DNA from: Janthinobacterium sp. PC23-8
GTDB taxonomy: Bacteria; Pseudomonadota; Gammaproteobacteria; Burkholderiales; Burkholderiaceae_D
Length of the DNA stretch: 64,000 bases
Direction: 5' to 3'
Assembly (NCBI RefSeq): GCF_002250505.1
Contig: NZ_NJGY01000004.1
Coordinates: forward strand, 299,672-363,671
Below the pieces are notes generated by a model. It worked only from the letters and a program-made list of their open reading frames with translations, did no database searches and was not told the origin of the DNA. Both the position numbers and the translations under genes were made by a program. Below, piece by piece: positions 1-64,000 of the stretch. Every line of letters begins with the position of its first letter. Position 1 is the stretch's first letter.

Positions 1-57
1 CTCACCGAGCTGACGCTCGGCTTGCGATTTTTTCAGTGCTTCCAGGATATACGACAT
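1..57 (-). CDS. GspB-like general secretion protein, N-terminal fragment
   Basis: Only the first 19 codons lie in the window; the gene runs off the left edge. The visible residues begin MSYILEALKKSQAERQLGE, the typical start of GspB/ExeB-type proteins, which partner the ExeA/GspA ATPase in assembling the type II secretion outer-membrane secretin. The start codon follows the ExeA stop codon directly (TAA then ATG), so the two are translationally coupled. The assignment rests on this short N-terminus and on the ExeA neighbour. Confidence 0.75.
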   Translation of the reverse strand, partial: MSYILEALKKSQAERQLGE

Positions 58-1698
58 TTATTTCCCCGCCACGGTGGCCGTCACGCCGGACTGGGCCACG
101 GCTGGAGCGGCGCGCGACAGGCGCGGCTCCGTGTTGTCGCCCAGTTGCATCAGGCGCATGAATGTTTTCGGTCCCGCCAGGCCGTCGGCTTTCAGGTTCT
201 GGCTGAGCTGGAACTCGCGCAGCCGCCGCTGCAGGTCGGCATCGAGCGGCAAGTTGGCAGCCGGCACCGGCAAGCCGTGCAGTTGCGCCAGGCGCGCCGC
301 CAGCCAGTCCACGTCCGCGCCGCGCGCTCCCAGCGGCACTTCATCGCGCCAGTTGCGCGGCGCGCGCCAGAAGGTGACAAAATCGCCGTCGCTGCGCCGC
401 GCCAGTTCAGCCACGCTGATGCTGACGCTGTGGCCCTCAAGCTGCACGCTGGCCGTTTCGCCCTGCACGCCAAACAGCAGCGCCAGCTGCTCGCCGCCCC
501 CCTCCTTGCCACGCAGTACCAGCATGGCGGGACGGTCGAGCACGCGCAACTCGGCCACACCGCCCCGGCTGTGCATGCAGCGCAGGCCGGCGCGGGCGGC
601 GGCCTGGCAGGCGTCACCCGCCGGCAGGTGTTCGCCCCACAGCGCCGCCAACTGGCGCAGCACGGCGTCGCGGTCCGCTACAACAGCGGCCGGCGCTGCG
701 ACCGGCGCCGATGCGGCGGCCCTGGCAAGCGGCACGCTCGCCACCGGCGCGACAACTTGGTTGACAAGCATAAAATGCCAGGCCAGCGTCCCGGTCACCA
801 CCGCGCCAGCCAGCACGCCGCCGGCCAGCTGCAGCCAGCGCCAGCGCCCAGCCGTGTCCGGCGCAGCGCCGCCCGCTTCGGCAAACACTTCGGCGGCCGC
901 GCGACGCAGGATGTGACGCGTCACTTGCGGCTGGTTTTCCACATAGGCACCCAGCAGCGCGCGGTCGCACAGCAGGTTGATGCGGCGCGGCACGCCATGG
1001 CTGAGCTTGTGGATCTGCGCCATCAGGCGCGGCCCGAACGGTGAGCGCGAGGTGCTGCCGGCCACGGCCAGGCGGTGGTGGATATAGCTGGCCGTCTCCG
1101 CTTCCGACAGCGAACCCAGGTGATAGCGGGCGATGACGCGCTGCGCCAGCTGCTCCAGCTCGGGCCGCGCCAGCATGGCGCGCAGTTCGGGCTGGCCGAT
1201 CAGGATAATCTGCAGCAGCTTGCGTTCGCTCGTTTCCAGGTTGGTCAGCAGGCGCAATTGCTCCAGCACGGCGGCCGACAGGTTTTGCGCCTCGTCGATG
1301 ATCAGCACGTTGTTCTTGCCCTGGGCATGACTGGCCAGCAAGTGCACATTGATGGCGTCGACATAGGTCTTGACGCTGGCCGTCGCCAATCCCACACCGG
1401 CCGGCGGCGCGATGCGCAATTCTTCACAGATCGACAGCAGCAATTCCTCGACCGACAGCTTGGGATTGAAAATATAGGCCAGCTGGCAATTGTCGGGGAT
1501 CTGCTCCATGAAACAGCGGCAGACGGTGGTCTTGCCGGCGCCGATCTCGCCCGTCAGCAACACGAAACCGCCACCGCTGCCGACGCCATACAACAGGTGG
1601 GCCAGCGCTTCGCGGTGGCGCTCGCTCATGAACAGGTAACGGGGATCGGGGGCGATCGAAAACGGCGATTGCTTGAGCTGGAAATAAGGCGTGTACAT
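58..1698 (-). CDS. ExeA/GspA-type AAA ATPase with peptidoglycan-binding domain
   Basis: A 546-residue protein with an N-terminal AAA ATPase: Walker A GEIGAGKT near residues 50-57 and Walker B VLIIDE near 131-136. A single hydrophobic segment follows at about 288-312, then a periplasmic part ending in a peptidoglycan-binding-like domain (roughly 480-520, containing LREFQ and DGLAGPKT). This order is typical of ExeA/GspA, an inner-membrane ATPase that binds peptidoglycan and helps insert the type II secretin; related MSHA pilus genes look similar. It is followed without a gap by gspB, which supports the secretion role. The opening MYTPYFQLKQSPF is characteristic of the family and fixes the start. 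Confidence 0.88.
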   Translation of the reverse strand: MYTPYFQLKQSPFSIAPDPRYLFMSERHREALAHLLYGVGSGGGFVLLTGEIGAGKTTVCRCFMEQIPDNCQLAYIFNPKLSVEELLLSICEELRIAPPAGVGLATASVKTYVDAINVHLLASHAQGKNNVLIIDEAQNLSAAVLEQLRLLTNLETSERKLLQIILIGQPELRAMLARPELEQLAQRVIARYHLGSLSEAETASYIHHRLAVAGSTSRSPFGPRLMAQIHKLSHGVPRRINLLCDRALLGAYVENQPQVTRHILRRAAAEVFAEAGGAAPDTAGRWRWLQLAGGVLAGAVVTGTLAWHFMLVNQVVAPVASVPLARAAASAPVAAPAAVVADRDAVLRQLAALWGEHLPAGDACQAAARAGLRCMHSRGGVAELRVLDRPAMLVLRGKEGGGEQLALLFGVQGETASVQLEGHSVSISVAELARRSDGDFVTFWRAPRNWRDEVPLGARGADVDWLAARLAQLHGLPVPAANLPLDADLQRRLREFQLSQNLKADGLAGPKTFMRLMQLGDNTEPRLSRAAPAVAQSGVTATVAGK

Positions 1699-1754
1699 GG
1701 AGACCCTGCGGTGGGACGATCAAAATGCGCTGAAACAATGGCAAACGGCCATCT

Positions 1755-2258
1755 CTAACGGGTTCGTGCCGGCGGCAATGGCTTGTACTTGGCGCAATAG
1801 ACTTTTGCCTTGCTGCGAAAGTAGACAATTTTACTGCCAGGCACGGAGCCACGCACCGGAAAGGCGGAACGATCGAGTTTATCGAAGCGCAGGCCGGATG
1901 CGGCGCGGATCGCCGGCTCCAGCTTTTCCGGGGTCGAGTCGGCCACCACGCCCATGAACACCAGCGCGCTGGTGTCGTCGCTGACGATGACGTCCGTCAC
2001 CGGCGCGCCCCACAGCACGGCGTCGGTGCGGAACCAGTAGGCGCCGCCCTCATGCTTGTAGGCCGGGCCGAAGGCCGTCAGCAGATAGGAATAGAAGGAC
2101 TTGTTGTCGATCTGGTCCAGGCACAGCACGGCATTGCCCACCACCTGCCCGAAGGTCGATGGCGGCGGCATGGGCTGCGCCTGGGCGGCGCATGCCGGCA
2201 GCAGCGCCGCCAGCACGGCCAGCGCCCGCCAGGCGCAAGGCAGGCGGTACGCGCGCAT
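1755..2258 (-). CDS. Secreted protein of unknown function
   Basis: A 167-residue protein. The chosen start (MRAYRLPCAW) gives a clean signal peptide: positive N-terminus, leucine/alanine core and a cleavage site near ACAAQA-QP, so the product is probably periplasmic. The same frame stays open upstream as far as 2573, but that stretch reads through the lysine-rich small gene and looks non-coding. The mature part has two cysteines (one in AVLCLDQ, one in KVYCAKY) and no domain I recognise. It starts 2 bases after the stop codon of the lysine-rich gene, so the two are probably co-transcribed. Confidence 0.7.
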   Translation of the reverse strand: MRAYRLPCAWRALAVLAALLPACAAQAQPMPPPSTFGQVVGNAVLCLDQIDNKSFYSYLLTAFGPAYKHEGGAYWFRTDAVLWGAPVTDVIVSDDTSALVFMGVVADSTPEKLEPAIRAASGLRFDKLDRSAFPVRGSVPGSKIVYFRSKAKVYCAKYKPLPPARTR

Positions 2259-2260
2259 GC

Positions 2261-2368
2261 CTAACGCTTGCGCTCTTCTTTCTTGACCTTCTTGGCTTCC
2301 TTTTTTTCCTTCATGGATTTGGCCGGTTCCTTCTTGGCTTCCTTCTTGCTGTCTTGTGCCTTGCTCAT
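2261..2368 (-). CDS. Small lysine-rich basic protein (35 aa)
   Basis: A 35-codon frame, too short for most gene callers. It begins MSKAQDSKKEAKKEPAK and ends KKEERKR; about 40% of residues are lysine and most others are Glu or Ala, giving a charged helical repeat of the KKEAKK type. A GGAG stretch lies 6 bases before the ATG. The stop codon lies 2 bases before the start of the secreted-protein gene, which suggests an operon. Such lysine/alanine-rich peptides could bind nucleic acid or membrane, but the function is unknown. Confidence 0.6.
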   Translation of the reverse strand: MSKAQDSKKEAKKEPAKSMKEKKEAKKVKKEERKR

Positions 2369-2467
2369 GGTCTGCTCCGTACGTGGGCGGGGATGCCTCG
2401 GGCATTATGACACCGCGCCGTGGAAATGCACATCTTAAAAAGACGGCCACACAAGGCGGCCGGTTGA

Positions 2468-2746
2468 TCAGTGCAGGCAGAGGCGCCGCTTGGTCTTTTC
2501 GATCAGCGCCGTATCGTAGGGATACAGGTTTTCGATAAAGAACAATTCCGTCTCCGCCTCGTCCTCCAGGCACATCGCGATCATCACTTCGCCATCGCTT
2601 TCGCGGCCCAGGAAATCCTTGGGCCAGCGGTTCTTGCGATGCGTGCGCATCAGTTCCATGCCCAGCGCCGCCAGTGGCTTTGAGACGCCGGCGGCCAGCG
2701 CCGCTTGCTGCCAGTCATCCCAATATGCTGCTGCCTTGTCGTTCAT
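2468..2746 (-). CDS. Conserved small protein of unknown function
   Basis: A 92-residue soluble protein starting MNDKAAAYWDDWQ. The upstream extension of the frame to 2875 is unlikely to be translated because it runs into the intergenic region ahead of the nag operon. It is rich in acidic residues and aromatics (WDDWQQ, ETELFFIENLYPYD), with no signal peptide and no motif I recognise. It is probably monocistronic: about 100 bases separate it from the next gene and it diverges from the nag operon. Confidence 0.65.
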   Translation of the reverse strand: MNDKAAAYWDDWQQAALAAGVSKPLAALGMELMRTHRKNRWPKDFLGRESDGEVMIAMCLEDEAETELFFIENLYPYDTALIEKTKRRLCLH

Positions 2747-2855
2747 GTGCTCTTCCAGCTTCGGTGTAAAAGGCGGACTGTACTCCTGACGGACCGCTCT
2801 GCCAAGCAGGGATTTGCGCGGCGTGCGCGGCAATGGGCATGAACAAGGCCACTTC

Positions 2856-2915
2856 AATACCATATTTAATACCAATTAAATACCTGTTGACAGACTATCA
2901 CCCCAACCCTATAGT
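2856..2915 (+). promoter_or_regulatory. nag operon promoter with upstream direct repeats
   Basis: A strong sigma-70 promoter is readable: TTGACA at 2887-2892 and TATAGT at 2910-2915, spaced by 17 bases, about 60 bases before the kinase ATG. Just upstream are two direct copies of AATACCA (2856-2862 and 2868-2874) in register at 12 bases. GntR-type amino-sugar regulators bind TGGTAT/ATACCA half-sites, usually inverted, so these repeats are a candidate operator. That assignment is inference. Confidence 0.6.
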
Positions 2916-2976
2916 GTTTTCAGCATTTTCGCCGCCTGCGAAACCAGCGGGCAGGCACCTCCACCATGGACAACAC

Positions 2977-3870
2977 ATGATCGAATACCTTATCGGCGTC
3001 GACGGCGGCGGCAGCGGCACCCGGGTGCGCCTGGCGCGTCCCGACGGGCAGGAACTGGCGCAGGGCCAGAGCGGCCCGTCGGGTCTCGCGCACGGCATTG
3101 CCAAGGCCTGGGCGGCGGTGGCGCACGCCGTCGCGCTGGCCTTTCATCAGGCAGGCCTGGCGCCACCGCCGCTGCAACAGATGGCCATCGGCCTGGGCAT
3201 GGCTGGCGTGCACAACAAAGAATGGGCGGCCAGCTTTATCGAACACAATCCCGGCTATGCCCAGCTGGCGCTCGAATCGGACGCTCTGACCACTTTGCTC
3301 GGCGCCCATGGCGGCCAGGCCGGCGCCATCGTGGCGATCGGTACCGGCAGCGTGGGCGAAGTGCTGCATGCCGACGGCAGCCGCCGGGAAGTGGGCGGCT
3401 GGGGCTTTCCGTCCGGCGACGAAGCGGGCGGCGCCTGGATCGGCATGCGCGCGGTCAACCATGCGCAGCAGGCCGTCGACGGCCGGGTGCCCGCCAGCGC
3501 CTTTTCCAGCGCCATCGTCAACGCTTGCGGCGGCCACCGCGACGCCATGCAAGCCTGGCTGGCGGCGGCCAACCAGACCACCTACGCGCAACTGGCGCGC
3601 CTGGTGCTCGAATACGCAAGCGCCGATACCGTGGCGCACGGATTGCTGACGCAAGCGGGCCGCCAGGTCGCGCTGATCGCCAGCGCACTCGATCCGCAAG
3701 CGACCTTGCCGCTGGCGCTGTGCGGCGGCCTGGCAGCGCCCCTGCGTGCCTACCTGCCCGCAGCCCTGCTGCACAGGGTGGTGCCGGCGCAGGGCGATTC
3801 GGCGGCCGGCGCCCTGCTGCTGGTGCGCCAGCGGCTGTCATGCTGCATACTTAACGGAGCCAACAGATGA
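2977..3870 (+). CDS. BadF/BadG-type N-acetylglucosamine (or glucosamine) kinase
   Basis: A 297-residue sugar kinase of the ASKHA fold. The phosphate-1 loop GVDGGGSGT is near residues 6-14, a phosphate-2-like AIGTGSVG is mid-protein, and an adenosine-site ALCGGLAAP is near the C-terminus. It probably phosphorylates cytoplasmic GlcNAc to GlcNAc-6-phosphate, the substrate of NagA encoded next. The start at 2977 is chosen because the nearby ATG at 2965 stops after four codons. Its TGA overlaps the nagA ATG (ATGA), indicating translational coupling. Glucosamine kinase activity is the main alternative. Confidence 0.85.
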   Translation: MIEYLIGVDGGGSGTRVRLARPDGQELAQGQSGPSGLAHGIAKAWAAVAHAVALAFHQAGLAPPPLQQMAIGLGMAGVHNKEWAASFIEHNPGYAQLALESDALTTLLGAHGGQAGAIVAIGTGSVGEVLHADGSRREVGGWGFPSGDEAGGAWIGMRAVNHAQQAVDGRVPASAFSSAIVNACGGHRDAMQAWLAAANQTTYAQLARLVLEYASADTVAHGLLTQAGRQVALIASALDPQATLPLALCGGLAAPLRAYLPAALLHRVVPAQGDSAAGALLLVRQRLSCCILNGANR

Positions 3871-4982
3871 ACCATACTACTATCGGGGGCAATATCCTCA
3901 CTCCCGCCGGCTGGGTCCACGGCGCCATCGCCTTCGGCGAGCGCGTGACCGGCATCGACGGCGCCGCCGGCCATCCTTCGCAGAACAGCGACGACTATAT
4001 CCTGCCCGGCTTTATCGACCTGCACGTGCATGGCGGGGCTGGCCGCGACGTCATGCAGGGCGGCGACGCGGTGTACGCGATTGCCGCCATCCATGCGCGC
4101 CACGGCACCACCAGCCTCCTGGCCACCACCATGACGGCGCCGCCGGAAGACATCGAGATGGCGCTGGCCGCCATCGGCGCGGCGGCAAAACAGCGCCGCC
4201 CCAATACGGCGCGCGTGCTGGGCGCCCACCTGGAAGGCCCCTACATCAACGCCGGCAAGCTCGGTGCGCAGCCGGACTACGCGCGCGCCGCCACGCTGGC
4301 CGAAATCGAACGGCTGCAAACGCTGGCGCAGCTGCGCGTGATCACGGTGGCACCGGAAATCGACGGCCACCTGGACCTGGTGCGCCAGCTGGCCGAACGC
4401 GGCGTGCGCGTGCAGATCGGCCATACCAGCGGTTCGTATGAAGATGGCGTGGCAGCGCTCGAACACGGCGCCTCGGGTTTTACCCACCTGTTCAACGCCA
4501 TGAGCGGCCTGCACCACCGCGCGCCGGGCATGGTGGGCGCCGCGCTGGCCCATGCGCAATACGCGGAACTGATCCCCGATCTGCTGCATGTGCATCCGGG
4601 CGCCATCAAAACGGCGCTGCGCGCGATTCCCCACCTGTACTGCGTGACCGATTCGACCGCCGCCACCGGCATGCCGGACGGCCAGTACATGCTGGGCCGC
4701 CAGGCCGTGCACAAGTGCCTGGGCGGCGTGCGCCTGCCCGACGGCACCCTGGCCGGCAGCACCCTGACGCTCGACCAGGCGCTGCGCAACCTGGTCGGAC
4801 TGGGCCTGGATCTGGCCGACGCCTCGCGCCGCGTGTCGACCAACGCCGCCGATTACCTGGGCTTGCAGGAACGCGGCCGGCTGGTCCCCGGCGCCTGGGC
4901 TGACCTGGTGGTGCTCGACCGCGACCTGAACCTCAAAGCCGTGTATATAGAAGGAGAACGCTGTGACCTCGATGATGCTTGA
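3867..4982 (+). CDS. nagA: N-acetylglucosamine-6-phosphate deacetylase
   Basis: A 371-residue amidohydrolase that removes acetate from GlcNAc-6-phosphate to give glucosamine-6-phosphate. It shows the metal-binding HVHGG of the amidohydrolase barrel, HLEGPYIN containing the metal-ligand Glu, the substrate-loop FNAMS and the catalytic-Asp region VTDSTAATG. Length is normal for NagA. The start follows a good ribosome site (ACGGAGCC) and overlaps the kinase stop. The next gene, which would deaminate the product, starts inside the last 20 bases of nagA but is broken. Confidence 0.93.
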   Translation: MNHTTIGGNILTPAGWVHGAIAFGERVTGIDGAAGHPSQNSDDYILPGFIDLHVHGGAGRDVMQGGDAVYAIAAIHARHGTTSLLATTMTAPPEDIEMALAAIGAAAKQRRPNTARVLGAHLEGPYINAGKLGAQPDYARAATLAEIERLQTLAQLRVITVAPEIDGHLDLVRQLAERGVRVQIGHTSGSYEDGVAALEHGASGFTHLFNAMSGLHHRAPGMVGAALAHAQYAELIPDLLHVHPGAIKTALRAIPHLYCVTDSTAATGMPDGQYMLGRQAVHKCLGGVRLPDGTLAGSTLTLDQALRNLVGLGLDLADASRRVSTNAADYLGLQERGRLVPGAWADLVVLDRDLNLKAVYIEGERCDLDDA

Positions 4983-5516
4983 AGAAGCCGTTTCCGCCGC
5001 CGACTGCGTCGCCCTGCAACTGGCCAGCGACACGCAACGCTATGCGGAACTGGGCCGCACCTTGAGGCGCACGCCGTTCTCCACCGCGCTGACGATTGCG
5101 CGCGGCAGCTCGGACCACGCCTGCAATTACCTCGCCTACCTGATCATGGCGCGCCTGGGCCGCGTGGTGGCGTCGCTGCCGATGTCGCTGGTCACGCTCA
5201 ACAAGTCGCCCTTGCAAACACGCGACACCCTGGCCATCGCGATCTCGCAGTCGGGCCAGAGTCCGGACGTGGTCGAGCCGATCCGGTATTTCCGCGACGG
5301 CGGCGCCACCACCGTGGCGCTGGTCAACGATAGCGATTCGCCGCTGGCGCACGCCGCCGAATGGGCCATGCCGCTACGCGCCGGCCAGGAAAACAGCGTG
5401 GCCGCCCCATCCTTGCCATCGAGTGCTTCTATGTGATGGCGGCCCGGCTGGCGCAAGCGCGCGGCATGGACCCGGACGCGCCGCGGCATTTGAGCAAAGT
5501 CGCCAGGACCAGTTGA
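4963..5516 (+). pseudogene. SIS-domain glucosamine-6-phosphate deaminase (NagB-II/AgaS type), internally deleted
   Basis: The start is GTG with GGAG 8 bases upstream, overlapping nagA. The first 148 codons match the N-terminal SIS domain: ARGSSDHA, the phosphosugar-binding ISQSGQSPDVV, and GQENSVAA. After SVAA the frame reads unrelated residues and stops at 5436. In another frame, from about 5406 to 5516, the typical C-terminus is intact (PILAIECFY, MAARLAQARGMDPD, RHLSKVARTS). Family members are about 340 residues; roughly 150 central residues, including the second SIS domain, are missing. This is a deletion plus frameshift near 5400-5410, so the product should be inactive. Confidence 0.85.
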
Positions 5517-5735
5517 GCGCCTGCGCCGGGCATGCCGGCGCACACGCCAGGCGCCCGGCCCGGCCCGTTTATGTGACAATAGACCATGTTGATCATGCTG
5601 CCACCCTTGGCCTCGCGCGTACGGAGTGGCAGAATGCCTGTTTTTCCCATTATCCCTGCCCCCAGGCATAGCCGCCGCGCGATCCGCAGCAGCGCGTGCC
5701 GGAGCGCCTTTTTGTTATTGATTGAAGGATTGACC

Positions 5736-7052
5736 ATGTCCAATTTCCGTCTCGCCCGTATCAGCTTGCTCCTGGCCGCCATCGGTCTCAATGCCCTGCC
5801 TGCGCTGTCGCACGCCCAGGACGCCAAGCCAGCCGCTGGCGCGCCTGCCGCCGCGCCAGCCGATACCGTGCGCCCTGAAATCTTCAAGCTGCTCGATCCG
5901 ACCGCCGTCAAGGCGTCGATGGATGCGAAGAATTACGCCGATGTGCAAAGCCGCATCGACCAGGCAGCGGCCACCCCTGCCTTGACGCCCTATGAAACCT
6001 TTGTCATCAACCGCCTGCGCGTGGCGCTCGCGTCGACCACCAACAATGCGGCAATGGCCATGCCGGCGCTTGAAGCGGTGATCGAATCGGGCAAGCTGGA
6101 CAAGAAATCGCAAGGCGACTTCATCCAGGCCCTGGCCAACTATCACTACAACGCCAAGGATTATGCAAACGCCATCAAATGGTTCACCCGCTACCAGACG
6201 GAAACCGGCGACGTGGCCAGCGTGCGCCCTTACATTATCCGCGCCTATTACTTCAACAACGATTTCGCGCGCGCCAAGCAGGAACTGATGACCGACCTGG
6301 CCGCCAAGCAGCAGGCGGGCCAGGCGCCGACCCTGGAAGAGCTGCAATTGCTGGCCAACACGGGCTCGAAAAGCAAGGACCCGGCGACCTACCTGATCGC
6401 CATGGAAAACCTGGTTCGGTACTACCCGTCGGATGACTACTGGACCGACCTGCTGGGCCGCGTGCAAGGCAAGGCCGGCTATTCCGACCGCTTCGCGCTC
6501 GACGTGCTGCGCCTGCAATTCAAAGCCGTGAGCAGCATGCCCGAGCGGGACTACAGCGACATGGCGGAAATCGCGCTGGCCAATGCCTTCCCCACGGAAG
6601 CGAAAAAAGCCCTCGACGCCGGCTTTGCCAAAGGCCTGCTGGGCACGGGCGCGAACGCCGCCAAGCACAAGAAACTGCGCGACCAGGCCAACAAGGCCGC
6701 CGCCGACGATGCGAAAAGCATCGCCAGCGGTGAAGCGGCGGCCAACAAGAGCAAGGACGGCACGGGCCTGATCAACCTCGGCTACGCCTATGTCACGATG
6801 GACCAGTTCGACAAGGGTATCGAGCTGATCCAGAAAGGCATCGCCAAGGGCGGCCTGAAGCGTCCTGAAGACGCCAAGCTGCGCCTCGGCTATTCGCTGG
6901 CGATGGCTGGCAAGAAAGATGAAGCCATCAAGGTGCTGGAAACGGTACAGGGCGGTGAAGGCGTGAGCGACCTGGCCCGCTACTGGATCTTCTGGCTGAA
7001 CCGTCCGGCCACGGCGGCAGCAGCACCGGTGGCAGCGGCAGCGGCCAAGTAA
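5736..7052 (+). CDS. Secreted tetratricopeptide-repeat protein
   Basis: A 438-residue protein with a signal peptide (MSNFRLARISLLLAAIGLNALPALSHA) and probably a periplasmic location. The body is alpha-helical with TPR-like segments, for example YHYNAKDYANAIKWF near 150 and LGYAYVTMDQFDKGIELIQKG near 350-370, and ends in an alanine-rich tail. TPR proteins act as binding scaffolds; no partner can be named from context. The start at 5736 is preferred to the open upstream frame because it alone gives the signal peptide. It stands alone and is followed by a strong terminator. Confidence 0.8.
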   Translation: MSNFRLARISLLLAAIGLNALPALSHAQDAKPAAGAPAAAPADTVRPEIFKLLDPTAVKASMDAKNYADVQSRIDQAAATPALTPYETFVINRLRVALASTTNNAAMAMPALEAVIESGKLDKKSQGDFIQALANYHYNAKDYANAIKWFTRYQTETGDVASVRPYIIRAYYFNNDFARAKQELMTDLAAKQQAGQAPTLEELQLLANTGSKSKDPATYLIAMENLVRYYPSDDYWTDLLGRVQGKAGYSDRFALDVLRLQFKAVSSMPERDYSDMAEIALANAFPTEAKKALDAGFAKGLLGTGANAAKHKKLRDQANKAAADDAKSIASGEAAANKSKDGTGLINLGYAYVTMDQFDKGIELIQKGIAKGGLKRPEDAKLRLGYSLAMAGKKDEAIKVLETVQGGEGVSDLARYWIFWLNRPATAAAAPVAAAAAK

Positions 7053-7070
7053 GTTTCAGGCATTAGCTGC

Positions 7071-7104
7071 AAAGCGGCCCGGTCACCACCGGCGCCGCTT
7101 TTTT
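7071..7104 (+). terminator. Rho-independent terminator after the TPR gene
   Basis: The stem AAAGCGGC-CCGGT (7071-7083) pairs with ACCGG-c-GCCGCTTT (7088-7101) around the four-base loop CACC, followed by a T run to 7104. It lies 18 bases after the stop codon. Confidence 0.9.
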
Positions 7105-7452
7105 CACGCCTTCGTTGAAGAAACGGCGAGTTCATTCCAGATACTCTGTCCGGCGCAGGCGATCAACCATCACGACTTGCTCACAGACCTGCACGATTTG
7201 CCATACGGAGGGCGAGCAGTGGAACGAAAACGCGAGACATTGGCATCGATTCAAGGACAATCCTTTTCCGGTATTCGCAGACCATGGCTATTACCTGGAC
7301 GATGCCGTTTGGCCTGCCGGGTATTTGACGGACATACGGTCGCCATCTGCTTGAGGTCGGGCGGTCAACTGTCGGCCAATGGCAGCCCCTCACCAATGAC
7401 CACTTCTAACCAGTTCGATGCCTAATGTCGGCTGGTCTATTGATGTTCGTGT
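7105..7452. other. Gene-poor stretch, possible decayed sequence
   Basis: About 350 bases between the TPR terminator and the HEPN-like gene. Small frames exist on both strands (for example 7115-7354 plus, containing ARHWHRF and GYYLDDAVWPAGYL), but none has a convincing ribosome site or a family I recognise. Base composition is lower in GC than the flanks. It may be remnant sequence at the edge of an acquired segment. Confidence 0.4.
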
Positions 7453-8451
7453 TCACACCCAGTCCGGTTTCTTTAGCAGGAATCCGGCGTTGTTCAACAC
7501 GACCTCACGCGATAATTTCTCGGTTATCTCAGCCATCAATTGCAAGGCCACGTCGTAAATCGCTACCACGTCTGCAAGCGCCATCTCGTCCTGCGAATAC
7601 CGACTACGGCTGGCTTTTTTCCAATGGGGCAATTTCTTTAAAGCAGAGGGGTCGACATTCAGTCCTCGCGCCTCAGCGGCAGTATTCAGTTGTGCCATGT
7701 CATGACCTAAGGCTTTTAGGTTGGGATTGCCGTGCTGAAGCAGAAAAACTTTGAACGCTTTTTCGACAGCAAGATGAAGCTCCCATGCACCAATAGAAGC
7801 TACCGCAGAATTTAGGCCCGCGATATTGTTCACCGCTTGTTCAACGTGCACCCATACGCCATCACGGAGTCTCTGTCCCTCAGGAGTTAGAATGTCAGCC
7901 GATTGTAGCGCCAGGTTAATTCTTCTAGTTCGAGAAACGATTGTCGCAACGTTCGCCACCAGTTTGGCTTGGTCAGCAGTTGATAGCGAATCGAGTTTGG
8001 GCTTCGATGCGAAAAACGTGAGCGTGCTTTCGGACTCGTGAATAGCGTCCGGATAAATCATCCATGCGGTCTCACCCTCAATCTGGACTTTGTCGACTAT
8101 CCGACGGATATCCAGCCTGACAGGTGTTCCCCTCAGCAGTATGACGCCACCTAAATAGTCCTTCTCAGACGCAAATGCCGCCGCACCGTAACGGTCCTTG
8201 TACCACGTCGTTATACTTATGACGATTTCAGTGAACCAAGGCTGCGACCAATATTTCTCCTTTGAGCTACCGGAAATTTCCAGAATTCCATCCTTTACAA
8301 GCCACATCGCAGCTTTTAGCGGCCGCTGCTGGAACGGCACGCCTTCCTGCCCAAATGCTTTGTCGAACAGCTCCAACCAATGCGATGATGCCTCGACGAC
8401 ATGCTGCAACCCGACAGAAATCACATCGTCGCCTTCTTCGTTTGCGTTCAT
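7453..8451 (-). CDS. Accessory protein with a HEPN-like C-terminal region
   Basis: A 332-residue soluble protein. The start at 8451 (MNANEEGDD) is preferred to the ATG at 8475 because GGGGGA stands 4 bases upstream of it. The C-terminal part (about 205-300) contains a long helix WELHLAVEKAFKVFLLQHG followed by LKALGHDMAQL, resembling HEPN domains found with nucleotidyltransferases and in toxin and defence genes. I do not see a clear RxxxxH RNase motif. The N-terminal half is unrecognised. GC content is clearly lower than in neighbouring genes and there is no operon partner, suggesting horizontal acquisition. The HEPN assignment is tentative. Confidence 0.6.
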   Translation of the reverse strand: MNANEEGDDVISVGLQHVVEASSHWLELFDKAFGQEGVPFQQRPLKAAMWLVKDGILEISGSSKEKYWSQPWFTEIVISITTWYKDRYGAAAFASEKDYLGGVILLRGTPVRLDIRRIVDKVQIEGETAWMIYPDAIHESESTLTFFASKPKLDSLSTADQAKLVANVATIVSRTRRINLALQSADILTPEGQRLRDGVWVHVEQAVNNIAGLNSAVASIGAWELHLAVEKAFKVFLLQHGNPNLKALGHDMAQLNTAAEARGLNVDPSALKKLPHWKKASRSRYSQDEMALADVVAIYDVALQLMAEITEKLSREVVLNNAGFLLKKPDWV

Positions 8452-8904
8452 CGTTCCCCCATAGAAAAAATCCATTTTAGGGCAGTTACGGAAATATTTT
8501 TTGAACGCGATAAAAAATCCAGGTAGCAGTTGCTGGACGTGATGTACCGCTTAGGGATTTCACGTAGAAGCAGTGCGCAGTAGCAGAGTCCAGAAGAGTT
8601 TTTGCACGGTTTTTATAATTTCTGATGAGCGCACGTCTGTCTCAATTTCCAATGCACACTGAGAGCGGTACATCGCGACATTCTACGGCACCCAACAGCT
8701 GTTCCGCTGGCACTTGAACGCTGCTGCTCATGAGACGGAAGTACAACCTGGTCGCTCACGGCGCAAGGTCCGCAATGGGGTGCAAGCTGACTTTCAGCAA
8801 TAACCATGGAGTTTTCCTGCTTCATCAGCAAACCAGCAAAATATGCAACGCCCCTGATCGCCAGCAAGGGCTTTCCGGGCCAAGCGGGCCTGAAAAATGT
8901 CGAG

Positions 8905-8957
8905 GGCAAGGCGCGGCGACGCAGACAGTACGCATGTACGGCAAGGAGCCGCAACGC
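8905..8957. repeat. Intergenic element: direct repeats around a palindromic core
   Basis: An 18-base unit GGCAAGGCGCGGCGACGC (8905-8922) is followed by the near-palindromic core GTACGCATGTAC (8928-8939) and then a second copy, GGCAAGGAGCCGCAACGC (8940-8957), matching at 14 of 18 positions. This looks like a dispersed REP-like intergenic element. Whether it is multicopy cannot be seen from one window. Confidence 0.6.
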
Positions 8958-8972
8958 CGCCATCGGCATTTT

Positions 8973-9079
8973 CTCAGGTCCGCGTCTCCGGCCCGCCGTT
9001 TCAAGCTTGAATTGCATACTCACCTGACAAGCAAAACCCTCAGGCCCGCGTCTGCGGCCAGCTGTTTCAAGCTTGAATT
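8973..9079. repeat. Two 41-base direct repeats ending in a perfect 12-base palindrome
   Basis: Copies lie at 8973-9013 and 9039-9079, about 37 of 41 bases identical, 66 bases apart. Each begins CTCAGG, contains CCGCGTCT and ends in the palindrome TTCAAGCTTGAA (9000-9011 and 9066-9077), then TT. The differences are scattered substitutions. Function unknown; candidate mobile or REP-type sequence or paired protein-binding sites. Confidence 0.7.
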
Positions 9080-9128
9080 TTTTCATGTATGCGCGCGTGG
9101 CGCGGCGCTGACGGCAGGCGAAAGCTGC

Positions 9129-9464
9129 TTACTTGCCTTCTTTGGGCGGCAGGAAGCAGGCTTCGACGATCTGCAGGTCGTTATCCTTGGCAAACTCGCG
9201 CACGAAGTGGAACGCCATCGGTTCGATCTCGCGCAGCCTGGTGTTGACCACCACCGACTTGACGCCGTTGACGATGGTCGGGCGCACGTAGGGAGAATAT
9301 TGCAGGTGCGCATTGCGCCCGCCACCCTCGGGATTGAAACAGGACATCACTCCGCACAGGCGTTCAGCCCAATCACTGGGGCGAAATTGCTTGCCATTGC
9401 TGGTAAGACCAAGGATGAAGAACTCGTCTGAGAGTTCTCCGTTGTTTTGAGGTAACTCGGCCAT
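9129..9464 (-). CDS. DUF3579 family protein
   Basis: A 111-residue soluble protein resembling the betaproteobacterial DUF3579 family (for example FILGLTSNGKQFRPSDWAER and the central VNGVKSVVVNTRL). Function unknown. It has no signal peptide or membrane segment. A TATAAT-like -10 on the minus strand (9548-9553) lies about 85 bases upstream of the start. It is monocistronic, between the repeat region and the CobD-like gene. Confidence 0.75.
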   Translation of the reverse strand: MAELPQNNGELSDEFFILGLTSNGKQFRPSDWAERLCGVMSCFNPEGGGRNAHLQYSPYVRPTIVNGVKSVVVNTRLREIEPMAFHFVREFAKDNDLQIVEACFLPPKEGK

Positions 9465-9610
9465 GTGGCTTGTCGGGACTGGATTGCGTGAATGGCCCCG
9501 GCGGGTAAACCGGGCTGGTGGTTCGGTGCGTCTTGCGGACAGTGAGTATTATATCTTATAGAAGACTTGGGTTCTACCTCGATCTGCGCCCCTCGCGCCG
9601 GCCGCATGCA

Positions 9611-9647
9611 AAAGGGGCCGGCACACCTGTCGCGCCGGCCCCTTATT
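9611..9647 (-). terminator. Terminator downstream of the CobD-like gene
   Basis: AAGGGGCCGGC (9612-9622) pairs with GCCGGCCCCTT (9634-9644), an 11-base perfect stem. Read on the minus strand it is followed by a short T run, fitting termination of the gene ending at 9680. Confidence 0.8.
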
Positions 9648-9679
9648 CTAATCGAATTGCGCTTGCCGCATGACGCGCA

Positions 9680-10639
9680 TCAGCCGAGGAAGATCGCGCC
9701 CGATAGCAACAACAGCAACAGCATCCACAGCAGCAAGGCACGCCAGACCAGGCCCACCGTGCTTTGCAGGGCGCGCGCGCCGGGCTCTTCGCCAGGCAGG
9801 ATATCGCTTTCGCTGTCGCTGTCGTCAACCGCCATGTCGGGCGTGATGAGCATGCGCGCCGCCGTCTCGACCGGCGTGCCCAGGCGCACGCCCATGGCGC
9901 CGCCGCCGGCCGTCAGGATGATGCCGATCGCTTCGTCATGCCAGCGGTGCGCGAAATTGCGCCAGGCATAGATGGCATCCTCGAAGTTGCCGACCACGGC
10001 AAACGCCACGGCCGTCAGGCGCACGGGGATCCAGTCGATCCAGTAAAAGGCGCGCGCGGCGAACTGGCCGAACGCTTCATTGCGCATATGCTCGGGTTCG
10101 TTCCAGGCGCGCGCCAGGTATTCAGCCACGCGGTACATCACGGCGCAGGCCGGGCCGAGCGGCATCATGAACCAGAAGAAGACGCCGAATACATTGCGAT
10201 GCGTGGTGATCAGGGCGCGTTCGACGGCGATGCGCGAGATTTCACTGGCGTCCATGCCGACCGTGTCGAGCTTGGTCCAGTCGGCCAGCAGGGTGCGCGC
10301 GGCCGGCTCGTCCCCGGCGCTCAGGGCCAGCTGGATCGACGTGAAGTAATGGCTGTAGTGGCGAAAACCGAGAGTCAGGTAGACGATCAGCACGTTCCAG
10401 GCAAATGCAACCAGGGTCAGCTCGTAATATTTCAATGCCCAGTAAATGCCGGCCGTGGGGATCATCAGCAAGCCCATCATCAGGAACCAGCCGATGCGGC
10501 CGTGGCTGGCGTGGCCAGCATTGAACCAGGTCTCCATGCGCATCGCCATACTCTTGATTTCGGCGTAGATGATATTGTCCGCGCGCAAGGGCTTGAGCTG
10601 CTCGATCAGTAGTGCGCAAAGTATGGAGAAAAATGTCAT
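9680..10639 (-). CDS. CobD/CbiB-like membrane protein
   Basis: A 319-residue polytopic membrane protein with hydrophobic segments at the N-terminus (MTFFSILCALLIEQ), around 50-95, about 155-175 and at the extreme C-terminus. The opening resembles CobD/CbiB, which makes adenosylcobinamide from cobyric acid. No other cobalamin genes are nearby, so the protein may be a family member with another role (AmpE-like proteins share the fold). The start at 10639 is preceded by AAGGACC. It is followed by a strong terminator. Confidence 0.7.
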   Translation of the reverse strand: MTFFSILCALLIEQLKPLRADNIIYAEIKSMAMRMETWFNAGHASHGRIGWFLMMGLLMIPTAGIYWALKYYELTLVAFAWNVLIVYLTLGFRHYSHYFTSIQLALSAGDEPAARTLLADWTKLDTVGMDASEISRIAVERALITTHRNVFGVFFWFMMPLGPACAVMYRVAEYLARAWNEPEHMRNEAFGQFAARAFYWIDWIPVRLTAVAFAVVGNFEDAIYAWRNFAHRWHDEAIGIILTAGGGAMGVRLGTPVETAARMLITPDMAVDDSDSESDILPGEEPGARALQSTVGLVWRALLLWMLLLLLLSGAIFLG

Positions 10640-10757
10640 CAATGGTCCTTTTTGTCTTTTACAGCAATACCGCAATGCCCGCTACGATAACGCAGTGCCG
10701 TGCTGGAATCAAACTTATTACAATTGAAGCGGATATTTGGACAGTTGTCCACTTGCG

Positions 10758-11417
10758 TCAGGCGCGCAGCAAGTGAAACAAGTTGCGCAGCATGCCGGCG
10801 GTGGCGCCCCAAATGTAAAATCGCTCGTACGGCATGGCGTAGAACGAGCGGCGCCCGCCGGGCAACTCCACCGACAGGCGCTGGTGATGGAGGCCATCCA
10901 TCAGGAAGGCGAGCGGCACTTCGAAGATCTCCGCCACTTCGGAGGGGTCAGCGCGCAGTTCGAACGGCGGCGTGACCAGGCCCACCACGGGCGTGACCTG
11001 GTAGCCGGTGCCGGTCAGGTAATCGGGCAGCTGGCCCAGTACCTCCACATGCTTGCGCGCCAGGCCCACTTCTTCTTCCGTTTCGCGCAGCGCCGTGGCC
11101 ACTGCCGAGGCGTCATACAGTTCGCTGCGGCCACCGGGAAAGCTGACCTGCCCGGCATGGCTGCTCAGGTGCTCGGTGCGCATGGTCAGCAGGATGGTCA
11201 GGCCTTCGGCGCGTTGCACCAAAGGAATCAACACGGCGGCCAGCACCGGTTCGGCGCGGGCCGACAGAAAATCCTGGGTAATCTCGGGCCGCCAGTCGGG
11301 CGGCGAGGACAGGCGCTGGCGCAAGGCCTCGGGCGTCATGCGCGCCGCATCGAGCGCGGCTTCGCCGGCGATCGCATCGATGGCCAGTTTTTTTGGATCA
11401 AACGCAATTGTTGCCAT
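10758..11417 (-). CDS. CoA pyrophosphatase (Nudix hydrolase)
   Basis: A 219-residue Nudix protein. The region LLTMRTEHLSSHAGQVSFPG precedes the Nudix box (about residues 94-119, ending RETEEEVGL). The combination LLTxRxxxLxxHAGxxxFPGG is the signature of the NudL/CoA pyrophosphatase group, which cleaves CoA to phosphopantetheine and adenosine 3',5'-bisphosphate. The start at 11417 (MATIAFDPKK) is chosen because the longer frame runs back through the rplS terminator hairpin. It is probably transcribed separately from rplS. Confidence 0.87.
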   Translation of the reverse strand: MATIAFDPKKLAIDAIAGEAALDAARMTPEALRQRLSSPPDWRPEITQDFLSARAEPVLAAVLIPLVQRAEGLTILLTMRTEHLSSHAGQVSFPGGRSELYDASAVATALRETEEEVGLARKHVEVLGQLPDYLTGTGYQVTPVVGLVTPPFELRADPSEVAEIFEVPLAFLMDGLHHQRLSVELPGGRRSFYAMPYERFYIWGATAGMLRNLFHLLRA

Positions 11418-11440
11418 GCTAGCAGCCTCCAGCTCCAGAA

Positions 11441-11470
11441 ATAAAAAGGGGGCACCCATAGGCACCCCCT
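11441..11470 (-). terminator. Terminator of the rpsP-rimM-trmD-rplS operon
   Basis: Read on the minus strand, AGGGGG (11470-11465) pairs with CCCCCT (11452-11447) with further weak pairs inside, followed by TTTTTAT. It sits 23 bases after the rplS stop codon. Confidence 0.85.
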
Positions 11471-11492
11471 CTTCCAAACGCAGGCGCTGGTA

Positions 11493-11876
11493 TTAAGCGC
11501 TTGCTTTCGCCACAACGCGGCGGTTTGGCAATTTTTCTTTGATACGCGCCGATTTACCCGAACGCTCACGCAGATAGTACAGCTTGGCGCGGCGAACATC
11601 ACCACGGCGTTTCACTTCGATCGAAGCGATCAGCGGCGAGTACAGCTGGAACGTACGCTCGACGCCTTCGCCGGACGAGATCTTGCGAACGATGAAGTTC
11701 GAGTTCAGGCCACGGTTACGACGGGAGATCACGACGCCTTCGTATGCCTGGGCGCGCTTGCGCGTGCCTTCGACCACGTTGACGCTGACGATAACGGTAT
11801 CGCCTGGTGCGAAGTCAGGAATCGATTTACCCAGACGGGCAATCTCTTCTTGCTCTAATTGTTGAATCAAGTCCAT
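11493..11876 (-). CDS. rplS: 50S ribosomal protein L19
   Basis: A 127-residue L19, recognised by [43 protein letters not shown] and [22 protein letters not shown]19 lies at the 30S-50S interface. It is the last gene of rpsP-rimM-trmD-rplS; 133 bases separate it from trmD, more than elsewhere in the operon, so it may have an extra promoter or leader. The start at 11876 matches the conserved N-terminus. Confidence 0.97.
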
Positions 11877-12009
11877 TTTAACACTCCGAAAACCATCATG
11901 CCGGCGCACTGTGGATAGTTGACTATCCGCCCGGTAGAGGATGGGTATGACACAAAAGGGCAACATGCCCGGCACTGCAAAGCCACCCTGCTTGCCTTCC
12001 GGAGAAGAC

Positions 12010-12756
12010 TTACAGGCTGGCCAGGAATTGTTCGTCGGTCTTGCTGAGCAAGCCGGCGGCGCGCGCGCTGACCAACAGATCAGGACGCTTCTTCGCGGTC
12101 GCTTCCAGCATGCGCTGGCGGCGCCACTTGCCGATCTCGGCGTGGTTGCCCCCCATTAGCACGGGCGGTACGGCCACACCTTCATACGTTTCCGGCCGCG
12201 TATAGTGCGGCGAATCGAGCAAGCCATTGACAAAGCTGTCCTCGACCGCCGACGCCTCGGTGTTCAACACACCGGGCAACAGCCGGATCACCGCGTCCAT
12301 CAGCGCCATGGCGGGCAACTCGCCGCCCGACAACACGAAGTCGCCGACGCTGATTTCCTCGTCGACGCAACGGTCCAGCAAACGCTGGTCCACGGCTTCA
12401 TAGCGGCCACACAGAATCACCAAACCCGGTTCGGCTTTCAGTTGCGTGACGCGCTCATGTGTCAGGGCGCGGCCTTGCGGCGACATGAACACCACGCGCG
12501 GCGCGGCCAGACCGAGATCCTGCTGGCGCTGCGTTGCGGCGTTGATGGTCGCTTCGAGCGGCCGGGCCATCATCACCATGCCGGGGCCGCCGCCATACGG
12601 GCGGTCATCCACGGTACGGTGATTGTCGGTCGTGAAATCACGGGGATTCCACAAGGACAAGCCACATTTTTGTTGCTCGAAGGCGCGCCGGGTCACTCCC
12701 GACTGCGTCAGCGCGGCAAACATTTCCGGGAACAGGGTCACGACATCAAATTGCAT
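12010..12756 (-). CDS. trmD: tRNA (guanine-37-N1)-methyltransferase
   Basis: A 248-residue SPOUT methyltransferase that methylates G37 of tRNAs with a G at position 36, preventing +1 frameshifting. Recognised by [35 protein letters not shown] and the AdoMet-binding knot [20 protein letters not shown]. It lies 47 bases after rimM. Confidence 0.97.
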
Positions 12757-12803
12757 CGCAGTCCCATGCAGAAAGTTTGCCTGTCGCGATCAGCGCAGCC
12801 GGC

Positions 12804-13361
12804 TTAATAATCGAGGCCCCAGTCAACCGTGATCTTGCTGGCGGCTTTGTCAACATTCATGACAAACTGGCCGACAAACGGGATCAGGCGCTCGGGCGCC
12901 TTTTCAGCTGACGCATCGGCAGTGGCGACAGGAGTGACGCGCAGAATCGACTGCGGACCATTGCTCATCATGTCATGCACCGTGCCCAGGCACTCGCCTT
13001 GCAAATTCTCTACTGTCAGCCCGATCAGATCGGACCAGTAAAACTCATCGGCATCCAGCGTCGGGAAATGGCTACGCGGAATTTGCACGGATACGCCTTT
13101 CAGCGCCTCCGCGGCATCCCGCCCGACCACACCCACCAGCTGGGCCACGACGTCGCCGCCGTGTAACTTCGCCTGCCTGACTTGAACGTCATGCAAGGTC
13201 GGTTTATCAAGCCACCAGGTTTTAACGCTTAACAATGCATCCGCGTCGTCGGAGAAAGGAGTGATCCTGACCCCGCCAGCGATGCCATAGGCACCGGAGA
13301 CATAGCCTACCTGTACCAGGTCATCGGGGAGTTTCACCCCGGATGCAGTCTTGACCGTCAA
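12804..13361 (-). CDS. rimM: Ribosome maturation factor RimM
   Basis: A 185-residue protein that assists 16S rRNA processing and 30S head assembly. The N-terminal beta-barrel (VQVGYVSGAYGIAGGVRITPF) and the C-terminal PRC barrel (DEFYWSDLIGLTVEN and LIPFVGQFV) are both present. It lies 14 bases downstream of rpsP. Confidence 0.95.
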   Translation of the reverse strand: MTVKTASGVKLPDDLVQVGYVSGAYGIAGGVRITPFSDDADALLSVKTWWLDKPTLHDVQVRQAKLHGGDVVAQLVGVVGRDAAEALKGVSVQIPRSHFPTLDADEFYWSDLIGLTVENLQGECLGTVHDMMSNGPQSILRVTPVATADASAEKAPERLIPFVGQFVMNVDKAASKITVDWGLDY

Positions 13362-13375
13362 ACCAGTGATCTGAA

Positions 13376-13627
13376 TTAAGCTGCTGCTTTGTTGTTGCTG
13401 GCAACCAGGCGAGCAACGGTTGGCGACAATTGTGCGCCAACGCCTTGCCAGTAGGCCAGACGGTCTGCGGTGATACGCAGTGGAACTTCGCCACCTTGCG
13501 CCATCGGGTTGTAAAAACCGATACGCTCAATGAAGCGACCATCGCGGCGATTGCGCGAGTCAGTAGCGACGATGTTGAAGAAAGGGCGCTTCTTGGCGCC
13601 TCCACGAGCTAAACGAATAACGACCAT
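13376..13627 (-). CDS. rpsP: 30S ribosomal protein S16
   Basis: An 83-residue S16 beginning [20 protein letters not shown], with [17 protein letters not shown]. First gene of the rpsP-rimM-trmD-rplS operon, with a good promoter about 40 bases upstream. Confidence 0.97.
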
Positions 13628-13667
13628 AATATTTCCAAAAAGTGTGCTGAGGCGGAAAAAGCCGCAA

Positions 13668-13697
13668 ATTATAGCGCGCTTTACCGCCAGGCAGCAA
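13668..13697 (-). promoter_or_regulatory. Promoter of the rpsP operon
   Basis: On the minus strand, TTGCTG (13697-13692) and TATAAT (13673-13668) are spaced by 18 bases. The predicted start lies about 35 bases before the rpsP ATG. Confidence 0.75.
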
Positions 13698-13880
13698 GCG
13701 TTATGATGACGGGCGTGTAATTTGGGCTAATCAAACATTATGACGAGTCAGGGCCGAAGACGCAATAGGCGCGTGCATCCGTGGCCCATCGCGCCACACC
13801 TTGCCGGCGATTTTAATTGCCACAAGCGCGGCGCTTTGGCCGATACTTGGCCTTCCTTATCGCAGCCCATCCGGAACGCC

Positions 13881-14315
13881 ATGACCACCACGACGATCTT
13901 GCAACATTCACACAAGAACAAGGCTTTTACCTCGCTGCTGGCCTTCCTGCTGGGCTTGCTGGGCGCGCACCGCTTCTACCTGCATGGCGCCACGGACCGC
14001 TGGGGCTGGCTGCACCTGGCCGCTCTGCCCGCCAGCCTGGCGCTGCGTCAGCTGCTGCCCGGGGCCGACTGGTTCTACCAGCTGCTGCCGTTGACCATTT
14101 CCGCCCTGATCGGTTTCCTCGAAGCACTGGTGCTGGGCCTGATGCCCGATGAAAAATGGGATGCACGCTATAACGCCGGCTCCGGCCGGGCCTCGGACAC
14201 GGGCTGGCCGCTGGCCGTGGTGCTGGTCGCCACGCTGATGCTGGGCGCGGGCACCCTGATCGCCACCATGGCGCGTTTGTTTGACCTGCTGTACACGGGC
14301 GGCGCCTACGGCTGA
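13881..14315 (+). CDS. TM2 domain membrane protein
   Basis: A 144-residue membrane protein. The start region SLLAFLLGLLGAHRFYLHG is the TM2 signature (two short helices with a GAHRFY turn); two further hydrophobic segments follow near 60-90 and 110-130. TM2 proteins are small inner-membrane proteins of poorly known role. The start at 13881 is chosen because the upstream extension is arginine-rich and unlike the family. It is probably monocistronic. Confidence 0.8.
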   Translation: MTTTTILQHSHKNKAFTSLLAFLLGLLGAHRFYLHGATDRWGWLHLAALPASLALRQLLPGADWFYQLLPLTISALIGFLEALVLGLMPDEKWDARYNAGSGRASDTGWPLAVVLVATLMLGAGTLIATMARLFDLLYTGGAYG

Positions 14316-14414
14316 GCCCGCATAAGGGCGCGCACGCCCGTGTTGGCAAGCAATTATGCTTTTCCTCTATACTGTGGGATTACCAGCCTCGCTGGTTGCT
14401 TATTGGAGAAGATC

Positions 14415-15044
14415 ATGATTCGTCGCCCTGCTATTATCGTTGCCATGACATTGGCCGGCCTGCTCGCCACGCCCGCCTTTGCCCAGAACAATATGTCGCC
14501 CAAGGCGCAGTACGCCTACGACAGCAAACAAGCCAGCACCCGCTATGCGGATGACAAAAAACTGTGCGCCGAAGAAACCTCGTCGAAAGCGCGCATGCAG
14601 TGCCTGCGCGACGCCAAGACCGAATACGACCAGGCCATCATCAACGCCAAGGCCGCACAAAAAGCCGGCAACTCCTACGCCAGCCAGCCGTCCAAACAGC
14701 AGCAGCAAGTGTGCGCCGATTGCGGCAAGGTGGTTGCTGTCAATGTCACCGAGAAAGCCGGTGAAGGCGGCGCGCTGGGCATGATCGGCGGCGGCGTGGC
14801 CGGCGCCCTGCTGGGCCGCCAGGTCGGTGGCGGTCTGGGCAAGGACCTGGCCACCCTGGCCGGCGCCGCCGGTGGCGCCTACGCCGGCAAGCAGGTCGAA
14901 GGCCACGTGAAAAATTCCAAGGTGTGGACCGTGACGGTGCAATACGAAACAGGCGCGCGCGCCGATTTCGCGTTTGACCAGGACCCGGGCCTGCAGTCGG
15001 GCGACCTGGTGCGTAATTCCGGTAACGGCATTACGCGTCGATAA
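14415..15044 (+). CDS. Glycine-zipper 2TM-domain periplasmic/outer-membrane protein
   Basis: A 209-residue protein with a signal peptide (MIRRPAIIVAMTLAGLLATPAFAQ). A charged helical part with CAEETSSKARMQCLRDAKTE is followed at about 115-160 by a glycine zipper (MIGGGVAGALLGRQVGGGLG, then AGAAGGAYAGKQ) typical of SlyB/17-kDa antigen relatives. These usually insert in the outer membrane and affect envelope integrity. A lipobox is not evident. The start has GGAG 8 bases upstream. Confidence 0.8.
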   Translation: MIRRPAIIVAMTLAGLLATPAFAQNNMSPKAQYAYDSKQASTRYADDKKLCAEETSSKARMQCLRDAKTEYDQAIINAKAAQKAGNSYASQPSKQQQQVCADCGKVVAVNVTEKAGEGGALGMIGGGVAGALLGRQVGGGLGKDLATLAGAAGGAYAGKQVEGHVKNSKVWTVTVQYETGARADFAFDQDPGLQSGDLVRNSGNGITRR

Positions 15045-15067
15045 AAACACCCCTTAAAGCGAAGACT

Positions 15068-15094
15068 GGGGTCGGACCCTGAGGGTCCGACCCC
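15068..15094. terminator. Perfect 12-base-pair hairpin between convergent genes
   Basis: GGGGTCGGACCC (15068-15079), loop TGA, then GGGTCCGACCCC (15083-15094). It lies between the glycine-zipper gene (plus) and the acyl-CoA dehydrogenase gene (minus), so it can act as a two-way terminator although it lacks a T run. The sequence looks like a recurrent intergenic repeat of these bacteria, which is inference. Confidence 0.6.
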
Positions 15095-15121
15095 GGCATT
15101 TGCGGTTGGGGTTGGTTTAAC

Positions 15122-16912
15122 TTAAAACTGCTCTTCCGACAGCGCCATCACGCCCGCACTGCCATCGACAATGGTCGCCCGCAGTCCCGGCGCCTGCGAC
15201 AGGATGTGGTCGGCAAAGAAGCGCGCCGTGCTGATCTTGGCCTTGTAGAAGGCCGCGTCGCCACTGCCCTCGCCCAGCTTCTGCTGCGCCGCCACGGCCG
15301 CGCGCGCCATCTGCCAGCCGCCCAGCACGATGCCGGCCAGTTTCAGGTAGGGCACGCTGCCCGCAAACACGGCCTTGATGTCCGTCTTGATATTGGCCAC
15401 CATATATTCCACCACCGCCTCCAGAGCCGCACTGCCCTCGGCCAGGTGCCGCTGCATGGCCTGGAAGTCCGCGCCCGTCAATTCGCCCAACTGGGCTTCG
15501 GTGGCGCGCACCTGGGCAATAATGGCTTTCGCCACTGCGCCGCCGTCGCGCACTGTCTTGCGTCCCACCAGGTCGTTGGCCTGGATCGCCGTCGTGCCCT
15601 CGTAGATCGTCAGAATCTTGGCGTCGCGGTAATGCTGGGCGGCGCCCGTCTCTTCGATGAAACCCATGCCGCCATGCACCTGCACGCCGTCGCGCGCCAC
15701 GTCCTGCGACATTTCCGTCGACCAGCCCTTGATGATGGGCACCAGGTATTCATAGGTGGCCAGGCTCTCCGCACGCACCTGCGCGTCCGGATGGTGATGG
15801 GCAACGTCGCTGATGGCCGCGCCCACATAGGCCAGCGCGCGCGCCGCCTCGGTTTGCGAGCGCATCGACATCAGCATGCGGCGCACGTCCGGATGGTGGA
15901 TGATGGAGACCGGAGCGGCAGATCCCGCCAGGTCGCGCGACTGCACGCGGTCTTTCGCAAACGCCACCGCCTGCTGGTAGGCGCGCTCGGCCAGGCCGAT
16001 GCCCTGCAGGCCGACGCCGAAGCGGGCCGCGTTCATCATGATGAACATATATTCCAGGCCGCGATTTTCCTCGCCCACCAGGGTGCCGATGGCGCCGCCA
16101 TGGTCGCCAAATTGCAGCACCGCCGTCGGGCTGGCCTTGATGCCCAGCTTGTGCTCGATCGACACGCAGTGCGCGTCATTGCGCTCGCCCAGGCTGCCGT
16201 CCGCATTGACGAGGAATTTCGGCACGATGAACAGCGAAATGCCTTTCACGCCAGCGGGTGCGTCGGGGGTGCGCGCCAGCACCAGGTGGACGATATTCTC
16301 GGCCAGGTCGTGCTCGCCATAGGTAATGAAGATCTTGGTACCGAACACCTTATAAGTACCGTCGCCCTGCGGCACGGCGCGCGTGCGCACGGCGGCCAGG
16401 TCCGAGCCGGCCTGTGGCTCGGTCAGGTTCATGGTGCCGGTCCACTGGCCCGACACCAGCTTTTCCAGATAAACCGCTTTCTGCTCGTCGCTGCCGGCCG
16501 TCAGCAGCGCTTCGATGGCGCCGTCCGACAACAAGGCCACCAGCGCGAACGAGATGCTGGCCGCATTGAGCATTTCGATGCATGGTGTCGCCAGCAACTT
16601 GGGCAGGCCCTGGCCGCCAAATTCGGTCGGGTGCTGCACGCCCTGCCAGCCCGCCTCGCCATAGGCCTTGAAGGCTTCCTTGAAGCCTTTCGAGGTGGTG
16701 ACCTGGCCGTCGTGCCAGAAGCTCGGCTCCTTGTCGCTGGGCCAGTTCAGCGGGGCCACTACGGCGCCGCAGAACTTGGCGTTCTCTTCCAGCACTGCCT
16801 CGGCCGTATCGGGCGTGGCGTCTTCGCAGCCAGGCAAGGTGTGGATGTCGGCCAGGCCGGCCAGCTCGTTCATGACGAACAACATGTCTTTCAGCGGGGC
16901 TTGATAGCTCAT
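15122..16912 (-). CDS. Acyl-CoA dehydrogenase, long (DmdC/AidB-like) type
   Basis: A 596-residue flavoprotein dehydrogenase with an extra C-terminal domain. The core shows TMNLTEPQAGSDLA (flavin/substrate loop), KIFITYGEHD, QVHGGMGFIEETG and ILTIYEGTTAIQANDL, the last typical of the catalytic-Glu region. The extended N- and C-termini resemble the group that includes 3-methylmercaptopropionyl-CoA dehydrogenase; substrate cannot be set from sequence. Electrons would pass to the ETF encoded just upstream. GGAGAT lies 3 bases before the ATG. A terminator separates it from etfA, so it may have its own promoter. Confidence 0.88.
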   Translation of the reverse strand: MSYQAPLKDMLFVMNELAGLADIHTLPGCEDATPDTAEAVLEENAKFCGAVVAPLNWPSDKEPSFWHDGQVTTSKGFKEAFKAYGEAGWQGVQHPTEFGGQGLPKLLATPCIEMLNAASISFALVALLSDGAIEALLTAGSDEQKAVYLEKLVSGQWTGTMNLTEPQAGSDLAAVRTRAVPQGDGTYKVFGTKIFITYGEHDLAENIVHLVLARTPDAPAGVKGISLFIVPKFLVNADGSLGERNDAHCVSIEHKLGIKASPTAVLQFGDHGGAIGTLVGEENRGLEYMFIMMNAARFGVGLQGIGLAERAYQQAVAFAKDRVQSRDLAGSAAPVSIIHHPDVRRMLMSMRSQTEAARALAYVGAAISDVAHHHPDAQVRAESLATYEYLVPIIKGWSTEMSQDVARDGVQVHGGMGFIEETGAAQHYRDAKILTIYEGTTAIQANDLVGRKTVRDGGAVAKAIIAQVRATEAQLGELTGADFQAMQRHLAEGSAALEAVVEYMVANIKTDIKAVFAGSVPYLKLAGIVLGGWQMARAAVAAQQKLGEGSGDAAFYKAKISTARFFADHILSQAPGLRATIVDGSAGVMALSEEQF

Positions 16913-16923
16913 CTTATCTCCAA

Positions 16924-16972
16924 GAAAAAAGCCACGCGCGGCTCGCCGTGTGGGGCGGGCCGGCGTGGCTTT
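16924..16972 (-). terminator. Terminator after etfA
   Basis: Read on the minus strand, AAAGCCACG (16972-16964) pairs with CGTGGCTTT (16936-16928) and is followed by a run of T. It lies between etfA and the acyl-CoA dehydrogenase gene. Confidence 0.8.
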
Positions 16973-17013
16973 GAATAAACAAAACCTGAGGCGGGTACGA
17001 CTTGACCCCGTTT

Positions 17014-17946
17014 TTAGCCCAACTCTTTGACCAGTTGTGGCACCAGTTCGAACAGGTCGCCCACGATGCCGTAGTCGGCCACGGCAAAGATCGGCGCTTC
17101 CGGATCCTTGTTGATGGCGACGATGGTTTTCGAATCCTTCATGCCGGCCAGATGCTGGATCGCGCCCGAAATACCGACGGCGATATACAGCGCTGGCGCG
17201 ACGATCTTGCCGGTCTGGCCCACTTGCCAGTCGTTCGGCACGAAGCCGGCGTCGACGGCGGCGCGCGAGGCGCCCATGGCGGCGCCCAGCTTGTCGGCCA
17301 AGGGCTCGAGGATCTGGAAGTTTTCGGCCGAGCCGAGGCCACGTCCGCCGGAGACGATGATTTTCGCGGCGGTCAGCTCGGGACGGTCCGACTTGGCCAG
17401 TTCGCGGCCCACAAAAACCGACTTTCCGCTATCGGCCACGGCCGTGATGGCGTCGGTGGCAGCCGAACCGCCGGTGGCGGCAGCCGAATCGAAACCGGTG
17501 GTGCGCACGGTGATGACCTTGATCTTGTCGCTCGACTGCACGGTGGCGATCGCGTTGCCGGCGTAGATCGGGCGCTCGAAGGTGTCCGGGGAGTCGACCT
17601 TGGTGATTTCCGAGATCTGCGCCACGTCCAGCCTGGCGGCCACGCGCGGCAAAATGTTCTTGCCGTAGGCGGTGGCTGGCGCCAGGATATGGCTGTAGTC
17701 GCCGGCAATCGCCAGCACCTGTTCGGCCACGTTTTCGGCCAGGCCGTCGGCAAAATAGGGCGCCTCGGCCACGATGACCTTGGCCACGCCGGCGATTTGC
17801 GCGGCGGCGGCGGCGGCAGCCGAGGCGTTCGAGCCGGCGACCAGCACGTGCACGTCGCCGCCGCACTGGACGGCCGCCGTGACGGTGTGGTGGGTGCTAC
17901 CTTTCAAGGTAGCGTTGTCGTGTTCAGCAATAACTAATGCGACCAT
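17014..17946 (-). CDS. etfA: Electron transfer flavoprotein alpha subunit
   Basis: A 310-residue ETF alpha, with the C-terminal FAD domain carrying [29 protein letters not shown] and [14 protein letters not shown]. With EtfB it carries electrons from acyl-CoA dehydrogenases to ETF-quinone oxidoreductase. It begins 40 bases after etfB in the same orientation. Confidence 0.96.
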
Positions 17947-17986
17947 GATATGTCCTGTAATTGTTCTGGAGAGGCGGCAAAGCCGC

Positions 17987-18736
17987 TTAGATGACTTTGG
18001 CTTCGGTGCGCAGCTTGGCGACCAGCGTGGCCACGTCCGGCACCTTGATGCCGGCCGAGCGCTTGGCTGGCTCGGCCACTTTCAAGGTTTTCAGGCGCGG
18101 GCTGACGTCGACGCCCAGGTCTTCCGGCTTGACGGTTTCCAGCGGCTTTTTCTTCGCCTTCATGATGTTCGGCAAGGTCACGTAGCGCGGCTCGTTCAGG
18201 CGCAGGTCGGTGGTGACGATGGCCGGCAGGGTCAGGGCCAGGGTTTCCAGGCCGCCGTCGACTTCGCGCGTAACGGTCACTTTTCCGTCTTCCAGCACGA
18301 CTTTCGAGGCGAAGGTGGCTTGTGGCCAACCGAGCAGGGCCGCCAGCATCTGGCCGGTCTGGTTGCTGTCGTCGTCGATCGCCTGTTTGCCCAGGATAAT
18401 CAGTTGTGGCTGTTCCTTGTCGGCCAGCGCCTTGACCAGCTTGGCCACGGCCAGCGGTTCGAGTTCGGTGGTGGTTTCGACCAGGATGCCGCGGTCGGCG
18501 CCAATGGCCATGGCCGTGCGCAGGGTTTCCTGGCACTGGGTCACACCGCAGGAGATGGCGACCACTTCGGTGACCTTGCCGGCTTCTTTCAGGCGCATGG
18601 CTTCTTCGAGAGCGATCTCATCGAAAGGATTCATCGACATTTTGACGTTGGCGGTATCGACGCCAGTGCCGTCACTCTTGACGCGTACTTTGACGTTGTA
18701 GTCGACCACGCGTTTGACGGGTACCAAGACTTTCAT
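17987..18736 (-). CDS. etfB: Electron transfer flavoprotein beta subunit
   Basis: A 249-residue ETF beta with [32 protein letters not shown] and the AMP-binding [18 protein letters not shown]. First gene of etfBA. A minus-strand TATAAT at 18798-18793 and palindromic sites further upstream suggest regulated transcription. Confidence 0.96.
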
Positions 18737-18828
18737 AGCTATGCCTTTGGGAAATTATAAAAATGACGGATCAGATGCTGAGTGTGAAGACGATTATAAG
18801 AGAAATTTGAAACTTGAACCGAATTTAA

Positions 18829-18868
18829 GCACGATCGTGCGATTTTTAATTAGAGCAAATCGTCTAAT
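18829..18868. promoter_or_regulatory. Operator-like palindromes upstream of etfB
   Basis: GCACGATCGTGC (18829-18840) is a perfect 12-base palindrome, 30 bases upstream of the etfB -10. A second, looser palindrome has ATTAGA (18849-18854) and TCTAAT (18863-18868) as arms. Fatty-acid genes in betaproteobacteria are often controlled by TetR-type repressors that bind such palindromes around a CGATCG core (FadP type). The regulator's identity is inference. Confidence 0.55.
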
Positions 18869-18977
18869 TTGCTTGCGATGACGGTGAACAGGGGAATGTG
18901 GCGCTACGCTGCAGGGCAGCAAAACTGCCGCGCCCAGCGCCGTGCGGACCGTCAGTCGTGACGATCCCGGTAAACAA

Positions 18978-19235
18978 TTACTTGCGCTGCATCAGGAAGA
19001 CAAACTCGGTGCCCGTCTGCACATGCGACAGCAGGGCGTTGCCGGTCTGCTTGGCAAAGGCCTGGAAGTCGCGCACGGAACCGGGATCGGTTGCCATGAT
19101 GCGCAGCACTTCACCGCTTTGCAGCTCCGACAAGGCTTTCTTTGCTTTCAGAATCGGCAAGGGGCAGTTCAAGCCCCGCGCGTCGAGTTCTTTATGAAAT
19201 TCCATAATCTCGGTATCAAGTAGTGTGTCGCTCAT
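18978..19235 (-). CDS. TusA-family sulfur carrier protein
   Basis: An 85-residue protein with the TusA motif LDARGLNCPLPILKAKKAL; the Cys in NCPLP is the persulfide carrier. These proteins relay sulfur for tRNA thiolation or molybdenum cofactor and sulfur oxidation. The start at 19235 (MSDTLLD) is chosen because the upstream frame reads into the alaS terminator. It stands alone after that terminator. Confidence 0.88.
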   Translation of the reverse strand: MSDTLLDTEIMEFHKELDARGLNCPLPILKAKKALSELQSGEVLRIMATDPGSVRDFQAFAKQTGNALLSHVQTGTEFVFLMQRK

Positions 19236-19358
19236 CAATATCCCACCATTGTTTTGTTGTACTGATTTTCGACATACTACGCTAATTCGCGGCCAATGAC
19301 GCGCTGCACCAAAATAGTTCACAAGCTGTTGTGGGGTCACAACGAGATGCGTCAAAGC

Positions 19359-19393
19359 AAAACGGCCCGCCAACCAGGTTGGCGGGCCGTTTT
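19359..19393. terminator. Perfect 15-base-pair terminator after alaS
   Basis: AAAACGGCCCGCCAA (19359-19373), loop CCAGG, then TTGGCGGGCCGTTTT (19379-19393). Its symmetric A/T ends let it work in both directions; it follows the alaS stop by about 47 bases. Confidence 0.92.
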
Positions 19394-19439
19394 CAGGCAA
19401 TGACGGGGCACGCACCCCGCATGCCTTCTCGCCTGGCGC

Positions 19440-22052
19440 TTATTTCACCTTGTCGCCGACCCAGGCCGGCACACCGGCCAGGGCGGCCGGCAAACCGCTG
19501 GCGTCGGTACCGCCGGCCTGCGCCATATCGGGGCGTCCGCCGCCCTTGCCGCCCACTTGCTGTGCAACGAAGTTCACCAATTCGCCCGCTTTCACGCGCG
19601 CGGTGGCGTCGGCCGTCACGCCGGCGATCAGGCTGACCTTGCCATCGGTGACGCTGGCCAGCACGATGGCGGCCGTCTTCAGCTTGTCCTTCAGCTTGTC
19701 CATCGTTTCGCGCAGGCGCGCCACGTCGGCGCCTTCGAGCACCGCTGCCAGCACCTTGATGCCGTTCACGTCGACCGCTTGCGTGACCAGTTCATCGCCC
19801 TGGCCCGACGCCAGTTTCGATTTCAGGGCCGCCAGTTCTTTTTCCAGCGCCTTGACATGATCCTGCACCTGGACTATGCGCGCCGTCAGCTCTTCGGGAT
19901 TCGATTTGAGCGCGGCGGCGGCGTCGAGCAGGCGGCGGTTCATCGCTTGCACCAGCGCCAGCGCACCCTCGCCCGTGACCGCTTCGACGCGGCGGATGCC
20001 GGCCGCCACGCCACCTTCGGCGATGATCTTGAACAGGCCGATGTCGCCCGTGCGCTGCACGTGCACGCCACCGCACAGCTCTTTCGAGGTGCCGATATCG
20101 AGCACGCGCACTTCGTCGCCGTATTTCTCGCCGAACAGCGCCATCGCGCCGTGCTTGACGGCGTCGTCGAACGACATGTGGTGCGATTGCACCGCGTGGT
20201 TTTCCAGGATCTCTTGGTTGACGATGGTTTCCACGGCCGCGATCTGCTCCGCCGTCATTGGCGCATTGTGGCTGAAGTCGAAACGGGTTTTGTCGGGGTC
20301 GACCAGCGAACCTTTTTGCGCCACGTGGCTACCCAGCACTTCGCGCAAGGCCTTGTGCATCAAATGGGTGGCCGAGTGGTTGCGGATGGTGCGGCCGCGC
20401 TTGCCCGTGTCGACGTCGGCCGATACGGCATCGCCCACCTTCAGGGTGCCGGTAACGAGTACGCCATGGTGACCGAACACATCGGCCTGGATCTTCAGGG
20501 TGTCGTCGACCTTGAAGGCGGCGGCGCCCACCGTGATCACGCCCTGGTCGCCGACCTGGCCGCCCGATTCGGCGTAGAACGGCGTGGTGTCGAGCACCAC
20601 GATGCCGGCCTCGCCTGCATTGAGCTGCTGCACTTGCGTGCCGGCTGCGTACAGGGCGACAACCTTGCTGCCGAAGGTAAGCTGCTCGTAGCCGACGAAG
20701 GTGTTTTTCTCGCCGGCATACTCAACCTTGCTATCCTTGTGCGACTTGCCGCCCTTGCGCGACAGCTCCTGGCTTTCTTTCAGGGCCACGTCATAGCCTT
20801 CCTGGTCGAACGCGATATGGCGCTCGCGGCAGATATCGGCCGTCAGGTCCGGCGGGAAGCCATAAGTTTCGTACAGGGTAAAGGCGGTGGCGCCGTCGAT
20901 GCCGGTGGCATCCCTGGCCAGCTGGGCTTCCAGCACTTTCATGCCGGTTTCCAGGGTTTCGCCGAAACGCTCTTCCTCGGCTTTCAACATGTTGGCGACG
21001 TTGACCTTGGCTTCTTCCAGCTCCGGATAAGCGGCGCCCATCTCGATGGACAGGTCCTCGACCAGTTTGTAGAAGAACGGTTTCGTCTGGCCCAGCTTGT
21101 GGCCGTGGCGCAGTGCGCGGCGGATAATGCGGCGCAGCACATAGGCGCGCCCTTCGCTGCCGGGAATCACGCCGTCGACAATCATGAAGGCGGCAGCGCG
21201 GATATGGTCGGCGATCACGCGCAGCGACTTGTTTTCCAGGTCCGTGGCGCCGGTTTCACGCGCGGCGGCGCGGATCAACTGCTGGAACAGGTCGATCTCG
21301 TAGTTCGAATGCACGTGCTGCAGCACGGCGGCCAGGCGCTCCATGCCCATGCCGGTATCGACGCACGGTTTTGGCAGCTTGTGCATCACGCCCGCTTCGT
21401 CGCGGTTGAACTGCATGAACACCAGGTTCCAGATTTCAATGAAGCGGTCGCCGTCTTCGTCAGGCGAGCCAGGTGGACCGCCCGCAATGTCGGCGCCATG
21501 GTCGTAGAAGATCTCGGTGCACGGGCCGCATGGACCGGTGTCGGCCATCTGCCAGAAGTTGTCGGACGCATAGCGCGCGCCCTTGTTGTCGCCGATGCGG
21601 ATGATGCGCTCGACCGGGACACCGATTTCTTTTGCCCAGATGTCATAGGCTTCGTCATCTTCGATATAGACGGTGACGGTCAGCTTGTCGACCGGCAGGC
21701 CATAGACACGGGTCAGCAGTTCCCAGGCATAGTGAATCGCGTCGCGCTTGAAATAGTCGCCGAAGCTGAAGTTGCCCAGCATTTCAAAGAAAGTATGGTG
21801 GCGCGCCGTATAGCCGACGTTTTCCAGGTCATTGTGCTTGCCGCCGGCGCGCACGCAGCGCTGCACCGAGGTGGCACGGGTGTAGGGACGGCTGTCCGTG
21901 CCCGTAAACACGTCCTTGAATTGCACCATGCCGCTGTTGGTCAGCAGCAAAGTCGGATCATTGCCTGGCACCAGCGAGCTGGAACGGACGATGGCATGGC
22001 CCTTGGACTCGAAAAACTTGAGGAACTTGTCGCGGATTTCAGATGATTTCAT
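19440..22052 (-). CDS. alaS: Alanyl-tRNA synthetase
   Basis: An 870-residue class II synthetase. N-terminal motifs include [20 protein letters not shown] and the aminoacylation core; the editing domain shows [16 protein letters not shown], and [17 protein letters not shown] supplies the zinc-binding Cys and His. The C-terminal oligomerisation region is complete. The start at 22052 ([11 protein letters not shown]) matches the family; the longer frame reads through the promoter. A minus-strand TATAAT lies about 40-45 bases upstream. Confidence 0.97.
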
Positions 22053-22176
22053 GTTTTTTTGGCAAAAGGTGGCGGCAGCTTGAAAAGGAAGATTATACGT
22101 GATATGGCTGCCTGCAATTAAGGCAGGCAAGGGCCTGTTGCGTACAGGCCCCTGTCAAATCCTGCTGACCAAGGAC

Positions 22177-22614
22177 TCAGGCGTGATCAGCGCAGCTGTG
22201 CGCGGCCGGACTGGCAGGAGTCGACGCCGCCGCGTCGGCTCCATTGCAGTCGGCGCAGCGGCCGTACAGGGTCAGTTCGTGGCGCTCGACCACGAAGCCC
22301 TGCGGCGCCATGCGCTTCAGGTCGCCAGGGCAATCATGCACGTCGAACACGCGCTGGCAAGTGGTGCACTGGAAATGGTGGTGATGGTGATTGGCCACCG
22401 CATTCGATTCATAGCGCGGGTTTTCACCGGGCAAGGTGACCACCTGCACTTTTTCTTCCAGCAGCAGCGACTTGAGGTTGCGGTAGACCGTGGCAATGCC
22501 CAGTTGCGTGACCTGCAAGCTGGCTTCTTCCAGGATTTCCTGTGCCGACAGCGGACGCCGGGCCGACTCGATGGCGGCCTGTATGGCGGTTTTTTGACGT
22601 GTTGTGCGTTCCAT
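22177..22614 (-). CDS. Fur-family zinc uptake regulator (Zur-like)
   Basis: A 145-residue Fur-family repressor. The winged helix spans about 1-75 (recognition helix near IATVYRNLKSL). The dimerisation domain has NHHHHHFQCTTC and a second pair GRCADC, structural zinc ligands typical of the family. It is divergent from a ZnuD-like receptor with a shared palindromic site, so Zur is the best assignment; Fur or PerR are less likely given the receptor's histidine-rich loop. The start at 22614 (MERTTRQK) is chosen over 22632 by similarity to the family. Confidence 0.8.
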   Translation of the reverse strand: MERTTRQKTAIQAAIESARRPLSAQEILEEASLQVTQLGIATVYRNLKSLLLEEKVQVVTLPGENPRYESNAVANHHHHHFQCTTCQRVFDVHDCPGDLKRMAPQGFVVERHELTLYGRCADCNGADAAASTPASPAAHSCADHA

Positions 22615-22668
22615 GGCAACAGAATACACCACCCACTCGCTATGTAGTGGCTGGCGGTTAACATATTA

Positions 22669-22692
22669 ATGATAATGGTTTATCATTATCAT
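22669..22692. promoter_or_regulatory. Zur/Fur-type box between zur and znuD
   Basis: An inverted repeat with 9-base perfect arms, ATGATAATG (22669-22677) and CATTATCAT (22684-22692), around GTTTAT. It resembles Fur-family boxes but with a 6-base centre. It sits in the divergent promoter region, about 55 bases from each gene, and can control both. Confidence 0.75.
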
Positions 22693-22745
22693 ATAATTGC
22701 TTGCCCAATCCCTGCAAACACCGTCACACGACAAGGATCTGACCC

Positions 22746-24818
22746 ATGACCGCACCGCAACACGCACCATGCCCTCTTCACCGCCCGCCCCCTTTGATGC
22801 TGGCGCTGATGCTGGCCTTTGCCGCCCCCGCCACCGCGCTGGCCCAGCAAGCGCCCACCTTGCCGGCCGTGACCGTGTCGGCCAGCGCCCTGGCGCTGGG
22901 CAGCGACGACATGAGCACGCCTGTCACGGTGCTCGACGGCGATGAACTGGTGCGCGTGCGCGAAGCAACGCTCGGCGAAACTCTGGCCGGCCAGCCCGGC
23001 ATCCACTCCAGCCATTTCGGCGCCGGCGCCAGCCGCCCCATCATTCGCGGCATGGATGGCCCGCGCGTGAAAGTGCTGTCCGATGGCGCCGAAGTGCAGG
23101 ATGCGTCCACCATCAGCCCGGACCACGCGGTGGCGGTCGAACCCATGCTGGCCGAGCAGGTCGAAGTGCTGCGCGGCCCGTCGGCGCTGGCCTATGGCGG
23201 CGGCGCCGTCGGCGGCGTGGTCAATGTGATCGACAACAAGATTCCGACCCGCGTGCCGGCCAAAGGATGGGAAGGCAGCGCGGAGGTGCGCGCCAATTCA
23301 GGTGCCCGTGAAAAGGCCGGCGCCTTCGAGATGACAGGCGGCGCCGGCAATGTCGCCTTCCATGCGGAAGGCGTCAGGCGCGATGCGAAACAATACAAGG
23401 TCGGCAGCGGCTGGCAAGGCGGCTCGACAGTGGCCGGCAGCTACAACGACACCGATACCGGCAGCGTCGGCGCGGCGTGGGTCGGCGCGCGCGGCTTCCT
23501 GGGCCTGGCCTTTACCAGCCAGCGCGCCGAATACGGCCTGCCCGGCCACAACCATGAATTCGAAAGCTGCCACCCGCATGGCACGCAGCTGCACTGCGGC
23601 GAGCATAAGGCAGGCGAGGAACATGAGCATGAACAGGAAGCGGGCGCCGTGCCCTACGTGAAACTGAAAAGCGAGCGCTGGGACGTGCGCGGCGAGCTGC
23701 GCGACCCCCTGCCCGGCTTTACCCGCTTGCGCCTGCGCGCCGCCGTGACCGATTACAGGCACGATGAAATCGAAGGCACGCAAATCGCCACCACTTTCAG
23801 AAACAAGGGCCATGATGCGCGCCTGGAAATGGAACATGTGCCGCTGGCAGGCTGGCGCGGCGTGGTCGGACTGCAGACGACCAGGCGCGATTTTTCGGCG
23901 CTGGGCGAGGAAGCCTATGTGGCGCCGACCCTGACCAGGAAGCACGCCGCCTTCCTGGTCGAGGAATACACGCTGGCGCAATGGCGCTTCGAAGCGGCGC
24001 TGCGCCACGAGTGGCAGGACATCGATGTCGACAGCGCCACCTTGAAGAATCACAGCGCCAAAGGCATTTCGGTCTCGCTGGGCGCCGTATGGAAATTCGC
24101 GCCGCAGTTTTCGCTCGGTTCGACCGTCTCGCGCACGCACCGTTTGCCAAGCGCCGAAGAGCTGTACGCCAACGGCGTGCACATGGCCACTGCCACCTAT
24201 GAACTGGGCAATCAAAACCTGGGCAAGGAAACCTCGAACAATATCGATGTGACGGTGCGCAAATACGCGGGCGCCACCACCTTCTCGCTGGGCGCCTACC
24301 GCAACCAGATCGACAACTACATCTTCGGCTCCACCCTGGACAGCCATGAAGGCTTCCAGCTGATCGAATACGCCCAGCGCGACGCCACCTTTACGGGCGT
24401 GGAAGGCCAGATCCGCCAGCAGCTCAATCCGATCTTCGGCGCCAGCGTATTCGGCGACTACGTGCGGGCCAGGCTGGCCGACGGTGGCGCGGGTAACAAC
24501 AATAATCTGCCGCGCATCCCGGCCCGGCGCCTGGGCATGAAACTGGACGCCAACTGGCAGAACTGGAATGGCGTGGCCGAGTTCTACCGCGTCGGCAAGC
24601 AGGACAAGGTGGCAGCCTTTGAAACGTCCACGCCTGGCTACAATATGCTGAACCTGTCGGCCAGCTACAACACGCGCCTAGCCGGCACGCCGACCCAGTT
24701 CTACCTGAAGGCCAATAACCTCACCAATGAGCTGGCGTACAGCCACACCTCGTTTATCAAGAACGCGGCGCCGTTGACGGGGCGGAATTTGACGGCGGGG
24801 GTACGGCTGACGTTTTAA
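22746..24818 (+). CDS. ZnuD-like TonB-dependent outer-membrane zinc receptor
   Basis: A 690-residue TonB-dependent receptor: signal peptide ending near ALAQQ, plug domain (VTVLDGDELVRVREATLGE, SRPIIRGMDGPRVKVLSDG, EQVEVLRGPSALAYG) and a 22-strand barrel ending in RLTF. An extracellular loop at about 268-305 is rich in His, Glu and Cys (HNHEFESCHPHG, LHCGEHKAGEEHEHEQE), as in neisserial ZnuD, which imports zinc. It is divergent from the Zur-like gene with a shared operator and so is probably induced by zinc starvation. It converges on a phosphodiesterase gene with a 4-base overlap. Confidence 0.88.
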   Translation: MTAPQHAPCPLHRPPPLMLALMLAFAAPATALAQQAPTLPAVTVSASALALGSDDMSTPVTVLDGDELVRVREATLGETLAGQPGIHSSHFGAGASRPIIRGMDGPRVKVLSDGAEVQDASTISPDHAVAVEPMLAEQVEVLRGPSALAYGGGAVGGVVNVIDNKIPTRVPAKGWEGSAEVRANSGAREKAGAFEMTGGAGNVAFHAEGVRRDAKQYKVGSGWQGGSTVAGSYNDTDTGSVGAAWVGARGFLGLAFTSQRAEYGLPGHNHEFESCHPHGTQLHCGEHKAGEEHEHEQEAGAVPYVKLKSERWDVRGELRDPLPGFTRLRLRAAVTDYRHDEIEGTQIATTFRNKGHDARLEMEHVPLAGWRGVVGLQTTRRDFSALGEEAYVAPTLTRKHAAFLVEEYTLAQWRFEAALRHEWQDIDVDSATLKNHSAKGISVSLGAVWKFAPQFSLGSTVSRTHRLPSAEELYANGVHMATATYELGNQNLGKETSNNIDVTVRKYAGATTFSLGAYRNQIDNYIFGSTLDSHEGFQLIEYAQRDATFTGVEGQIRQQLNPIFGASVFGDYVRARLADGGAGNNNNLPRIPARRLGMKLDANWQNWNGVAEFYRVGKQDKVAAFETSTPGYNMLNLSASYNTRLAGTPTQFYLKANNLTNELAYSHTSFIKNAAPLTGRNLTAGVRLTF

Positions 24819-25555
24819 GCCATCGCCGGCACGGGCGCGATGAGATCGATCCTGTCGGTACAAAACCCATCCACCCCCCACCCCAGCAGCTCGCTGGCCC
24901 GCTCCACCGTATTGACGGTATAGCAGAACACCCCGAAGCCTTCCGCCTTGATCGCCGCTACCCGTTCGCGGGTCAGCGGCGTGTGGTCGCAATGGATCGC
25001 CACCACCCCCAGCTGTCTCGCCTGCGCCAGCCAGTCCTGCGGCAGTTCTTCGACCAGCCAGCCGCGCGCCAGCTCGGGCGCCGCGTCGCGCGCCGCCACC
25101 AGCGCATCGATGCTGAACGAGGACAGCAAGGGCGACAGTCCGCCGTCAGCAAAATGCTGGCGCGTGCGCTGCGCCACCACCGTCCCGGTCGCCGCCTCGG
25201 CACCGGGCGCCGGCTTGATCTCGATATTCATCCAGATGCCGTGCGCCTGACAATAAGCGACGACCGCGTCGAACGCCGGCACGCCCTCGCCCGCGAATGG
25301 CGCGCCGAACCAGCTGCCCGCATCCATCGCCGCCAGTTGGGCGCTGGTGTAGTCGGGTATGGCGCCGCTGCCGGCCACGGTGCGGCCCAGTTCCACATCG
25401 TGCACCACCACCGGCACGCCGTCCCTGGCCAGCATGACGTCGAATTCGACGGCGCGGTAACCGTGCGCCAGGCCGCAGCGCAGGGCGGCAATCGTGTTTT
25501 CAGGCGCCAGCGTGCCGCCGCCGCGGTGCGCCAGGGTGCGTGGATAGGGCCACAT
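24815..25555 (-). CDS. Glycerophosphodiester phosphodiesterase
   Basis: A 246-residue GDPD-family enzyme that hydrolyses glycerophosphodiesters to glycerol-3-phosphate and an alcohol. Catalytic and metal residues are in AHRGGGTLAPENT, EFDVMLARDGVPVVVHD and MNIEIKP; the C-terminus FCYTVN...GVDGFCTDRID is typical. There is no signal peptide, so it resembles cytoplasmic UgpQ. Its 3' end overlaps znuD by 4 bases on the opposite strand. Confidence 0.9.
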   Translation of the reverse strand: MWPYPRTLAHRGGGTLAPENTIAALRCGLAHGYRAVEFDVMLARDGVPVVVHDVELGRTVAGSGAIPDYTSAQLAAMDAGSWFGAPFAGEGVPAFDAVVAYCQAHGIWMNIEIKPAPGAEAATGTVVAQRTRQHFADGGLSPLLSSFSIDALVAARDAAPELARGWLVEELPQDWLAQARQLGVVAIHCDHTPLTRERVAAIKAEGFGVFCYTVNTVERASELLGWGVDGFCTDRIDLIAPVPAMA

Positions 25556-25731
25556 GCTCGTCCTTGATTGATGATGATGCTTGCATCATCGCGCGCACGC
25601 GCGGCCATGTAAAGCACGCACTGGCGCGATTGGCGCCGCGCCAGCCTGGTTTCGTCGCAGCGGCGTTGCGCTGGCGGCGCGCAGCGCACACAATGGTTTA
25701 TCTGATTAACTGCGAACATCACACAACGACC

Positions 25732-26835
25732 ATGTCCAGCCCGACCATTTCCCCCGCCAGCCGGCCGCGTTCACGCTATCACCGCATGCTGCACGATATC
25801 CGCTATGCGCTGGCGATCAATGTACTGTGCGCGCTGGTCATTACCTACCTGCTCAATCCGGGCAGCCACCTGGGGCAGAACCTGATCGCTTCCATGTGCA
25901 TCGGCGGCATAGCCTTCGTGCTCATCGATGGCGCGCGCCTGACCTTGTGGGACCCCGGCCAGCGTCCGAAGGCACTGCCGCTTATCGCGATCATCGTGGT
26001 GTCAGTGCCGGTGGCGCAGTGGCTGGGCCTGCAGTTATTTACCTGGCTGACCAACGTCAAGGTGAAGGCCATGACCACCCTGGAGCCGGCCGAAGTGGCC
26101 GCCAATCTGCTCTTTACCCTGGCCGTGACGGGCGCGGCCGTGCTGTTTTTTTCCAACCGCGAACGCATCTCGCGCCTGCAGACGGCGGCGGCGCAAGAAA
26201 AAGCCCGCGCCGAATCGGTGGCGCGCCAGGCCATGCAAGCGCAATTGCAACTGCTGCAGGCGCAGATCGAACCGCACATGCTGTTCAATACCCTGGCCAA
26301 CCTGCAGGGCCTGATCAGCTTTGACCCGGACCGCGCCCAGCTGCTGCTGGACCAGTTGATCCAGTACCTGCGCGCCACCCTCGGTTCGTCGCGCGCCGAA
26401 GCGACCACCCTGGAGCAGGAATTTTCGCTGATGCAAGCCTACCTGGGCCTGATGGCGATTCGCATGGGCGCGCGCCTGGCTTACACGCTGGACTTGCCCG
26501 GCGACTTGCGCCGCGCCCGGCTGCCGCCCATGCTGCTGCAGCCGCTGGTGGAAAACGCTATCCAGCACGGCCTGGAACCGAAGATCGAAGGCGGCCATAT
26601 CAGGGTGCAGGCCAGCATCGACTGCGGCCAGCTGACCCTGACGGTGATGGATGACGGCCTGGGCCTCGATCATCCTGGCCAGACCAAGGGCACACAACTC
26701 GGTGTGACGAATATTCGCGAACGGCTGCAGGTCATGCATGGCGACAGCGCCAGCCTGTCGCTGGCCGCCAACGATGCCGGTGGCGTAAGCGCCCGCTTGA
26801 CCCTGCCACTTCAACTTTCCACGACCACGCCATGA
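25732..26835 (+). CDS. LytS/AlgZ-type sensor histidine kinase
   Basis: A 367-residue membrane kinase. Four hydrophobic segments lie between about 25 and 140. A coiled helix (RLQTAAAQEKARAESVARQ) leads to the His_kinase domain with the phospho-acceptor in QIEPHMLFNTLANLQGL, then an ATPase domain with LLQPLVENAIQHGLE and DDGLGLD. It is coupled to a LytTR regulator by an ATGA overlap. The start at 25732 is preferred over the longer frame that overlaps the phosphodiesterase gene. The signal is unknown. Confidence 0.88.
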   Translation: MSSPTISPASRPRSRYHRMLHDIRYALAINVLCALVITYLLNPGSHLGQNLIASMCIGGIAFVLIDGARLTLWDPGQRPKALPLIAIIVVSVPVAQWLGLQLFTWLTNVKVKAMTTLEPAEVAANLLFTLAVTGAAVLFFSNRERISRLQTAAAQEKARAESVARQAMQAQLQLLQAQIEPHMLFNTLANLQGLISFDPDRAQLLLDQLIQYLRATLGSSRAEATTLEQEFSLMQAYLGLMAIRMGARLAYTLDLPGDLRRARLPPMLLQPLVENAIQHGLEPKIEGGHIRVQASIDCGQLTLTVMDDGLGLDHPGQTKGTQLGVTNIRERLQVMHGDSASLSLAANDAGGVSARLTLPLQLSTTTP

Positions 26836-27668
26836 CATACTCAGCCAACGCCGCCGCACCCGTACGCGCCCTGATCGCCGAAGACGAACCGATACTGGCG
26901 GCCGCCCTCGCCCACGCCCTGCGCCGCCTGTGGCCGGCGCTCGATATCGTCGCCACCTGCGCCAATGGCGTGGAGGCGCTGCAGCAGGGCCTGGCCCTGC
27001 GCCCCGACATCCTGTTCCTGGACATCAAGATGCCGGGCAAGACGGGCCTGGAAGCGGCCGAAGAGCTGGCCGAGCAATGGCACGAAGGGCAGGACGGCAC
27101 GCCGTTTCCGCAGATCGTGTTTGTCACCGCCTACGACGACTACGCGCTGGCCGCCTTCGAACACGCGGCCGCCGATTACGTATTAAAACCCGTCAACGAT
27201 GCGCGCCTGGGCAAGACGGTGGAACGGCTGCAGCAGAGACTGCAAACCGTCACACCGGCACCCACGCCAGAACAGGCTGCGCCCGCCGACGACAACCTGG
27301 CCCGTTTGCTGACACAGTTGCAGGCAATGACGCCAGCGGCGCCGCGCCTGCAGATGATACGGGCAGCCGTCGGCAACAGCGTGCGCATGATCCCCATGGC
27401 CGACGTAGTCTACTTCGAAGCGCTCGACAAATACATCAACGTGGTATGCCGCGACGGCGAAGCGCTGATACGCACCAGCCTGAAGGAATTACTGCCGCAG
27501 CTGGACCCGCAGCAATTCTGGCAAATCCACCGCGGCACCATCGTCAACGCCAGCGCGATCGCCAGCGCCGTGCGCGACGAGGCAGGCAAGCTGTCACTGA
27601 CCTTGCGCCAGCATCCGGCGCAACTGCGCGTCAGCCCGCTCTACGCCCACCTGTTCCGCCAAATGTAA
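26832..27668 (+). CDS. LytTR-family response regulator
   Basis: A 278-residue regulator: receiver domain (AEDEP, phospho-acceptor in ILFLDIKMPG, TAYDDYALAAFEHAAADYVLKPV) and a C-terminal LytTR DNA-binding domain (about 175-278, VVYFEALDKYINVVCRDG and FWQIHRGTIVNASAI). It pairs with the kinase whose stop it overlaps. Targets are unknown. Confidence 0.9.
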   Translation: MTYSANAAAPVRALIAEDEPILAAALAHALRRLWPALDIVATCANGVEALQQGLALRPDILFLDIKMPGKTGLEAAEELAEQWHEGQDGTPFPQIVFVTAYDDYALAAFEHAAADYVLKPVNDARLGKTVERLQQRLQTVTPAPTPEQAAPADDNLARLLTQLQAMTPAAPRLQMIRAAVGNSVRMIPMADVVYFEALDKYINVVCRDGEALIRTSLKELLPQLDPQQFWQIHRGTIVNASAIASAVRDEAGKLSLTLRQHPAQLRVSPLYAHLFRQM

Positions 27669-27995
27669 TCAGTGTAGTTGATGCTTGAGGTCCGACAATT
27701 CATCGTGGACCCTGAGCACCGCTTTTTTCATTTCCGGCGTCAGCTTGGCCGCCGTGCCGCAGGCGCGCTTGGCGCGGTCGCCCAGCGACTCCAGATTGTC
27801 CACCGCCTGGCGGATGCGCGCATCGTCGTGCGAATCGATCGCCTGGCGTACCGACAATTTCTGCTGGTCCAGTTGGTTGATGCAATCCTTCAAGTCCATC
27901 GGCATTTCCTGCGCGCTGCCGCACAGCTGCGCCGCCTGGCCGATAGATTGCTCAATGGCGCCGAAGCACCGTGCCACTTCGTTAGCTTGCAACAT
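27669..27995 (-). CDS. Small helical protein of unknown function
   Basis: A 108-residue soluble, highly helical protein with four cysteines in the order CFG, LCGSAQ, DCINQL and RACGTAAK. The start at 27995 follows GGGAGGACAT, a strong ribosome site. The stop is directly beside that of the convergent LytTR gene. The family is unrecognised. Confidence 0.65.
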   Translation of the reverse strand: MLQANEVARCFGAIEQSIGQAAQLCGSAQEMPMDLKDCINQLDQQKLSVRQAIDSHDDARIRQAVDNLESLGDRAKRACGTAAKLTPEMKKAVLRVHDELSDLKHQLH

Positions 27996-28122
27996 GATAT
28001 GTCCTCCCAAGATGTAGGAAGTTGGATCGTGGCGACGTCCAACAGTTCCATCGGCGGCGCAATTGATTTGACATCACCGCAGGGGATTTGTAAGGACCTG
28101 TGACATTCCGGATAATTATCAA

Positions 28123-28818
28123 ATGACTCAGATACAGTGGCTCACCTCGTTCACCATGCCGACCATGACGCCATCGACACTGTCCCGCCACGCGCCCAGC
28201 CTGTTGCTGGTTGCGCTGCTGCATCTGTTTGTAATTTATCTGTTGCTGCAATCGAAGACCCGGCTCGCGACAGACGCCCCGGGTCTACAGGGGCCGCGCA
28301 TACAATGGCTGCGGGTGTCAGCGCCAAAGCCGGCTCCCGCACCCGCATCGGCCGCCACGCCTGCCGCGCGCCTGGCCGTGCGGCAACCGCGCGCGCCGCG
28401 CCAGGCCGTTGCGGCGCCCATCAGCCAGCCGGCGCCGGCTCCGCTGAGCGCGCCCGACAGCACGGCAGAACCAGCGCCAGCAGTACCATCGAAACCAAAT
28501 GCGCCCAGCGCGGCCGAGATCCTGGCGCAGGCCAAGCGCGACGTGGGCCAGATAGACAAGGATTTGCGCAAGCAATTTCCGCAGCGCGGTGAACAAAAAA
28601 TCGACGATACGGCGTTCAAGCGCATGCAGCAAGGCTTTGCCGATGCCTATGCGGCGGTGCCGCCGAAATGGTATGAGGCGTCAAGAATCGAGGAGCTCGG
28701 CGCCAATACGCCCAGGGGCGGCCACACTTACAAGATCACCAGCCCGCTGGGCACCCTGTGCGTGACCACAGGCGCGGGCAAGAATGGCGAAACGATGATC
28801 GGCAATTGCCCCAAATAG
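28123..28818 (+). CDS. Membrane-anchored proline/alanine-rich protein
   Basis: A 231-residue protein: one transmembrane segment near 24-43 (APSLLLVALLHLFVIYLLLQ), a long Pro/Ala linker (about 65-130) and a soluble C-terminal domain (about 130-231) with AEILAQAKRDVGQIDKDLRKQ and two cysteines near LGTLCVTTG and IGNCPK. This layout (short cytoplasmic start, membrane anchor, periplasmic linker) recalls TonB-like or envelope-spanning proteins, but the C-terminal domain is not recognised. The start codon is uncertain; ATGs at 28156 and 28165 are alternatives. Confidence 0.65.
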   Translation: MTQIQWLTSFTMPTMTPSTLSRHAPSLLLVALLHLFVIYLLLQSKTRLATDAPGLQGPRIQWLRVSAPKPAPAPASAATPAARLAVRQPRAPRQAVAAPISQPAPAPLSAPDSTAEPAPAVPSKPNAPSAAEILAQAKRDVGQIDKDLRKQFPQRGEQKIDDTAFKRMQQGFADAYAAVPPKWYEASRIEELGANTPRGGHTYKITSPLGTLCVTTGAGKNGETMIGNCPK

Positions 28819-28823
28819 CCGCG

Positions 28824-30131
28824 TCAGCCGGCCGCTTCGCGCGCGCCCAGCGGCTGCAAGTGGCGCAACTTCAAGGCGATCAGCAGGCCGCTCCCCATGC
28901 ACAGGACCAGCATGGCGATGACGCCAGTCCAGCCGTCGAAGCCCCACATCATGCCCGAGATGGAGCCGATCAGGCTCGCCCCCAGGTAATAGAACAGCAG
29001 ATAAAAGGCCGACGCCAGCGCCTGCGGCGCGCGGGCACGGCGGCCGACCCAGCTGCTGGCGATCGAGTGCGAGGCAAAGAAGCCGAAGGTGGCCAGCGCC
29101 ATGCCGGCCACGATCAGCGGCAGGGAGTCGAACAGCGTCAGGACGATACCGGCCAGCATGACCACCAACATGATCCACAGCACGCCGCGCCGGCCCAGAC
29201 GGTCCGCCAGGCGGCCGGCCCAGACGGAACTGAAGATACCCATCAGGTACAGAAACGCCAGCAAGCCCACCGTGCTCTGGCGCAAGCTGAAGGGCGCGGC
29301 CAGCAGGCGGTAGCCGATATAGTTGTACAGGCTGACAAAACATCCCATCAGCAAGAACGCCAGGCAGAACAGCCATGGCAGGCCACGGTCGGAAAAATGC
29401 TGCTTGACGGCATGCGGCAGCGCCTGCCAGCCACGGGTGGTCGGCACGAAATGCTTCGACGCCGGCAGGCTGCGCCAGAACTCAACCGCCGCCAGCAGGC
29501 CGACCACGCCGAGCATGCCGAGCGACCAGCGCCACGACAGAAAATCGCTCAGCATCGACGAGATCAGGCGCCCCGACATGCCGCCAAAGGCACTGCCGCC
29601 GATATACAAGCCCATCGACAAGCCCAGCGACGGGCCTTCGATTTCTTCGCCCAGATAGGCCATGGCGACGGCCGGCATGCCGCCCAGGGCAATGCCCAGC
29701 ATGGCGCGCAGCGCCAGCAGCTGGCCATAATCCTGGGCAAACGCCGACAAGATGCCCAGTATGGCGGCGCAAAACATCGACGCCACCATCAGCGGCTTGC
29801 GGCCCACGCGGTCCGATACGGCGCTCAGCAGCACCAGCGAAATGGCCAGCAAGCCGCTCGACACCGACAGCGACCAGCTGCTTTGCGCCGGCGTCAGATG
29901 AAATTCGTGCGACAGCGCCGGAAACAGCGGCTGTATGCAGTACAGCAAACTGAAGGTGGAAAAGCCGCCAAAGAACAGCGCGCGGTTGCTGCGCCTGAAT
30001 TCGGCCGTGCCTTGGGCGATCGCCGCACGGTGAGCGGGAGCGGCCGGCGGGGCGGGCGGGACTGCGGCGGCGGGGGAAGCGGCGAGCGATGAATCGGACA
30101 TGGCGGTGTTTTGAGAGAGGCGAGAAGCCAT
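28824..30131 (-). CDS. Major facilitator superfamily transporter
   Basis: A 435-residue, 12-segment MFS protein. It shows the loop motif AVSDRVGRKPLM between helices 2 and 3 and the matching GRLADRLGRRGVLW in the second half. The N-terminal 45 residues form an Ala/Pro-rich cytoplasmic tail. It resembles YnfM-type drug or amino-acid exporters; substrate unknown. It is divergent from a LysR gene, which probably regulates it. The ATG at 30101 is a possible alternative start. Confidence 0.85.
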   Translation of the reverse strand: MASRLSQNTAMSDSSLAASPAAAVPPAPPAAPAHRAAIAQGTAEFRRSNRALFFGGFSTFSLLYCIQPLFPALSHEFHLTPAQSSWSLSVSSGLLAISLVLLSAVSDRVGRKPLMVASMFCAAILGILSAFAQDYGQLLALRAMLGIALGGMPAVAMAYLGEEIEGPSLGLSMGLYIGGSAFGGMSGRLISSMLSDFLSWRWSLGMLGVVGLLAAVEFWRSLPASKHFVPTTRGWQALPHAVKQHFSDRGLPWLFCLAFLLMGCFVSLYNYIGYRLLAAPFSLRQSTVGLLAFLYLMGIFSSVWAGRLADRLGRRGVLWIMLVVMLAGIVLTLFDSLPLIVAGMALATFGFFASHSIASSWVGRRARAPQALASAFYLLFYYLGASLIGSISGMMWGFDGWTGVIAMLVLCMGSGLLIALKLRHLQPLGAREAAG

Positions 30132-30208
30132 GATAGGATTGCCAACTCATATCGTCCAATATATATTTAAGGATCAACTCATACTTTAAAACGATTACTG
30201 GAGTGACC

Positions 30209-31111
30209 ATGGAACTGCGCCACCTGCGTTACTTTGTCGCCGTCGCCGAAGAGCTGCACTTCACGCGCGCGGCCGAACGGCTGCATATCGGCCAGCCGCC
30301 GCTGAGCCAGCAGATCCAGGCGCTGGAAGCGGACGTGGGCGCGCAGCTGCTCGAGCGCAACAAGCGCTCGGTGCGGCTGACGCAGGCGGGCCGCCTGTTT
30401 CTGGAGGACGCGCGCCGCATCCTGGCCCTGTCGGAACAGGCCGGCGCCACCGCCCGCCGGGCCCAGCGCGGCGAAGCGGGCGAACTGCGCATCGGCTTTA
30501 CCTTTTCCACGCCGTTTACGCCCTACTTCGCCACCGTCATCAACCACTACCGACAGCTGTTTCCGCACGTGACTTTGACGCTGCGCGAAGTAGCCACCCA
30601 GCATCAACTGGAAGAGATTTCCGCCCACACGCTGGACTTGGGCTTCGTGCGTCCACCCGAACTGGCCTACCCGGACGACATCAAGCTTACGCAACTGCGC
30701 CAGGACCCGCTGCTGCTGGTGCTGCCGGTGGCGCACCGACTGGCGGCCAAGCCGGCCATTGCAATTGCCGACCTGGCCGGCGAAGGCTTCGTGATGTACC
30801 CGAAAGATGCGGGCACCGGCATCCATCCGCAGATTTTCCGCCTCTGCAAAGCGGCCGGTTTCGTACCAAACGTGGCGCAGGAGGCGGGCGAAGCGTCGAC
30901 CATTATCGGCCTGGTGGCGGCCGGCTGCGGCATCTCGGTGCTGCCGTCCTCGTTTGACCGCATCCGCATGGACGGCGTGTGCTACCGGCCGATCGCCGAC
31001 CCGCAGGCGAGCACCAGTTTGCTGCTGGCGCAGCGCGAGGAAGAGACCTCGCCGCTGGTGGCGGCGTTTGTCAAACTGGCGCAAGAGGCGACGCTGGAAA
31101 GCGGCGCCTAG
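30209..31111 (+). CDS. LysR-family transcriptional regulator
   Basis: A 300-residue LysR protein with an N-terminal HTH (MELRHLRYFVAVAEELHFTRAAERL) and a ligand-binding domain resembling the BenM/CatM group. The ATG at 30209 follows GGAG by 6 bases; a GTG at 30203 would add two residues. It diverges from the MFS gene across a 77-base AT-rich region and may control it. Confidence 0.88.
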   Translation: MELRHLRYFVAVAEELHFTRAAERLHIGQPPLSQQIQALEADVGAQLLERNKRSVRLTQAGRLFLEDARRILALSEQAGATARRAQRGEAGELRIGFTFSTPFTPYFATVINHYRQLFPHVTLTLREVATQHQLEEISAHTLDLGFVRPPELAYPDDIKLTQLRQDPLLLVLPVAHRLAAKPAIAIADLAGEGFVMYPKDAGTGIHPQIFRLCKAAGFVPNVAQEAGEASTIIGLVAAGCGISVLPSSFDRIRMDGVCYRPIADPQASTSLLLAQREEETSPLVAAFVKLAQEATLESGA

Positions 31112-32004
31112 CCGCCCCCGCTGCCCAGGCGCAGCTCGATCAGTTCCAGCATGCCGCGCGCCGCCACCGACAGGGTGCGCGGCATGGCCAGCAGGATGGG
31201 GCGTTCGGGCTGGCCGGCCGCCAGCGGCACGGCCACCAGGTCGAGTTTTTTGAACTGGAACAGGGTCAGGGCCGGCACCAGCGCCACGCCCAGGCCATGC
31301 TCGATCAGGCCGGCGACGGTCGCCAGGTGCTCCACTTCCAGGCCGCTGTCGCGCACGACCACGCCTTGCATCAAACGGTCCACATGCTGGCGCACGCTGG
31401 TCGATTTCGCCAGGTGGATCAGCTCGCAACCGGCCAGGTCCGCCAGTTGCACGCGGCGCTTGCGCGCCAGCGCATGATCGCGCCGGCACACCAGGTAAAA
31501 CGGGTCGCTGCACAGCACGCGCGTATCGAATTCGGCCAGCCGGGCGCTGGGCGCCGTGATCGCCAGGTCCACTTTCCCCTGGCGCAGCAGGTGCAAACAC
31601 TGGTCGGACAAGGCGTCATGCAACTGCACTTTGACGCCTGGATAGCTGGCGCGGTATTCGGCGATCACGGCCGGCAAGCCATTGGCCGCCAGCGACGGCA
31701 GCGCCGCGATCGCCACGCGGCCCTTGCGCCGCGCCACATGGTCGCTCAGGTTGCCGAACGCCGCTTCCATGTCCGCCAGCAGGCCGCGCGCGACTTCCAC
31801 GAACATCTCGCCTTCCACCGTCAGCATCACATTGCGCGTATCGCGCTCGACCAATTTGGCGTTCAGCGCCGCTTCCAGCTTCTGGATCACGGCGCTGAAG
31901 GCCGATTGCGACAGATGGCAGCGCTCGGCCGCACGCGTGAAATGGCGGCAGTCGGCCAGCGCGACAAACGCTTGCAGCAGTTTGCTGGAGATATTCGGCA
32001 ACAT
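31108..32004 (-). CDS. LysR-family regulator of the CitMHS operon
   Basis: A 298-residue LysR protein (HTH in LQAFVALADCRHFTRAAERCHL, then the effector domain). The start at 32004 (MLPNISSKLL) gives normal LysR length. It diverges from the CitMHS operon over 123 bases that contain a clear palindrome, supporting local control. Its 3' end overlaps the previous gene by 4 bases. Confidence 0.87.
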   Translation of the reverse strand: MLPNISSKLLQAFVALADCRHFTRAAERCHLSQSAFSAVIQKLEAALNAKLVERDTRNVMLTVEGEMFVEVARGLLADMEAAFGNLSDHVARRKGRVAIAALPSLAANGLPAVIAEYRASYPGVKVQLHDALSDQCLHLLRQGKVDLAITAPSARLAEFDTRVLCSDPFYLVCRRDHALARKRRVQLADLAGCELIHLAKSTSVRQHVDRLMQGVVVRDSGLEVEHLATVAGLIEHGLGVALVPALTLFQFKKLDLVAVPLAAGQPERPILLAMPRTLSVAARGMLELIELRLGSGGG

Positions 32005-32013
32005 TCTGATTGA

Positions 32014-32042
32014 CCTGAAAAGCAGGATAATCATCCTGAAAA
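32014..32042. promoter_or_regulatory. Candidate LysR operator upstream of the CitMHS operon
   Basis: A perfect palindrome CAGGATAATCATCCTG (32023-32038) overlaps two direct copies of CCTGAAAA (32014-32021 and 32035-32042) 21 bases apart, two helical turns. It lies 10-40 bases upstream of the LysR start and about 90-110 upstream of the transporter. Confidence 0.6.
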
Positions 32043-32127
32043 ATCGATTTTACAATATAAATCACTGGCGGCAGAATGTCTGCAAACCCCGCATAGACGG
32101 GCACCATAAAACTCTGGAGACAAACCC

Positions 32128-33426
32128 ATGCTGGCCCTGCTCGGACTGTGCACCATCGCCATATTACTGGCCGCCATCCTGACCAAGAAAATGTCGCCGC
32201 TGGTGGCATTGATTACCATCCCCATCATCGCCGCCCTGATCGGCGGCTTCGGGCTGGAAACCTCGAAATTCATTATTGCCGGCATTACCAATATCGCGCC
32301 GGTGGCCGGCATGTTCGTGTTCGCCATCCTGTTCTTCGGCATCGTCACCGACGCCGGCATGCTCGACCCCGTCATCAGCGCCATCCTGCGCGTGGTCGGC
32401 AGCCGGCCCAGCCGCATCGTGCCAGGCACGGCGCTGCTGGCGCTGCTGATCCACCTCGATGGTTCGGGCGCCGTTACCTTCCTCGTCACCATCCCCGCCA
32501 TGCTGCCGCTGTACACGCGGCTCGGCATCGACCGGCGCATCCTGGCCTGCGTGGCGTCGATGGCGGCCGGCGTCAACTTCCTGCCGTGGACGGGGCCGAT
32601 GATACGCGCCTCGGCGGCGCTGCATATCCCGGTCAGCGACATTTTCATGCCCTTGATCCCGGTGCAGCTGATCGGCCTGGCCTTTGTATTTGGCGTGGCG
32701 TATTACCTGGGCCGCAAGGAAGAAATCCGCCTGGGCCTTACCGCTGGCGCAGCGGCCGGCTTCGTGCAGATGCATGAGCTGACCGATGCCGAACGCGCGA
32801 TTCGCCGGCCGAAGAACTTCTGGATCAATATCGTGCTGACGGTGATCGTGCTGGGCGTGATGATCAGCGGGAAGGTCGATCCGGTGGTAATGTTCATGAT
32901 CGGCGTGGTGCTGGCCCTGATGATCAACTACCCGAACGCCGACATGCAGCGCGCCCGCATCGACGCGCACGCCAGGGCGGCGCTGCTGATGGCCAGCATA
33001 TTGTTCGCCGCCGGGGTCTTCACCGGCATCATGAACAAGTCCGGCATGCTGTCGGCCATGGCCAAGACGGCCGTCGGCTTCGTGCCGCCGGAAATGGCCT
33101 CGCATATCCCGGCCGTGCTGGGCGTGCTGTCGATGCCGCTGTCGATGCTGTTCGATCCCGACTCGTTCTACTTCGGCGTGCTGCCGGTGGTGGCCGAAGT
33201 GAGCAAGATGCTGGGCGTGGAGCCGATACAGGTGGCACAGGCGGCCCTGCTGGGCCAGATGACGACCGGCTTTCCCGTCAGCCCGCTCACGCCAGCGACG
33301 TTCCTGGTCGCCGGCCTGGCTGGCGTCGACCTGGCCGACCACCAGAAATTCACCTTCAAATACCTGTTTGCCGCGTCGATCGTGATGACCATCAGCTGCA
33401 TCGTGCTGGGCATCTTTCCGCTCTAA
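32128..33426 (+). CDS. CitMHS-family citrate/organic-acid transporter
   Basis: A 432-residue membrane protein with about 11-12 hydrophobic segments. The N-terminal FVFAILFFGIVTDAGMLDP and the HLDGSGAVTFLVTIPAMLPLY region are characteristic of CitMHS transporters, which move citrate (often as a metal complex) or related acids with protons. GGAGA lies 7 bases upstream of the ATG. First gene of a three-gene operon with AtuA-type enzymes; the true substrate may be another tricarboxylate. Confidence 0.87.
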   Translation: MLALLGLCTIAILLAAILTKKMSPLVALITIPIIAALIGGFGLETSKFIIAGITNIAPVAGMFVFAILFFGIVTDAGMLDPVISAILRVVGSRPSRIVPGTALLALLIHLDGSGAVTFLVTIPAMLPLYTRLGIDRRILACVASMAAGVNFLPWTGPMIRASAALHIPVSDIFMPLIPVQLIGLAFVFGVAYYLGRKEEIRLGLTAGAAAGFVQMHELTDAERAIRRPKNFWINIVLTVIVLGVMISGKVDPVVMFMIGVVLALMINYPNADMQRARIDAHARAALLMASILFAAGVFTGIMNKSGMLSAMAKTAVGFVPPEMASHIPAVLGVLSMPLSMLFDPDSFYFGVLPVVAEVSKMLGVEPIQVAQAALLGQMTTGFPVSPLTPATFLVAGLAGVDLADHQKFTFKYLFAASIVMTISCIVLGIFPL

Positions 33427-33458
33427 GCAGCGAACAGCGCCACTTCAAAGGAGCAAGC

Positions 33459-34796
33459 ATGAAAACCATCCGTATCGGCGCCGGCGCCGGCTATTCCGGC
33501 GACCGCATCGAGCCGGCCGTGGAACTGGCCGAACGCGGCGAGCTCGATTACCTGATCTTCGAATGCCTGGCCGAACGCACCATCGCGCTGGCCCAGCAAG
33601 CGAAGCTGAAAGACCCGCAACAAGGCTACGATCCGCTGCTGATGGATCGCATGCGCGCCGTGCTGCGCCCGTGCAGCGAAAACGGCGTGCGCATCCTGAC
33701 CAATATGGGCGCGGCCAATCCGCTGGCCGCCGCCGCAACCATACGCGCCATCGCCCGCGAACTGGACCTGCCGCACCTGAAAGTGGCGGCGATCACCGGC
33801 GACGACGTGCTGGAGCTGGTCACCAGCGGCGACTACCTGGACGACACCGGGGCGCCGGTCACGCAGCTGCAAGAGCGGCTGCTGTCGGCCAATGCCTATC
33901 TCGGCGCGCAGCCGCTGGCCGACGCGCTGGCGCAAGGTGCGCACGTGATCGTCACGGGCCGGGTGACCGATCCGGCACTGGTGCTCGCGCCCCTGATCCA
34001 CGAATTCGGCTGGGCCATGGACGACTGGCACAAGCTCGGGCAAGGCACCCTGGTGGGCCACCTGCTCGAATGCGCGGGCCAGGTCAGCGGCGGCTATTTT
34101 GCCGACCCTGGCTACAAGGATGTGAGCAATCTGGCGCGCCTCGGTTTTCCCATCGGCGAGGTTGGCCAGGACGGCAGCGTGGTCATTACCAAGGTGGAAG
34201 GCTCCGGCGGCTGCGTGACGGTGGCCACCTGCACCGAGCAGTTGCTGTATGAAATCCACGATCCGGCCGCCTACCTGACGCCGGACGTGGTGGCCGATTT
34301 TTCGAACGTCTCGATGACGCAACTGGCGCCGGACCGCGTGGCGATCAGCGGCGCCACCGGCCGCCCGAAAAGCGGCATGCTGAAAGTGACGCTGGGCTAC
34401 CTGGACAGCCATATCGGCGAAGGCCAGATCTCGTACGCCGGCCCCGGTGCGCTGGCGCGGGCGCAACTGGCGCAAGCCATCGTCGCCGAGCGCCTGCAAC
34501 TGTGCGGCGTGCAGACGCAGGAACTGCGTTTTGACCTGATCGGCGCAAACGCCATCCATGGCGCGCAGCTGTCACGCGAGCATGCGGAGCCATACGAAGT
34601 GCGCCTGCGCGTCACTGGACGCACGGCCAGCCTGCAGGAAGCGGTGCGCATCGGCAATGAAGTCGAAACCTTGTACACCTGCGGGCCGTCGGGCGGCGGC
34701 GGCGCGACCAAGTCGGCGCGCGCCGTGGTGGCCGTGCGCGCCACCCTGATCGACGCCAGCCAGGTACACGCCACCATCCATTTCGGGGACGACTGA
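33459..34796 (+). CDS. DUF1446/AtuA-like protein
   Basis: A 445-residue soluble protein of the DUF1446/AtuA family, recognised by the opening IRIGAGAGYSGDRIEPAVEL and the pattern around GAANPLAAAATIRAIAREL. AtuA is needed for acyclic terpene catabolism in Pseudomonas, but many members lie with organic-acid transporters as here. Catalytic function is unknown. AAGGAG lies before the start; the stop abuts the next ATG. Confidence 0.85.
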   Translation: MKTIRIGAGAGYSGDRIEPAVELAERGELDYLIFECLAERTIALAQQAKLKDPQQGYDPLLMDRMRAVLRPCSENGVRILTNMGAANPLAAAATIRAIARELDLPHLKVAAITGDDVLELVTSGDYLDDTGAPVTQLQERLLSANAYLGAQPLADALAQGAHVIVTGRVTDPALVLAPLIHEFGWAMDDWHKLGQGTLVGHLLECAGQVSGGYFADPGYKDVSNLARLGFPIGEVGQDGSVVITKVEGSGGCVTVATCTEQLLYEIHDPAAYLTPDVVADFSNVSMTQLAPDRVAISGATGRPKSGMLKVTLGYLDSHIGEGQISYAGPGALARAQLAQAIVAERLQLCGVQTQELRFDLIGANAIHGAQLSREHAEPYEVRLRVTGRTASLQEAVRIGNEVETLYTCGPSGGGGATKSARAVVAVRATLIDASQVHATIHFGDD

Positions 34797-35120
34797 ATGA
34801 ACACCATCAAACTGCACGAACTGGCGCATGCGCGCGCCGGCGACAAGGGCGATATTTCCAACCTGTCGCTGATCGCTTACCAGCGCAAGGATTATGCATT
34901 GCTGTTACGGGAAGTGACGCCCGAGCGCGTGCGCGCGCATTTTGCCGGCGTGGTCCACGGTACTGTGACCCGCTACGAACTGCCGCAACTGGGCGCGCTG
35001 AATTTCGTGATGCAGCAGGCGCTGGGCGGCGGCGTGACGCGTTCGCTGGCGCTCGACGCGCATGGCAAGTGCCTGGGCGCGGCGTTGCTGGCGATGGAAA
35101 TCACGCTGCCCGCAAGCTGA
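34797..35120 (+). CDS. AtuA-associated small conserved protein
   Basis: A 107-residue protein with LAHARAGDKGDISNLSLI, a pattern found in the small partner that is encoded after, or fused to, DUF1446 proteins. The ATG follows the DUF1446 stop codon directly, so the two are coupled and may form a complex. The 3' end overlaps the convergent ABC gene by 20 bases. Confidence 0.8.
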   Translation: MNTIKLHELAHARAGDKGDISNLSLIAYQRKDYALLLREVTPERVRAHFAGVVHGTVTRYELPQLGALNFVMQQALGGGVTRSLALDAHGKCLGAALLAMEITLPAS

Positions 35121-36519
35121 CACGGCGCTGCGCCACGGCCCGCGCAATGTGTTCGTCGTGGGTCACCAGCAGCACCGCGCAGCCGCTGTCGCCGGCCGCC
35201 TCCAGCAGCAGGTTCAAGGTCTCTTGCTGCGTGACGGGGTCGAGCCGCGAAGTCGGTTCATCGGCAAAGATCAAGGCCGGTTGCAACAGCAGCACGCGCG
35301 CCAGCGCAAAGCGCTGCAGCTCGCCGCCCGAGACCTGCGACGGCAGGCGGTCCAGCAGTTGTTCACCCAGCCGCAAGCGCGCCAGCAAGGGCGGCACCGC
35401 CTGCCACTGCAAACCATGCAGCGCCAGCACATCGGCCAGCGCCGTGCGCAGCTTGACGCCCGGGGCGAAGGCAGCGGCCGGGTCCTGGTACAGCTTTTGA
35501 AACGCCGTGCGCGCCAGGCCCGCCGCACGCGTCACCGTGCCCGCATCGGGCTGCAGCAACCCCAGCAGCAGGTTGCCGAACGTCGTTTTTCCGGCGCCGC
35601 TGTCGCCCGTGATGGCCACCACTTCGCCACGATGGATATCAAAGCTGATACCGTCGAACAAACGCTGCTTGCCGAAGGACTTGGCCACTTTGCCTGCCTG
35701 CGCGACGAGCTCGCCCGGCGCATGCAAGCCGTGCCGCACCGACCGCACCGGCCAGCTTGCCGGATCGGCCGCCAGCAGCGCACGCGTATAAGTGTGTTCT
35801 GGCCGCGACAACAACTGCTGCGCGGCGCCCTGCTCGATGACGGCGCCGTCCAGCATTACGGCAATGTCCCCGCCCAGCGCGCGCGCCAGCCACACATCAT
35901 GGGTAATGCACAGCACCGCCATGCCATCGGCCTGCGCGGCGCGCAGCATGGCCAGCAGCTCGCCACGCTTGCCGCTGTCCAGGCCCTTGCTCGGTTCGTC
36001 GACAATCAACAGCTTCGCACCGGCCGCATGGGTGGCCAGGAAGGCCACGCGCTGCGCCATGCCGCCCGAGATCTGGTGCGGATAACGCAGCGCCGCGTCC
36101 TGCAGGCCCAGTTGCGCCAGGTCGCGCAGGGCCGCCTCGCGCGCTGCCTTTGGCGCCTTGCCGGCCACCAGTTCATGGGTTTCGGCCACCTGCTGGCACA
36201 CGCGCATGGTAGGGTCCAGCGCCAGCCACGGTTCCTGCGGCAGCAGCGCCAGCGCCCTGCCCCACAAGCGCCGGCGCGAATGCTGGTCGGCTGCATCAAA
36301 ACGTTCGCCACCGATGACAATGGCGCCTTCGGCGCGCAATCCTGGCGCCAGCGTGCCCATGATGGCCTGCGCCAGCAGGGATTTGCCGGAACCGCTTTCG
36401 CCCAGCAGGGTCAGTGCGCCGCCGGCCGCTACGCGCAGGCTGACGCCATCGACAATCGCCTTGCCGCTGACGGCGTCGATCACGCGCAGGCCAGCCACGT
36501 CCAGGAAGGCTTCACGCAT
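35101..36519 (-). CDS. ABC transporter ATPase with two nucleotide-binding domains (oligopeptide/nickel type)
   Basis: A 472-residue fusion of two ATPase domains. First: Walker A GESGSGKS, signature SGGMAQR, Walker B LLIVDEPS. Second: Walker A GDSGAGKT, signature SGGELQR, Walker B LIFADEPT. It corresponds to DppD plus DppF (or NikD plus NikE) in one chain and energises the transporter encoded upstream. The ATG at 36519 overlaps the permease stop (ATGCGTGA); a GTG at 36528 would add three residues. Confidence 0.88.
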   Translation of the reverse strand: MREAFLDVAGLRVIDAVSGKAIVDGVSLRVAAGGALTLLGESGSGKSLLAQAIMGTLAPGLRAEGAIVIGGERFDAADQHSRRRLWGRALALLPQEPWLALDPTMRVCQQVAETHELVAGKAPKAAREAALRDLAQLGLQDAALRYPHQISGGMAQRVAFLATHAAGAKLLIVDEPSKGLDSGKRGELLAMLRAAQADGMAVLCITHDVWLARALGGDIAVMLDGAVIEQGAAQQLLSRPEHTYTRALLAADPASWPVRSVRHGLHAPGELVAQAGKVAKSFGKQRLFDGISFDIHRGEVVAITGDSGAGKTTFGNLLLGLLQPDAGTVTRAAGLARTAFQKLYQDPAAAFAPGVKLRTALADVLALHGLQWQAVPPLLARLRLGEQLLDRLPSQVSGGELQRFALARVLLLQPALIFADEPTSRLDPVTQQETLNLLLEAAGDSGCAVLLVTHDEHIARAVAQRRVSLRAA

Positions 36520-37279
36520 GACGGCCACCAGAGAGCATCAGCCCCAGCATGGTGAAACACAGCAGCGCCACCGGCGCGCCCACCAGCCATGGCGCTTCGC
36601 TGTAATACGGCAGCAGTTCGATCATCAGCACCCCCAGTTCGGGCGTGGGCGGCTGCAGGCCGACGCCGATAAACCCCAGCGCCGCCATCGCCAGCACGGC
36701 GCCACCCAGGCCAAAGCGCATCAGGGTGGCCAGGCGCGGCAGCAGCACGGGCGCCAGGTGACGGCGCACGATATACAGCGGGCCAAAACCGAGCAAACGC
36801 GACGCTTCGACCTGCGGGCCGGCCAGCAGCAGCGCGCTAGCGCTGCGCGTGACGCGAAAATATTCGACCCACAGCGCCAGCGAAATGCCCACATATAAAG
36901 GCCAGAACTGGCCCGGCGCAAACGCGGCCAGCAGCAGCACCAGCAACAGGCCCGGCAAGGCCAGCACGGCGTCGGCCAGCGCGCTCGCCCCACGCTCGAA
37001 CCAGCCGCCGCGCCACGCCGCCAGCACGCCCAGCACCGTACCGGGCACGGCCGCGCTCAACACGCTCAACACCGCCATCGCCAAGGAGAGCTGCGCGCCG
37101 TGGGCCAGGCGCGAGAGCATGCTGCGGCCCAGGTGATCGAGGCCCAGCGGATGGGCCAGGCTGGGCGCTTCCAGAAAACGCCACAGACTCTGGCTGGCCG
37201 GGTCGATGCCGACGAGCGCCGGGCCAAACAAGGCAAAGCACGCGATCGCCAGCAGCAGCACGATGCCGAAGCGTCTCAT
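36512..37279 (-). CDS. ABC transporter permease (DppC/NikC type)
   Basis: A 255-residue inner-membrane permease with about six hydrophobic segments and the cytoplasmic EAA loop around VEASRLLGFGPLYIVRRHLAP. It forms the channel with the DppB-type permease, whose stop overlaps this start by 4 bases. Confidence 0.87.
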   Translation of the reverse strand: MRRFGIVLLLAIACFALFGPALVGIDPASQSLWRFLEAPSLAHPLGLDHLGRSMLSRLAHGAQLSLAMAVLSVLSAAVPGTVLGVLAAWRGGWFERGASALADAVLALPGLLLVLLLAAFAPGQFWPLYVGISLALWVEYFRVTRSASALLLAGPQVEASRLLGFGPLYIVRRHLAPVLLPRLATLMRFGLGGAVLAMAALGFIGVGLQPPTPELGVLMIELLPYYSEAPWLVGAPVALLCFTMLGLMLSGGRHA

Positions 37280-38208
37280 GCGCGCCTCGCGCGCGGGTCG
37301 AGCGCCGCGCAGGCCAGGTCGACCACGCAGTTGAACAGCACGAACAGCATGCCCAGCACCAGCGCCGTGCCCTGGATCATGGTCACGTCGCGCGCAAAGA
37401 TGGCGTGCACCAGCGCGTGGCCGATGCCGGGCCAGGCGAAGATGGTCTCCACCAGCACCACACCTTCGACCAGGTACACCAGCTGCACCGCCGTGTAGGC
37501 CACCACCGGCGTGGCGACATTGCGCGCGCCATGGCGCAGCAGGGCGTCGCCGGCGCGCAGTCCTTTGCTGAGCGCAAACGCATAGTAGCTTGACGCGCGC
37601 ACGTCCCGCATGGCGTCGCGCGCCACCCGTGACGACACGGCCGCCAGTCCCAGCGCCAGGGTCAAGGCCGGCAGCAGCAAGCTGCCATGGTCGGCGTGGC
37701 CGGCGGCCGGCAGCGCCCGCAGTTGCACGGCAAACGCCAGCACCAGCAGCAGCGCCAGCACGAACGGCGGCAAGGCGCGCAGCAGTACCGACAACACCAG
37801 GTTGACCCGGTCGAACCAGCCGCCGGGGCGCAAGCCGGCCAGCACGCCAGGCAAAGGCCCCAGCGGCAGCGACAGCAGCACCGCCATCAGGGACAGGCGC
37901 AGGGTCTGGCCCAGCTGCATGCCGATTTCATCGATGACCGGTTGCGCGGTGACCAGCGACACGCCCAGGTCGAAGCGCAACAGCCTGCCCCACCAGTGGG
38001 CCAGCGCGGCCAGCGGCGCGCGGTCCAGCCCCAGTTCGATGCGCACGGCCTGCGCGGCGGCCGCGTCGACCATCTCGTAGCCATAGCGGCCGGCGGCAAT
38101 CCGGTACGCCGTATCGCCGGGCAGCATGCGCGTCATGAAAAAGCACAACGTCCCTACCAGCAGCGCCACCAGCAGCGCCTGTATCAGCGCTTTGAATATC
38201 GTCTTCAT
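37276..38208 (-). CDS. ABC transporter permease (DppB/NikB type)
   Basis: A 310-residue permease. The opening has VGTLCFFMTRMLPGDTAYRIA and the central DAMRDVRASSYYAFALSKGL carries the EAA-type loop. About six hydrophobic segments. Its start overlaps the substrate-binding gene stop by 4 bases. Confidence 0.88.
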   Translation of the reverse strand: MKTIFKALIQALLVALLVGTLCFFMTRMLPGDTAYRIAAGRYGYEMVDAAAAQAVRIELGLDRAPLAALAHWWGRLLRFDLGVSLVTAQPVIDEIGMQLGQTLRLSLMAVLLSLPLGPLPGVLAGLRPGGWFDRVNLVLSVLLRALPPFVLALLLVLAFAVQLRALPAAGHADHGSLLLPALTLALGLAAVSSRVARDAMRDVRASSYYAFALSKGLRAGDALLRHGARNVATPVVAYTAVQLVYLVEGVVLVETIFAWPGIGHALVHAIFARDVTMIQGTALVLGMLFVLFNCVVDLACAALDPRARRA

Positions 38209-39803
38209 GCGACCTGCCAGGTCAATGCGGAAATACGGTAGCTGCGCTCGAACGGGTCGATGCTGGCGCCGGCCACGCGGCGCGAGACGGCCATGGTCTG
38301 GCGGTACCAGACCACGGGAATCACGGGCAGGCCCTGCTGCAGTTCGCGCGCAACCTCGGCGCGCAGGCTCGCCGCTTGCGCGCTGGCGGCCGGTACGCCG
38401 CCGTTCGACAGCCGCGCCAGCGCCTCGGTCAGGGGTGCGCTGTGCCAGCCCATGGCGCCCCAGTCGCCACCTTCGACGCCGTAATCGTCGGCCAGGGTGG
38501 CGACCGGATCGGGCAGGCCGCCGAAATTGCGCGCCACCAGGCCGATTTGCAGCGTGCCGCTGCGGTGGCCGGCCGGGATATCGCTGGAGTTGCCGACCAC
38601 GACTTTGACCGCGATGCCGACCTGGCGCAGTTCTTCCTGCACCGCCGTGGCGATCAAAGGCAGCTCGGGACGGTCGACAAAAGTGGTCAGGTTAACTTCG
38701 AAGCGCCGGCCGTTGCGCAACAAGATGCCGTCGGCACCGGGGACAAAGCCGGCCTGGCGCAGCAGCGCGCGCGCCGCCGCCGGATCGCTGCGCAAGGGCG
38801 GGAGCGCCGGCTGGTGCCACAAGGCCATCGCCGGTGGAAACAATTGAGTCGCGCCCAGGTCGTCGTCGCGCAGCAGCGCGCGCGCAATGCCGGGGCGGTC
38901 CAGCGCCAGGCTGATGGCACGGCGCACGCGCACGTCGTGCAGCAAGGGATGCGCGGCGTTCAGTTTCAGGAAGGTGGTGCGCGGCAGGGGCGCGGCCACC
39001 AGTTGCACCTCGCGCCGGCCCTGCAGGCGGCGGATGCTGGGCGGGTCCAGTGTAAAGGCCAGGTCGGCCTGGCCGCTTTGGAGCATCAGGGTGCGCGTTT
39101 CGGCGCGCGAGACGCTGATATAGCGCGCGCGGCGAACGGCAGGCGGCGCGCCGCGCCACTGCTCGAAAAACGCCACGTCGAATTGCTGCGGCAGCGAGAT
39201 GGCCGTGATGGCATAGGGGCCGCTGCCGACGATGCGCAGCACGCGCCCGTCCGGGCCATACGACGAGGGCGCGAGGAGCTGCGTGCCCGAATGCGTGAAC
39301 AGATAGGGCAATGGCGCATACGGCCGCGCCAGGGTGACAACAATAGCGCCACGCGACACCGCCATGCTGCGGATGCGGGCCAGGCGCAATACACCGGGCA
39401 CGGCCAGCGCGCGCCTGAGCGAGGCCAGCACGGTGCCGGCCGTCAGCGGCGAGCCGTCGTGGAACAATCTGCCCTGGGCGATGAAGAAGCGCCATTCCAG
39501 GCCGTCGTTCGACACTTCCCAGTCGCTGGCCACCGCCGGCAGCAGCCGGCCCTGGTCATCGGCGTCAAGCAGGGTCTGCACCACTTCCATGCGGGTAAAC
39601 ATATAGCCGCCGCGCGACGGTTCGAGGCCCGTCAGCTCCCACGGACCGACCACGGTGAGCGTATCGCCGCTGGCCGGGGCCAGCGCCGCATGCTCGCTCA
39701 GCGGGCCGTCATGCGCGCATGCAAGCGGCAAGGCGACAGACAGCAGCGCGCCGGACAAGCGCTGCAACTGCCGGCGCCGGCCGGGCGAACGGGCATCACT
39801 CAT
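38205..39803 (-). CDS. ABC transporter substrate-binding protein (SBP_bac_5 family)
   Basis: A 532-residue periplasmic binding protein for oligopeptides, nickel or similar ligands. It has an N-terminal export signal (ALLSVALPLACA, possibly a lipoprotein) and family motifs WEVSNDGLEWRFFIAQGRLFHDG, DVRVRRAISLALDRPGIA and RNFGGLPDPVATL. It is first of the four transporter genes, 13 bases after the unknown gene ending at 39817. The start at 39803 (MSDARSPGRRR) is chosen to follow that stop. Ligand unknown. Confidence 0.85.
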   Translation of the reverse strand: MSDARSPGRRRQLQRLSGALLSVALPLACAHDGPLSEHAALAPASGDTLTVVGPWELTGLEPSRGGYMFTRMEVVQTLLDADDQGRLLPAVASDWEVSNDGLEWRFFIAQGRLFHDGSPLTAGTVLASLRRALAVPGVLRLARIRSMAVSRGAIVVTLARPYAPLPYLFTHSGTQLLAPSSYGPDGRVLRIVGSGPYAITAISLPQQFDVAFFEQWRGAPPAVRRARYISVSRAETRTLMLQSGQADLAFTLDPPSIRRLQGRREVQLVAAPLPRTTFLKLNAAHPLLHDVRVRRAISLALDRPGIARALLRDDDLGATQLFPPAMALWHQPALPPLRSDPAAARALLRQAGFVPGADGILLRNGRRFEVNLTTFVDRPELPLIATAVQEELRQVGIAVKVVVGNSSDIPAGHRSGTLQIGLVARNFGGLPDPVATLADDYGVEGGDWGAMGWHSAPLTEALARLSNGGVPAASAQAASLRAEVARELQQGLPVIPVVWYRQTMAVSRRVAGASIDPFERSYRISALTWQVA

Positions 39804-39816
39804 GGCGCCGCGAAGA

Positions 39817-40689
39817 TCAGGAGTAATCGGCGTCGAGCTCGGAACCGGCATAATTTTCCAGATCCTCGAACAGGCTTTTCATGCTGGCGCGCGTAAGGAT
39901 CTTGTGCACCACGGTGCAGCTGCGGCGATAGGATTCGATCCGTTCGAGCAGCACCGGATGGTGCTGCACCGGCACCTTGGCCACCAGCGCCGCCCAGCCT
40001 TGTTCGAAGTCGGGCTTGTTCTTGCGTACCGAGCGCACGAAGCGTTCGAATTCCTTCTGGCCGGTGCGCGCGACGATGCGCCCGCCGCCTTCGATGGCGA
40101 AGATGATGGCCAGCGCGATCACGCCCTCGGCGTTCAGGTCGCTGTCGCTGACGGGACCATGGTCATGGTGGCGGCGCAGCCAGCCGGCCAGGCGCACCAC
40201 GGCCTGCACTTCCTTGCGCTGGCGCAGCTGCAGCGCGTATTTTTCAGCGCCGGACCAGTTCTGGTTCGGATCGGCCTGGCAGATGTCGACAAACAGCTCG
40301 CGCAGGCGGCGCGCCAGGTAAACCGGGTCCTGGTCGTACTCGCCCACCAGCGCGTCTTCGGGCAGCTGCGACAATTCCTTGATCAGGCGAAAACCCACCT
40401 GGAACGCATGTTCGGCGCCATGCTCGACGAGAAAATCGAGCGCGGCCTGGTCGTTTTCCAGGTGCAGCGCATTTTCCAGGCCCAGCGAAACGCAACCCAC
40501 CGTCAGGTACAGGGCCTTCTGGATGCCGTCGGCGGTGCGCTCGTTGGTGAACTTCTCGGCCACCATCGCCGTGATGCCCGTCAGTTCGTCGGCCAGGTTC
40601 AAGCCCGCATCCTCGCGCGGGTCGCCCGGCAGCAGCTTGATGGCGCGCACCAGGCGCGGCAGGTTCTCTACAACTATTGCTGGCAGCAT
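39817..40689 (-). CDS. Unknown protein, fourth gene of the J-domain operon
   Basis: A 290-residue soluble, mostly helical protein without signal peptide or membrane segment. It has repeated charged helices (KALYLTVGCVSLGLENALHL, DPVYLARRLRELFVDICQ) and conserved-looking blocks VRLAGWLRRHHDHGP and VVHKILTRASMKSLFEDLE. I do not recognise a family. Position, strand and spacing (38 bases) tie it to the three genes upstream. Confidence 0.65.
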   Translation of the reverse strand: MLPAIVVENLPRLVRAIKLLPGDPREDAGLNLADELTGITAMVAEKFTNERTADGIQKALYLTVGCVSLGLENALHLENDQAALDFLVEHGAEHAFQVGFRLIKELSQLPEDALVGEYDQDPVYLARRLRELFVDICQADPNQNWSGAEKYALQLRQRKEVQAVVRLAGWLRRHHDHGPVSDSDLNAEGVIALAIIFAIEGGGRIVARTGQKEFERFVRSVRKNKPDFEQGWAALVAKVPVQHHPVLLERIESYRRSCTVVHKILTRASMKSLFEDLENYAGSELDADYS

Positions 40690-40727
40690 CGATGATTCCT
40701 TGCTTTACTTACGTTCACTTGCGTTCA

Positions 40728-41525
40728 TCACGAGAAAATGCCGGTGCCCAGGCTGCGGCGCGCACCGGCGCGTGGCGCGCTGCGGGTGCTCGGCACTTGC
40801 TTGCGCAGGCGGTACAGCAGCTCCTTGGTACTGCGCTGCAAAATCGTCGGCTCTTCGTCCGGGTCGTCCGAGTATTCCGCGTCGGCCAGGTCGGCACTGT
40901 GGCGGAAGTCGGGGAACAGTTCGAACAGCGCGCGGTCCCAGCCGTCTTCATTGGCCTGCGCCAGCTCGATCGCCAGCGGCACCACGTCGTTGTCGGACGA
41001 GGTCACGCCCGTCACATACGGCCCCTTGATGACGATCTCGCCCGCCACTTCAAGGATTTCCTTCGGCGCCATCGAAAACAGGATGGCAAAGGCAGTCGCG
41101 CCCCAGTCGGTGGCCGAGGCTTCCTGCAGCAGTTCGCGGCGGCGCTCAAGGTCGTCGGTGGAAAACACCACGCCGTGGATATGCGCGAACAGCGACTCGG
41201 CGATGCGTTCCGGATCGTCCTCGATCTGGTCGTCGCTCCAGGTGGCGGCAATAAAGGCCAGGCTGTCGGCCCAGGCCTTGGGCGGCACCAGCAAGGTCGC
41301 CAGCGACATCTTGCCGCCGTCGAAACCGGCCAGGTGCAGGGCCGTCACTTGCGGCGGAATCGCGTTCAGCACCTCCACCACGGCCAGGTCGCCGTACTGG
41401 TCGGCCGCGTCGGCAAAGGCCTGCTCGGCGTGGCCCAGGGAACCGGACAGCACCAGCTCCATCACCTGTTTTGTAAGCGCGGGCAGGTTGCTCTTCTGTT
41501 CTGCCTTGTCCTTGTTATCGGCCAT
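40728..41525 (-). CDS. Unknown protein, third gene of the J-domain operon
   Basis: A 265-residue acidic protein ending in a basic tail (RSAPRAGARRSLGTG). The start at 41525 (MADNKDKAEQ) lies inside the end of the previous gene, an 11-base overlap. The body is helical with clusters such as ATWSDDQIEDDPERIAESLF and SDDPDEEP. No family recognised. Confidence 0.65.
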   Translation of the reverse strand: MADNKDKAEQKSNLPALTKQVMELVLSGSLGHAEQAFADAADQYGDLAVVEVLNAIPPQVTALHLAGFDGGKMSLATLLVPPKAWADSLAFIAATWSDDQIEDDPERIAESLFAHIHGVVFSTDDLERRRELLQEASATDWGATAFAILFSMAPKEILEVAGEIVIKGPYVTGVTSSDNDVVPLAIELAQANEDGWDRALFELFPDFRHSADLADAEYSDDPDEEPTILQRSTKELLYRLRKQVPSTRSAPRAGARRSLGTGIFS

Positions 41526-42027
41526 GGTCGTCTCCATCCTGGTCAAACATCTGGGCGAAATCGTCGGTCGCCTGGTCGTCGTCATGATCGTCGTCGCCGT
41601 CGTCATTGGCGGCCAGCTGGTCGAGCGACTGGTCGTCGTCGTCCCACAGGCGCGGGTTCTTGTGCAGGAAAGCGGTGATGATGGCCTGGCGGGCCAGGTC
41701 CGGGAAGCTCTCTTCGATGGCGGCGTACATTTTCGCCGCTTCGGGCGCGGCGCACGAGGCCATCGCAAACACGCGGGCGTTGTCGCCCATTTCATAGTCT
41801 TCGCTTTCGGCCAGCAGGCCCTTCGGATCGCTGAAGGTGATATGGTCGACCAGCGCAAAGGCCAGCATGTTCACGTCTTCGATGCCGCCGCCGCTGGCGT
41901 ATTCGCCGACCAGCGCATCGACCATGCTCTTGTAGTTCTTGCGGTTCGGCGGATCGCCCAGGATGCCTTCGATCTGGCCTTCGAGCTCACGCGACTGATA
42001 GGCGAATTCGGGGTGTACTCTTCTCAT
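41515..42027 (-). CDS. Unknown protein with Asp-rich tail, second gene of the J-domain operon
   Basis: A 170-residue protein with a helical N-terminal domain (about 1-125) and a strikingly acidic tail (DDDDQSLDQLAANDDGDDDHDDD). The start at 42027 (MRRVHPEFAY) excludes an arginine-rich upstream extension. The tail could bind metal or cationic partners. No family recognised; the 3' end overlaps the next gene. Confidence 0.65.
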   Translation of the reverse strand: MRRVHPEFAYQSRELEGQIEGILGDPPNRKNYKSMVDALVGEYASGGGIEDVNMLAFALVDHITFSDPKGLLAESEDYEMGDNARVFAMASCAAPEAAKMYAAIEESFPDLARQAIITAFLHKNPRLWDDDDQSLDQLAANDDGDDDHDDDQATDDFAQMFDQDGDDHGR

Positions 42028-42115
42028 TATGTGCTTTCCAATATGCTGCGCGGCGCTGGTGGGTGGAAGCGCCGTTGTTGTTGTTTTCAGGGTGTGCGGC
42101 CGCAGCCGCGCGCGC

Positions 42116-42409
42116 TCAGTCCGCGGGAAGTACCGTGCCGTGCAGGCGAAACACGCCGCTCCACAGGGCATAGGCTTCCGCTTCGGGATCGATGATGATG
42201 CGGTGGTTGACGCTCTGGTCGTACTCCGCGCGCTTGGCCGGGTCGGCCAGGATCTCATACGCCTTGGTCACGCTCTTGAAGCGCGCCTCGGCGCCGGGAG
42301 CCTGGTTGCGGTCGGGGTGAAAGCGCATCGCCAGCGAACGGTAGACCTTCTTGATCTCGTCGTCGCTGGCATTGGGGGCGACACCGAGGACGTTGTATAA
42401 ATTTTCCAT
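42116..42409 (-). CDS. Short J-domain protein
   Basis: A 97-residue protein, almost entirely a DnaJ J-domain: [21 protein letters not shown], the HPD motif at residues 31-33 (RFHPDRN) and [15 protein letters not shown]. It lacks the Gly/Phe, zinc-finger and client-binding regions, so it would recruit Hsp70 (DnaK) to a specific partner, plausibly one encoded by the next three genes. The start at 42409 follows GGAG by 8 bases. It diverges from glnS. Confidence 0.85.
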
Positions 42410-42570
42410 GGCAGGCTCCGAAGGCACGTTTTTTGCAAATTAAAGTGGGATTATCCTATAGAACGGCGCGCACGTCGCTGGCACGCCGCTTTCCGGCCGA
42501 AAATTGCGCCCGATAAAGCGGCGTCGGTACGGTAAAATGCTCTTTACTGTCACTCTTCCAGCATTGATCA

Positions 42571-44349
42571 ATGAGCAACGATAAATCGAATACCGCCGCG
42601 CCGGCGCTGGCGCCCAATTTTTTGCGTAACATCATCGAAGCCGACCTGTCCTCGGGCGCCCACGCGCGTCCCGGCCTGCCGCAGGTGATCACGCGTTTCC
42701 CGCCGGAGCCGAACGGCTATCTGCACGTGGGCCACGCCAAGTCGATCTGCGTCAACTTTGGCCTGGCGCGCGATTACGCCGGCCAGTGCAACCTGCGCTT
42801 CGACGACACCAACCCGGCCAAGGAAGAGCAGGAATACGTCGACACCATCATGGACAGCGTGAAATGGCTGGGCTTTGACTGGGAACCGAAAAATGGCGAC
42901 GGCCACAGCCATCTGCATTACGCCAGCGACTATTTCGACCAGCTGTACGCGATGGCCGAATACCTGATCACGGCCGGCTTTGCCTATGTCGACAGCCAGA
43001 GCGCCGAAGACATGGCTGCCAACCGCGGCAACTTTGGCCAGGCCGGCAAGAATTCGCCGTTCCGCGACCGTCCGCGCGAGGAATCGCTGGCGCTGTTCCG
43101 CGCCATGAAGGCGGGCCAGTTCAAGGATGGCGAACACATTCTGCGCGCAAAAGTCAGCGCAGACGCGATGAGTTCGCCCAACATGAACTTGCGCGATCCG
43201 GCCATCTACCGCATCCGCCATGCCCACCACCACCGTACAGGCGACGCCTGGTGCATCTATCCGATGTACGACTACACGCATCCGATCTCGGACGCGCTGG
43301 AAAACATCACCCATTCGATCTGCACCCTGGAATTCCAGGATCACCGCCCGTTCTACGACTGGCTGCTGGCGACCCTGTCCGACGGCGGCTTCTTCGCCTC
43401 GCCGGTGCCGCGCCAGTATGAGTTCTCGCGCCTGAACCTGACGTATATTGTCACCAGCAAGCGCAAGCTGCGCCAGCTGGTGGAAGAAAAAATCGTCGAC
43501 GGCTGGGACGACCCGCGCATGCCGACCCTGGTGGGCATGCGCCGCCGCGGCTATACCCCGGAAGCGATCCAGCTGATGTGCGAACGCACGGGCGTGACCA
43601 AGTCCGACGGCTGGATCGACTACAGCGTGCTCGAAGGCTGTTTGCGCGAAGACCTCGATCCGAAGGCGCCGCGCACGGTGGCCGTGCTGCGTCCTTTGAA
43701 ACTGATCATCGACAATTTCCCCGAAGGCCAAAGCGTGGAATGCACGGCGCCCGTGCACCCGCACTTCCCCGAACGCGGCCTGCGCACTTTCCCGATCTCG
43801 CGCGAGCTATGGATCGAGGAGGACGACTTCATGGAAGTGCCGAACAAGGGCTACTTCCGCCTGTATCCGCCGCTCGACGGCAAGCCCGGCAGCCGCGTGC
43901 GCCTGCGCTACGGCTATGTAATCGAGTGCACGGGCTACGACAAGGACGACAACGGCAAAGTGATCGCCGTCCATTGCAATTATTTTGAGGACAGCAAATC
44001 GGGCACCGAAGGCAGCTCCACCTACAAGGTCAAGGGCAATATGCACTGGGTCAGCGCGCCGACGGCGATCGCCGCCGAAGTACGCCTGTACGACCGCCTG
44101 TTTACCGATCCGCAACCGGACGCGGGCGGCAAGGACTTCAAGCTGGCCTTGAATCCGCTGGCCAAGGAAGTGGTGCAGGCGTGGCTGGAACCGGGCGCGG
44201 AACTGGCGCAGCCGGAAGAACGCTTCCAGTTCGAACGCCATGGCTACTTTGCGGCCGACCGGGTCGACAGCCAGCCGGGCAAGCCGGTGTTCAACCGCAT
44301 CGTGACGCTGAAGGACGCCTGGCAAGCGACGAAGCAAGCTGTTAAATAA
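42571..44349 (+). CDS. glnS: Glutaminyl-tRNA synthetase
   Basis: A 592-residue class I synthetase. The HIGH-type motif is in PPEPNGYLHVGHAKS; the KMSKS-type motif is VTSKRKL near residue 290. The C-terminal anticodon-binding beta-barrels are complete. A TAAAAT-like -10 lies about 40 bases upstream. Confidence 0.96.
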   Translation: MSNDKSNTAAPALAPNFLRNIIEADLSSGAHARPGLPQVITRFPPEPNGYLHVGHAKSICVNFGLARDYAGQCNLRFDDTNPAKEEQEYVDTIMDSVKWLGFDWEPKNGDGHSHLHYASDYFDQLYAMAEYLITAGFAYVDSQSAEDMAANRGNFGQAGKNSPFRDRPREESLALFRAMKAGQFKDGEHILRAKVSADAMSSPNMNLRDPAIYRIRHAHHHRTGDAWCIYPMYDYTHPISDALENITHSICTLEFQDHRPFYDWLLATLSDGGFFASPVPRQYEFSRLNLTYIVTSKRKLRQLVEEKIVDGWDDPRMPTLVGMRRRGYTPEAIQLMCERTGVTKSDGWIDYSVLEGCLREDLDPKAPRTVAVLRPLKLIIDNFPEGQSVECTAPVHPHFPERGLRTFPISRELWIEEDDFMEVPNKGYFRLYPPLDGKPGSRVRLRYGYVIECTGYDKDDNGKVIAVHCNYFEDSKSGTEGSSTYKVKGNMHWVSAPTAIAAEVRLYDRLFTDPQPDAGGKDFKLALNPLAKEVVQAWLEPGAELAQPEERFQFERHGYFAADRVDSQPGKPVFNRIVTLKDAWQATKQAVK

Positions 44350-44363
44350 GCTGTTGCTTGTAC

Positions 44364-44399
44364 AACGAAAAAAAACCGCTGCGGCGGTTTTTTTTCGTT
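44364..44399. terminator. Perfect 16-base-pair terminator after glnS
   Basis: AACGAAAAAAAACCGC (44364-44379), loop TGCG, then GCGGTTTTTTTTCGTT (44384-44399). Both strands carry A/T runs, so it can work in both directions. Confidence 0.93.
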
Positions 44400-44551
44400 T
44401 CAGGCACGATTTTCTTGATCAAAATACTACTAGTTGCCTACACCATCAGTTTTTTATATATCATTGCACGGTTGAGCAATTTACAATGTTCGTGGCGCTG
44501 GCGCAGGCGCTCCGCAGGCCGCGCCGCCACCCGATACCACCTTCGACTTCG

Positions 44552-46402
44552 ATGCGGATTGCGATGCCTGCTGCTGCCAATGGCGAGACCCTGCGTACCA
44601 CTGACAAAAAACCGCTCTGGCTGCTCAGTTGCGTGCTGTCGCTGTGCGTCGGCCTGCTGTTCCATATGGCGGCGTCGATATCGATCGACAACGATGCGCG
44701 CGCGCTGTTCGACAGCCTGGCGCAGGCCACCAGGCAAAATATCAATGTGCGCGTCAAGTCGTACACCGATTTGCTGCGCAGCGCGGCCAGCCTGTTCCTT
44801 GCCAGCGACCAGATCAGCCGCGAGCAATTCCGCGCGTATGTGAGTCACCTGGACTTGCGCAACAACTTTCCCGGCGTGATGAATCTCAATTATTGCAAGG
44901 CGCTCGACGAGGCCCAGCACCGCGCGTTCGAGGCGGCCATGCAGCGCGACTATCCGGCCGGGCACGATGGTTACCCGGCGTTTGCCATCGACCCGCCGGG
45001 GCCGCGCGAGCACTATTGCGTGCTGCTGTATATCGAACCGATCGCCAGCGCGCCGGAAAAATATGGCCATGACATCGCCGTGCGCCCCGCCGTCGCCGCA
45101 GCGCTGGCGCAGTCGCGCGACTCGGGCGAGATCAGCAATTCCGGCCTGCGGGTGCCGATGCCGGGCCGCCCGCAGCTGACCGGCATGGCCATGCGCCTGC
45201 CCGTCTACCGCAATGGCATGCCGGTCGGCACGGTGGCCGAACGCCGCGCCGCCTACCAGGGCTCGGTGGGGCTCGGCTACGACCTGGGACTGATGGTGCA
45301 CGGTCTGCTGGCAGAGATGCCTGTACGCAACGTTCGCCTGACCCTGTTCGATATCGGACCGCAGGCCACCTCGGCACAGGCCCTGGCGCACGATACCCAT
45401 CCCGTGTTCGACAGCGTGCCGGCCGCCCCATCCGTACCCTGGTGGCAGCCGGGCGGCTCGCACGACTACCTGAGCAGCACCATGCTGATCGACTACAACG
45501 GGCGGGTGTGGCAAGCACTGTTCAGTGTGCGCAAGAGCGAGCTGTACACACAGTTCGAAACCTCTCTGCCGTGGCTGGCCCTGCTGGTGGGCTTTACCGG
45601 CAGCATGCTGCTCTACACCGTGTTGCACACGCTGGCCTCGTCGCGCCTGCGCGCCATCCGCATGGCTACCGGGATGACCGAGGAATTACGCGCCAGCCAG
45701 TTGCGCCTGCAGCAATCGCACCAGAAACTGCGCCGCCTGGCGGCCCACGCCGACCATATCAAGGAGGAAGAGCGCAAGCGCATCGCGCGTGAAATTCATG
45801 ATGACCTTGGGCAAAACCTGCTGGTGCTGCGCATCGACGCCGACATGCTGGCCTCGCGCACGCAGCAACGCCATCCGCGCCTGCATGCGCGCGCCCGCGC
45901 CACCTTGCGCCAGATCGACGCCACCATCAAGAGCGTGCGCCAGATCATCAACGACTTGCGCCCCACCGTGCTGGACCTGGGCGTGAACGCCGCCGTGGAA
46001 TGGCAGGCGGCGCAGTTCCGCTTGCGCACGGGGATTGTCTGCGAGATCAGCGAAAGCCATGGCGACATCAGCCTGAGCGACCAGTGCGCCACCGCCCTGT
46101 TCCGCATCCTGCAAGAATCATTGAGCAATATTTCACAGCACGCCAAGGCCAGCCGGGTACAGATCAAGCTGGAAAAATACCGCGACAGCATCTCGATGAC
46201 CGTCAGCGACAATGGCGTGGGCGCCGGCGCCGACAGGCGTAACAAGCAGGGCTCGTTTGGCCTGGTCGGTATCGAGGAGCGCATCAAGCTGCTGGGCGGC
46301 ACCTTCCTGATCGACAGCAGTCCCGGCGCGGGCATGACCGTGCAAGTAACCGTGCCGCTGGCGGCCGGCACGCAAGACCTTCCGCCAGGCGCCGCCAGGT
46401 AA
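44552..46402 (+). CDS. CHASE-domain sensor histidine kinase (NarX-type HisKA_3)
   Basis: A 616-residue membrane kinase. A first membrane segment near 28-46 leads into a CHASE-type extracellular domain (AQATRQNINVRVKSYTDLLR, FPGVMNLNYCKAL, GLRVPMPGRPQLTGMAMRLP), then a second segment near 345-370. The HisKA_3 box is REIHDDLGQNLLVLRID and the ATPase domain has DNGVGAG and GLVGIEERIKLLGG. CHASE domains sense small molecules. No response regulator is adjacent, so it is an orphan here. The start is uncertain: ATG at 44486 would add 22 residues. Confidence 0.83.
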   Translation: MRIAMPAAANGETLRTTDKKPLWLLSCVLSLCVGLLFHMAASISIDNDARALFDSLAQATRQNINVRVKSYTDLLRSAASLFLASDQISREQFRAYVSHLDLRNNFPGVMNLNYCKALDEAQHRAFEAAMQRDYPAGHDGYPAFAIDPPGPREHYCVLLYIEPIASAPEKYGHDIAVRPAVAAALAQSRDSGEISNSGLRVPMPGRPQLTGMAMRLPVYRNGMPVGTVAERRAAYQGSVGLGYDLGLMVHGLLAEMPVRNVRLTLFDIGPQATSAQALAHDTHPVFDSVPAAPSVPWWQPGGSHDYLSSTMLIDYNGRVWQALFSVRKSELYTQFETSLPWLALLVGFTGSMLLYTVLHTLASSRLRAIRMATGMTEELRASQLRLQQSHQKLRRLAAHADHIKEEERKRIAREIHDDLGQNLLVLRIDADMLASRTQQRHPRLHARARATLRQIDATIKSVRQIINDLRPTVLDLGVNAAVEWQAAQFRLRTGIVCEISESHGDISLSDQCATALFRILQESLSNISQHAKASRVQIKLEKYRDSISMTVSDNGVGAGADRRNKQGSFGLVGIEERIKLLGGTFLIDSSPGAGMTVQVTVPLAAGTQDLPPGAAR

Positions 46403-46576
46403 CTATCAAGATGCCAGTGACCAGCCCGACCCGGGCGGCGCCACTGGCTTGCGCCAAGCTCGATTCGATGCAATATTAATGCTTTCTCAACTGACTTTTC
46501 CAGGAGCCGCCGCGACCAGCCAGCCCCACGCCACCCCCTTGCGCAGTATTTCCAATGACACTATTAAAGGATATTC

Positions 46577-47263
46577 ATGGATATGAACGATGATTTCAAG
46601 GTAATTGCCGATCTGAATCTGGACGCAATCAAAGTCAAACTGATGCACCTGGAATCCGGCGAAGGCTGGAGCCTGGAAAAGGCCAATGCGGTGGAGTTCG
46701 AATACCGCCGCTTCCTGATCCTGATGAAGCAGTTTCCCGACGAGGAAACGGCGCCATTGATGGATGTGGACACCTTCTGGCACTACCATATCCTCGACAC
46801 CCTGAAATACGCAGCCGATTGCGAACAGGTGTTCGGCTACTTTCTGCATCACTTCCCGTATATCGGCTTGCGCGGCGAAGACGACGAAGCGGCCCACGCG
46901 CGCGTGGGCGAGCGCATGAAGCAGTTGTATGAGCAGACCTTCGGCGAAGACTATGTGCGCGCCGAAACCGCCTTTTCGGGACGGGCGGTGCAAGCGGCGT
47001 TTTCCGGGCGTGCGGTGCAGGCGGCGTTTTCGGGACGGGCGGTGCAAGCAGCGTTTTCCGGACGGGCGGTGCAAGCGGCCTTTTCCGGGCGCGCGGTGCA
47101 GGCAGCGTTTTCGGGACGGGCAACTGGTGCCGTCACGGCGTTTTCCGGCGCGGCAACCCCGCTCAGCGCGGCGCTGATCGCCACGTCGGACGCAGCGTTT
47201 GCCGCTGGCGACGTCAAGCGTTTCTATGTCGATAGGCCGGTGTTGCGCCAGGACATAGCCTAA
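46577..47263 (+). CDS. WHxH-motif protein with nine-residue tandem repeats
   Basis: A 228-residue protein in two parts. Residues 1-130 form a helical domain with DVDTFWHYHILDT (W68-H71) and GYFLHHFPYIG, resembling the glycine-rich-domain-containing (GRDP/PF07173-like) proteins. Residues 132-185 are AFSGRAVQA five times in a row plus one degenerate copy (AFSGRATGA), then VTAFSGAAT. The last about 40 residues are Ala-rich and end VLRQDIA. There is no signal peptide. The family assignment is moderate; role unknown. It is transcribed alone between the CHASE kinase and a small HTH gene. Confidence 0.75.
   Translation: MDMNDDFKVIADLNLDAIKVKLMHLESGEGWSLEKANAVEFEYRRFLILMKQFPDEETAPLMDVDTFWHYHILDTLKYAADCEQVFGYFLHHFPYIGLRGEDDEAAHARVGERMKQLYEQTFGEDYVRAETAFSGRAVQAAFSGRAVQAAFSGRAVQAAFSGRAVQAAFSGRAVQAAFSGRATGAVTAFSGAATPLSAALIATSDAAFAAGDVKRFYVDRPVLRQDIA
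46970..47131 (+). repeat. Six in-frame 27-base tandem repeats
   Basis: Units start at 46970, 46997, 47024, 47051, 47078 and 47105. Units 1-5 encode exactly AFSGRAVQA; all base differences between them are at third codon positions (Ala, Ser, Gly, Arg, Gln and Ala codons). Unit 6 diverges in its last four codons. Confidence 0.95.
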
Positions 47264-47320
47264 AGGCGGATGGCGGATTCACCATCGCGGCTGCCGCACG
47301 CGGCAAGCCTGTCTGAAACC

Positions 47321-47348
47321 CAGACGGCAGCTCTCAGTTTGCCGTCTG
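47321..47348. terminator. Hairpin between convergent genes
   Basis: CAGACGGCA (47321-47329) pairs with TGCCGTCTG (47340-47348) around a 10-base loop. It lies between the repeat-protein gene and the convergent HTH gene; there is no clear T run. Confidence 0.5.
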
Positions 47349-47358
47349 TCCGGCGTTA

Positions 47359-47598
47359 TCAGGCCGCCATCAGTTCGCGCAGTTCGCGAATGCTGAAGTC
47401 GCTGATTTCGTGCATGCGGATCAGGATGGTGGCGCCGATCGGCAGGGTGTTGTGACGAATCTTGCTGATCACGGGCGGCGCCACTTCCAGCGCACGCGAC
47501 AGGGCCGCGTCGTTTTTCAGCTGCAGCTTGTCGATGATGGCATCGAGCACGCGGTTAGGGTTGTAGGTAGGCAGGGAGGTAATTTGTTTGAGAGACAT
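47359..47598 (-). CDS. Small HTH (Cro/CI-like) DNA-binding protein
   Basis: A 79-residue protein, mostly a helix-turn-helix: LQLKNDAALSRALEVAPPVISKIRHNTLPIG reads as the two helices and following turn of the XRE/Cro type, then a C-terminal helix FSIRELRELM. Likely a transcriptional regulator or a component of a small stand-alone switch. AT-rich sequence upstream carries an inverted repeat that may be its operator. Confidence 0.75.
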   Translation of the reverse strand: MSLKQITSLPTYNPNRVLDAIIDKLQLKNDAALSRALEVAPPVISKIRHNTLPIGATILIRMHEISDFSIRELRELMAA

Positions 47599-47739
47599 GG
47601 TGAGAAATCCGTACTTGTTGTATTAATGCAAAAAAAGACTGGTCGTCGCTTTTGCGCTAATTCAGGGTCAACACACTAAAAAGCGCCATTGCTTGTGCGG
47701 CTTTTAGCCGACAGGCAATATAATACACTTATTTGTTGA

Positions 47740-47763
47740 TTTTTGCTTAACTCAAAGCAAAAA
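47740..47763. promoter_or_regulatory. Inverted repeat upstream of the HTH gene
   Basis: TTTTTGCTT (47740-47748) and AAGCAAAAA (47755-47763) are perfect inverted arms around AACTCA. It lies about 140 bases upstream of the HTH start in a 239-base AT-rich intergenic region (47599-47837). An operator or a small terminator are both possible. Confidence 0.4.
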
Positions 47764-47837
47764 TGTGACAATTGAAGAGAATTTGCGCGTTTGGAATGTG
47801 TTAGAGGATAACTCAAAACCGTTTGCTTTGCTGGAAG

Positions 47838-48095
47838 TCATCCATTTTTGGCAAATTGAAGGCTGTCATCGAGATAGCAGGCCAGCAGCAGCAAGGCGCC
47901 CAGCCAGGCCAGGTCGACGGACAAGCGCCAGCCCTGCAGCGCGATGCTGGCCGGACTGGAAGGCGTGAGGTGGCCGTGGCGTCCTGCCAGCTGGCGCCGG
48001 ATTTCTTCGGGCGCCGGCGGCGGCTGGCGTGCATGCAGGCGCCGCCGCATGTAGGCGCGCACCTGCTCCTTGCTTGGCTGGTTCACTCCGGGCAT
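47838..48095 (-). CDS. Small single-pass membrane protein of unknown function
   Basis: An 85-residue protein. The N-terminal half is basic (QVRAYMRRRLHARQPPPAPEEIRRQL) and the C-terminal part has one hydrophobic helix (VDLAWLGALLLLACYL). The start at 48095 (MPGVNQPSKE) is a judgement; no strong ribosome site is seen. The lack of a known family makes this moderate. Confidence 0.5.
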   Translation of the reverse strand: MPGVNQPSKEQVRAYMRRRLHARQPPPAPEEIRRQLAGRHGHLTPSSPASIALQGWRLSVDLAWLGALLLLACYLDDSLQFAKNG

Positions 48096-48241
48096 GGCAT
48101 GCTGCCGCCAGCCTGGCGGCACTCGGGGAGAAAGGAAAGTGATCGTCGCATGACGGCCACCATAGCGCCGGCAAGGCGCAGCGCGTTTGCGCCAGCTCAA
48201 TCGAGCATCGGCATGGACCGGGCGCCGGGGGCCGGCTTGGC

Positions 48242-48502
48242 TTACTTGTTCTTCTGGCGCACGCGCTGCTGTTGTTTTTCCTGCGTTTGCTGGCGGTTCT
48301 GCTTGCGCTCGTACAAGGTGACGGCGTCTTTCCTGGCCTGCTCCACCGTGCGCATGGCTTCGTGGTCGTCGTGCGGCACGAAAAATTCGGCGTCCTGGGC
48401 CGCCATGACCAGTTTGATGGCGGCCTCATCGTCGAGGTCATACAGTTCCGTCAGGACAGTGGTGACTTCGTCCAGGAATGCTTCGTAGGTCAGGGTGCTC
48501 AT
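48242..48502 (-). CDS. Small acidic helical protein of unknown function
   Basis: An 86-residue soluble protein: acidic N-terminal half (FLDEVTTVLTELYDLDDEAAIKLV) and a Gln/Lys/Arg-rich C-terminal helix (RKQNRQQTQEKQQQRVRQKNK). AAGGATC lies before the ATG. Family unrecognised. Confidence 0.65.
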   Translation of the reverse strand: MSTLTYEAFLDEVTTVLTELYDLDDEAAIKLVMAAQDAEFFVPHDDHEAMRTVEQARKDAVTLYERKQNRQQTQEKQQQRVRQKNK

Positions 48503-48585
48503 GGTGATCCTTAGGTAGTCAGGCGCGCGGCAGACAGGCCAGGCAAGCTGGCGGCCTGTGAAAAATGCGAAAACAACCGGGCATT

Positions 48586-49497
48586 TTAACTGATGCCGGC
48601 CTTGCCGTCAGTGAGCATTTGCAAGGCGTCCGCCACGCGCACGTAGCGCAGGCGCACGCCGAGCTCGCGCTTCATGCGGCCATTGTCCAGGCGCCGCGAT
48701 TCGGACATGAACGACAGCAGCATCGGCGTGACCCGCTGCCTGAGCTCTTCACGCGGCAGGCGCGGCGGGCGCGCCAGGCCGAAGGCGTCGGCCACCGCAT
48801 CGAAATACGCCGCCATCTTCATGTCACTGTCATCGCTGGCGTGGTAGACGCGCCCGCCCGCCCGCATGCGCCACAGCGCGCGTTCGACGATGCGCGCCAG
48901 GTCGTCGGCATGGATGTGATTGGTATACACATCATCGCCTTCGTTCAGCGCCGGCGTACCTTCGTGCAAGCGTTTGAGCGGCAGGCGGTCGGCCGCATAG
49001 ATGCCGGGCACGCGCAAAATCGCCAGCCGCGCGGCGCGGCGCGCGCCCCAGGCGCGCAGCACCGTTTCGGCGTCCAGGCGGCGCCGGGCGCGCGCATTCG
49101 ACGGCGCCGGCGTGCGCGTTTCGTCGATCAGGGCGCCGCCGCAATCGCCGTAGACGCCGCTGGTGCTCACATATACCAGACGCGCACGCTCAGGTAAAAT
49201 GGCGGCCAGATTGCGCGTGCGCCGGTCCAGCAGGCCGCTAGCCTGCGGCGGCGCCAGGTGCACGACCCAGGGCGCCATGCCGGCCAGCCGGCGCAGGCTG
49301 GCGCGGTCGTCGAGGTCAGCCACGATGGGCACGGCGCCGGCGGCGCGCAGAGCGGCGCAACGGCCGGGCTGGCTGGTGACGGCAAACACGCGAAAACGCG
49401 CCGCTAGCTGCGGCAACAAACGCATGCCGACATCGCCACAGCCCAGTATCAGCAGGCGCGGCAAGCCCAGCGGTTTGCGCAAAGAAAGCTTCAACAT
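48586..49497 (-). CDS. NAD-dependent epimerase/dehydratase-type SDR protein
   Basis: A 303-residue extended-SDR protein. The nucleotide-binding loop is LILGCGDVGMRLLPQL; the catalytic-type region is VYVSTSGVYGDCGG (Ser and Tyr), but a YxxxK triad is not obvious. It resembles YeeZ-like proteins. Much longer frames upstream are shadows of the reductase gene; the start at 49497 follows GAGGTG. It diverges from the ferredoxin reductase across 21 bases. Confidence 0.82.
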   Translation of the reverse strand: MLKLSLRKPLGLPRLLILGCGDVGMRLLPQLAARFRVFAVTSQPGRCAALRAAGAVPIVADLDDRASLRRLAGMAPWVVHLAPPQASGLLDRRTRNLAAILPERARLVYVSTSGVYGDCGGALIDETRTPAPSNARARRRLDAETVLRAWGARRAARLAILRVPGIYAADRLPLKRLHEGTPALNEGDDVYTNHIHADDLARIVERALWRMRAGGRVYHASDDSDMKMAAYFDAVADAFGLARPPRLPREELRQRVTPMLLSFMSESRRLDNGRMKRELGVRLRYVRVADALQMLTDGKAGIS

Positions 49498-49518
49498 ATT
49501 TTTCACCTCAAGGATTGT

Positions 49519-50544
49519 ATGACTTTTCAAGTTACTGTTCAGCCCAGCGGCCACCAATTCAACTGCGAAGCGGACGAAACGGTGCTGGCGGCGGCGATCC
49601 GCGCCGGCGTGGGCTTGCCTTACGGCTGCAAAAATGGCGCCTGCGGTTCCTGCAAGGGCAAGGTCGTGTCCGGCAGCGTACAGCACAAGGCGCACCAGCA
49701 GCGCGCCCTGACGCCCGAAGAAGAAGCTACCGGCATGTCGCTGTTCTGTTGCGCCACAACGCAAGGCGACCTGGTCATCGAGGCGCGCGAAGTAGCCGGC
49801 AGCAGCGATTACCCGATCAGGAAAATGCCGTCGCGCGTGACCACCCTGGAAAAAGTCGCGCCCGACGTGATGGTTCTGACCCTGCAGTTGCCGGCCGCCG
49901 AACACCTGCAGTACCGCGCCGGACAGTATATCGAATTCATGCTGCGCGACGGCAAGCGGCGTTCCTACAGCATGGCCAACGCGCCACAGGACGGCGGACC
50001 AGTCACCCTGCATATACGCCACCTGCCCGGCGGCCTGTTCACCGACCAGGTATTTACTACCATGAAGGAGCGCGACATCCTGCGCTTCGAAGGCCCCTTG
50101 GGCACCTTCTTCCTGCGCGACGACTCCGACAAGCCGGTGGTGCTGCTGGCCTCCGGCACCGGCTTTGCGCCGCTGAAAGCCATCGTCGAGCACATGATCC
50201 ACGCGCGGTCGACACGCCCCATCACCCTGTACTGGGGCGCGCGCCGCCCGCACGATCTGTACATGGATGGTCTGTGCCGCCAGTGGGCGGCCGACTTGCC
50301 ACAGTTCACCTATGTACCTGTGGTATCGGATGCGCTGCCGGAAGACGCCTGGCAGGGCCGCAGCGGTTTCGTGCACCAGGCGGTGATCGCCGACCTGCCC
50401 GACCTGTCCGGCTACCAGGTCTATGCCTGCGGCGCGCCGGTGATGGTCGACTCGGCCAAGCGGGATTTCGTGCAGCAATGCAGTTTGCCCGACGAAGAGT
50501 TCTACGCCGACGCCTTTAACACCGAGGCTGACCTGGCCAAATAA
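49519..50544 (+). CDS. 2Fe-2S ferredoxin-linked flavin reductase (CDP-6-deoxy-glucoseen reductase-like)
   Basis: A 341-residue protein: N-terminal plant-type 2Fe-2S domain with C37, C42, C45 and a fourth Cys at 77 or 78 (CKNGACGSC, FCC), an FAD domain (RRSYSMAN) and an NAD domain (GTGFAPLKA, YACGAPVMVD). It passes electrons from NAD(P)H to an unknown acceptor. In these bacteria such reductases are annotated as AscD-like; no sugar cluster is present here, so the role is open. Confidence 0.87.
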   Translation: MTFQVTVQPSGHQFNCEADETVLAAAIRAGVGLPYGCKNGACGSCKGKVVSGSVQHKAHQQRALTPEEEATGMSLFCCATTQGDLVIEAREVAGSSDYPIRKMPSRVTTLEKVAPDVMVLTLQLPAAEHLQYRAGQYIEFMLRDGKRRSYSMANAPQDGGPVTLHIRHLPGGLFTDQVFTTMKERDILRFEGPLGTFFLRDDSDKPVVLLASGTGFAPLKAIVEHMIHARSTRPITLYWGARRPHDLYMDGLCRQWAADLPQFTYVPVVSDALPEDAWQGRSGFVHQAVIADLPDLSGYQVYACGAPVMVDSAKRDFVQQCSLPDEEFYADAFNTEADLAK

Positions 50545-50611
50545 CGCCATCCGGAGTACAGGGCGGCACGGCCGCCCCGGCCCGCCCCTGCCCTACCACT
50601 GGAAAGTCTGC

Positions 50612-51883
50612 ATGTCCACAGCAATCTCCGGCAACGGCTTCAGTGTCCTGCGCCACCGCAATTTCGCCTTCTATCTGTCCGCCCGCGTGCTGGGCACCCT
50701 GGCCGTCCAGATGCAAAGCGTGGCCATCGGCTGGCAGGTCTACCAGATGACGGGCAGCCTGTTCGACCTGGGCCTGATCGGCCTGGCGCAATTCGCGCCC
50801 TTCCTGGTGCTGATTTTGCCGGCCGGCCATATCGCCGACCGCTACAACCGCCGCAACATCATCGCCTGGTGCCTGACGGCGCAACTGGCCTGCGCGCTGG
50901 CCCTGCTGGCGTTTACCATTGCGGGGCTGGCCATGGTCTGGCCCGTGTTCGCGGTGCTGGTGCTGTTCGGCAGCGGGCGCGCCTTCATGATGCCGGCCAC
51001 GCAGGCGGTGCTGGTCAACATGGTGCCAAAGGAAAGCTTCAGCCGGGCCCTCGCGCTCAGTTCGTCCAGTTCGCATATCGCCATCATCCTCGGCCCCACA
51101 CTCGGCGGCCTGCTGTATATCTTCGGCCCCAAGGTGGTGTATCTGATCGCCTCGGCGCTGCTGGTGCTGTCGGTGCTGCTGATGCGCGCCACCACGCCGG
51201 CGCCGCAAGTCGTCAGGCGCGAGCCGGTCAGCTGGTCGACCCTGCTCGAGGGCCTGCGTTTCGTCTGGTCGCGCCCCATCATGCTGGGCGCCATCTCGCT
51301 CGACCTGTTCGCCGTGCTGTTCGGCGGCGCGACCGCCCTCTTGCCGGCGCTGGCGCACGATGTGCTGCAGATCGGCCCGACCGGCCTGGGGCTGCTGCGC
51401 ACGGCGCCCGGCATGGGCGCGGCCGTCTGCTCGGTCGCACTGGCGTTTTATCCGATCACGCGCCGGGTTGGCGCCTGGATGTTCGGCGGCGTGGCCGTGT
51501 TCGGCCTGGGCACCATCGTGCTCGGCTCGACCACCACATTCCTGGTGGCGCTGGTGGCGCTGTTCCTGATGGGCGCCGGCGACATGGTCAGCGTGTATAT
51601 CCGCCACCTGCTGGTGCAATATGAAACCCCGGACGAAATCCGCGGCAGGGTCAGCGCCGTCAATTCCGTATTTATCGGCGCCTCGAACGAGCTGGGCGAA
51701 TTTGAATCGGGGGTCACGGCCGGCTGGTTCGGCCTGGTGCGCGCAGTGCTGTTCGGCGGCGCCGCCACCCTGGCCGTGACCGGCATCTGGGCAGTGTTGT
51801 TCCCGGTGCTGTCGCGCATGGACCGCTTCCCCCACCACGAAAAGGAAGAGGCCGCCAAAACAGCCGCCGGCAAGGCCGCATAA
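50612..51883 (+). CDS. MFS transporter (EntS/bacilysin-exporter type)
   Basis: A 423-residue, 12-segment transporter. The loop motif is HIADRYNRRNI between helices 2 and 3. The pattern NFAFYLSARVLGTLAVQMQSVAIGWQVYQMTGS is typical of the EntS-like group. Substrate unknown. The downstream DUF1345 gene starts 41 bases later. Confidence 0.86.
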   Translation: MSTAISGNGFSVLRHRNFAFYLSARVLGTLAVQMQSVAIGWQVYQMTGSLFDLGLIGLAQFAPFLVLILPAGHIADRYNRRNIIAWCLTAQLACALALLAFTIAGLAMVWPVFAVLVLFGSGRAFMMPATQAVLVNMVPKESFSRALALSSSSSHIAIILGPTLGGLLYIFGPKVVYLIASALLVLSVLLMRATTPAPQVVRREPVSWSTLLEGLRFVWSRPIMLGAISLDLFAVLFGGATALLPALAHDVLQIGPTGLGLLRTAPGMGAAVCSVALAFYPITRRVGAWMFGGVAVFGLGTIVLGSTTTFLVALVALFLMGAGDMVSVYIRHLLVQYETPDEIRGRVSAVNSVFIGASNELGEFESGVTAGWFGLVRAVLFGGAATLAVTGIWAVLFPVLSRMDRFPHHEKEEAAKTAAGKAA

Positions 51884-51923
51884 GGACTACCATGTGCGCT
51901 CTTCCACTACGCCGGCTTGCATC

Positions 51924-52589
51924 ATGAAACTATCCCTGCCCTTCCACGGCTTTGTGCGCAGCCGTCCCCACCTGAGCCTGGCCATCGTGATCGGCGTGGC
52001 GGCCGGCGTGCTGCTGCCGTCAAGCTGGGCGCCGATGACCCGAGTGCTGACGGCATGGAATGTTGCCGTCTGGCTGTATCTGGTGACGATGGGCGCGATG
52101 ATGGTGCAGGCCAACCATCACAAGGTCAGACAGATGGCCAGGCGCCAGGACGAGCGGGCGTCGATGGTGCTGTGCGCGCTGTCGGTGGCGTCCGTGATGA
52201 GTTTGCTGGCCATTTTCTCGCAGCTGTCCTCGATCAAGAGCATGGGCGAGGAACAGCGCGCGCTGCACTATGGCCTGACCATCCTGACCCTGGTCGGCTC
52301 GTGGTTCCTGGTCGGCACCCTGTTCTGCTTTCACTACGCCCACCTGTATTACCGCGCCGAGGCCGATCGACGGCCTTTGAGATTTCCCGACGACGAGCAG
52401 GAACCCGACTACTGGGACTTCCTGTATTTCGCCTTTACGCTGGCGGTGGCGGTGCAGACCTCGGACGTGACGGTGCAGACGCGCATGATGCGCCAGATCG
52501 TGCTGGGCCAGTCGATACTGAGCTTTTTCTTCAACCTGGTGGTGCTGGGCCTGTCGATCAATATCGCGGCCGGCCTGATCAACAACTGA
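51924..52589 (+). CDS. DUF1345 family membrane protein
   Basis: A 221-residue membrane protein with about five to six hydrophobic segments and the family blocks HYGLTILTLVGSWFLVGTLF, HYAHLYY and YWDFLYFAFTLAVAVQTSDV. Function unknown. The start at 51924 is chosen over 51894 because it gives the usual N-terminus. Confidence 0.83.
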   Translation: MKLSLPFHGFVRSRPHLSLAIVIGVAAGVLLPSSWAPMTRVLTAWNVAVWLYLVTMGAMMVQANHHKVRQMARRQDERASMVLCALSVASVMSLLAIFSQLSSIKSMGEEQRALHYGLTILTLVGSWFLVGTLFCFHYAHLYYRAEADRRPLRFPDDEQEPDYWDFLYFAFTLAVAVQTSDVTVQTRMMRQIVLGQSILSFFFNLVVLGLSINIAAGLINN

Positions 52590-52767
52590 ATCACTTGACC
52601 TGGCTGAACCGTTAAGCCCCACTTAATTGTACGGCGCCCTTGAAATCGCGCAAACAGGAGTAAGATAAGTCTCATGCAACGGTCAATGACAGGCAAGCGC
52701 CGCGCCAGTGACCGGGCACAGCATGACGCCCGTGTTGGGTTTTTTTCGAATTGACAGGAGATAGCAT

Positions 52768-53145
52768 ATGCAAATCAATATTCAAACCGACAGCACCATC
52801 GCCAACAACGCTGGACTGAACGAACATGTGCAATCCGTACTGGAAGCAGCGCTGAGCCGTTTCCGCGATAACATCACCCGCATCGAAGTCCACCTGAGCG
52901 ACTCCAATGGCCCCAAAAGCGGCGCGGACGATATCCGCTGCGTGATGGAAGCGCGCGTGGCCGGCTACCAGCCGATCGCCGTGACCGAGCAGAACGCCTC
53001 GGTACACCAGTCGGTCAGCGGCGCCACCGACAAACTGAAACGCGCCATCGACAGCGCACTGGGCCGCCTGCAGGACAGCAAACGCCACGCCACCGGCAAG
53101 CATGCCGTGAATGAAACGGCGGATGTCGAAGAAGCCGCCGAATAA
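52768..53145 (+). CDS. Ribosome hibernation factor of the HPF/RaiA family
   Basis: A 125-residue protein of the HPF/RaiA (sigma-54 modulation) family, with MQINIQTDSTIANNAGL and a beta-alpha-beta core ending LKRAIDSALGRLQDSK. These bind the ribosome decoding region and stop translation in stationary phase. GGAGAT lies before the start, and a strong terminator follows. Confidence 0.85.
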   Translation: MQINIQTDSTIANNAGLNEHVQSVLEAALSRFRDNITRIEVHLSDSNGPKSGADDIRCVMEARVAGYQPIAVTEQNASVHQSVSGATDKLKRAIDSALGRLQDSKRHATGKHAVNETADVEEAAE

Positions 53146-53172
53146 TCATCCACTTTTTTCTGAAGAGACCTG

Positions 53173-53203
53173 GGCAGCCGATCAAGGCTGCCTTTGTTTT
53201 TTT
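53173..53203 (+). terminator. Terminator after the hibernation factor gene
   Basis: GGCAGCC (53173-53179) and GGCTGCC (53186-53192) with a six-base loop, then TTTGTTTTTTT. Confidence 0.92.
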
Positions 53204-53285
53204 GCAACACATTTCTAAGGAAACTGCTCGGCATTGGCTTCCAATCCAGCCATAGTCGTTACTCCCAGGAACGCTTTAAGCTATC

Positions 53286-54302
53286 ATGAGGCGCATCGCC
53301 CGCCGCTCGCGTGGCGTCGTCCCTGGAAAGAATATCGTGGAAAACATCGGCAATTTTGGCGCTTCAGGCTGCAACATCGGCGATTTGCAGCTGTTCTCCC
53401 ATGCCGCAGACGACACCACGGCGGCCATGCTGGCGCCTTGCCCGGTGCTGCGGCTTGACGCGGGCGAAGCGCTGAGCGACACCAGCGGCGCCTGCCTGTA
53501 TATCGTGCTGCGCGGCTCGCTGGCCGTGGCGGCCGACACGCATACGGGCATGGACGACGGCACCGTCAGCAAGGTCTTGCCCGGCGAAAGCGTGGGCGAG
53601 CAATCGGTGCTCGATGAAGCGAGCAATCTGGCCGCCATTTCCGCGCTGGAAGAAAGCGATGTGCTGGTGATCGACGCGGTGCTGGTGTGGGAACTGATCG
53701 AACAGTCGAACGGCCTGGCGCGCAACCTGTTGCGGCTGATGTCGTTTCGCATCCGCGCCGCCAACGCCTTGCTGCGCCGACGCCAGAAACTCGGCGAGTT
53801 CTACCGCCAACTGTCGATGGTCGACAGCCTGACAGGCCTGTATAACCGCGCCTGGCTCAACGATTTGCTGCCGAACATGATTGCCACCGCACACGAGAGC
53901 GATGCGCCGCTGTCGCTGGTGATGATAGACCTCGACCATTTCAAGCGTTTCAACGACCAGCACGGCCACCAGGCCGGCGACCAGGCGCTGCGCATCGCCG
54001 CCCAGGTATTGGGCGCGGCCCTGCGGCCGACCGATTTTGCCGTGCGCTATGGCGGCGAAGAAATGATGGTGATTTTGCCCGACACGCATCAGCAACTGGC
54101 TTTGCTGGTGGCCGAACGCCTGTGCGAACGCCTGCGGCAAGCCGTGATTTTCGAGGACCTGCGCTGTCCCCTGCCCCATATCACCGGCTCGTTCGGCGTG
54201 GCCTGCCTGGCGCAGCGCCAGGATGACCAGGGCCTGATCGCCACAGCCGATGCGGCGCTGTACCGCGCCAAGGATGCCGGCCGCAACCGGGTGGCCGTTT
54301 AA
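53286..54302 (+). CDS. Diguanylate cyclase with cyclic-nucleotide-binding-like domain
   Basis: A 338-residue cytoplasmic protein. Residues about 40-150 form a cNMP-binding-like domain (CLYIVLRGSLAVAAD, LPGESVGEQSVLDEA). A coiled helix leads to a GGDEF domain with DSLTGLYNRAWL, the active-site variant GGEEM and an intact RxxD inhibitory site (RPTD) five residues upstream. It probably makes c-di-GMP under control of the sensor domain. A GTG at 53337 has a better ribosome site and may be the true start. Confidence 0.83.
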   Translation: MRRIARRSRGVVPGKNIVENIGNFGASGCNIGDLQLFSHAADDTTAAMLAPCPVLRLDAGEALSDTSGACLYIVLRGSLAVAADTHTGMDDGTVSKVLPGESVGEQSVLDEASNLAAISALEESDVLVIDAVLVWELIEQSNGLARNLLRLMSFRIRAANALLRRRQKLGEFYRQLSMVDSLTGLYNRAWLNDLLPNMIATAHESDAPLSLVMIDLDHFKRFNDQHGHQAGDQALRIAAQVLGAALRPTDFAVRYGGEEMMVILPDTHQQLALLVAERLCERLRQAVIFEDLRCPLPHITGSFGVACLAQRQDDQGLIATADAALYRAKDAGRNRVAV

Positions 54303-54311
54303 GCTGCAGGT

Positions 54312-54926
54312 TCAGGCTGCCGTGTCCGCCTTCTTGCTGCTGTGGGCGGCGACGAAATCGGCGTAGCCTTTCTGCACCAGTTCATGGGTCTTGTCGATAT
54401 TGCCGGCGATATCGCCCTGCAGCACATTCAAGCCTTTGAGGATGTCGCGCGCTTCCGAAAACCCTTTTTCCATGCCACCGGTAATGGTGCCCATGAACTT
54501 TTCCAGGGCGGCATCGTTGTCCATGCCGGGATTTTGTTTCTTGAACGCATCAAAAAAGCCGGTCGACAACGACACGATGCGCTGCGCCGTCGCTTCCGCG
54601 CTATTGTCCTGCGCTGCCGCGTTCTGCACGGCGTCGTCGCCGAAATCGGCTTTCAGCGCCTCGTTGATGCTGGTGATGGCCGATTTGTAGACCAGCGCCA
54701 GCGGATCGTTCTGCGAGCTGATCGAGACATTCATCGAGGCCTGCAAAATGGCGGCATTGAGTTGCAGTTTCGAACGGTCGTTGACGCTCATCTGGGCGTT
54801 GCCACCCTCGGCCTGCCTGACTTTGTCCTCTTTTCCGGCAACGGTGCCGGTGGTGGAACTGGCCGCATTACTGACGGAACTCAGGGAACTGCCGGAATTG
54901 CCGCTTGCAGCGATGGGAATTGACAC
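54312..54926 (-). CDS. DUF5610 domain protein
   Basis: A 204-residue protein with a Ser/Gly-rich N-terminus and a helical DUF5610-like domain (SKLQLNAAILQASMNVSISS, NSAEATAQRIVSLSTGFFDAF, GFSEARDILKGLNVLQGDIA). Function unknown. It converges on the cyclase gene with a 9-base gap. Confidence 0.78.
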   Translation of the reverse strand: MSIPIAASGNSGSSLSSVSNAASSTTGTVAGKEDKVRQAEGGNAQMSVNDRSKLQLNAAILQASMNVSISSQNDPLALVYKSAITSINEALKADFGDDAVQNAAAQDNSAEATAQRIVSLSTGFFDAFKKQNPGMDNDAALEKFMGTITGGMEKGFSEARDILKGLNVLQGDIAGNIDKTHELVQKGYADFVAAHSSKKADTAA

Positions 54927-55084
54927 GATAGGTCTCCTTGAATGGGGAATCTATGACACCATGCGAAAATGCGCCGCACAGCTAAATGCGCCGCACAGCT
55001 GGTGCTCTCTTTGATAGTATCGGCAACTATTCTGAAAACTGAAGCGGCGACTTTTTTTCGCCGCCAACAACGCAAGCACCATCC

Positions 55085-56533
55085 ATGACAAACCAGACTT
55101 TTCTTTGGCACGATTACGAAACCTTTGGCGTGCAGCCGCGCCGCGACCGGCCGGCCCAGTTCGCCGCCATTCGCACCGACGCCGACCTGAACGAAATTGG
55201 CGAACCCATCATGCTGTATTGCCAGCCTGCCAATGATTTCCTGCCAGATCCGCAGTCATGCCTGATTACCGGCATTACGCCACAGCAATGCCTGGCCTTG
55301 GGCGTGCCGGAACACCAGTTCGCCGCCACCATCGAAGCGGCCTTTTCGGAACCGGGCACCATCGGCGTGGGCTACAACACCATCCGTTTCGACGACGAAG
55401 TGACGCGCTTTTTGTTCTGGCGCAATCTGATCGACCCGTATGCGCGCGAATGGAAAAACCATTGCGGCCGCTGGGACCTGCTCGACGTGGTGCGCATGAC
55501 GCACGCGCTGCGCCCCGAAGGCATCAACTGGCCCAAGCGCGACGACGGCCAGACCAGTTTCAAGCTCGAGCACTTAAGCAAGGCGAACGGCTTGCTGCAT
55601 GAGGCGGCGCACGATGCGCTGTCCGACGTGCGCGCCACCATCGCCCTGGCCCGCCTGATCAGGCAACAACAGCCCAAGCTGTTCGATTTCTGCCTGGCCC
55701 TGCACAAGAAGGACAAGGTCGCCAGCGAAATGGGCATGCACCTGGCCGCCGCCCAGCGCCAGCCCTTCCTGCATGTGTCGGGCATGTTCCCGGCCGAGCG
55801 CGGCTGCATCGGCGTGGTGTGGCCGCTGGCCCCGCACCCAAGCAATAAAAACGAAATCCTGGTGTGGGATTGCCAGTACGATCCAAGCGAATTGTTCACG
55901 CTGGATGCCGACACCATCCGCACGCGCCTGTTCACGCGCAACGACGCCCTGCCCGAAGGCATGACGCGCCTGCCCGTGAAAAGCGTGCACCTGAACAAGT
56001 CGCCTATGCTGGTGGGTAATTTGAAAACCCTGTCGCCGGCCATGGCCGCGCAATGGGGCATCGATATCGCCGCCGCGCTGGAAAACGGCCGCCTGGCCGC
56101 CGGCGCGCCCAATATGGACGCGATCTGGGCCGAAGTGTTCCAGCGCCCCGCCGCCGAAGGCCGCGCCGACGTCGACGAAGACCTGTACAACGGCTTTGTC
56201 AGCAACGACGACCGCCGCCTGCTCGACGCGCTGCGCCGCGATACGCCCGCCAGATTGGCCGCCGCCCGCCCCTCGTTTACCGACCAGCGCTTGCAGGAAC
56301 TGCTGTTCCGCTACCGCGCGCGCAACTTCCCGCAGACCCTGAGCGAAGCGGAAAACCAGCGCTGGGAAGAACACCGCGCCGCCCGCCTGTTCGACGGCGA
56401 AGCGGGAGCGCGCACCATCGAGATGCTGTTTACGGAAATCGACGCCCTGTCGGAATCGGTCGATGAGCGCGGCGAGGAGATTCTCGGCGAGCTCTACGAT
56501 TATGCGGAAATCGTCGCGCCGCAGAGAGACTGA
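55085..56533 (+). CDS. sbcB: Exodeoxyribonuclease I
   Basis: A 482-residue 3'-to-5' single-strand DNA exonuclease of the DEDD family. Acidic metal ligands lie in FLWHDYETFG, GVGYNTIRFDDEV and HDALSDVRATIAL; the C-terminal extension is typical of SbcB. It acts in recombination and mismatch repair. Confidence 0.95.
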   Translation: MTNQTFLWHDYETFGVQPRRDRPAQFAAIRTDADLNEIGEPIMLYCQPANDFLPDPQSCLITGITPQQCLALGVPEHQFAATIEAAFSEPGTIGVGYNTIRFDDEVTRFLFWRNLIDPYAREWKNHCGRWDLLDVVRMTHALRPEGINWPKRDDGQTSFKLEHLSKANGLLHEAAHDALSDVRATIALARLIRQQQPKLFDFCLALHKKDKVASEMGMHLAAAQRQPFLHVSGMFPAERGCIGVVWPLAPHPSNKNEILVWDCQYDPSELFTLDADTIRTRLFTRNDALPEGMTRLPVKSVHLNKSPMLVGNLKTLSPAMAAQWGIDIAAALENGRLAAGAPNMDAIWAEVFQRPAAEGRADVDEDLYNGFVSNDDRRLLDALRRDTPARLAAARPSFTDQRLQELLFRYRARNFPQTLSEAENQRWEEHRAARLFDGEAGARTIEMLFTEIDALSESVDERGEEILGELYDYAEIVAPQRD

Positions 56534-56540
56534 ATGAAAA

Positions 56541-56560
56541 ATGCCGGGCTTGCCCGGCAT
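56541..56560. terminator. Terminator between sbcB and pyrF
   Basis: ATGCCGGGC (56541-56549), loop TT, then GCCCGGCAT (56552-56560). On the minus strand it is followed by TTTTT, so it ends pyrF transcription; it may also serve sbcB. Confidence 0.85.
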
Positions 56561-56575
56561 TGTTGATGGTGCTGA

Positions 56576-57400
56576 TTACGCCGCGCGATGTTGATTGATG
56601 GCGTCGCGCGTTTCAATTGCTACCCTGCGCGCCGCATCGGTCCAGTCTTCTCCGTCTTGCGGCTTGGCATAGATGATGGCGCGCGAAGAGCTGATCATCA
56701 TGCCCATGCCATTGGCCGTCTGGCCGGCACCGACGGTGGCGGCAATATCGCCGCCCTGGGCGCCGATGCCGGGCACCAGCAGCGGCATGTCGCCGACGAT
56801 GGCGCGCACCTGCGCCAGTTCTTCCGGGAAAGTGGCGCCGACGACCAGCGCGCACTGGCCGTTCTTGTTCCATTTATCGGCCGTCAGGCGCGCCACGCGC
56901 TGATACAAAGGTATGCCGTCGGTGTCGAGGAATTGCAGGTCCGAGCCGCCCGGGTTCGAGGTGCGGCACAGGATGATCACGCCGCGGTCCGGCCACGCCA
57001 GGTAGGGATCGAGCGAATCTTCGCCCATGTAGGGGTTGACGGTGACGGCGTCGGCGCCGTAGCGCTCGAACGCTTCGCGCGCATACTGGGTGGCGGTGGC
57101 GCCGATGTCGCCGCGCTTGGCGTCGAGGATCAGCGGGATGTGCGGATAGTGCTCGCGCAGGTAGCGGCAGATATCTTCCAGCTGCTTTTCCGCGCCCAGC
57201 GCGGCGAAATAGGCGATCTGCGGCTTGAAGGCGCACGCCAGGTCGGCCGTGGCGTCGATGATGCGCGTGCAAAAGGTGGTGATGCCATCGGGCGCGTCGC
57301 GCAGTTCGGCCGGCAGCCTGGCCAAGTCCGGGTCCAGCCCCACGCACAGCAGGGAATGATTGGCCGTCCATGCGGCGGATAATTTATCGATGAAATTCAC
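56576..57400 (-). CDS. pyrF: Orotidine-5'-phosphate decarboxylase
   Basis: A 274-residue decarboxylase of the long (archaeal/mycobacterial-like) type, with the catalytic [11 protein letters not shown] near residue 92 and LCVGLDPD at the N-terminus. It makes UMP from OMP. The start codon is GTG at 57400 with AAGGTG upstream. Confidence 0.95.
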
Positions 57401-57500
57401 GGCACACCTTTTCTGTATTCAGTTGCAAACCCCATATTGTAACGCGCCGCGCCACCATCAAGGCCGGCGCGGCGCGGCTCAAGGCGCCACTGAAGCAGGT

Positions 57501-59114
57501 CTAATTGCCGTTTCCAGGCCCCGTGTTGCCGTACTCAAACAGCCGGTTGGCAGGCAAGGCACCCGAGGGCACCGAACTGTAAGGACGGGTGGCGGTCGAG
57601 TCCGCCCACGGGTCGAGCTTGCGGATATGCGCGCCCAGCACCGAGTTGCGGATCAGCACCTGCCCGTTCGGCGACGTGGCGCCATATGCGGCCAGGTTGC
57701 CCACGCCCTCATCCCAGGCGCGGCCCAGGTAAATCTGGCCGGCCGGCGTACCCGTTTCCGCCGTCAGGCGACTGTTGCTGATCAAAAAACCATAGCTGTT
57801 GCGGTAATCGCTGCTGGCCGCCGTGACAAAACCTGTGCCATTGCCCGTGTTCAGGGTATGGATGGTGCAATTGTCCAGCACCGCCGTGGCGCGGCCGAAG
57901 ATGAAATCCACGTCACCTTCGATATAGCTGTTTTTCACATACACGCGCGCGACCTGGTCCACATTGGCGCTCTTCATGTAGAACGTGTCCTGGTGGCCCA
58001 GCAGGCGCACGTTCTCCAGCACGATCTTGTCGCCCTGGGTCATCAGCGCCACGGCCGACTGGTTGCTGCCGGCAAAGCTGCCTTTGACGTAATCGTTGGC
58101 GATGGTCAGGTTCTTGGCCTGGAAGTCGGTGGCGGTCACGGCAAAGGTGGCGCTGCCGCTGGTGCCGACCGGACTGGCCGGCGAGCCGCCGCACTTGTTG
58201 CCGAGCGTTTTAGATGGATCGATGGTCGGATTGGCGTTGTTAAACACGATCACCGTGTGCGAGGCATCGCTGTCCAGGCTGTACAAACGGATGGCCGGCG
58301 CGCCGGTGGCGGGCAGGCACACGGTTTCGCGGTAGGTGCCCGGCTTGATGCGGATATACACGGGTGCCGCCTTGCTGCCGAGGGCGACGGCGGCGTCCAT
58401 GGCCGCCTGCACCGTGACAAAGTTGCTGGCGTCGCTCTTGCCGGCCGCATCGATCGTCAATTGCGGCGTGAACGTGGCGACGTCGCCGACGCCGGCCGTC
58501 GGGTCCCAGTTATCGACCGTCAAGCTGGCGGACGGCAAGCTCTTGCCGCCCTGCGCCAGGTAGCGCAACGGGGTCAAGTTGGCCGCCGTGGCCGCATCGA
58601 GTTGCGGCCGCCTGGCTGTCGAGGCAACGATGGGCACCGCCACCACCGTGCTGGTGCTGCAGGCGGTGCAGACCGGCGCATCGACGCCGCTGGCCGAGAC
58701 GCTGCCAACCAGCGTGGCGGCACTGGCGGTGCTGGCCGACAGCAGCACCGTGGCGCTGGCGCCGGCGGCCAGGCCGGCGGGAATGGTGCAGGTCAGCGTG
58801 CTGACGACCGGACCGCAGTCGGCGCCCTTGGCCGTCACCTGCAGGCCGCCGAGATTGGCCGGCACGCTGGCCAGCAGGGTGACGGCGCCGCTGGTGGCGC
58901 CCGGTCCCTGGTTGCTGGCCGTCATGGTCCAGGTGATGCGGTCGCCGACCGAGGCCGTGGCACGGTCCACCGCCTGGCTGACGCTGACGGCGGCCAGCGC
59001 TGCCGCCGGCGCGGCCGCAGGATGATCGCCGCCGCCGCAGGCGCCCAGCGCCAGCAGGGCAGGCAAGGCCGACAGGGTGGCGGCACGCCGCATTTTCTTC
59101 ACTTCGACAAACAT
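57501..59114 (-). CDS. Pectin methylesterase (CE8), predicted lipoprotein
   Basis: A 537-residue secreted enzyme that removes methyl esters from pectin. A lipobox LALGAC at about 21-26 suggests outer-membrane anchoring. An N-terminal DUF11-like beta domain (about 45-160) precedes the right-handed beta-helix with PGTYRE, QSAVALM, GHQDTFY, GDVDFIFG and YLGRAWDEG, all pectinesterase motifs with the catalytic Asp residues. GAGGAGA lies before the start. It is 72 bases after the polygalacturonase gene, probably one operon. Confidence 0.9.
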   Translation of the reverse strand: MFVEVKKMRRAATLSALPALLALGACGGGDHPAAAPAAALAAVSVSQAVDRATASVGDRITWTMTASNQGPGATSGAVTLLASVPANLGGLQVTAKGADCGPVVSTLTCTIPAGLAAGASATVLLSASTASAATLVGSVSASGVDAPVCTACSTSTVVAVPIVASTARRPQLDAATAANLTPLRYLAQGGKSLPSASLTVDNWDPTAGVGDVATFTPQLTIDAAGKSDASNFVTVQAAMDAAVALGSKAAPVYIRIKPGTYRETVCLPATGAPAIRLYSLDSDASHTVIVFNNANPTIDPSKTLGNKCGGSPASPVGTSGSATFAVTATDFQAKNLTIANDYVKGSFAGSNQSAVALMTQGDKIVLENVRLLGHQDTFYMKSANVDQVARVYVKNSYIEGDVDFIFGRATAVLDNCTIHTLNTGNGTGFVTAASSDYRNSYGFLISNSRLTAETGTPAGQIYLGRAWDEGVGNLAAYGATSPNGQVLIRNSVLGAHIRKLDPWADSTATRPYSSVPSGALPANRLFEYGNTGPGNGN

Positions 59115-59186
59115 GGGGGTCTCCTCTTGACTTTTTTATGGTGGTGCTGCGCGATGCGGCGTCTGCGCGCCGTTGGTGAAACAGGC

Positions 59187-60977
59187 TTATTTGTCAGGCT
59201 GGGACATCGGTGCATTTGCGGCTGGAAAGTCGACAAAGGCGGCGCCGCAGTCGTAGGCCGCCGGCGATGTGGCGCGCTGGTCCGTCACGCTGAACTGATT
59301 GCTGCCGGCGGCGGCCGTCAACACGCTGGCAAACGACACCGGGCCCGGCCCCATGCTCACGGTGGCGCTGGACGGCACGGCCTGGCTGATTTTTGTGACT
59401 GCCCAGCCCGGCAAGCTGTCAAACACCACGTTGTCGAAACGCAGCTTGTAGAGCGGCTTGCTGATGCCGGCCGACTGGTAGCCGCGCAGCAGCAGCAAGG
59501 CCTGCTTGCCGTTGTAGCGGGAACCGGCCGTGTCGAGATAGCGGAAATTGCGCACCGTAATGTCGTGCAGGTCGGGCAGCAAGCCATTTTTCGCCTCGGC
59601 CGCATCGCCGTAATAGCTGTCGATGGCGATCGGCTGCTGCACCCGGCGCACGCATACGCCATCGGCCACCACGTTCTTCACTTCACCGCCACGGCTGTCA
59701 TCGCTCTTGATGCGCAGGCCGCTGGTGGCGCCCATGTCGTAGCCGTCGATGGCCAGGTCGCGGATGCTGACGCCGTCGACGCCGCTGTCCGTTTCGCTGC
59801 CGATCGACATGCCGTGCGTAAAGTACATGCGGTTGTGCCAGATACGCAGGTTGCCGACCGGGCCGGTCTTGCCGCCGTGCGACTTGACGGCGATGCCGTC
59901 GTCGCCCACGCTGATATGGCTGTAGGCGATCAGCACGTTTTTCGACTGGCCCGGATCGATGCCATCGGTGTTCTTCACCGTTTCGGGCGTGAAGCAGGTG
60001 CTGGGCCGCTCGAGGTTGGGGGCGCCCGACACCACCGGCGTACTGCCGGCCGGGCAACGGTAGCCGGCCACCGCATACTCGAGCGATGGCGACAGCAGTT
60101 TCGCGCCCCACACCGTGACGCCATCGACGCCGCTCGACACCAGGTGAAACTTCGGCGCGTTCTGCAAGCTCAGGCGGTAAAAAGTAAAAGCGCTTCCATT
60201 GTTGACCTGCACCAGGCGCGGATTGTTCTGGCTGCTCATGGCCTTGCCGCCGGTCTTGGTCAGCGCCCCCACGTCCCACCAGCTGAGCCGGCCGGCATAG
60301 GCGCCCGACGTCAGCACGGCGCCGCCGCGGCCATCGATCACGCCGTCACCATACAGCCCGTTGCCATCGGGCGTGGTGGTGATCAGGGCCAGGCAACCGT
60401 TGTCGCTGGCCGACGCTTCACCACAGGCATTCTTGCCAGCAATCTGATAATCGGCCGGCCGGCGCGAGGCAAACACAGTCACGCCGCCGTCTATCCACAG
60501 GCTGACCTTGCCCGGCAAGGTCAAGGGGCCGGACAGGAAGGCACTCTGCCCCTGGCTGCCGGCCACCAGCTTGACCGCCTGCCCGGCAGGACAGGTGTCC
60601 AAAGCGGCCTGGATGCGCGCCGCGTCCGGCTGCGAGGCAGCCGCTGCGTCATCGAGCCTGGCGTCGAGCAGGCCAGCGGCGTTGCGCGCCAGGTTCGCGG
60701 GCAGGCTGGCGCACACGGTGGCCGGCATGGCCGGCTCGAGACCGGTCAGCGCCGCGTCATCGAGCGCGGCGGCCGGCCACAGGGCGGCGGCCGGCGTGGC
60801 CGGCGGCGTCACGGCGACTGGCACAGCGACGGCAACCGACGGCGGCGTCCCGGCAGCCGCCGGCACCTCGGTGGCGGCGGAACTGCCGCCACCGCAGGCG
60901 ATCAGCAGCACACTGGTCACTGCCAGCGCGGGTAAGTGCAGCAGAGCGCCAACTGTGCGCGGCAGCGATGTTGTCAT
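59187..60977 (-). CDS. Polygalacturonase (GH28), predicted lipoprotein
   Basis: A 596-residue pectin hydrolase. Signal sequence with lipobox LLIACG near 25-29, an Ala/Pro-rich linker, then a beta-helix with the GH28 active-site motifs NTDGID, VGDDGIAVKS, HGMSIGSE and LRIKSDD. It would cut the demethylated pectin made by the neighbouring esterase. First gene of the pair. Confidence 0.9.
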   Translation of the reverse strand: MTTSLPRTVGALLHLPALAVTSVLLIACGGGSSAATEVPAAAGTPPSVAVAVPVAVTPPATPAAALWPAAALDDAALTGLEPAMPATVCASLPANLARNAAGLLDARLDDAAAASQPDAARIQAALDTCPAGQAVKLVAGSQGQSAFLSGPLTLPGKVSLWIDGGVTVFASRRPADYQIAGKNACGEASASDNGCLALITTTPDGNGLYGDGVIDGRGGAVLTSGAYAGRLSWWDVGALTKTGGKAMSSQNNPRLVQVNNGSAFTFYRLSLQNAPKFHLVSSGVDGVTVWGAKLLSPSLEYAVAGYRCPAGSTPVVSGAPNLERPSTCFTPETVKNTDGIDPGQSKNVLIAYSHISVGDDGIAVKSHGGKTGPVGNLRIWHNRMYFTHGMSIGSETDSGVDGVSIRDLAIDGYDMGATSGLRIKSDDSRGGEVKNVVADGVCVRRVQQPIAIDSYYGDAAEAKNGLLPDLHDITVRNFRYLDTAGSRYNGKQALLLLRGYQSAGISKPLYKLRFDNVVFDSLPGWAVTKISQAVPSSATVSMGPGPVSFASVLTAAAGSNQFSVTDQRATSPAAYDCGAAFVDFPAANAPMSQPDK

Positions 60978-61166
60978 GCCCGATCTCCATGTTTACGTAT
61001 TGATATCGACTTGCCATTTTTTGTAATATATCACACAGGAATATCTGATATATCAATTATTTACAAGGCAGCCAGCATGAAGGACGGTGGCCTTATTAAA
61101 CCAACACCGTGCAAGGATTCAGGTATATTTGCCCCATTCTCTTTCCTCTCACGCACGGAACCCATC

Positions 61167-61781
61167 ATGCAAATTACCCAACAATTCACCAAATGGCTGC
61201 GCCTGGTCCTCTCTGTCACCGTAATGGCCGGCGTGCTGACCGGCTGCGGCTACAACGAGTTCCAGAGCAAGGATGAAGCGACCAAGGCCGCCTGGGGCGA
61301 AGTCGTCAACCAGTACCAGCGCCGCGCCGACCTGATCCCCAACCTGGTCAATACCGTCAAGGGCTATGCCAGCCACGAACGCGAAACGCTGGAAGCGGTG
61401 ACCAAGGCGCGCGCGGCCGCCACCAGCTTCCAGATCACGCCCGAAGTGCTGAACGATCCGGCCGCCTTCGCGAAATTCCAGCAGGTGCAAGGGCAGCTGT
61501 CGTCGGCCCTGTCGCGCCTGATGGTGGTGTCCGAGAAATATCCTGACCTGAAAGCCAATACCAACTTCCGCGACCTGCAGTCGCAGCTGGAAGGCACGGA
61601 AAACCGCATCGCCGTGGCGCGCCAGCGCTATATCGTGGCGGTGCAGGACTACAACGTGCACGCGCGCAGCTTCCCCAACAACCTGACAGCCATGATGTTC
61701 GGCTACAAGGTCAAGCCATCGTTCACGGTGGAAAATGAAAAAGCCATCTCGACGGCACCAACCGTCGACTTCGGCAAATAA
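61167..61781 (+). CDS. LemA-family protein
   Basis: A 204-residue LemA protein. The N-terminus carries a lipobox (AGVLTGCG) or anchor, followed by the helical LemA core (YQRRADLIPNLVNTVKGYASHE, LTAMMFGYKVKPSF). LemA proteins are membrane-associated, function unclear. It is followed after 2 bases by a TPM-domain gene. Confidence 0.88.
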   Translation: MQITQQFTKWLRLVLSVTVMAGVLTGCGYNEFQSKDEATKAAWGEVVNQYQRRADLIPNLVNTVKGYASHERETLEAVTKARAAATSFQITPEVLNDPAAFAKFQQVQGQLSSALSRLMVVSEKYPDLKANTNFRDLQSQLEGTENRIAVARQRYIVAVQDYNVHARSFPNNLTAMMFGYKVKPSFTVENEKAISTAPTVDFGK

Positions 61782-61783
61782 AC

Positions 61784-62605
61784 ATGGGCATCCGGGCCTA
61801 TTTTGCGCCGCTGCTGTGGGCGCTGGCGCTGCTGTGTGCGACGGCGCTGCCGGCCAGCGCCCAGCTGGCTGCCGTGCCGCCGCTGGCGGCGCGCGTGACC
61901 GACCAGGCCGCCATGCTGGACGACAAACAGAAGGCCTCGCTGGAAGCCGTGCTGGCCGACTATGAAGCACGCACCGGCAGCCAGATCGCCGTACTGCTGG
62001 TCAAGTCAACCGAGCCCGAAGCGATCGAGCAGTACAGCATCCGCGTGACGGACGCCTGGAAGCTGGGCCGCAAGGGCGTCGATGACGGCGTGCTGCTGCT
62101 CGTTGCCAAAGACAATCCCTCGTCCCTGCGCCGCTTGCGCATCGAAGCGGGCCGTGGCGTGCAAGGCGTGCTGACCGATGCGCAATCGAAACGCATCTTG
62201 CAAGACGTGATTGCGCCCCATTTCAAGCAGCAGGATTATTATGGTGGCCTGGTGGCCGGCGTGGGCGCGATCGCCACCCTGCTGAACCAGGAGCAATTCC
62301 CTGCCCCCGCCAGGCAAGCCGCACCTGCAACGGCAGACGCAGGCGGCCTGGGCTTCTGGCTGCCGCTGCTGTTCTTCGGTTTCCTGGTGGTACTGACCAT
62401 GTTCCGTTCGCGTGGCGGGCCGAATCGTTTGCAGCGCGGCAGCAACTGGACCAGCGGCGCCACCGGCGTGGTGCTCGGCAGCATCCTCAGCCAGGCCATG
62501 CATCAGCGTGGCGGTGGCGGCGGCTTTGGCGGTGGTGGTGGTGGTGGCGGCTTTGGCGGCGGCGGTGGCGGCTTTGACGGCGGCGGCGCCTCGGGAGACT
62601 GGTAA
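61784..62605 (+). CDS. TPM-domain (YgcG-like) secreted membrane protein
   Basis: A 273-residue protein: signal peptide ending near ASAQ, TPM domain (about 35-165, ARVTDQAAMLDDKQKASLE, GRKGVDDGVLLLVAKD), a membrane helix near 187-205 and a Gly-rich tail ending GGGASGDW. This is the YgcG layout, often encoded with LemA. Confidence 0.85.
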   Translation: MGIRAYFAPLLWALALLCATALPASAQLAAVPPLAARVTDQAAMLDDKQKASLEAVLADYEARTGSQIAVLLVKSTEPEAIEQYSIRVTDAWKLGRKGVDDGVLLLVAKDNPSSLRRLRIEAGRGVQGVLTDAQSKRILQDVIAPHFKQQDYYGGLVAGVGAIATLLNQEQFPAPARQAAPATADAGGLGFWLPLLFFGFLVVLTMFRSRGGPNRLQRGSNWTSGATGVVLGSILSQAMHQRGGGGGFGGGGGGGGFGGGGGGFDGGGASGDW

Positions 62606-63126
62606 TGACTGAACAGCTGACATTCGGGCAGCGCTGCGGGCGTGCCCTGAAACACTGGCGCACCAGAGCGGCCACGGCCAGGGCGGCGTTTCCGGAAACC
62701 ACCCTGAAAGCGATCGAAACGGCGATTGCCGAAGGCGAGCAAATCCATCGCGCCGAAGTGCGCCTGATCGTCGAGGCGGCGCTGACGCCAGGCATGGCAT
62801 ACAAGGGCGTGAGCAACCGCGACCGCGCGCGCGAATTGTTTGCCCACTACGGCGTGTGGGATACGGAAGACAATTGCGGCGTGCTGATCTATATCAATCT
62901 GGCTGCGCACCAGGTCGATATCGTGGCCGACCGCCATGTGGGGCGCCGCATCGCGCCCGAACAGTGGCAAGCCATCTGCCGTACCATGACGACCGGTTTT
63001 GCCAGTGGCAACTACCACGACAGCAGCTTGCAGGCACTGGGAGAACTGAACAGCTTGCTGCAGCACCACTTCCCGGCTTCGGGCGAGCGCAGCAATCAAT
63101 TACCGAACGAAGCCATCCTTCTCTGA
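62605..63126 (+). CDS. TPM-domain protein
   Basis: A 173-residue second TPM protein without signal peptide, with EIHRAEVRLIVEAAL-like (QIHRAEVRLIVEA), DNCGVLIYINLAAHQVDIVADR and a short C-terminus. Its ATG shares a base with the previous stop (TAATG). LemA-TPM-TPM is a known gene order of unclear role. Confidence 0.82.
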   Translation: MTEQLTFGQRCGRALKHWRTRAATARAAFPETTLKAIETAIAEGEQIHRAEVRLIVEAALTPGMAYKGVSNRDRARELFAHYGVWDTEDNCGVLIYINLAAHQVDIVADRHVGRRIAPEQWQAICRTMTTGFASGNYHDSSLQALGELNSLLQHHFPASGERSNQLPNEAILL

Positions 63127-63136
63127 CAGCGTACTT

Positions 63137-63901
63137 ATGAAACTAAGCAATAAAACCGCCATCGTCACGGGCGCCACGCAAGGCATCGGCCTGGCCTGCG
63201 CCAGCCGCCTGATCGCCGAAGGGGCGCAAGTGATGCTGGTCGATATCAAGGAAGCGGGCGCCGCAGCGGCCGCCGCGCTGGGACCGCAGGCGCACTTTTT
63301 CTGCGCCGACGTCAGCCAGAAAGCAGATGTCGACGCCATGATGACGGCCACCCTGACGCGCTTCGGCCAGGTCGACATCCTGATCAATAACGCCGGCGTA
63401 ACCCATGCCGCCGATTTCCTCGACGTGACCGAAGACGATTTCGACCGCGTGCTGCGCATCAACCTGAAATCGATGTTCCTGTGCGGCCAGGCCGTGGCGC
63501 GCGAGATGGTCAAGCGCCGCAGCGGCGTCATCATCAATATGTCGAGCGTGAATGCGGAACTGGCAATCCCGAACCAGGTGCCATACGTGGTGTCGAAAGG
63601 CGCGATCAACCAGCTGACCCGTGTGATGGCACTGAACCTGGCGCCACACGGCGTGCGCGTGAACGGCATCGGCCCCGGCACCATCCTGACGGAACTGGCG
63701 AAACAGGCGGTATTGTCGAGCCCGCAAGCGCGCCATACCATCCTGTCGCGCACGCCGCTGGGCCGCTGCGGCGAACCGGAAGAAGTGGCCGGCATCGCCG
63801 CCTTCCTGGCCAGCGACGACGCCAGCTACATGACGGGCCAGACGATTTATGCCGATGGCGGGCGCATGGCGCTCAACTACACGGTGGCCGTACAGGAATA
63901 G
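63137..63901 (+). CDS. Short-chain dehydrogenase/reductase
   Basis: A 254-residue classical SDR. Cofactor loop TGATQGIG near 10-17, NNAG near 88-91, catalytic Ser in NMSSVNAE and YVVSK (Tyr-x-x-x-Lys). Resembles FabG-like or sugar/alcohol dehydrogenases; substrate unknown. It begins 10 bases after the TPM gene. Confidence 0.87.
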   Translation: MKLSNKTAIVTGATQGIGLACASRLIAEGAQVMLVDIKEAGAAAAAALGPQAHFFCADVSQKADVDAMMTATLTRFGQVDILINNAGVTHAADFLDVTEDDFDRVLRINLKSMFLCGQAVAREMVKRRSGVIINMSSVNAELAIPNQVPYVVSKGAINQLTRVMALNLAPHGVRVNGIGPGTILTELAKQAVLSSPQARHTILSRTPLGRCGEPEEVAGIAAFLASDDASYMTGQTIYADGGRMALNYTVAVQE

Positions 63902-64000
63902 AGGGCTGGCGCAGTTATATCAAAAAACGATAATAGATATCTGAAAATACCATTAGACATATATCGTGCAGCGCAGCATAATGCACCTGTCTCCACTATT
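63902..64000. other. Right-edge intergenic sequence
   Basis: 99 bases without a gene. It is AT-rich up to 63970, then TGCAGCGCAGCA and TGCACC. TGC/GCA-rich elements of this kind precede phasin genes in some betaproteobacteria, but the next gene is outside the window. Confidence 0.35.

Follow-up and report, generated by a model that had tools for sequence, protein, structure and literature searches.

Among the described systems closest to the one analysed here are the ComX-ComP pair of Bacillus and the agr system of staphylococci, in which a peptide gene lies beside the gene of its receptor kinase, and sensor and peptide are polymorphic together with a kinase that stays constant. Multi-core RiPP precursors, such as those of the microviridins, join a constant leader to a series of repeated cores. 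In plants, the GRDP proteins have other partners and carry glycine-rich tails. The Dictyostelium signal SDF-2 is a single peptide rather than a series of repeated copies, and its precursor and the receptor DhkA are not known to be encoded by a neighbouring gene pair. Few bacterial CHASE sensors have, to our knowledge, a known ligand. One bacterial kinase with a CHASE domain is cited as a demonstrated cytokinin sensor (PMC6944256), and in Dictyostelium the CHASE domain of DhkA is bound by the SDF-2 peptide (PMC7316887). A subset of the TIGR04222 membrane proteins has been proposed as MNIO substrates in a 2025 survey (PMC12452194).

Here we describe a pair of adjoining bacterial genes in which a CHASE sensor accompanies a protein with a repetitive tail. 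The whole stretch of DNA analysed, hereafter the window, comprises 64,000 nt of Janthinobacterium sp. PC23-8 (NZ_NJGY01000004.1, 299,672-363,671, forward strand) and holds the following features, given in window positions:

44552..46402, plus strand: partner, a CHASE-HisKA_3-HATPase_c sensor histidine kinase directly upstream of GR (Pfam; start codon not certain)
44807..45364, plus strand: CHASE sensor domain of the partner, residues 82-267 (Pfam)
46577..47263, plus strand: repeat-tailed GRDP-like protein ("GR"), 228 aa, an ORF from ATG to TAA
46577..46966, plus strand: putative N-terminal GRDP-like (WHxH...C...HH) helical domain, about residues 1-130 (Pfam, alignment, model)
46970..47104, plus strand: five exact AFSGRAVQA units of 27 nt each (translation, Tandem Repeats Finder)
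47105..47158, plus strand: degenerate units, AFSGRATGA (unit 6, 47105-47131) and then AFSGAAT (translation)
47159..47260, plus strand: C-terminal end with RPVL (pattern RPx[LSRV] in the last 30 residues of relatives)

Our preferred reading, to which we assign a probability of about 0.4, is that the units are, or yield, a peptide made by the cell itself and that the CHASE sensor recognises this peptide, GR and the sensor forming a two-gene recognition system. An AAGGA-like site lies 5' of the GR ORF, and a consensus scan for promoters and terminators returned none in the gap between the kinase and GR, and placed two sites inside the gene. After the pair, a small gene on the minus strand (47362-47598) reads like a DNA-binding (HTH) protein; its cluster of similar genes is present in 17 of 36 compared loci, and for the copy in the window Pfam returned nothing at E up to 0.1.

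The N-terminal half of GR is marginally assignable, from its sequence, to a divergent GRDP-like (PF07173) helical domain. The original prediction had reported a WHYH and an HHFP motif in the protein, both of which are present, and knew no described role for the combination of that domain with the repeat. In the Pfam search that it recommended, PF07173 (DUF1399), the family of the plant GRDP proteins, is matched at 22.9 bits against a cut-off of 22.7, with model positions 100-143 of 143 aligned to residues 42-81, so that the domain is not wholly unknown; two relatives score 22.1 and 21.4, below the same cut-off. In an alignment of 17 rows the mean column identity of the domain is 77%, and the invariant positions include D65, W68, H69, H71, Y78, C82, H91 and H92. 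AlphaFold2 models residues 1-130 as helical, with ten-residue pLDDT means of 71-91 and one block of 55, and gives values below 50 from residue 130 onwards, the tail being predicted to be disordered. For the N-terminal domain, Foldseek returned no match under E 0.001 and the best fold comparison reached a VIA-align Z of 4.0, searches in which a relative may be missed. The PDB offered only seven weak matches by sequence (best E 0.058), and NCBIfam left the window protein without a hit at E up to 10, TIGR04222 included. Neither a signal peptide nor a membrane segment is apparent on reading the protein by eye. A phage origin was considered and discarded, PHROGs having given two weak hits, the best of them (E 0.012) on the repeat. 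One metagenomic phage record holds a distant relative.

As for the tail, units 1-5 had been described as encoding the same nine residues with differences at third positions only, and this is what the array contains: six variable sites, all at codon position 3, which need at least seven changes. Under the assumption of independent and equally likely changes, the chance that all of them would be silent is about 1.8e-4 (7.87 synonymous sites per 27-nt unit). Tandem Repeats Finder also detects an 81-bp, three-unit period with 94% matches, so part of the silent pattern may be block-copied. A search of the host genome with a degenerate form of A[FY]SGRA that also covers close variants gives 28 matches, six of them in the GR gene; because the reversed-pattern control also gives 28, the 22 matches outside the gene, which stand singly in the list, are taken as background.

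The further claim that the peptide is selected as the DNA drifts finds support across the family. For 75 proteins that have five units or more, the units of each protein were aligned with one another, seven duplicate loci having been dropped. The pN/pS ratio is 0.06, 0.05 and 0.03 at A-aromatic-[CS]; unit-finding partly fixes these first three core positions, and the test of selection is therefore carried by the next four, with ratios of 0.18, 0.37, 0.19 and 0.41, against 0.5-1.1 in the linkers. Silent differences between units amount to 0.40-0.69 per site, with 1.05 at the aromatic, where silent sites are few; a silent divergence of 0.40-0.69 at 16 of 17 offsets family-wide led us to reject recent slippage as the whole cause of the repeat. 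The low ratios of the core relative to the linkers indicate purifying selection on each short core, with a much weaker constraint on the spacers. Conservation of the repeat, as originally predicted, holds inside a protein, where the units are alike, and not between species and paralogues, where unit number (up to 19) and sequence vary. Since unit sequence changes between species and paralogues, selection keeps the units alike within a protein and does not keep one fixed sequence.

A tail of this kind might instead act inside the cell as a scaffold, its aromatic-small repeats being the stickers of a disordered, condensate-forming region that clusters the sensor or its targets, with a core that is no ligand. 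The predicted disorder from residue 130 (pLDDT below 50), the linkers rich in small residues that space the aromatics, the lack of an export signal on reading by eye and the presence of both Cys and Ser after the aromatic are all consistent with such a role. However, selection covers the four residues that follow the aromatic pair, which generic stickers do not obviously need, and in the tandem arrays (see below) tail type goes with the CHASE domain rather than with the kinase in the cytoplasm. We consider a scaffold unlikely.

Relatives of GR are present at 35 loci of a named genome collection. A search of 392 genomes of the taxonomic family found the domain in 199, in 17 of them only weakly (best E between 1e-9 and 1e-4), and up to six times in a single genome. 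Close matches outside the family are rare, being found at E <1e-25 in three genomes of the order sample (300) and four of the phylum sample (398). Seven of 18 plasmid records were examined, and a Halomonas plasmid (L224, 2981-5381) shows a GRDP-like gene beside acyl-homoserine-lactone synthase and LuxR genes. Tails are series of A-[FYW]-[CS]-x-x cores, with up to 19 units. A protein mostly uses one core or two close ones, which differ between species and paralogues; AYSGRA, AFSGQV, AWSARA, AFCGSP, AWCTRT, AWCGRA, AYCAGP and AFCAGP were seen in different proteins, and a few tails, such as that of L031, mix cores (listing made without L034, which lies at a contig end, and without five duplicate loci). 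In the 100 tails with at least three units, counted, like the correlations below, after removal of eleven duplicate loci, the commonest pair is YS in 31, YC in 25, FC in 14, FS in 13, WC in 13, WS in 3 and HS in 1, which places Cys in the commonest pair of 52 tails and Ser in that of 48. The C-terminal RPx[LSRV] is found in 44 of 48 Ser-type proteins versus 9 of 51 Cys-type ones. The regular Cys spacing of Massilia-type tails and the short Cys ends of distant relatives could suggest that the tail is a metal- or thiol-binding store whose state is reported by the CHASE protein, but Ser replaces Cys in the units of the window and of other Ser-type members, and we regard a store as highly improbable.

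The pairing of GR with its partner, a neighbour that the original prediction had left unmentioned, is a new finding that goes beyond the repeat itself; no description of a GR-CHASE pair was found in the literature covered, from which subscription journals were mostly absent. The kinase upstream of GR matches CHASE (E 2.5e-32, 112.6 bits), HisKA_3 (3.6e-13, 50.3 bits) and HATPase_c (1.3e-11, 45.3 bits), all above cut-off. With the partner recognised by its kinase part, a homologue lies within 1.5 kb of GR at 75 of 79 distinct Oxalobacteraceae-type loci (89 minus 10 duplicates), on the same strand at 70 and not at five; of 33 additional family regions, 29 gave matches to the sensor part as well as to the kinase part. 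The remaining four loci are L034, cut by a contig end, and L148, L151 and L152, with GGDEF-EAL neighbours. At L152, a divergent family member, the neighbouring GGDEF-EAL protein holds a CHASE domain, and at L148 it has a dCache match below the Pfam cut-off. Outside the family, on two Cupriavidus plasmids (L219, L220) and one Variovorax plasmid (L225), the repeat-tailed gene lies 70-80 bp downstream of a CHASE-GGDEF-EAL gene. A CHASE match is absent at three repeat-tailed loci, namely L148, L151 and L154, in the last two of which the partner stands at a contig end. Five CHASE queries, effective elsewhere, found no CHASE in the flanks of ten tail-less relatives (L157-L162, L221-L224; L163, whose tail is cut by a contig end, was excluded). 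As CHASE stays and the output swaps, and tail-less relatives show no CHASE match in these flanks, the usual companion of the tail is the CHASE input and not one output. The flanks listed for L146, L147, L149 and L150 have no glnS, unlike those of the glnS loci, and the pair is thus kept in other neighbourhoods. One kinase is accompanied by two GR genes with differing cores at 16 of the 79 loci, a departure from strict one-to-one pairing. L181 (8071-14133) has two tandem kinases of the partner family, together with a longer repeat protein and short pieces of a second one.

Among the recurring neighbours in 6-kb flanks, judged mostly by eye, we recognised no gene for a protease, an exporter or a modifying enzyme. 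The three MNIO proteins of the host, used as tblastn queries, matched a single one of the loci searched, L154, about 8 kb from the gene, and MNIO was dismissed as a partner gene. One of the three MNIO (PF05114) genes of the host (G000:C7:295401-296186) lies about 3.5 kb before the window start; its open frame spans 609 aa, so that it is perhaps fused to a further domain. GR as a precursor of short peptides is a live hypothesis, and a specific form of it would make GR a multi-core RiPP precursor whose enzymes are encoded elsewhere, with an antimicrobial or metal-binding product that the CHASE protein senses to set production. A constant leader-like domain followed by variable repeated cores would fit such a precursor, as would Cys in the commonest pair of 52 of the 100 tails, the three MNIO genes of the host, the methyltransferase and TauD dioxygenase genes adjoining distant relatives with short Cys ends (L158, L221), and the WHxH domains that precede TIGR04222 at L131 and L103, given the proposal that some TIGR04222 proteins are MNIO substrates (PMC12452194). 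Ser, however, occupies the commonest pair of the other 48 tails, the recurring neighbours include no recognised modifying enzyme, and the host MNIO proteins found only the distant match at L154. All considered, a RiPP of this kind seems quite unlikely.

Three genomes of different families share a related gene group (L158, 3244-10522; L162, 220-7231; L221, 4902-10408), in which a small GRDP-like protein, ending in NPCKSTDCR, NPCAATRCR and GCKSQNCP, respectively, precedes a SAM methyltransferase, a TauD-like dioxygenase and a large protein. Pfam identifies TauD in all three, the methyltransferase in L158 and L221, and ABC_tran in the large L158 protein, the other assignments having been made by eye; the group looks like a biosynthetic cluster. 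At L131 (1099-2823) and L103 (1372-2808), the WHxH (GRDP-like) domain preceding the TIGR04222 membrane domain is a possible leader.

In Massilia-type genomes the couple, defined as a kinase and the next downstream GR gene on the same strand, is repeated two or three times in tandem. One of 61 couples, with too few units, and seven duplicate loci were dropped from the comparison. Couples of one locus (11 pairs) differ by 0.34-0.47 in the sensor and 0.24-0.43 in the tail profile, and by 0.05-0.11 in the kinase and 0.00-0.17 in the GRDP-like domain. In the kinase, silent divergence is 0.137 for paralogues (12 pairs, one of which, from L029, includes a gene lacking readable cores) and 0.234 for orthologues (15 pairs); in the sensor the order is reversed, with 0.509 for paralogues and 0.353 for orthologues. 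Such a contrast is the signature of gene conversion acting on the kinase. For the GRDP-like domain the two values hardly differ (0.218 and 0.251), five of the 12 paralogue pairs fall at 0.00-0.07 and the AYCAGPW type stands apart, this domain being homogenised in part, not on average. Sliding identity is mostly 50-80% in sensor windows and mostly 90-100% in the kinase except its end, dips at the gene boundary, rises up to 100% in the GRDP domain and is near 50% in the tail, the high-identity tracts ending before sensor and tail.

Trees were built for 20 couples from 10 loci chosen by A[FYW]C[AS][GS]P tails, with SH-aLRT support from a short search only. They do not include L023, L174, L200 and L207, which share this core; at each of the first three, one kinase is found with two GR genes that have different aromatic residues. 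The aromatic residue of the core requires two changes on the sensor tree, the minimum, versus eight on the kinase tree and seven on the GRDP-domain tree, and the aromatic together with the residue after Pro requires six (again the minimum), 13 and eight. The kinase tree accommodates the grouping by genome with nine changes, the minimum. Sensor and tail match in all 20 couples, and under stricter motif cuts, which retain 13 couples, the sensor tree groups them in the same way. Across 60 couples, the tail has a partial rank correlation of 0.50 with the sensor (reached by 0 of 500 permutations), 0.03 with the kinase and 0.23 with the GRDP domain. The tail-sensor value is 0.225 in the 18 array couples (reached by 10 of 500 permutations) and 0.22 in the 24 single-couple loci outside Janthinobacterium; the 44 single-couple loci give partial values of 0.33 for tail-sensor and 0.35 for tail-GRDP. 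The 20 Janthinobacterium couples show no tail-sensor correlation (0.04; 212 of 500 permutations), with 0.47 for tail-GRDP (3 of 500) and 0.25 for tail-kinase (18 of 500). Between the window and L001 the units have F and Y, respectively, and the sensors differ by 16%.

What distinguishes the couples of an array is their sensors and tails, and these are matched. The simplest functional account is recognition by CHASE of the core or of a product made from it. The main alternative is that two fast-evolving parts, too different for gene conversion, are passively inherited as neighbours, the repeat having a separate, perhaps structural role; such linkage could give part or all of the match. Neighbouring genes do share their history, the high-identity tracts stop before these two parts, and in single-couple loci the tail is as closely correlated with the GRDP domain as with the sensor, to which the lack of a sensor-specific correlation within Janthinobacterium may be added. 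Nevertheless, the pairing is kept in several neighbourhoods, two orientations and two output types, and crossing-over in near-identical tracts should yield mismatched couples (a qualitative argument), of which 0 of 20 were seen. Linkage as the full explanation appears quite improbable to us.

The preferred reading, recognition of the repeated core by the CHASE sensor, builds on the gene pairing with two kinds of output, the selection on the core and the sensor-tail match in arrays. The GRDP-like domain would be a constant carrier or leader, and the tail would present many copies of the A-[FYW]-[CS]-x-x core between freer linkers. We infer processing, export and binding of the core, which would reach the periplasm within the tail or cut out of it, perhaps modified, and would there contact the periplasmic CHASE domain of the partner. 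The output would be a histidine kinase in Oxalobacteraceae and c-di-GMP enzymes in Cupriavidus and Variovorax, and duplicated couples would provide several specificities in one cell. The pair would thereby serve as a peptide signal of the cell's own making or as a means of self-recognition. A broader and rather doubtful proposal is that these pairs constitute a new class of bacterial peptide communication, with a GRDP-like carrier, up to about 19 near-identical peptides, CHASE receptors and an interchangeable effector. Distinct specificities would then coexist in a genome because conversion homogenises the kinase and partly the carrier, peptide and sensor being kept apart. If true, this would represent a Gram-negative route of peptide signalling, with specificity kept up against gene conversion. 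The system places an encoded candidate ligand beside its receptor and offers many natural pairs to swap (in Janthinobacterium, Massilia, Rugamonas and others). Even if the ligand idea fails, the pairing is a handle on the function of CHASE proteins.

Compared with the systems introduced at the outset, the TIGR04222 proteins of L131 and L103 have a WHxH domain found by the family profile and then, at a distance, a low-complexity Cys/Gly tail; the window protein differs from them in having no TIGR04222 hit, no membrane segment on reading and no adjacent MNIO gene, and a link between them and the GR domain is suggestive only. With multi-core RiPP precursors GR shares a conserved leader and variable, repeated cores, and differs in that no modifying enzyme was recognised near it. 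DhkA, like the partner of GR, is a histidine kinase with a CHASE domain, which binds a peptide derived from a larger protein, AcbA (PMC7316887), and it provides a precedent for the preferred reading; it is eukaryotic, unlike the bacterial GR-CHASE pair. The closest likeness in gene arrangement and variation is to ComX-ComP and agr: a candidate peptide gene stands beside the receptor kinase (75 of 79 loci), and sensor and peptide diversify together with a conserved kinase, in Massilia-type arrays though not within Janthinobacterium alone. No processing or export gene was recognised beside GR (6-kb flanks, mostly by eye), and the GR pair differs further from both systems in its Gram-negative hosts, its CHASE sensor and the many core copies displayed on a folded carrier.
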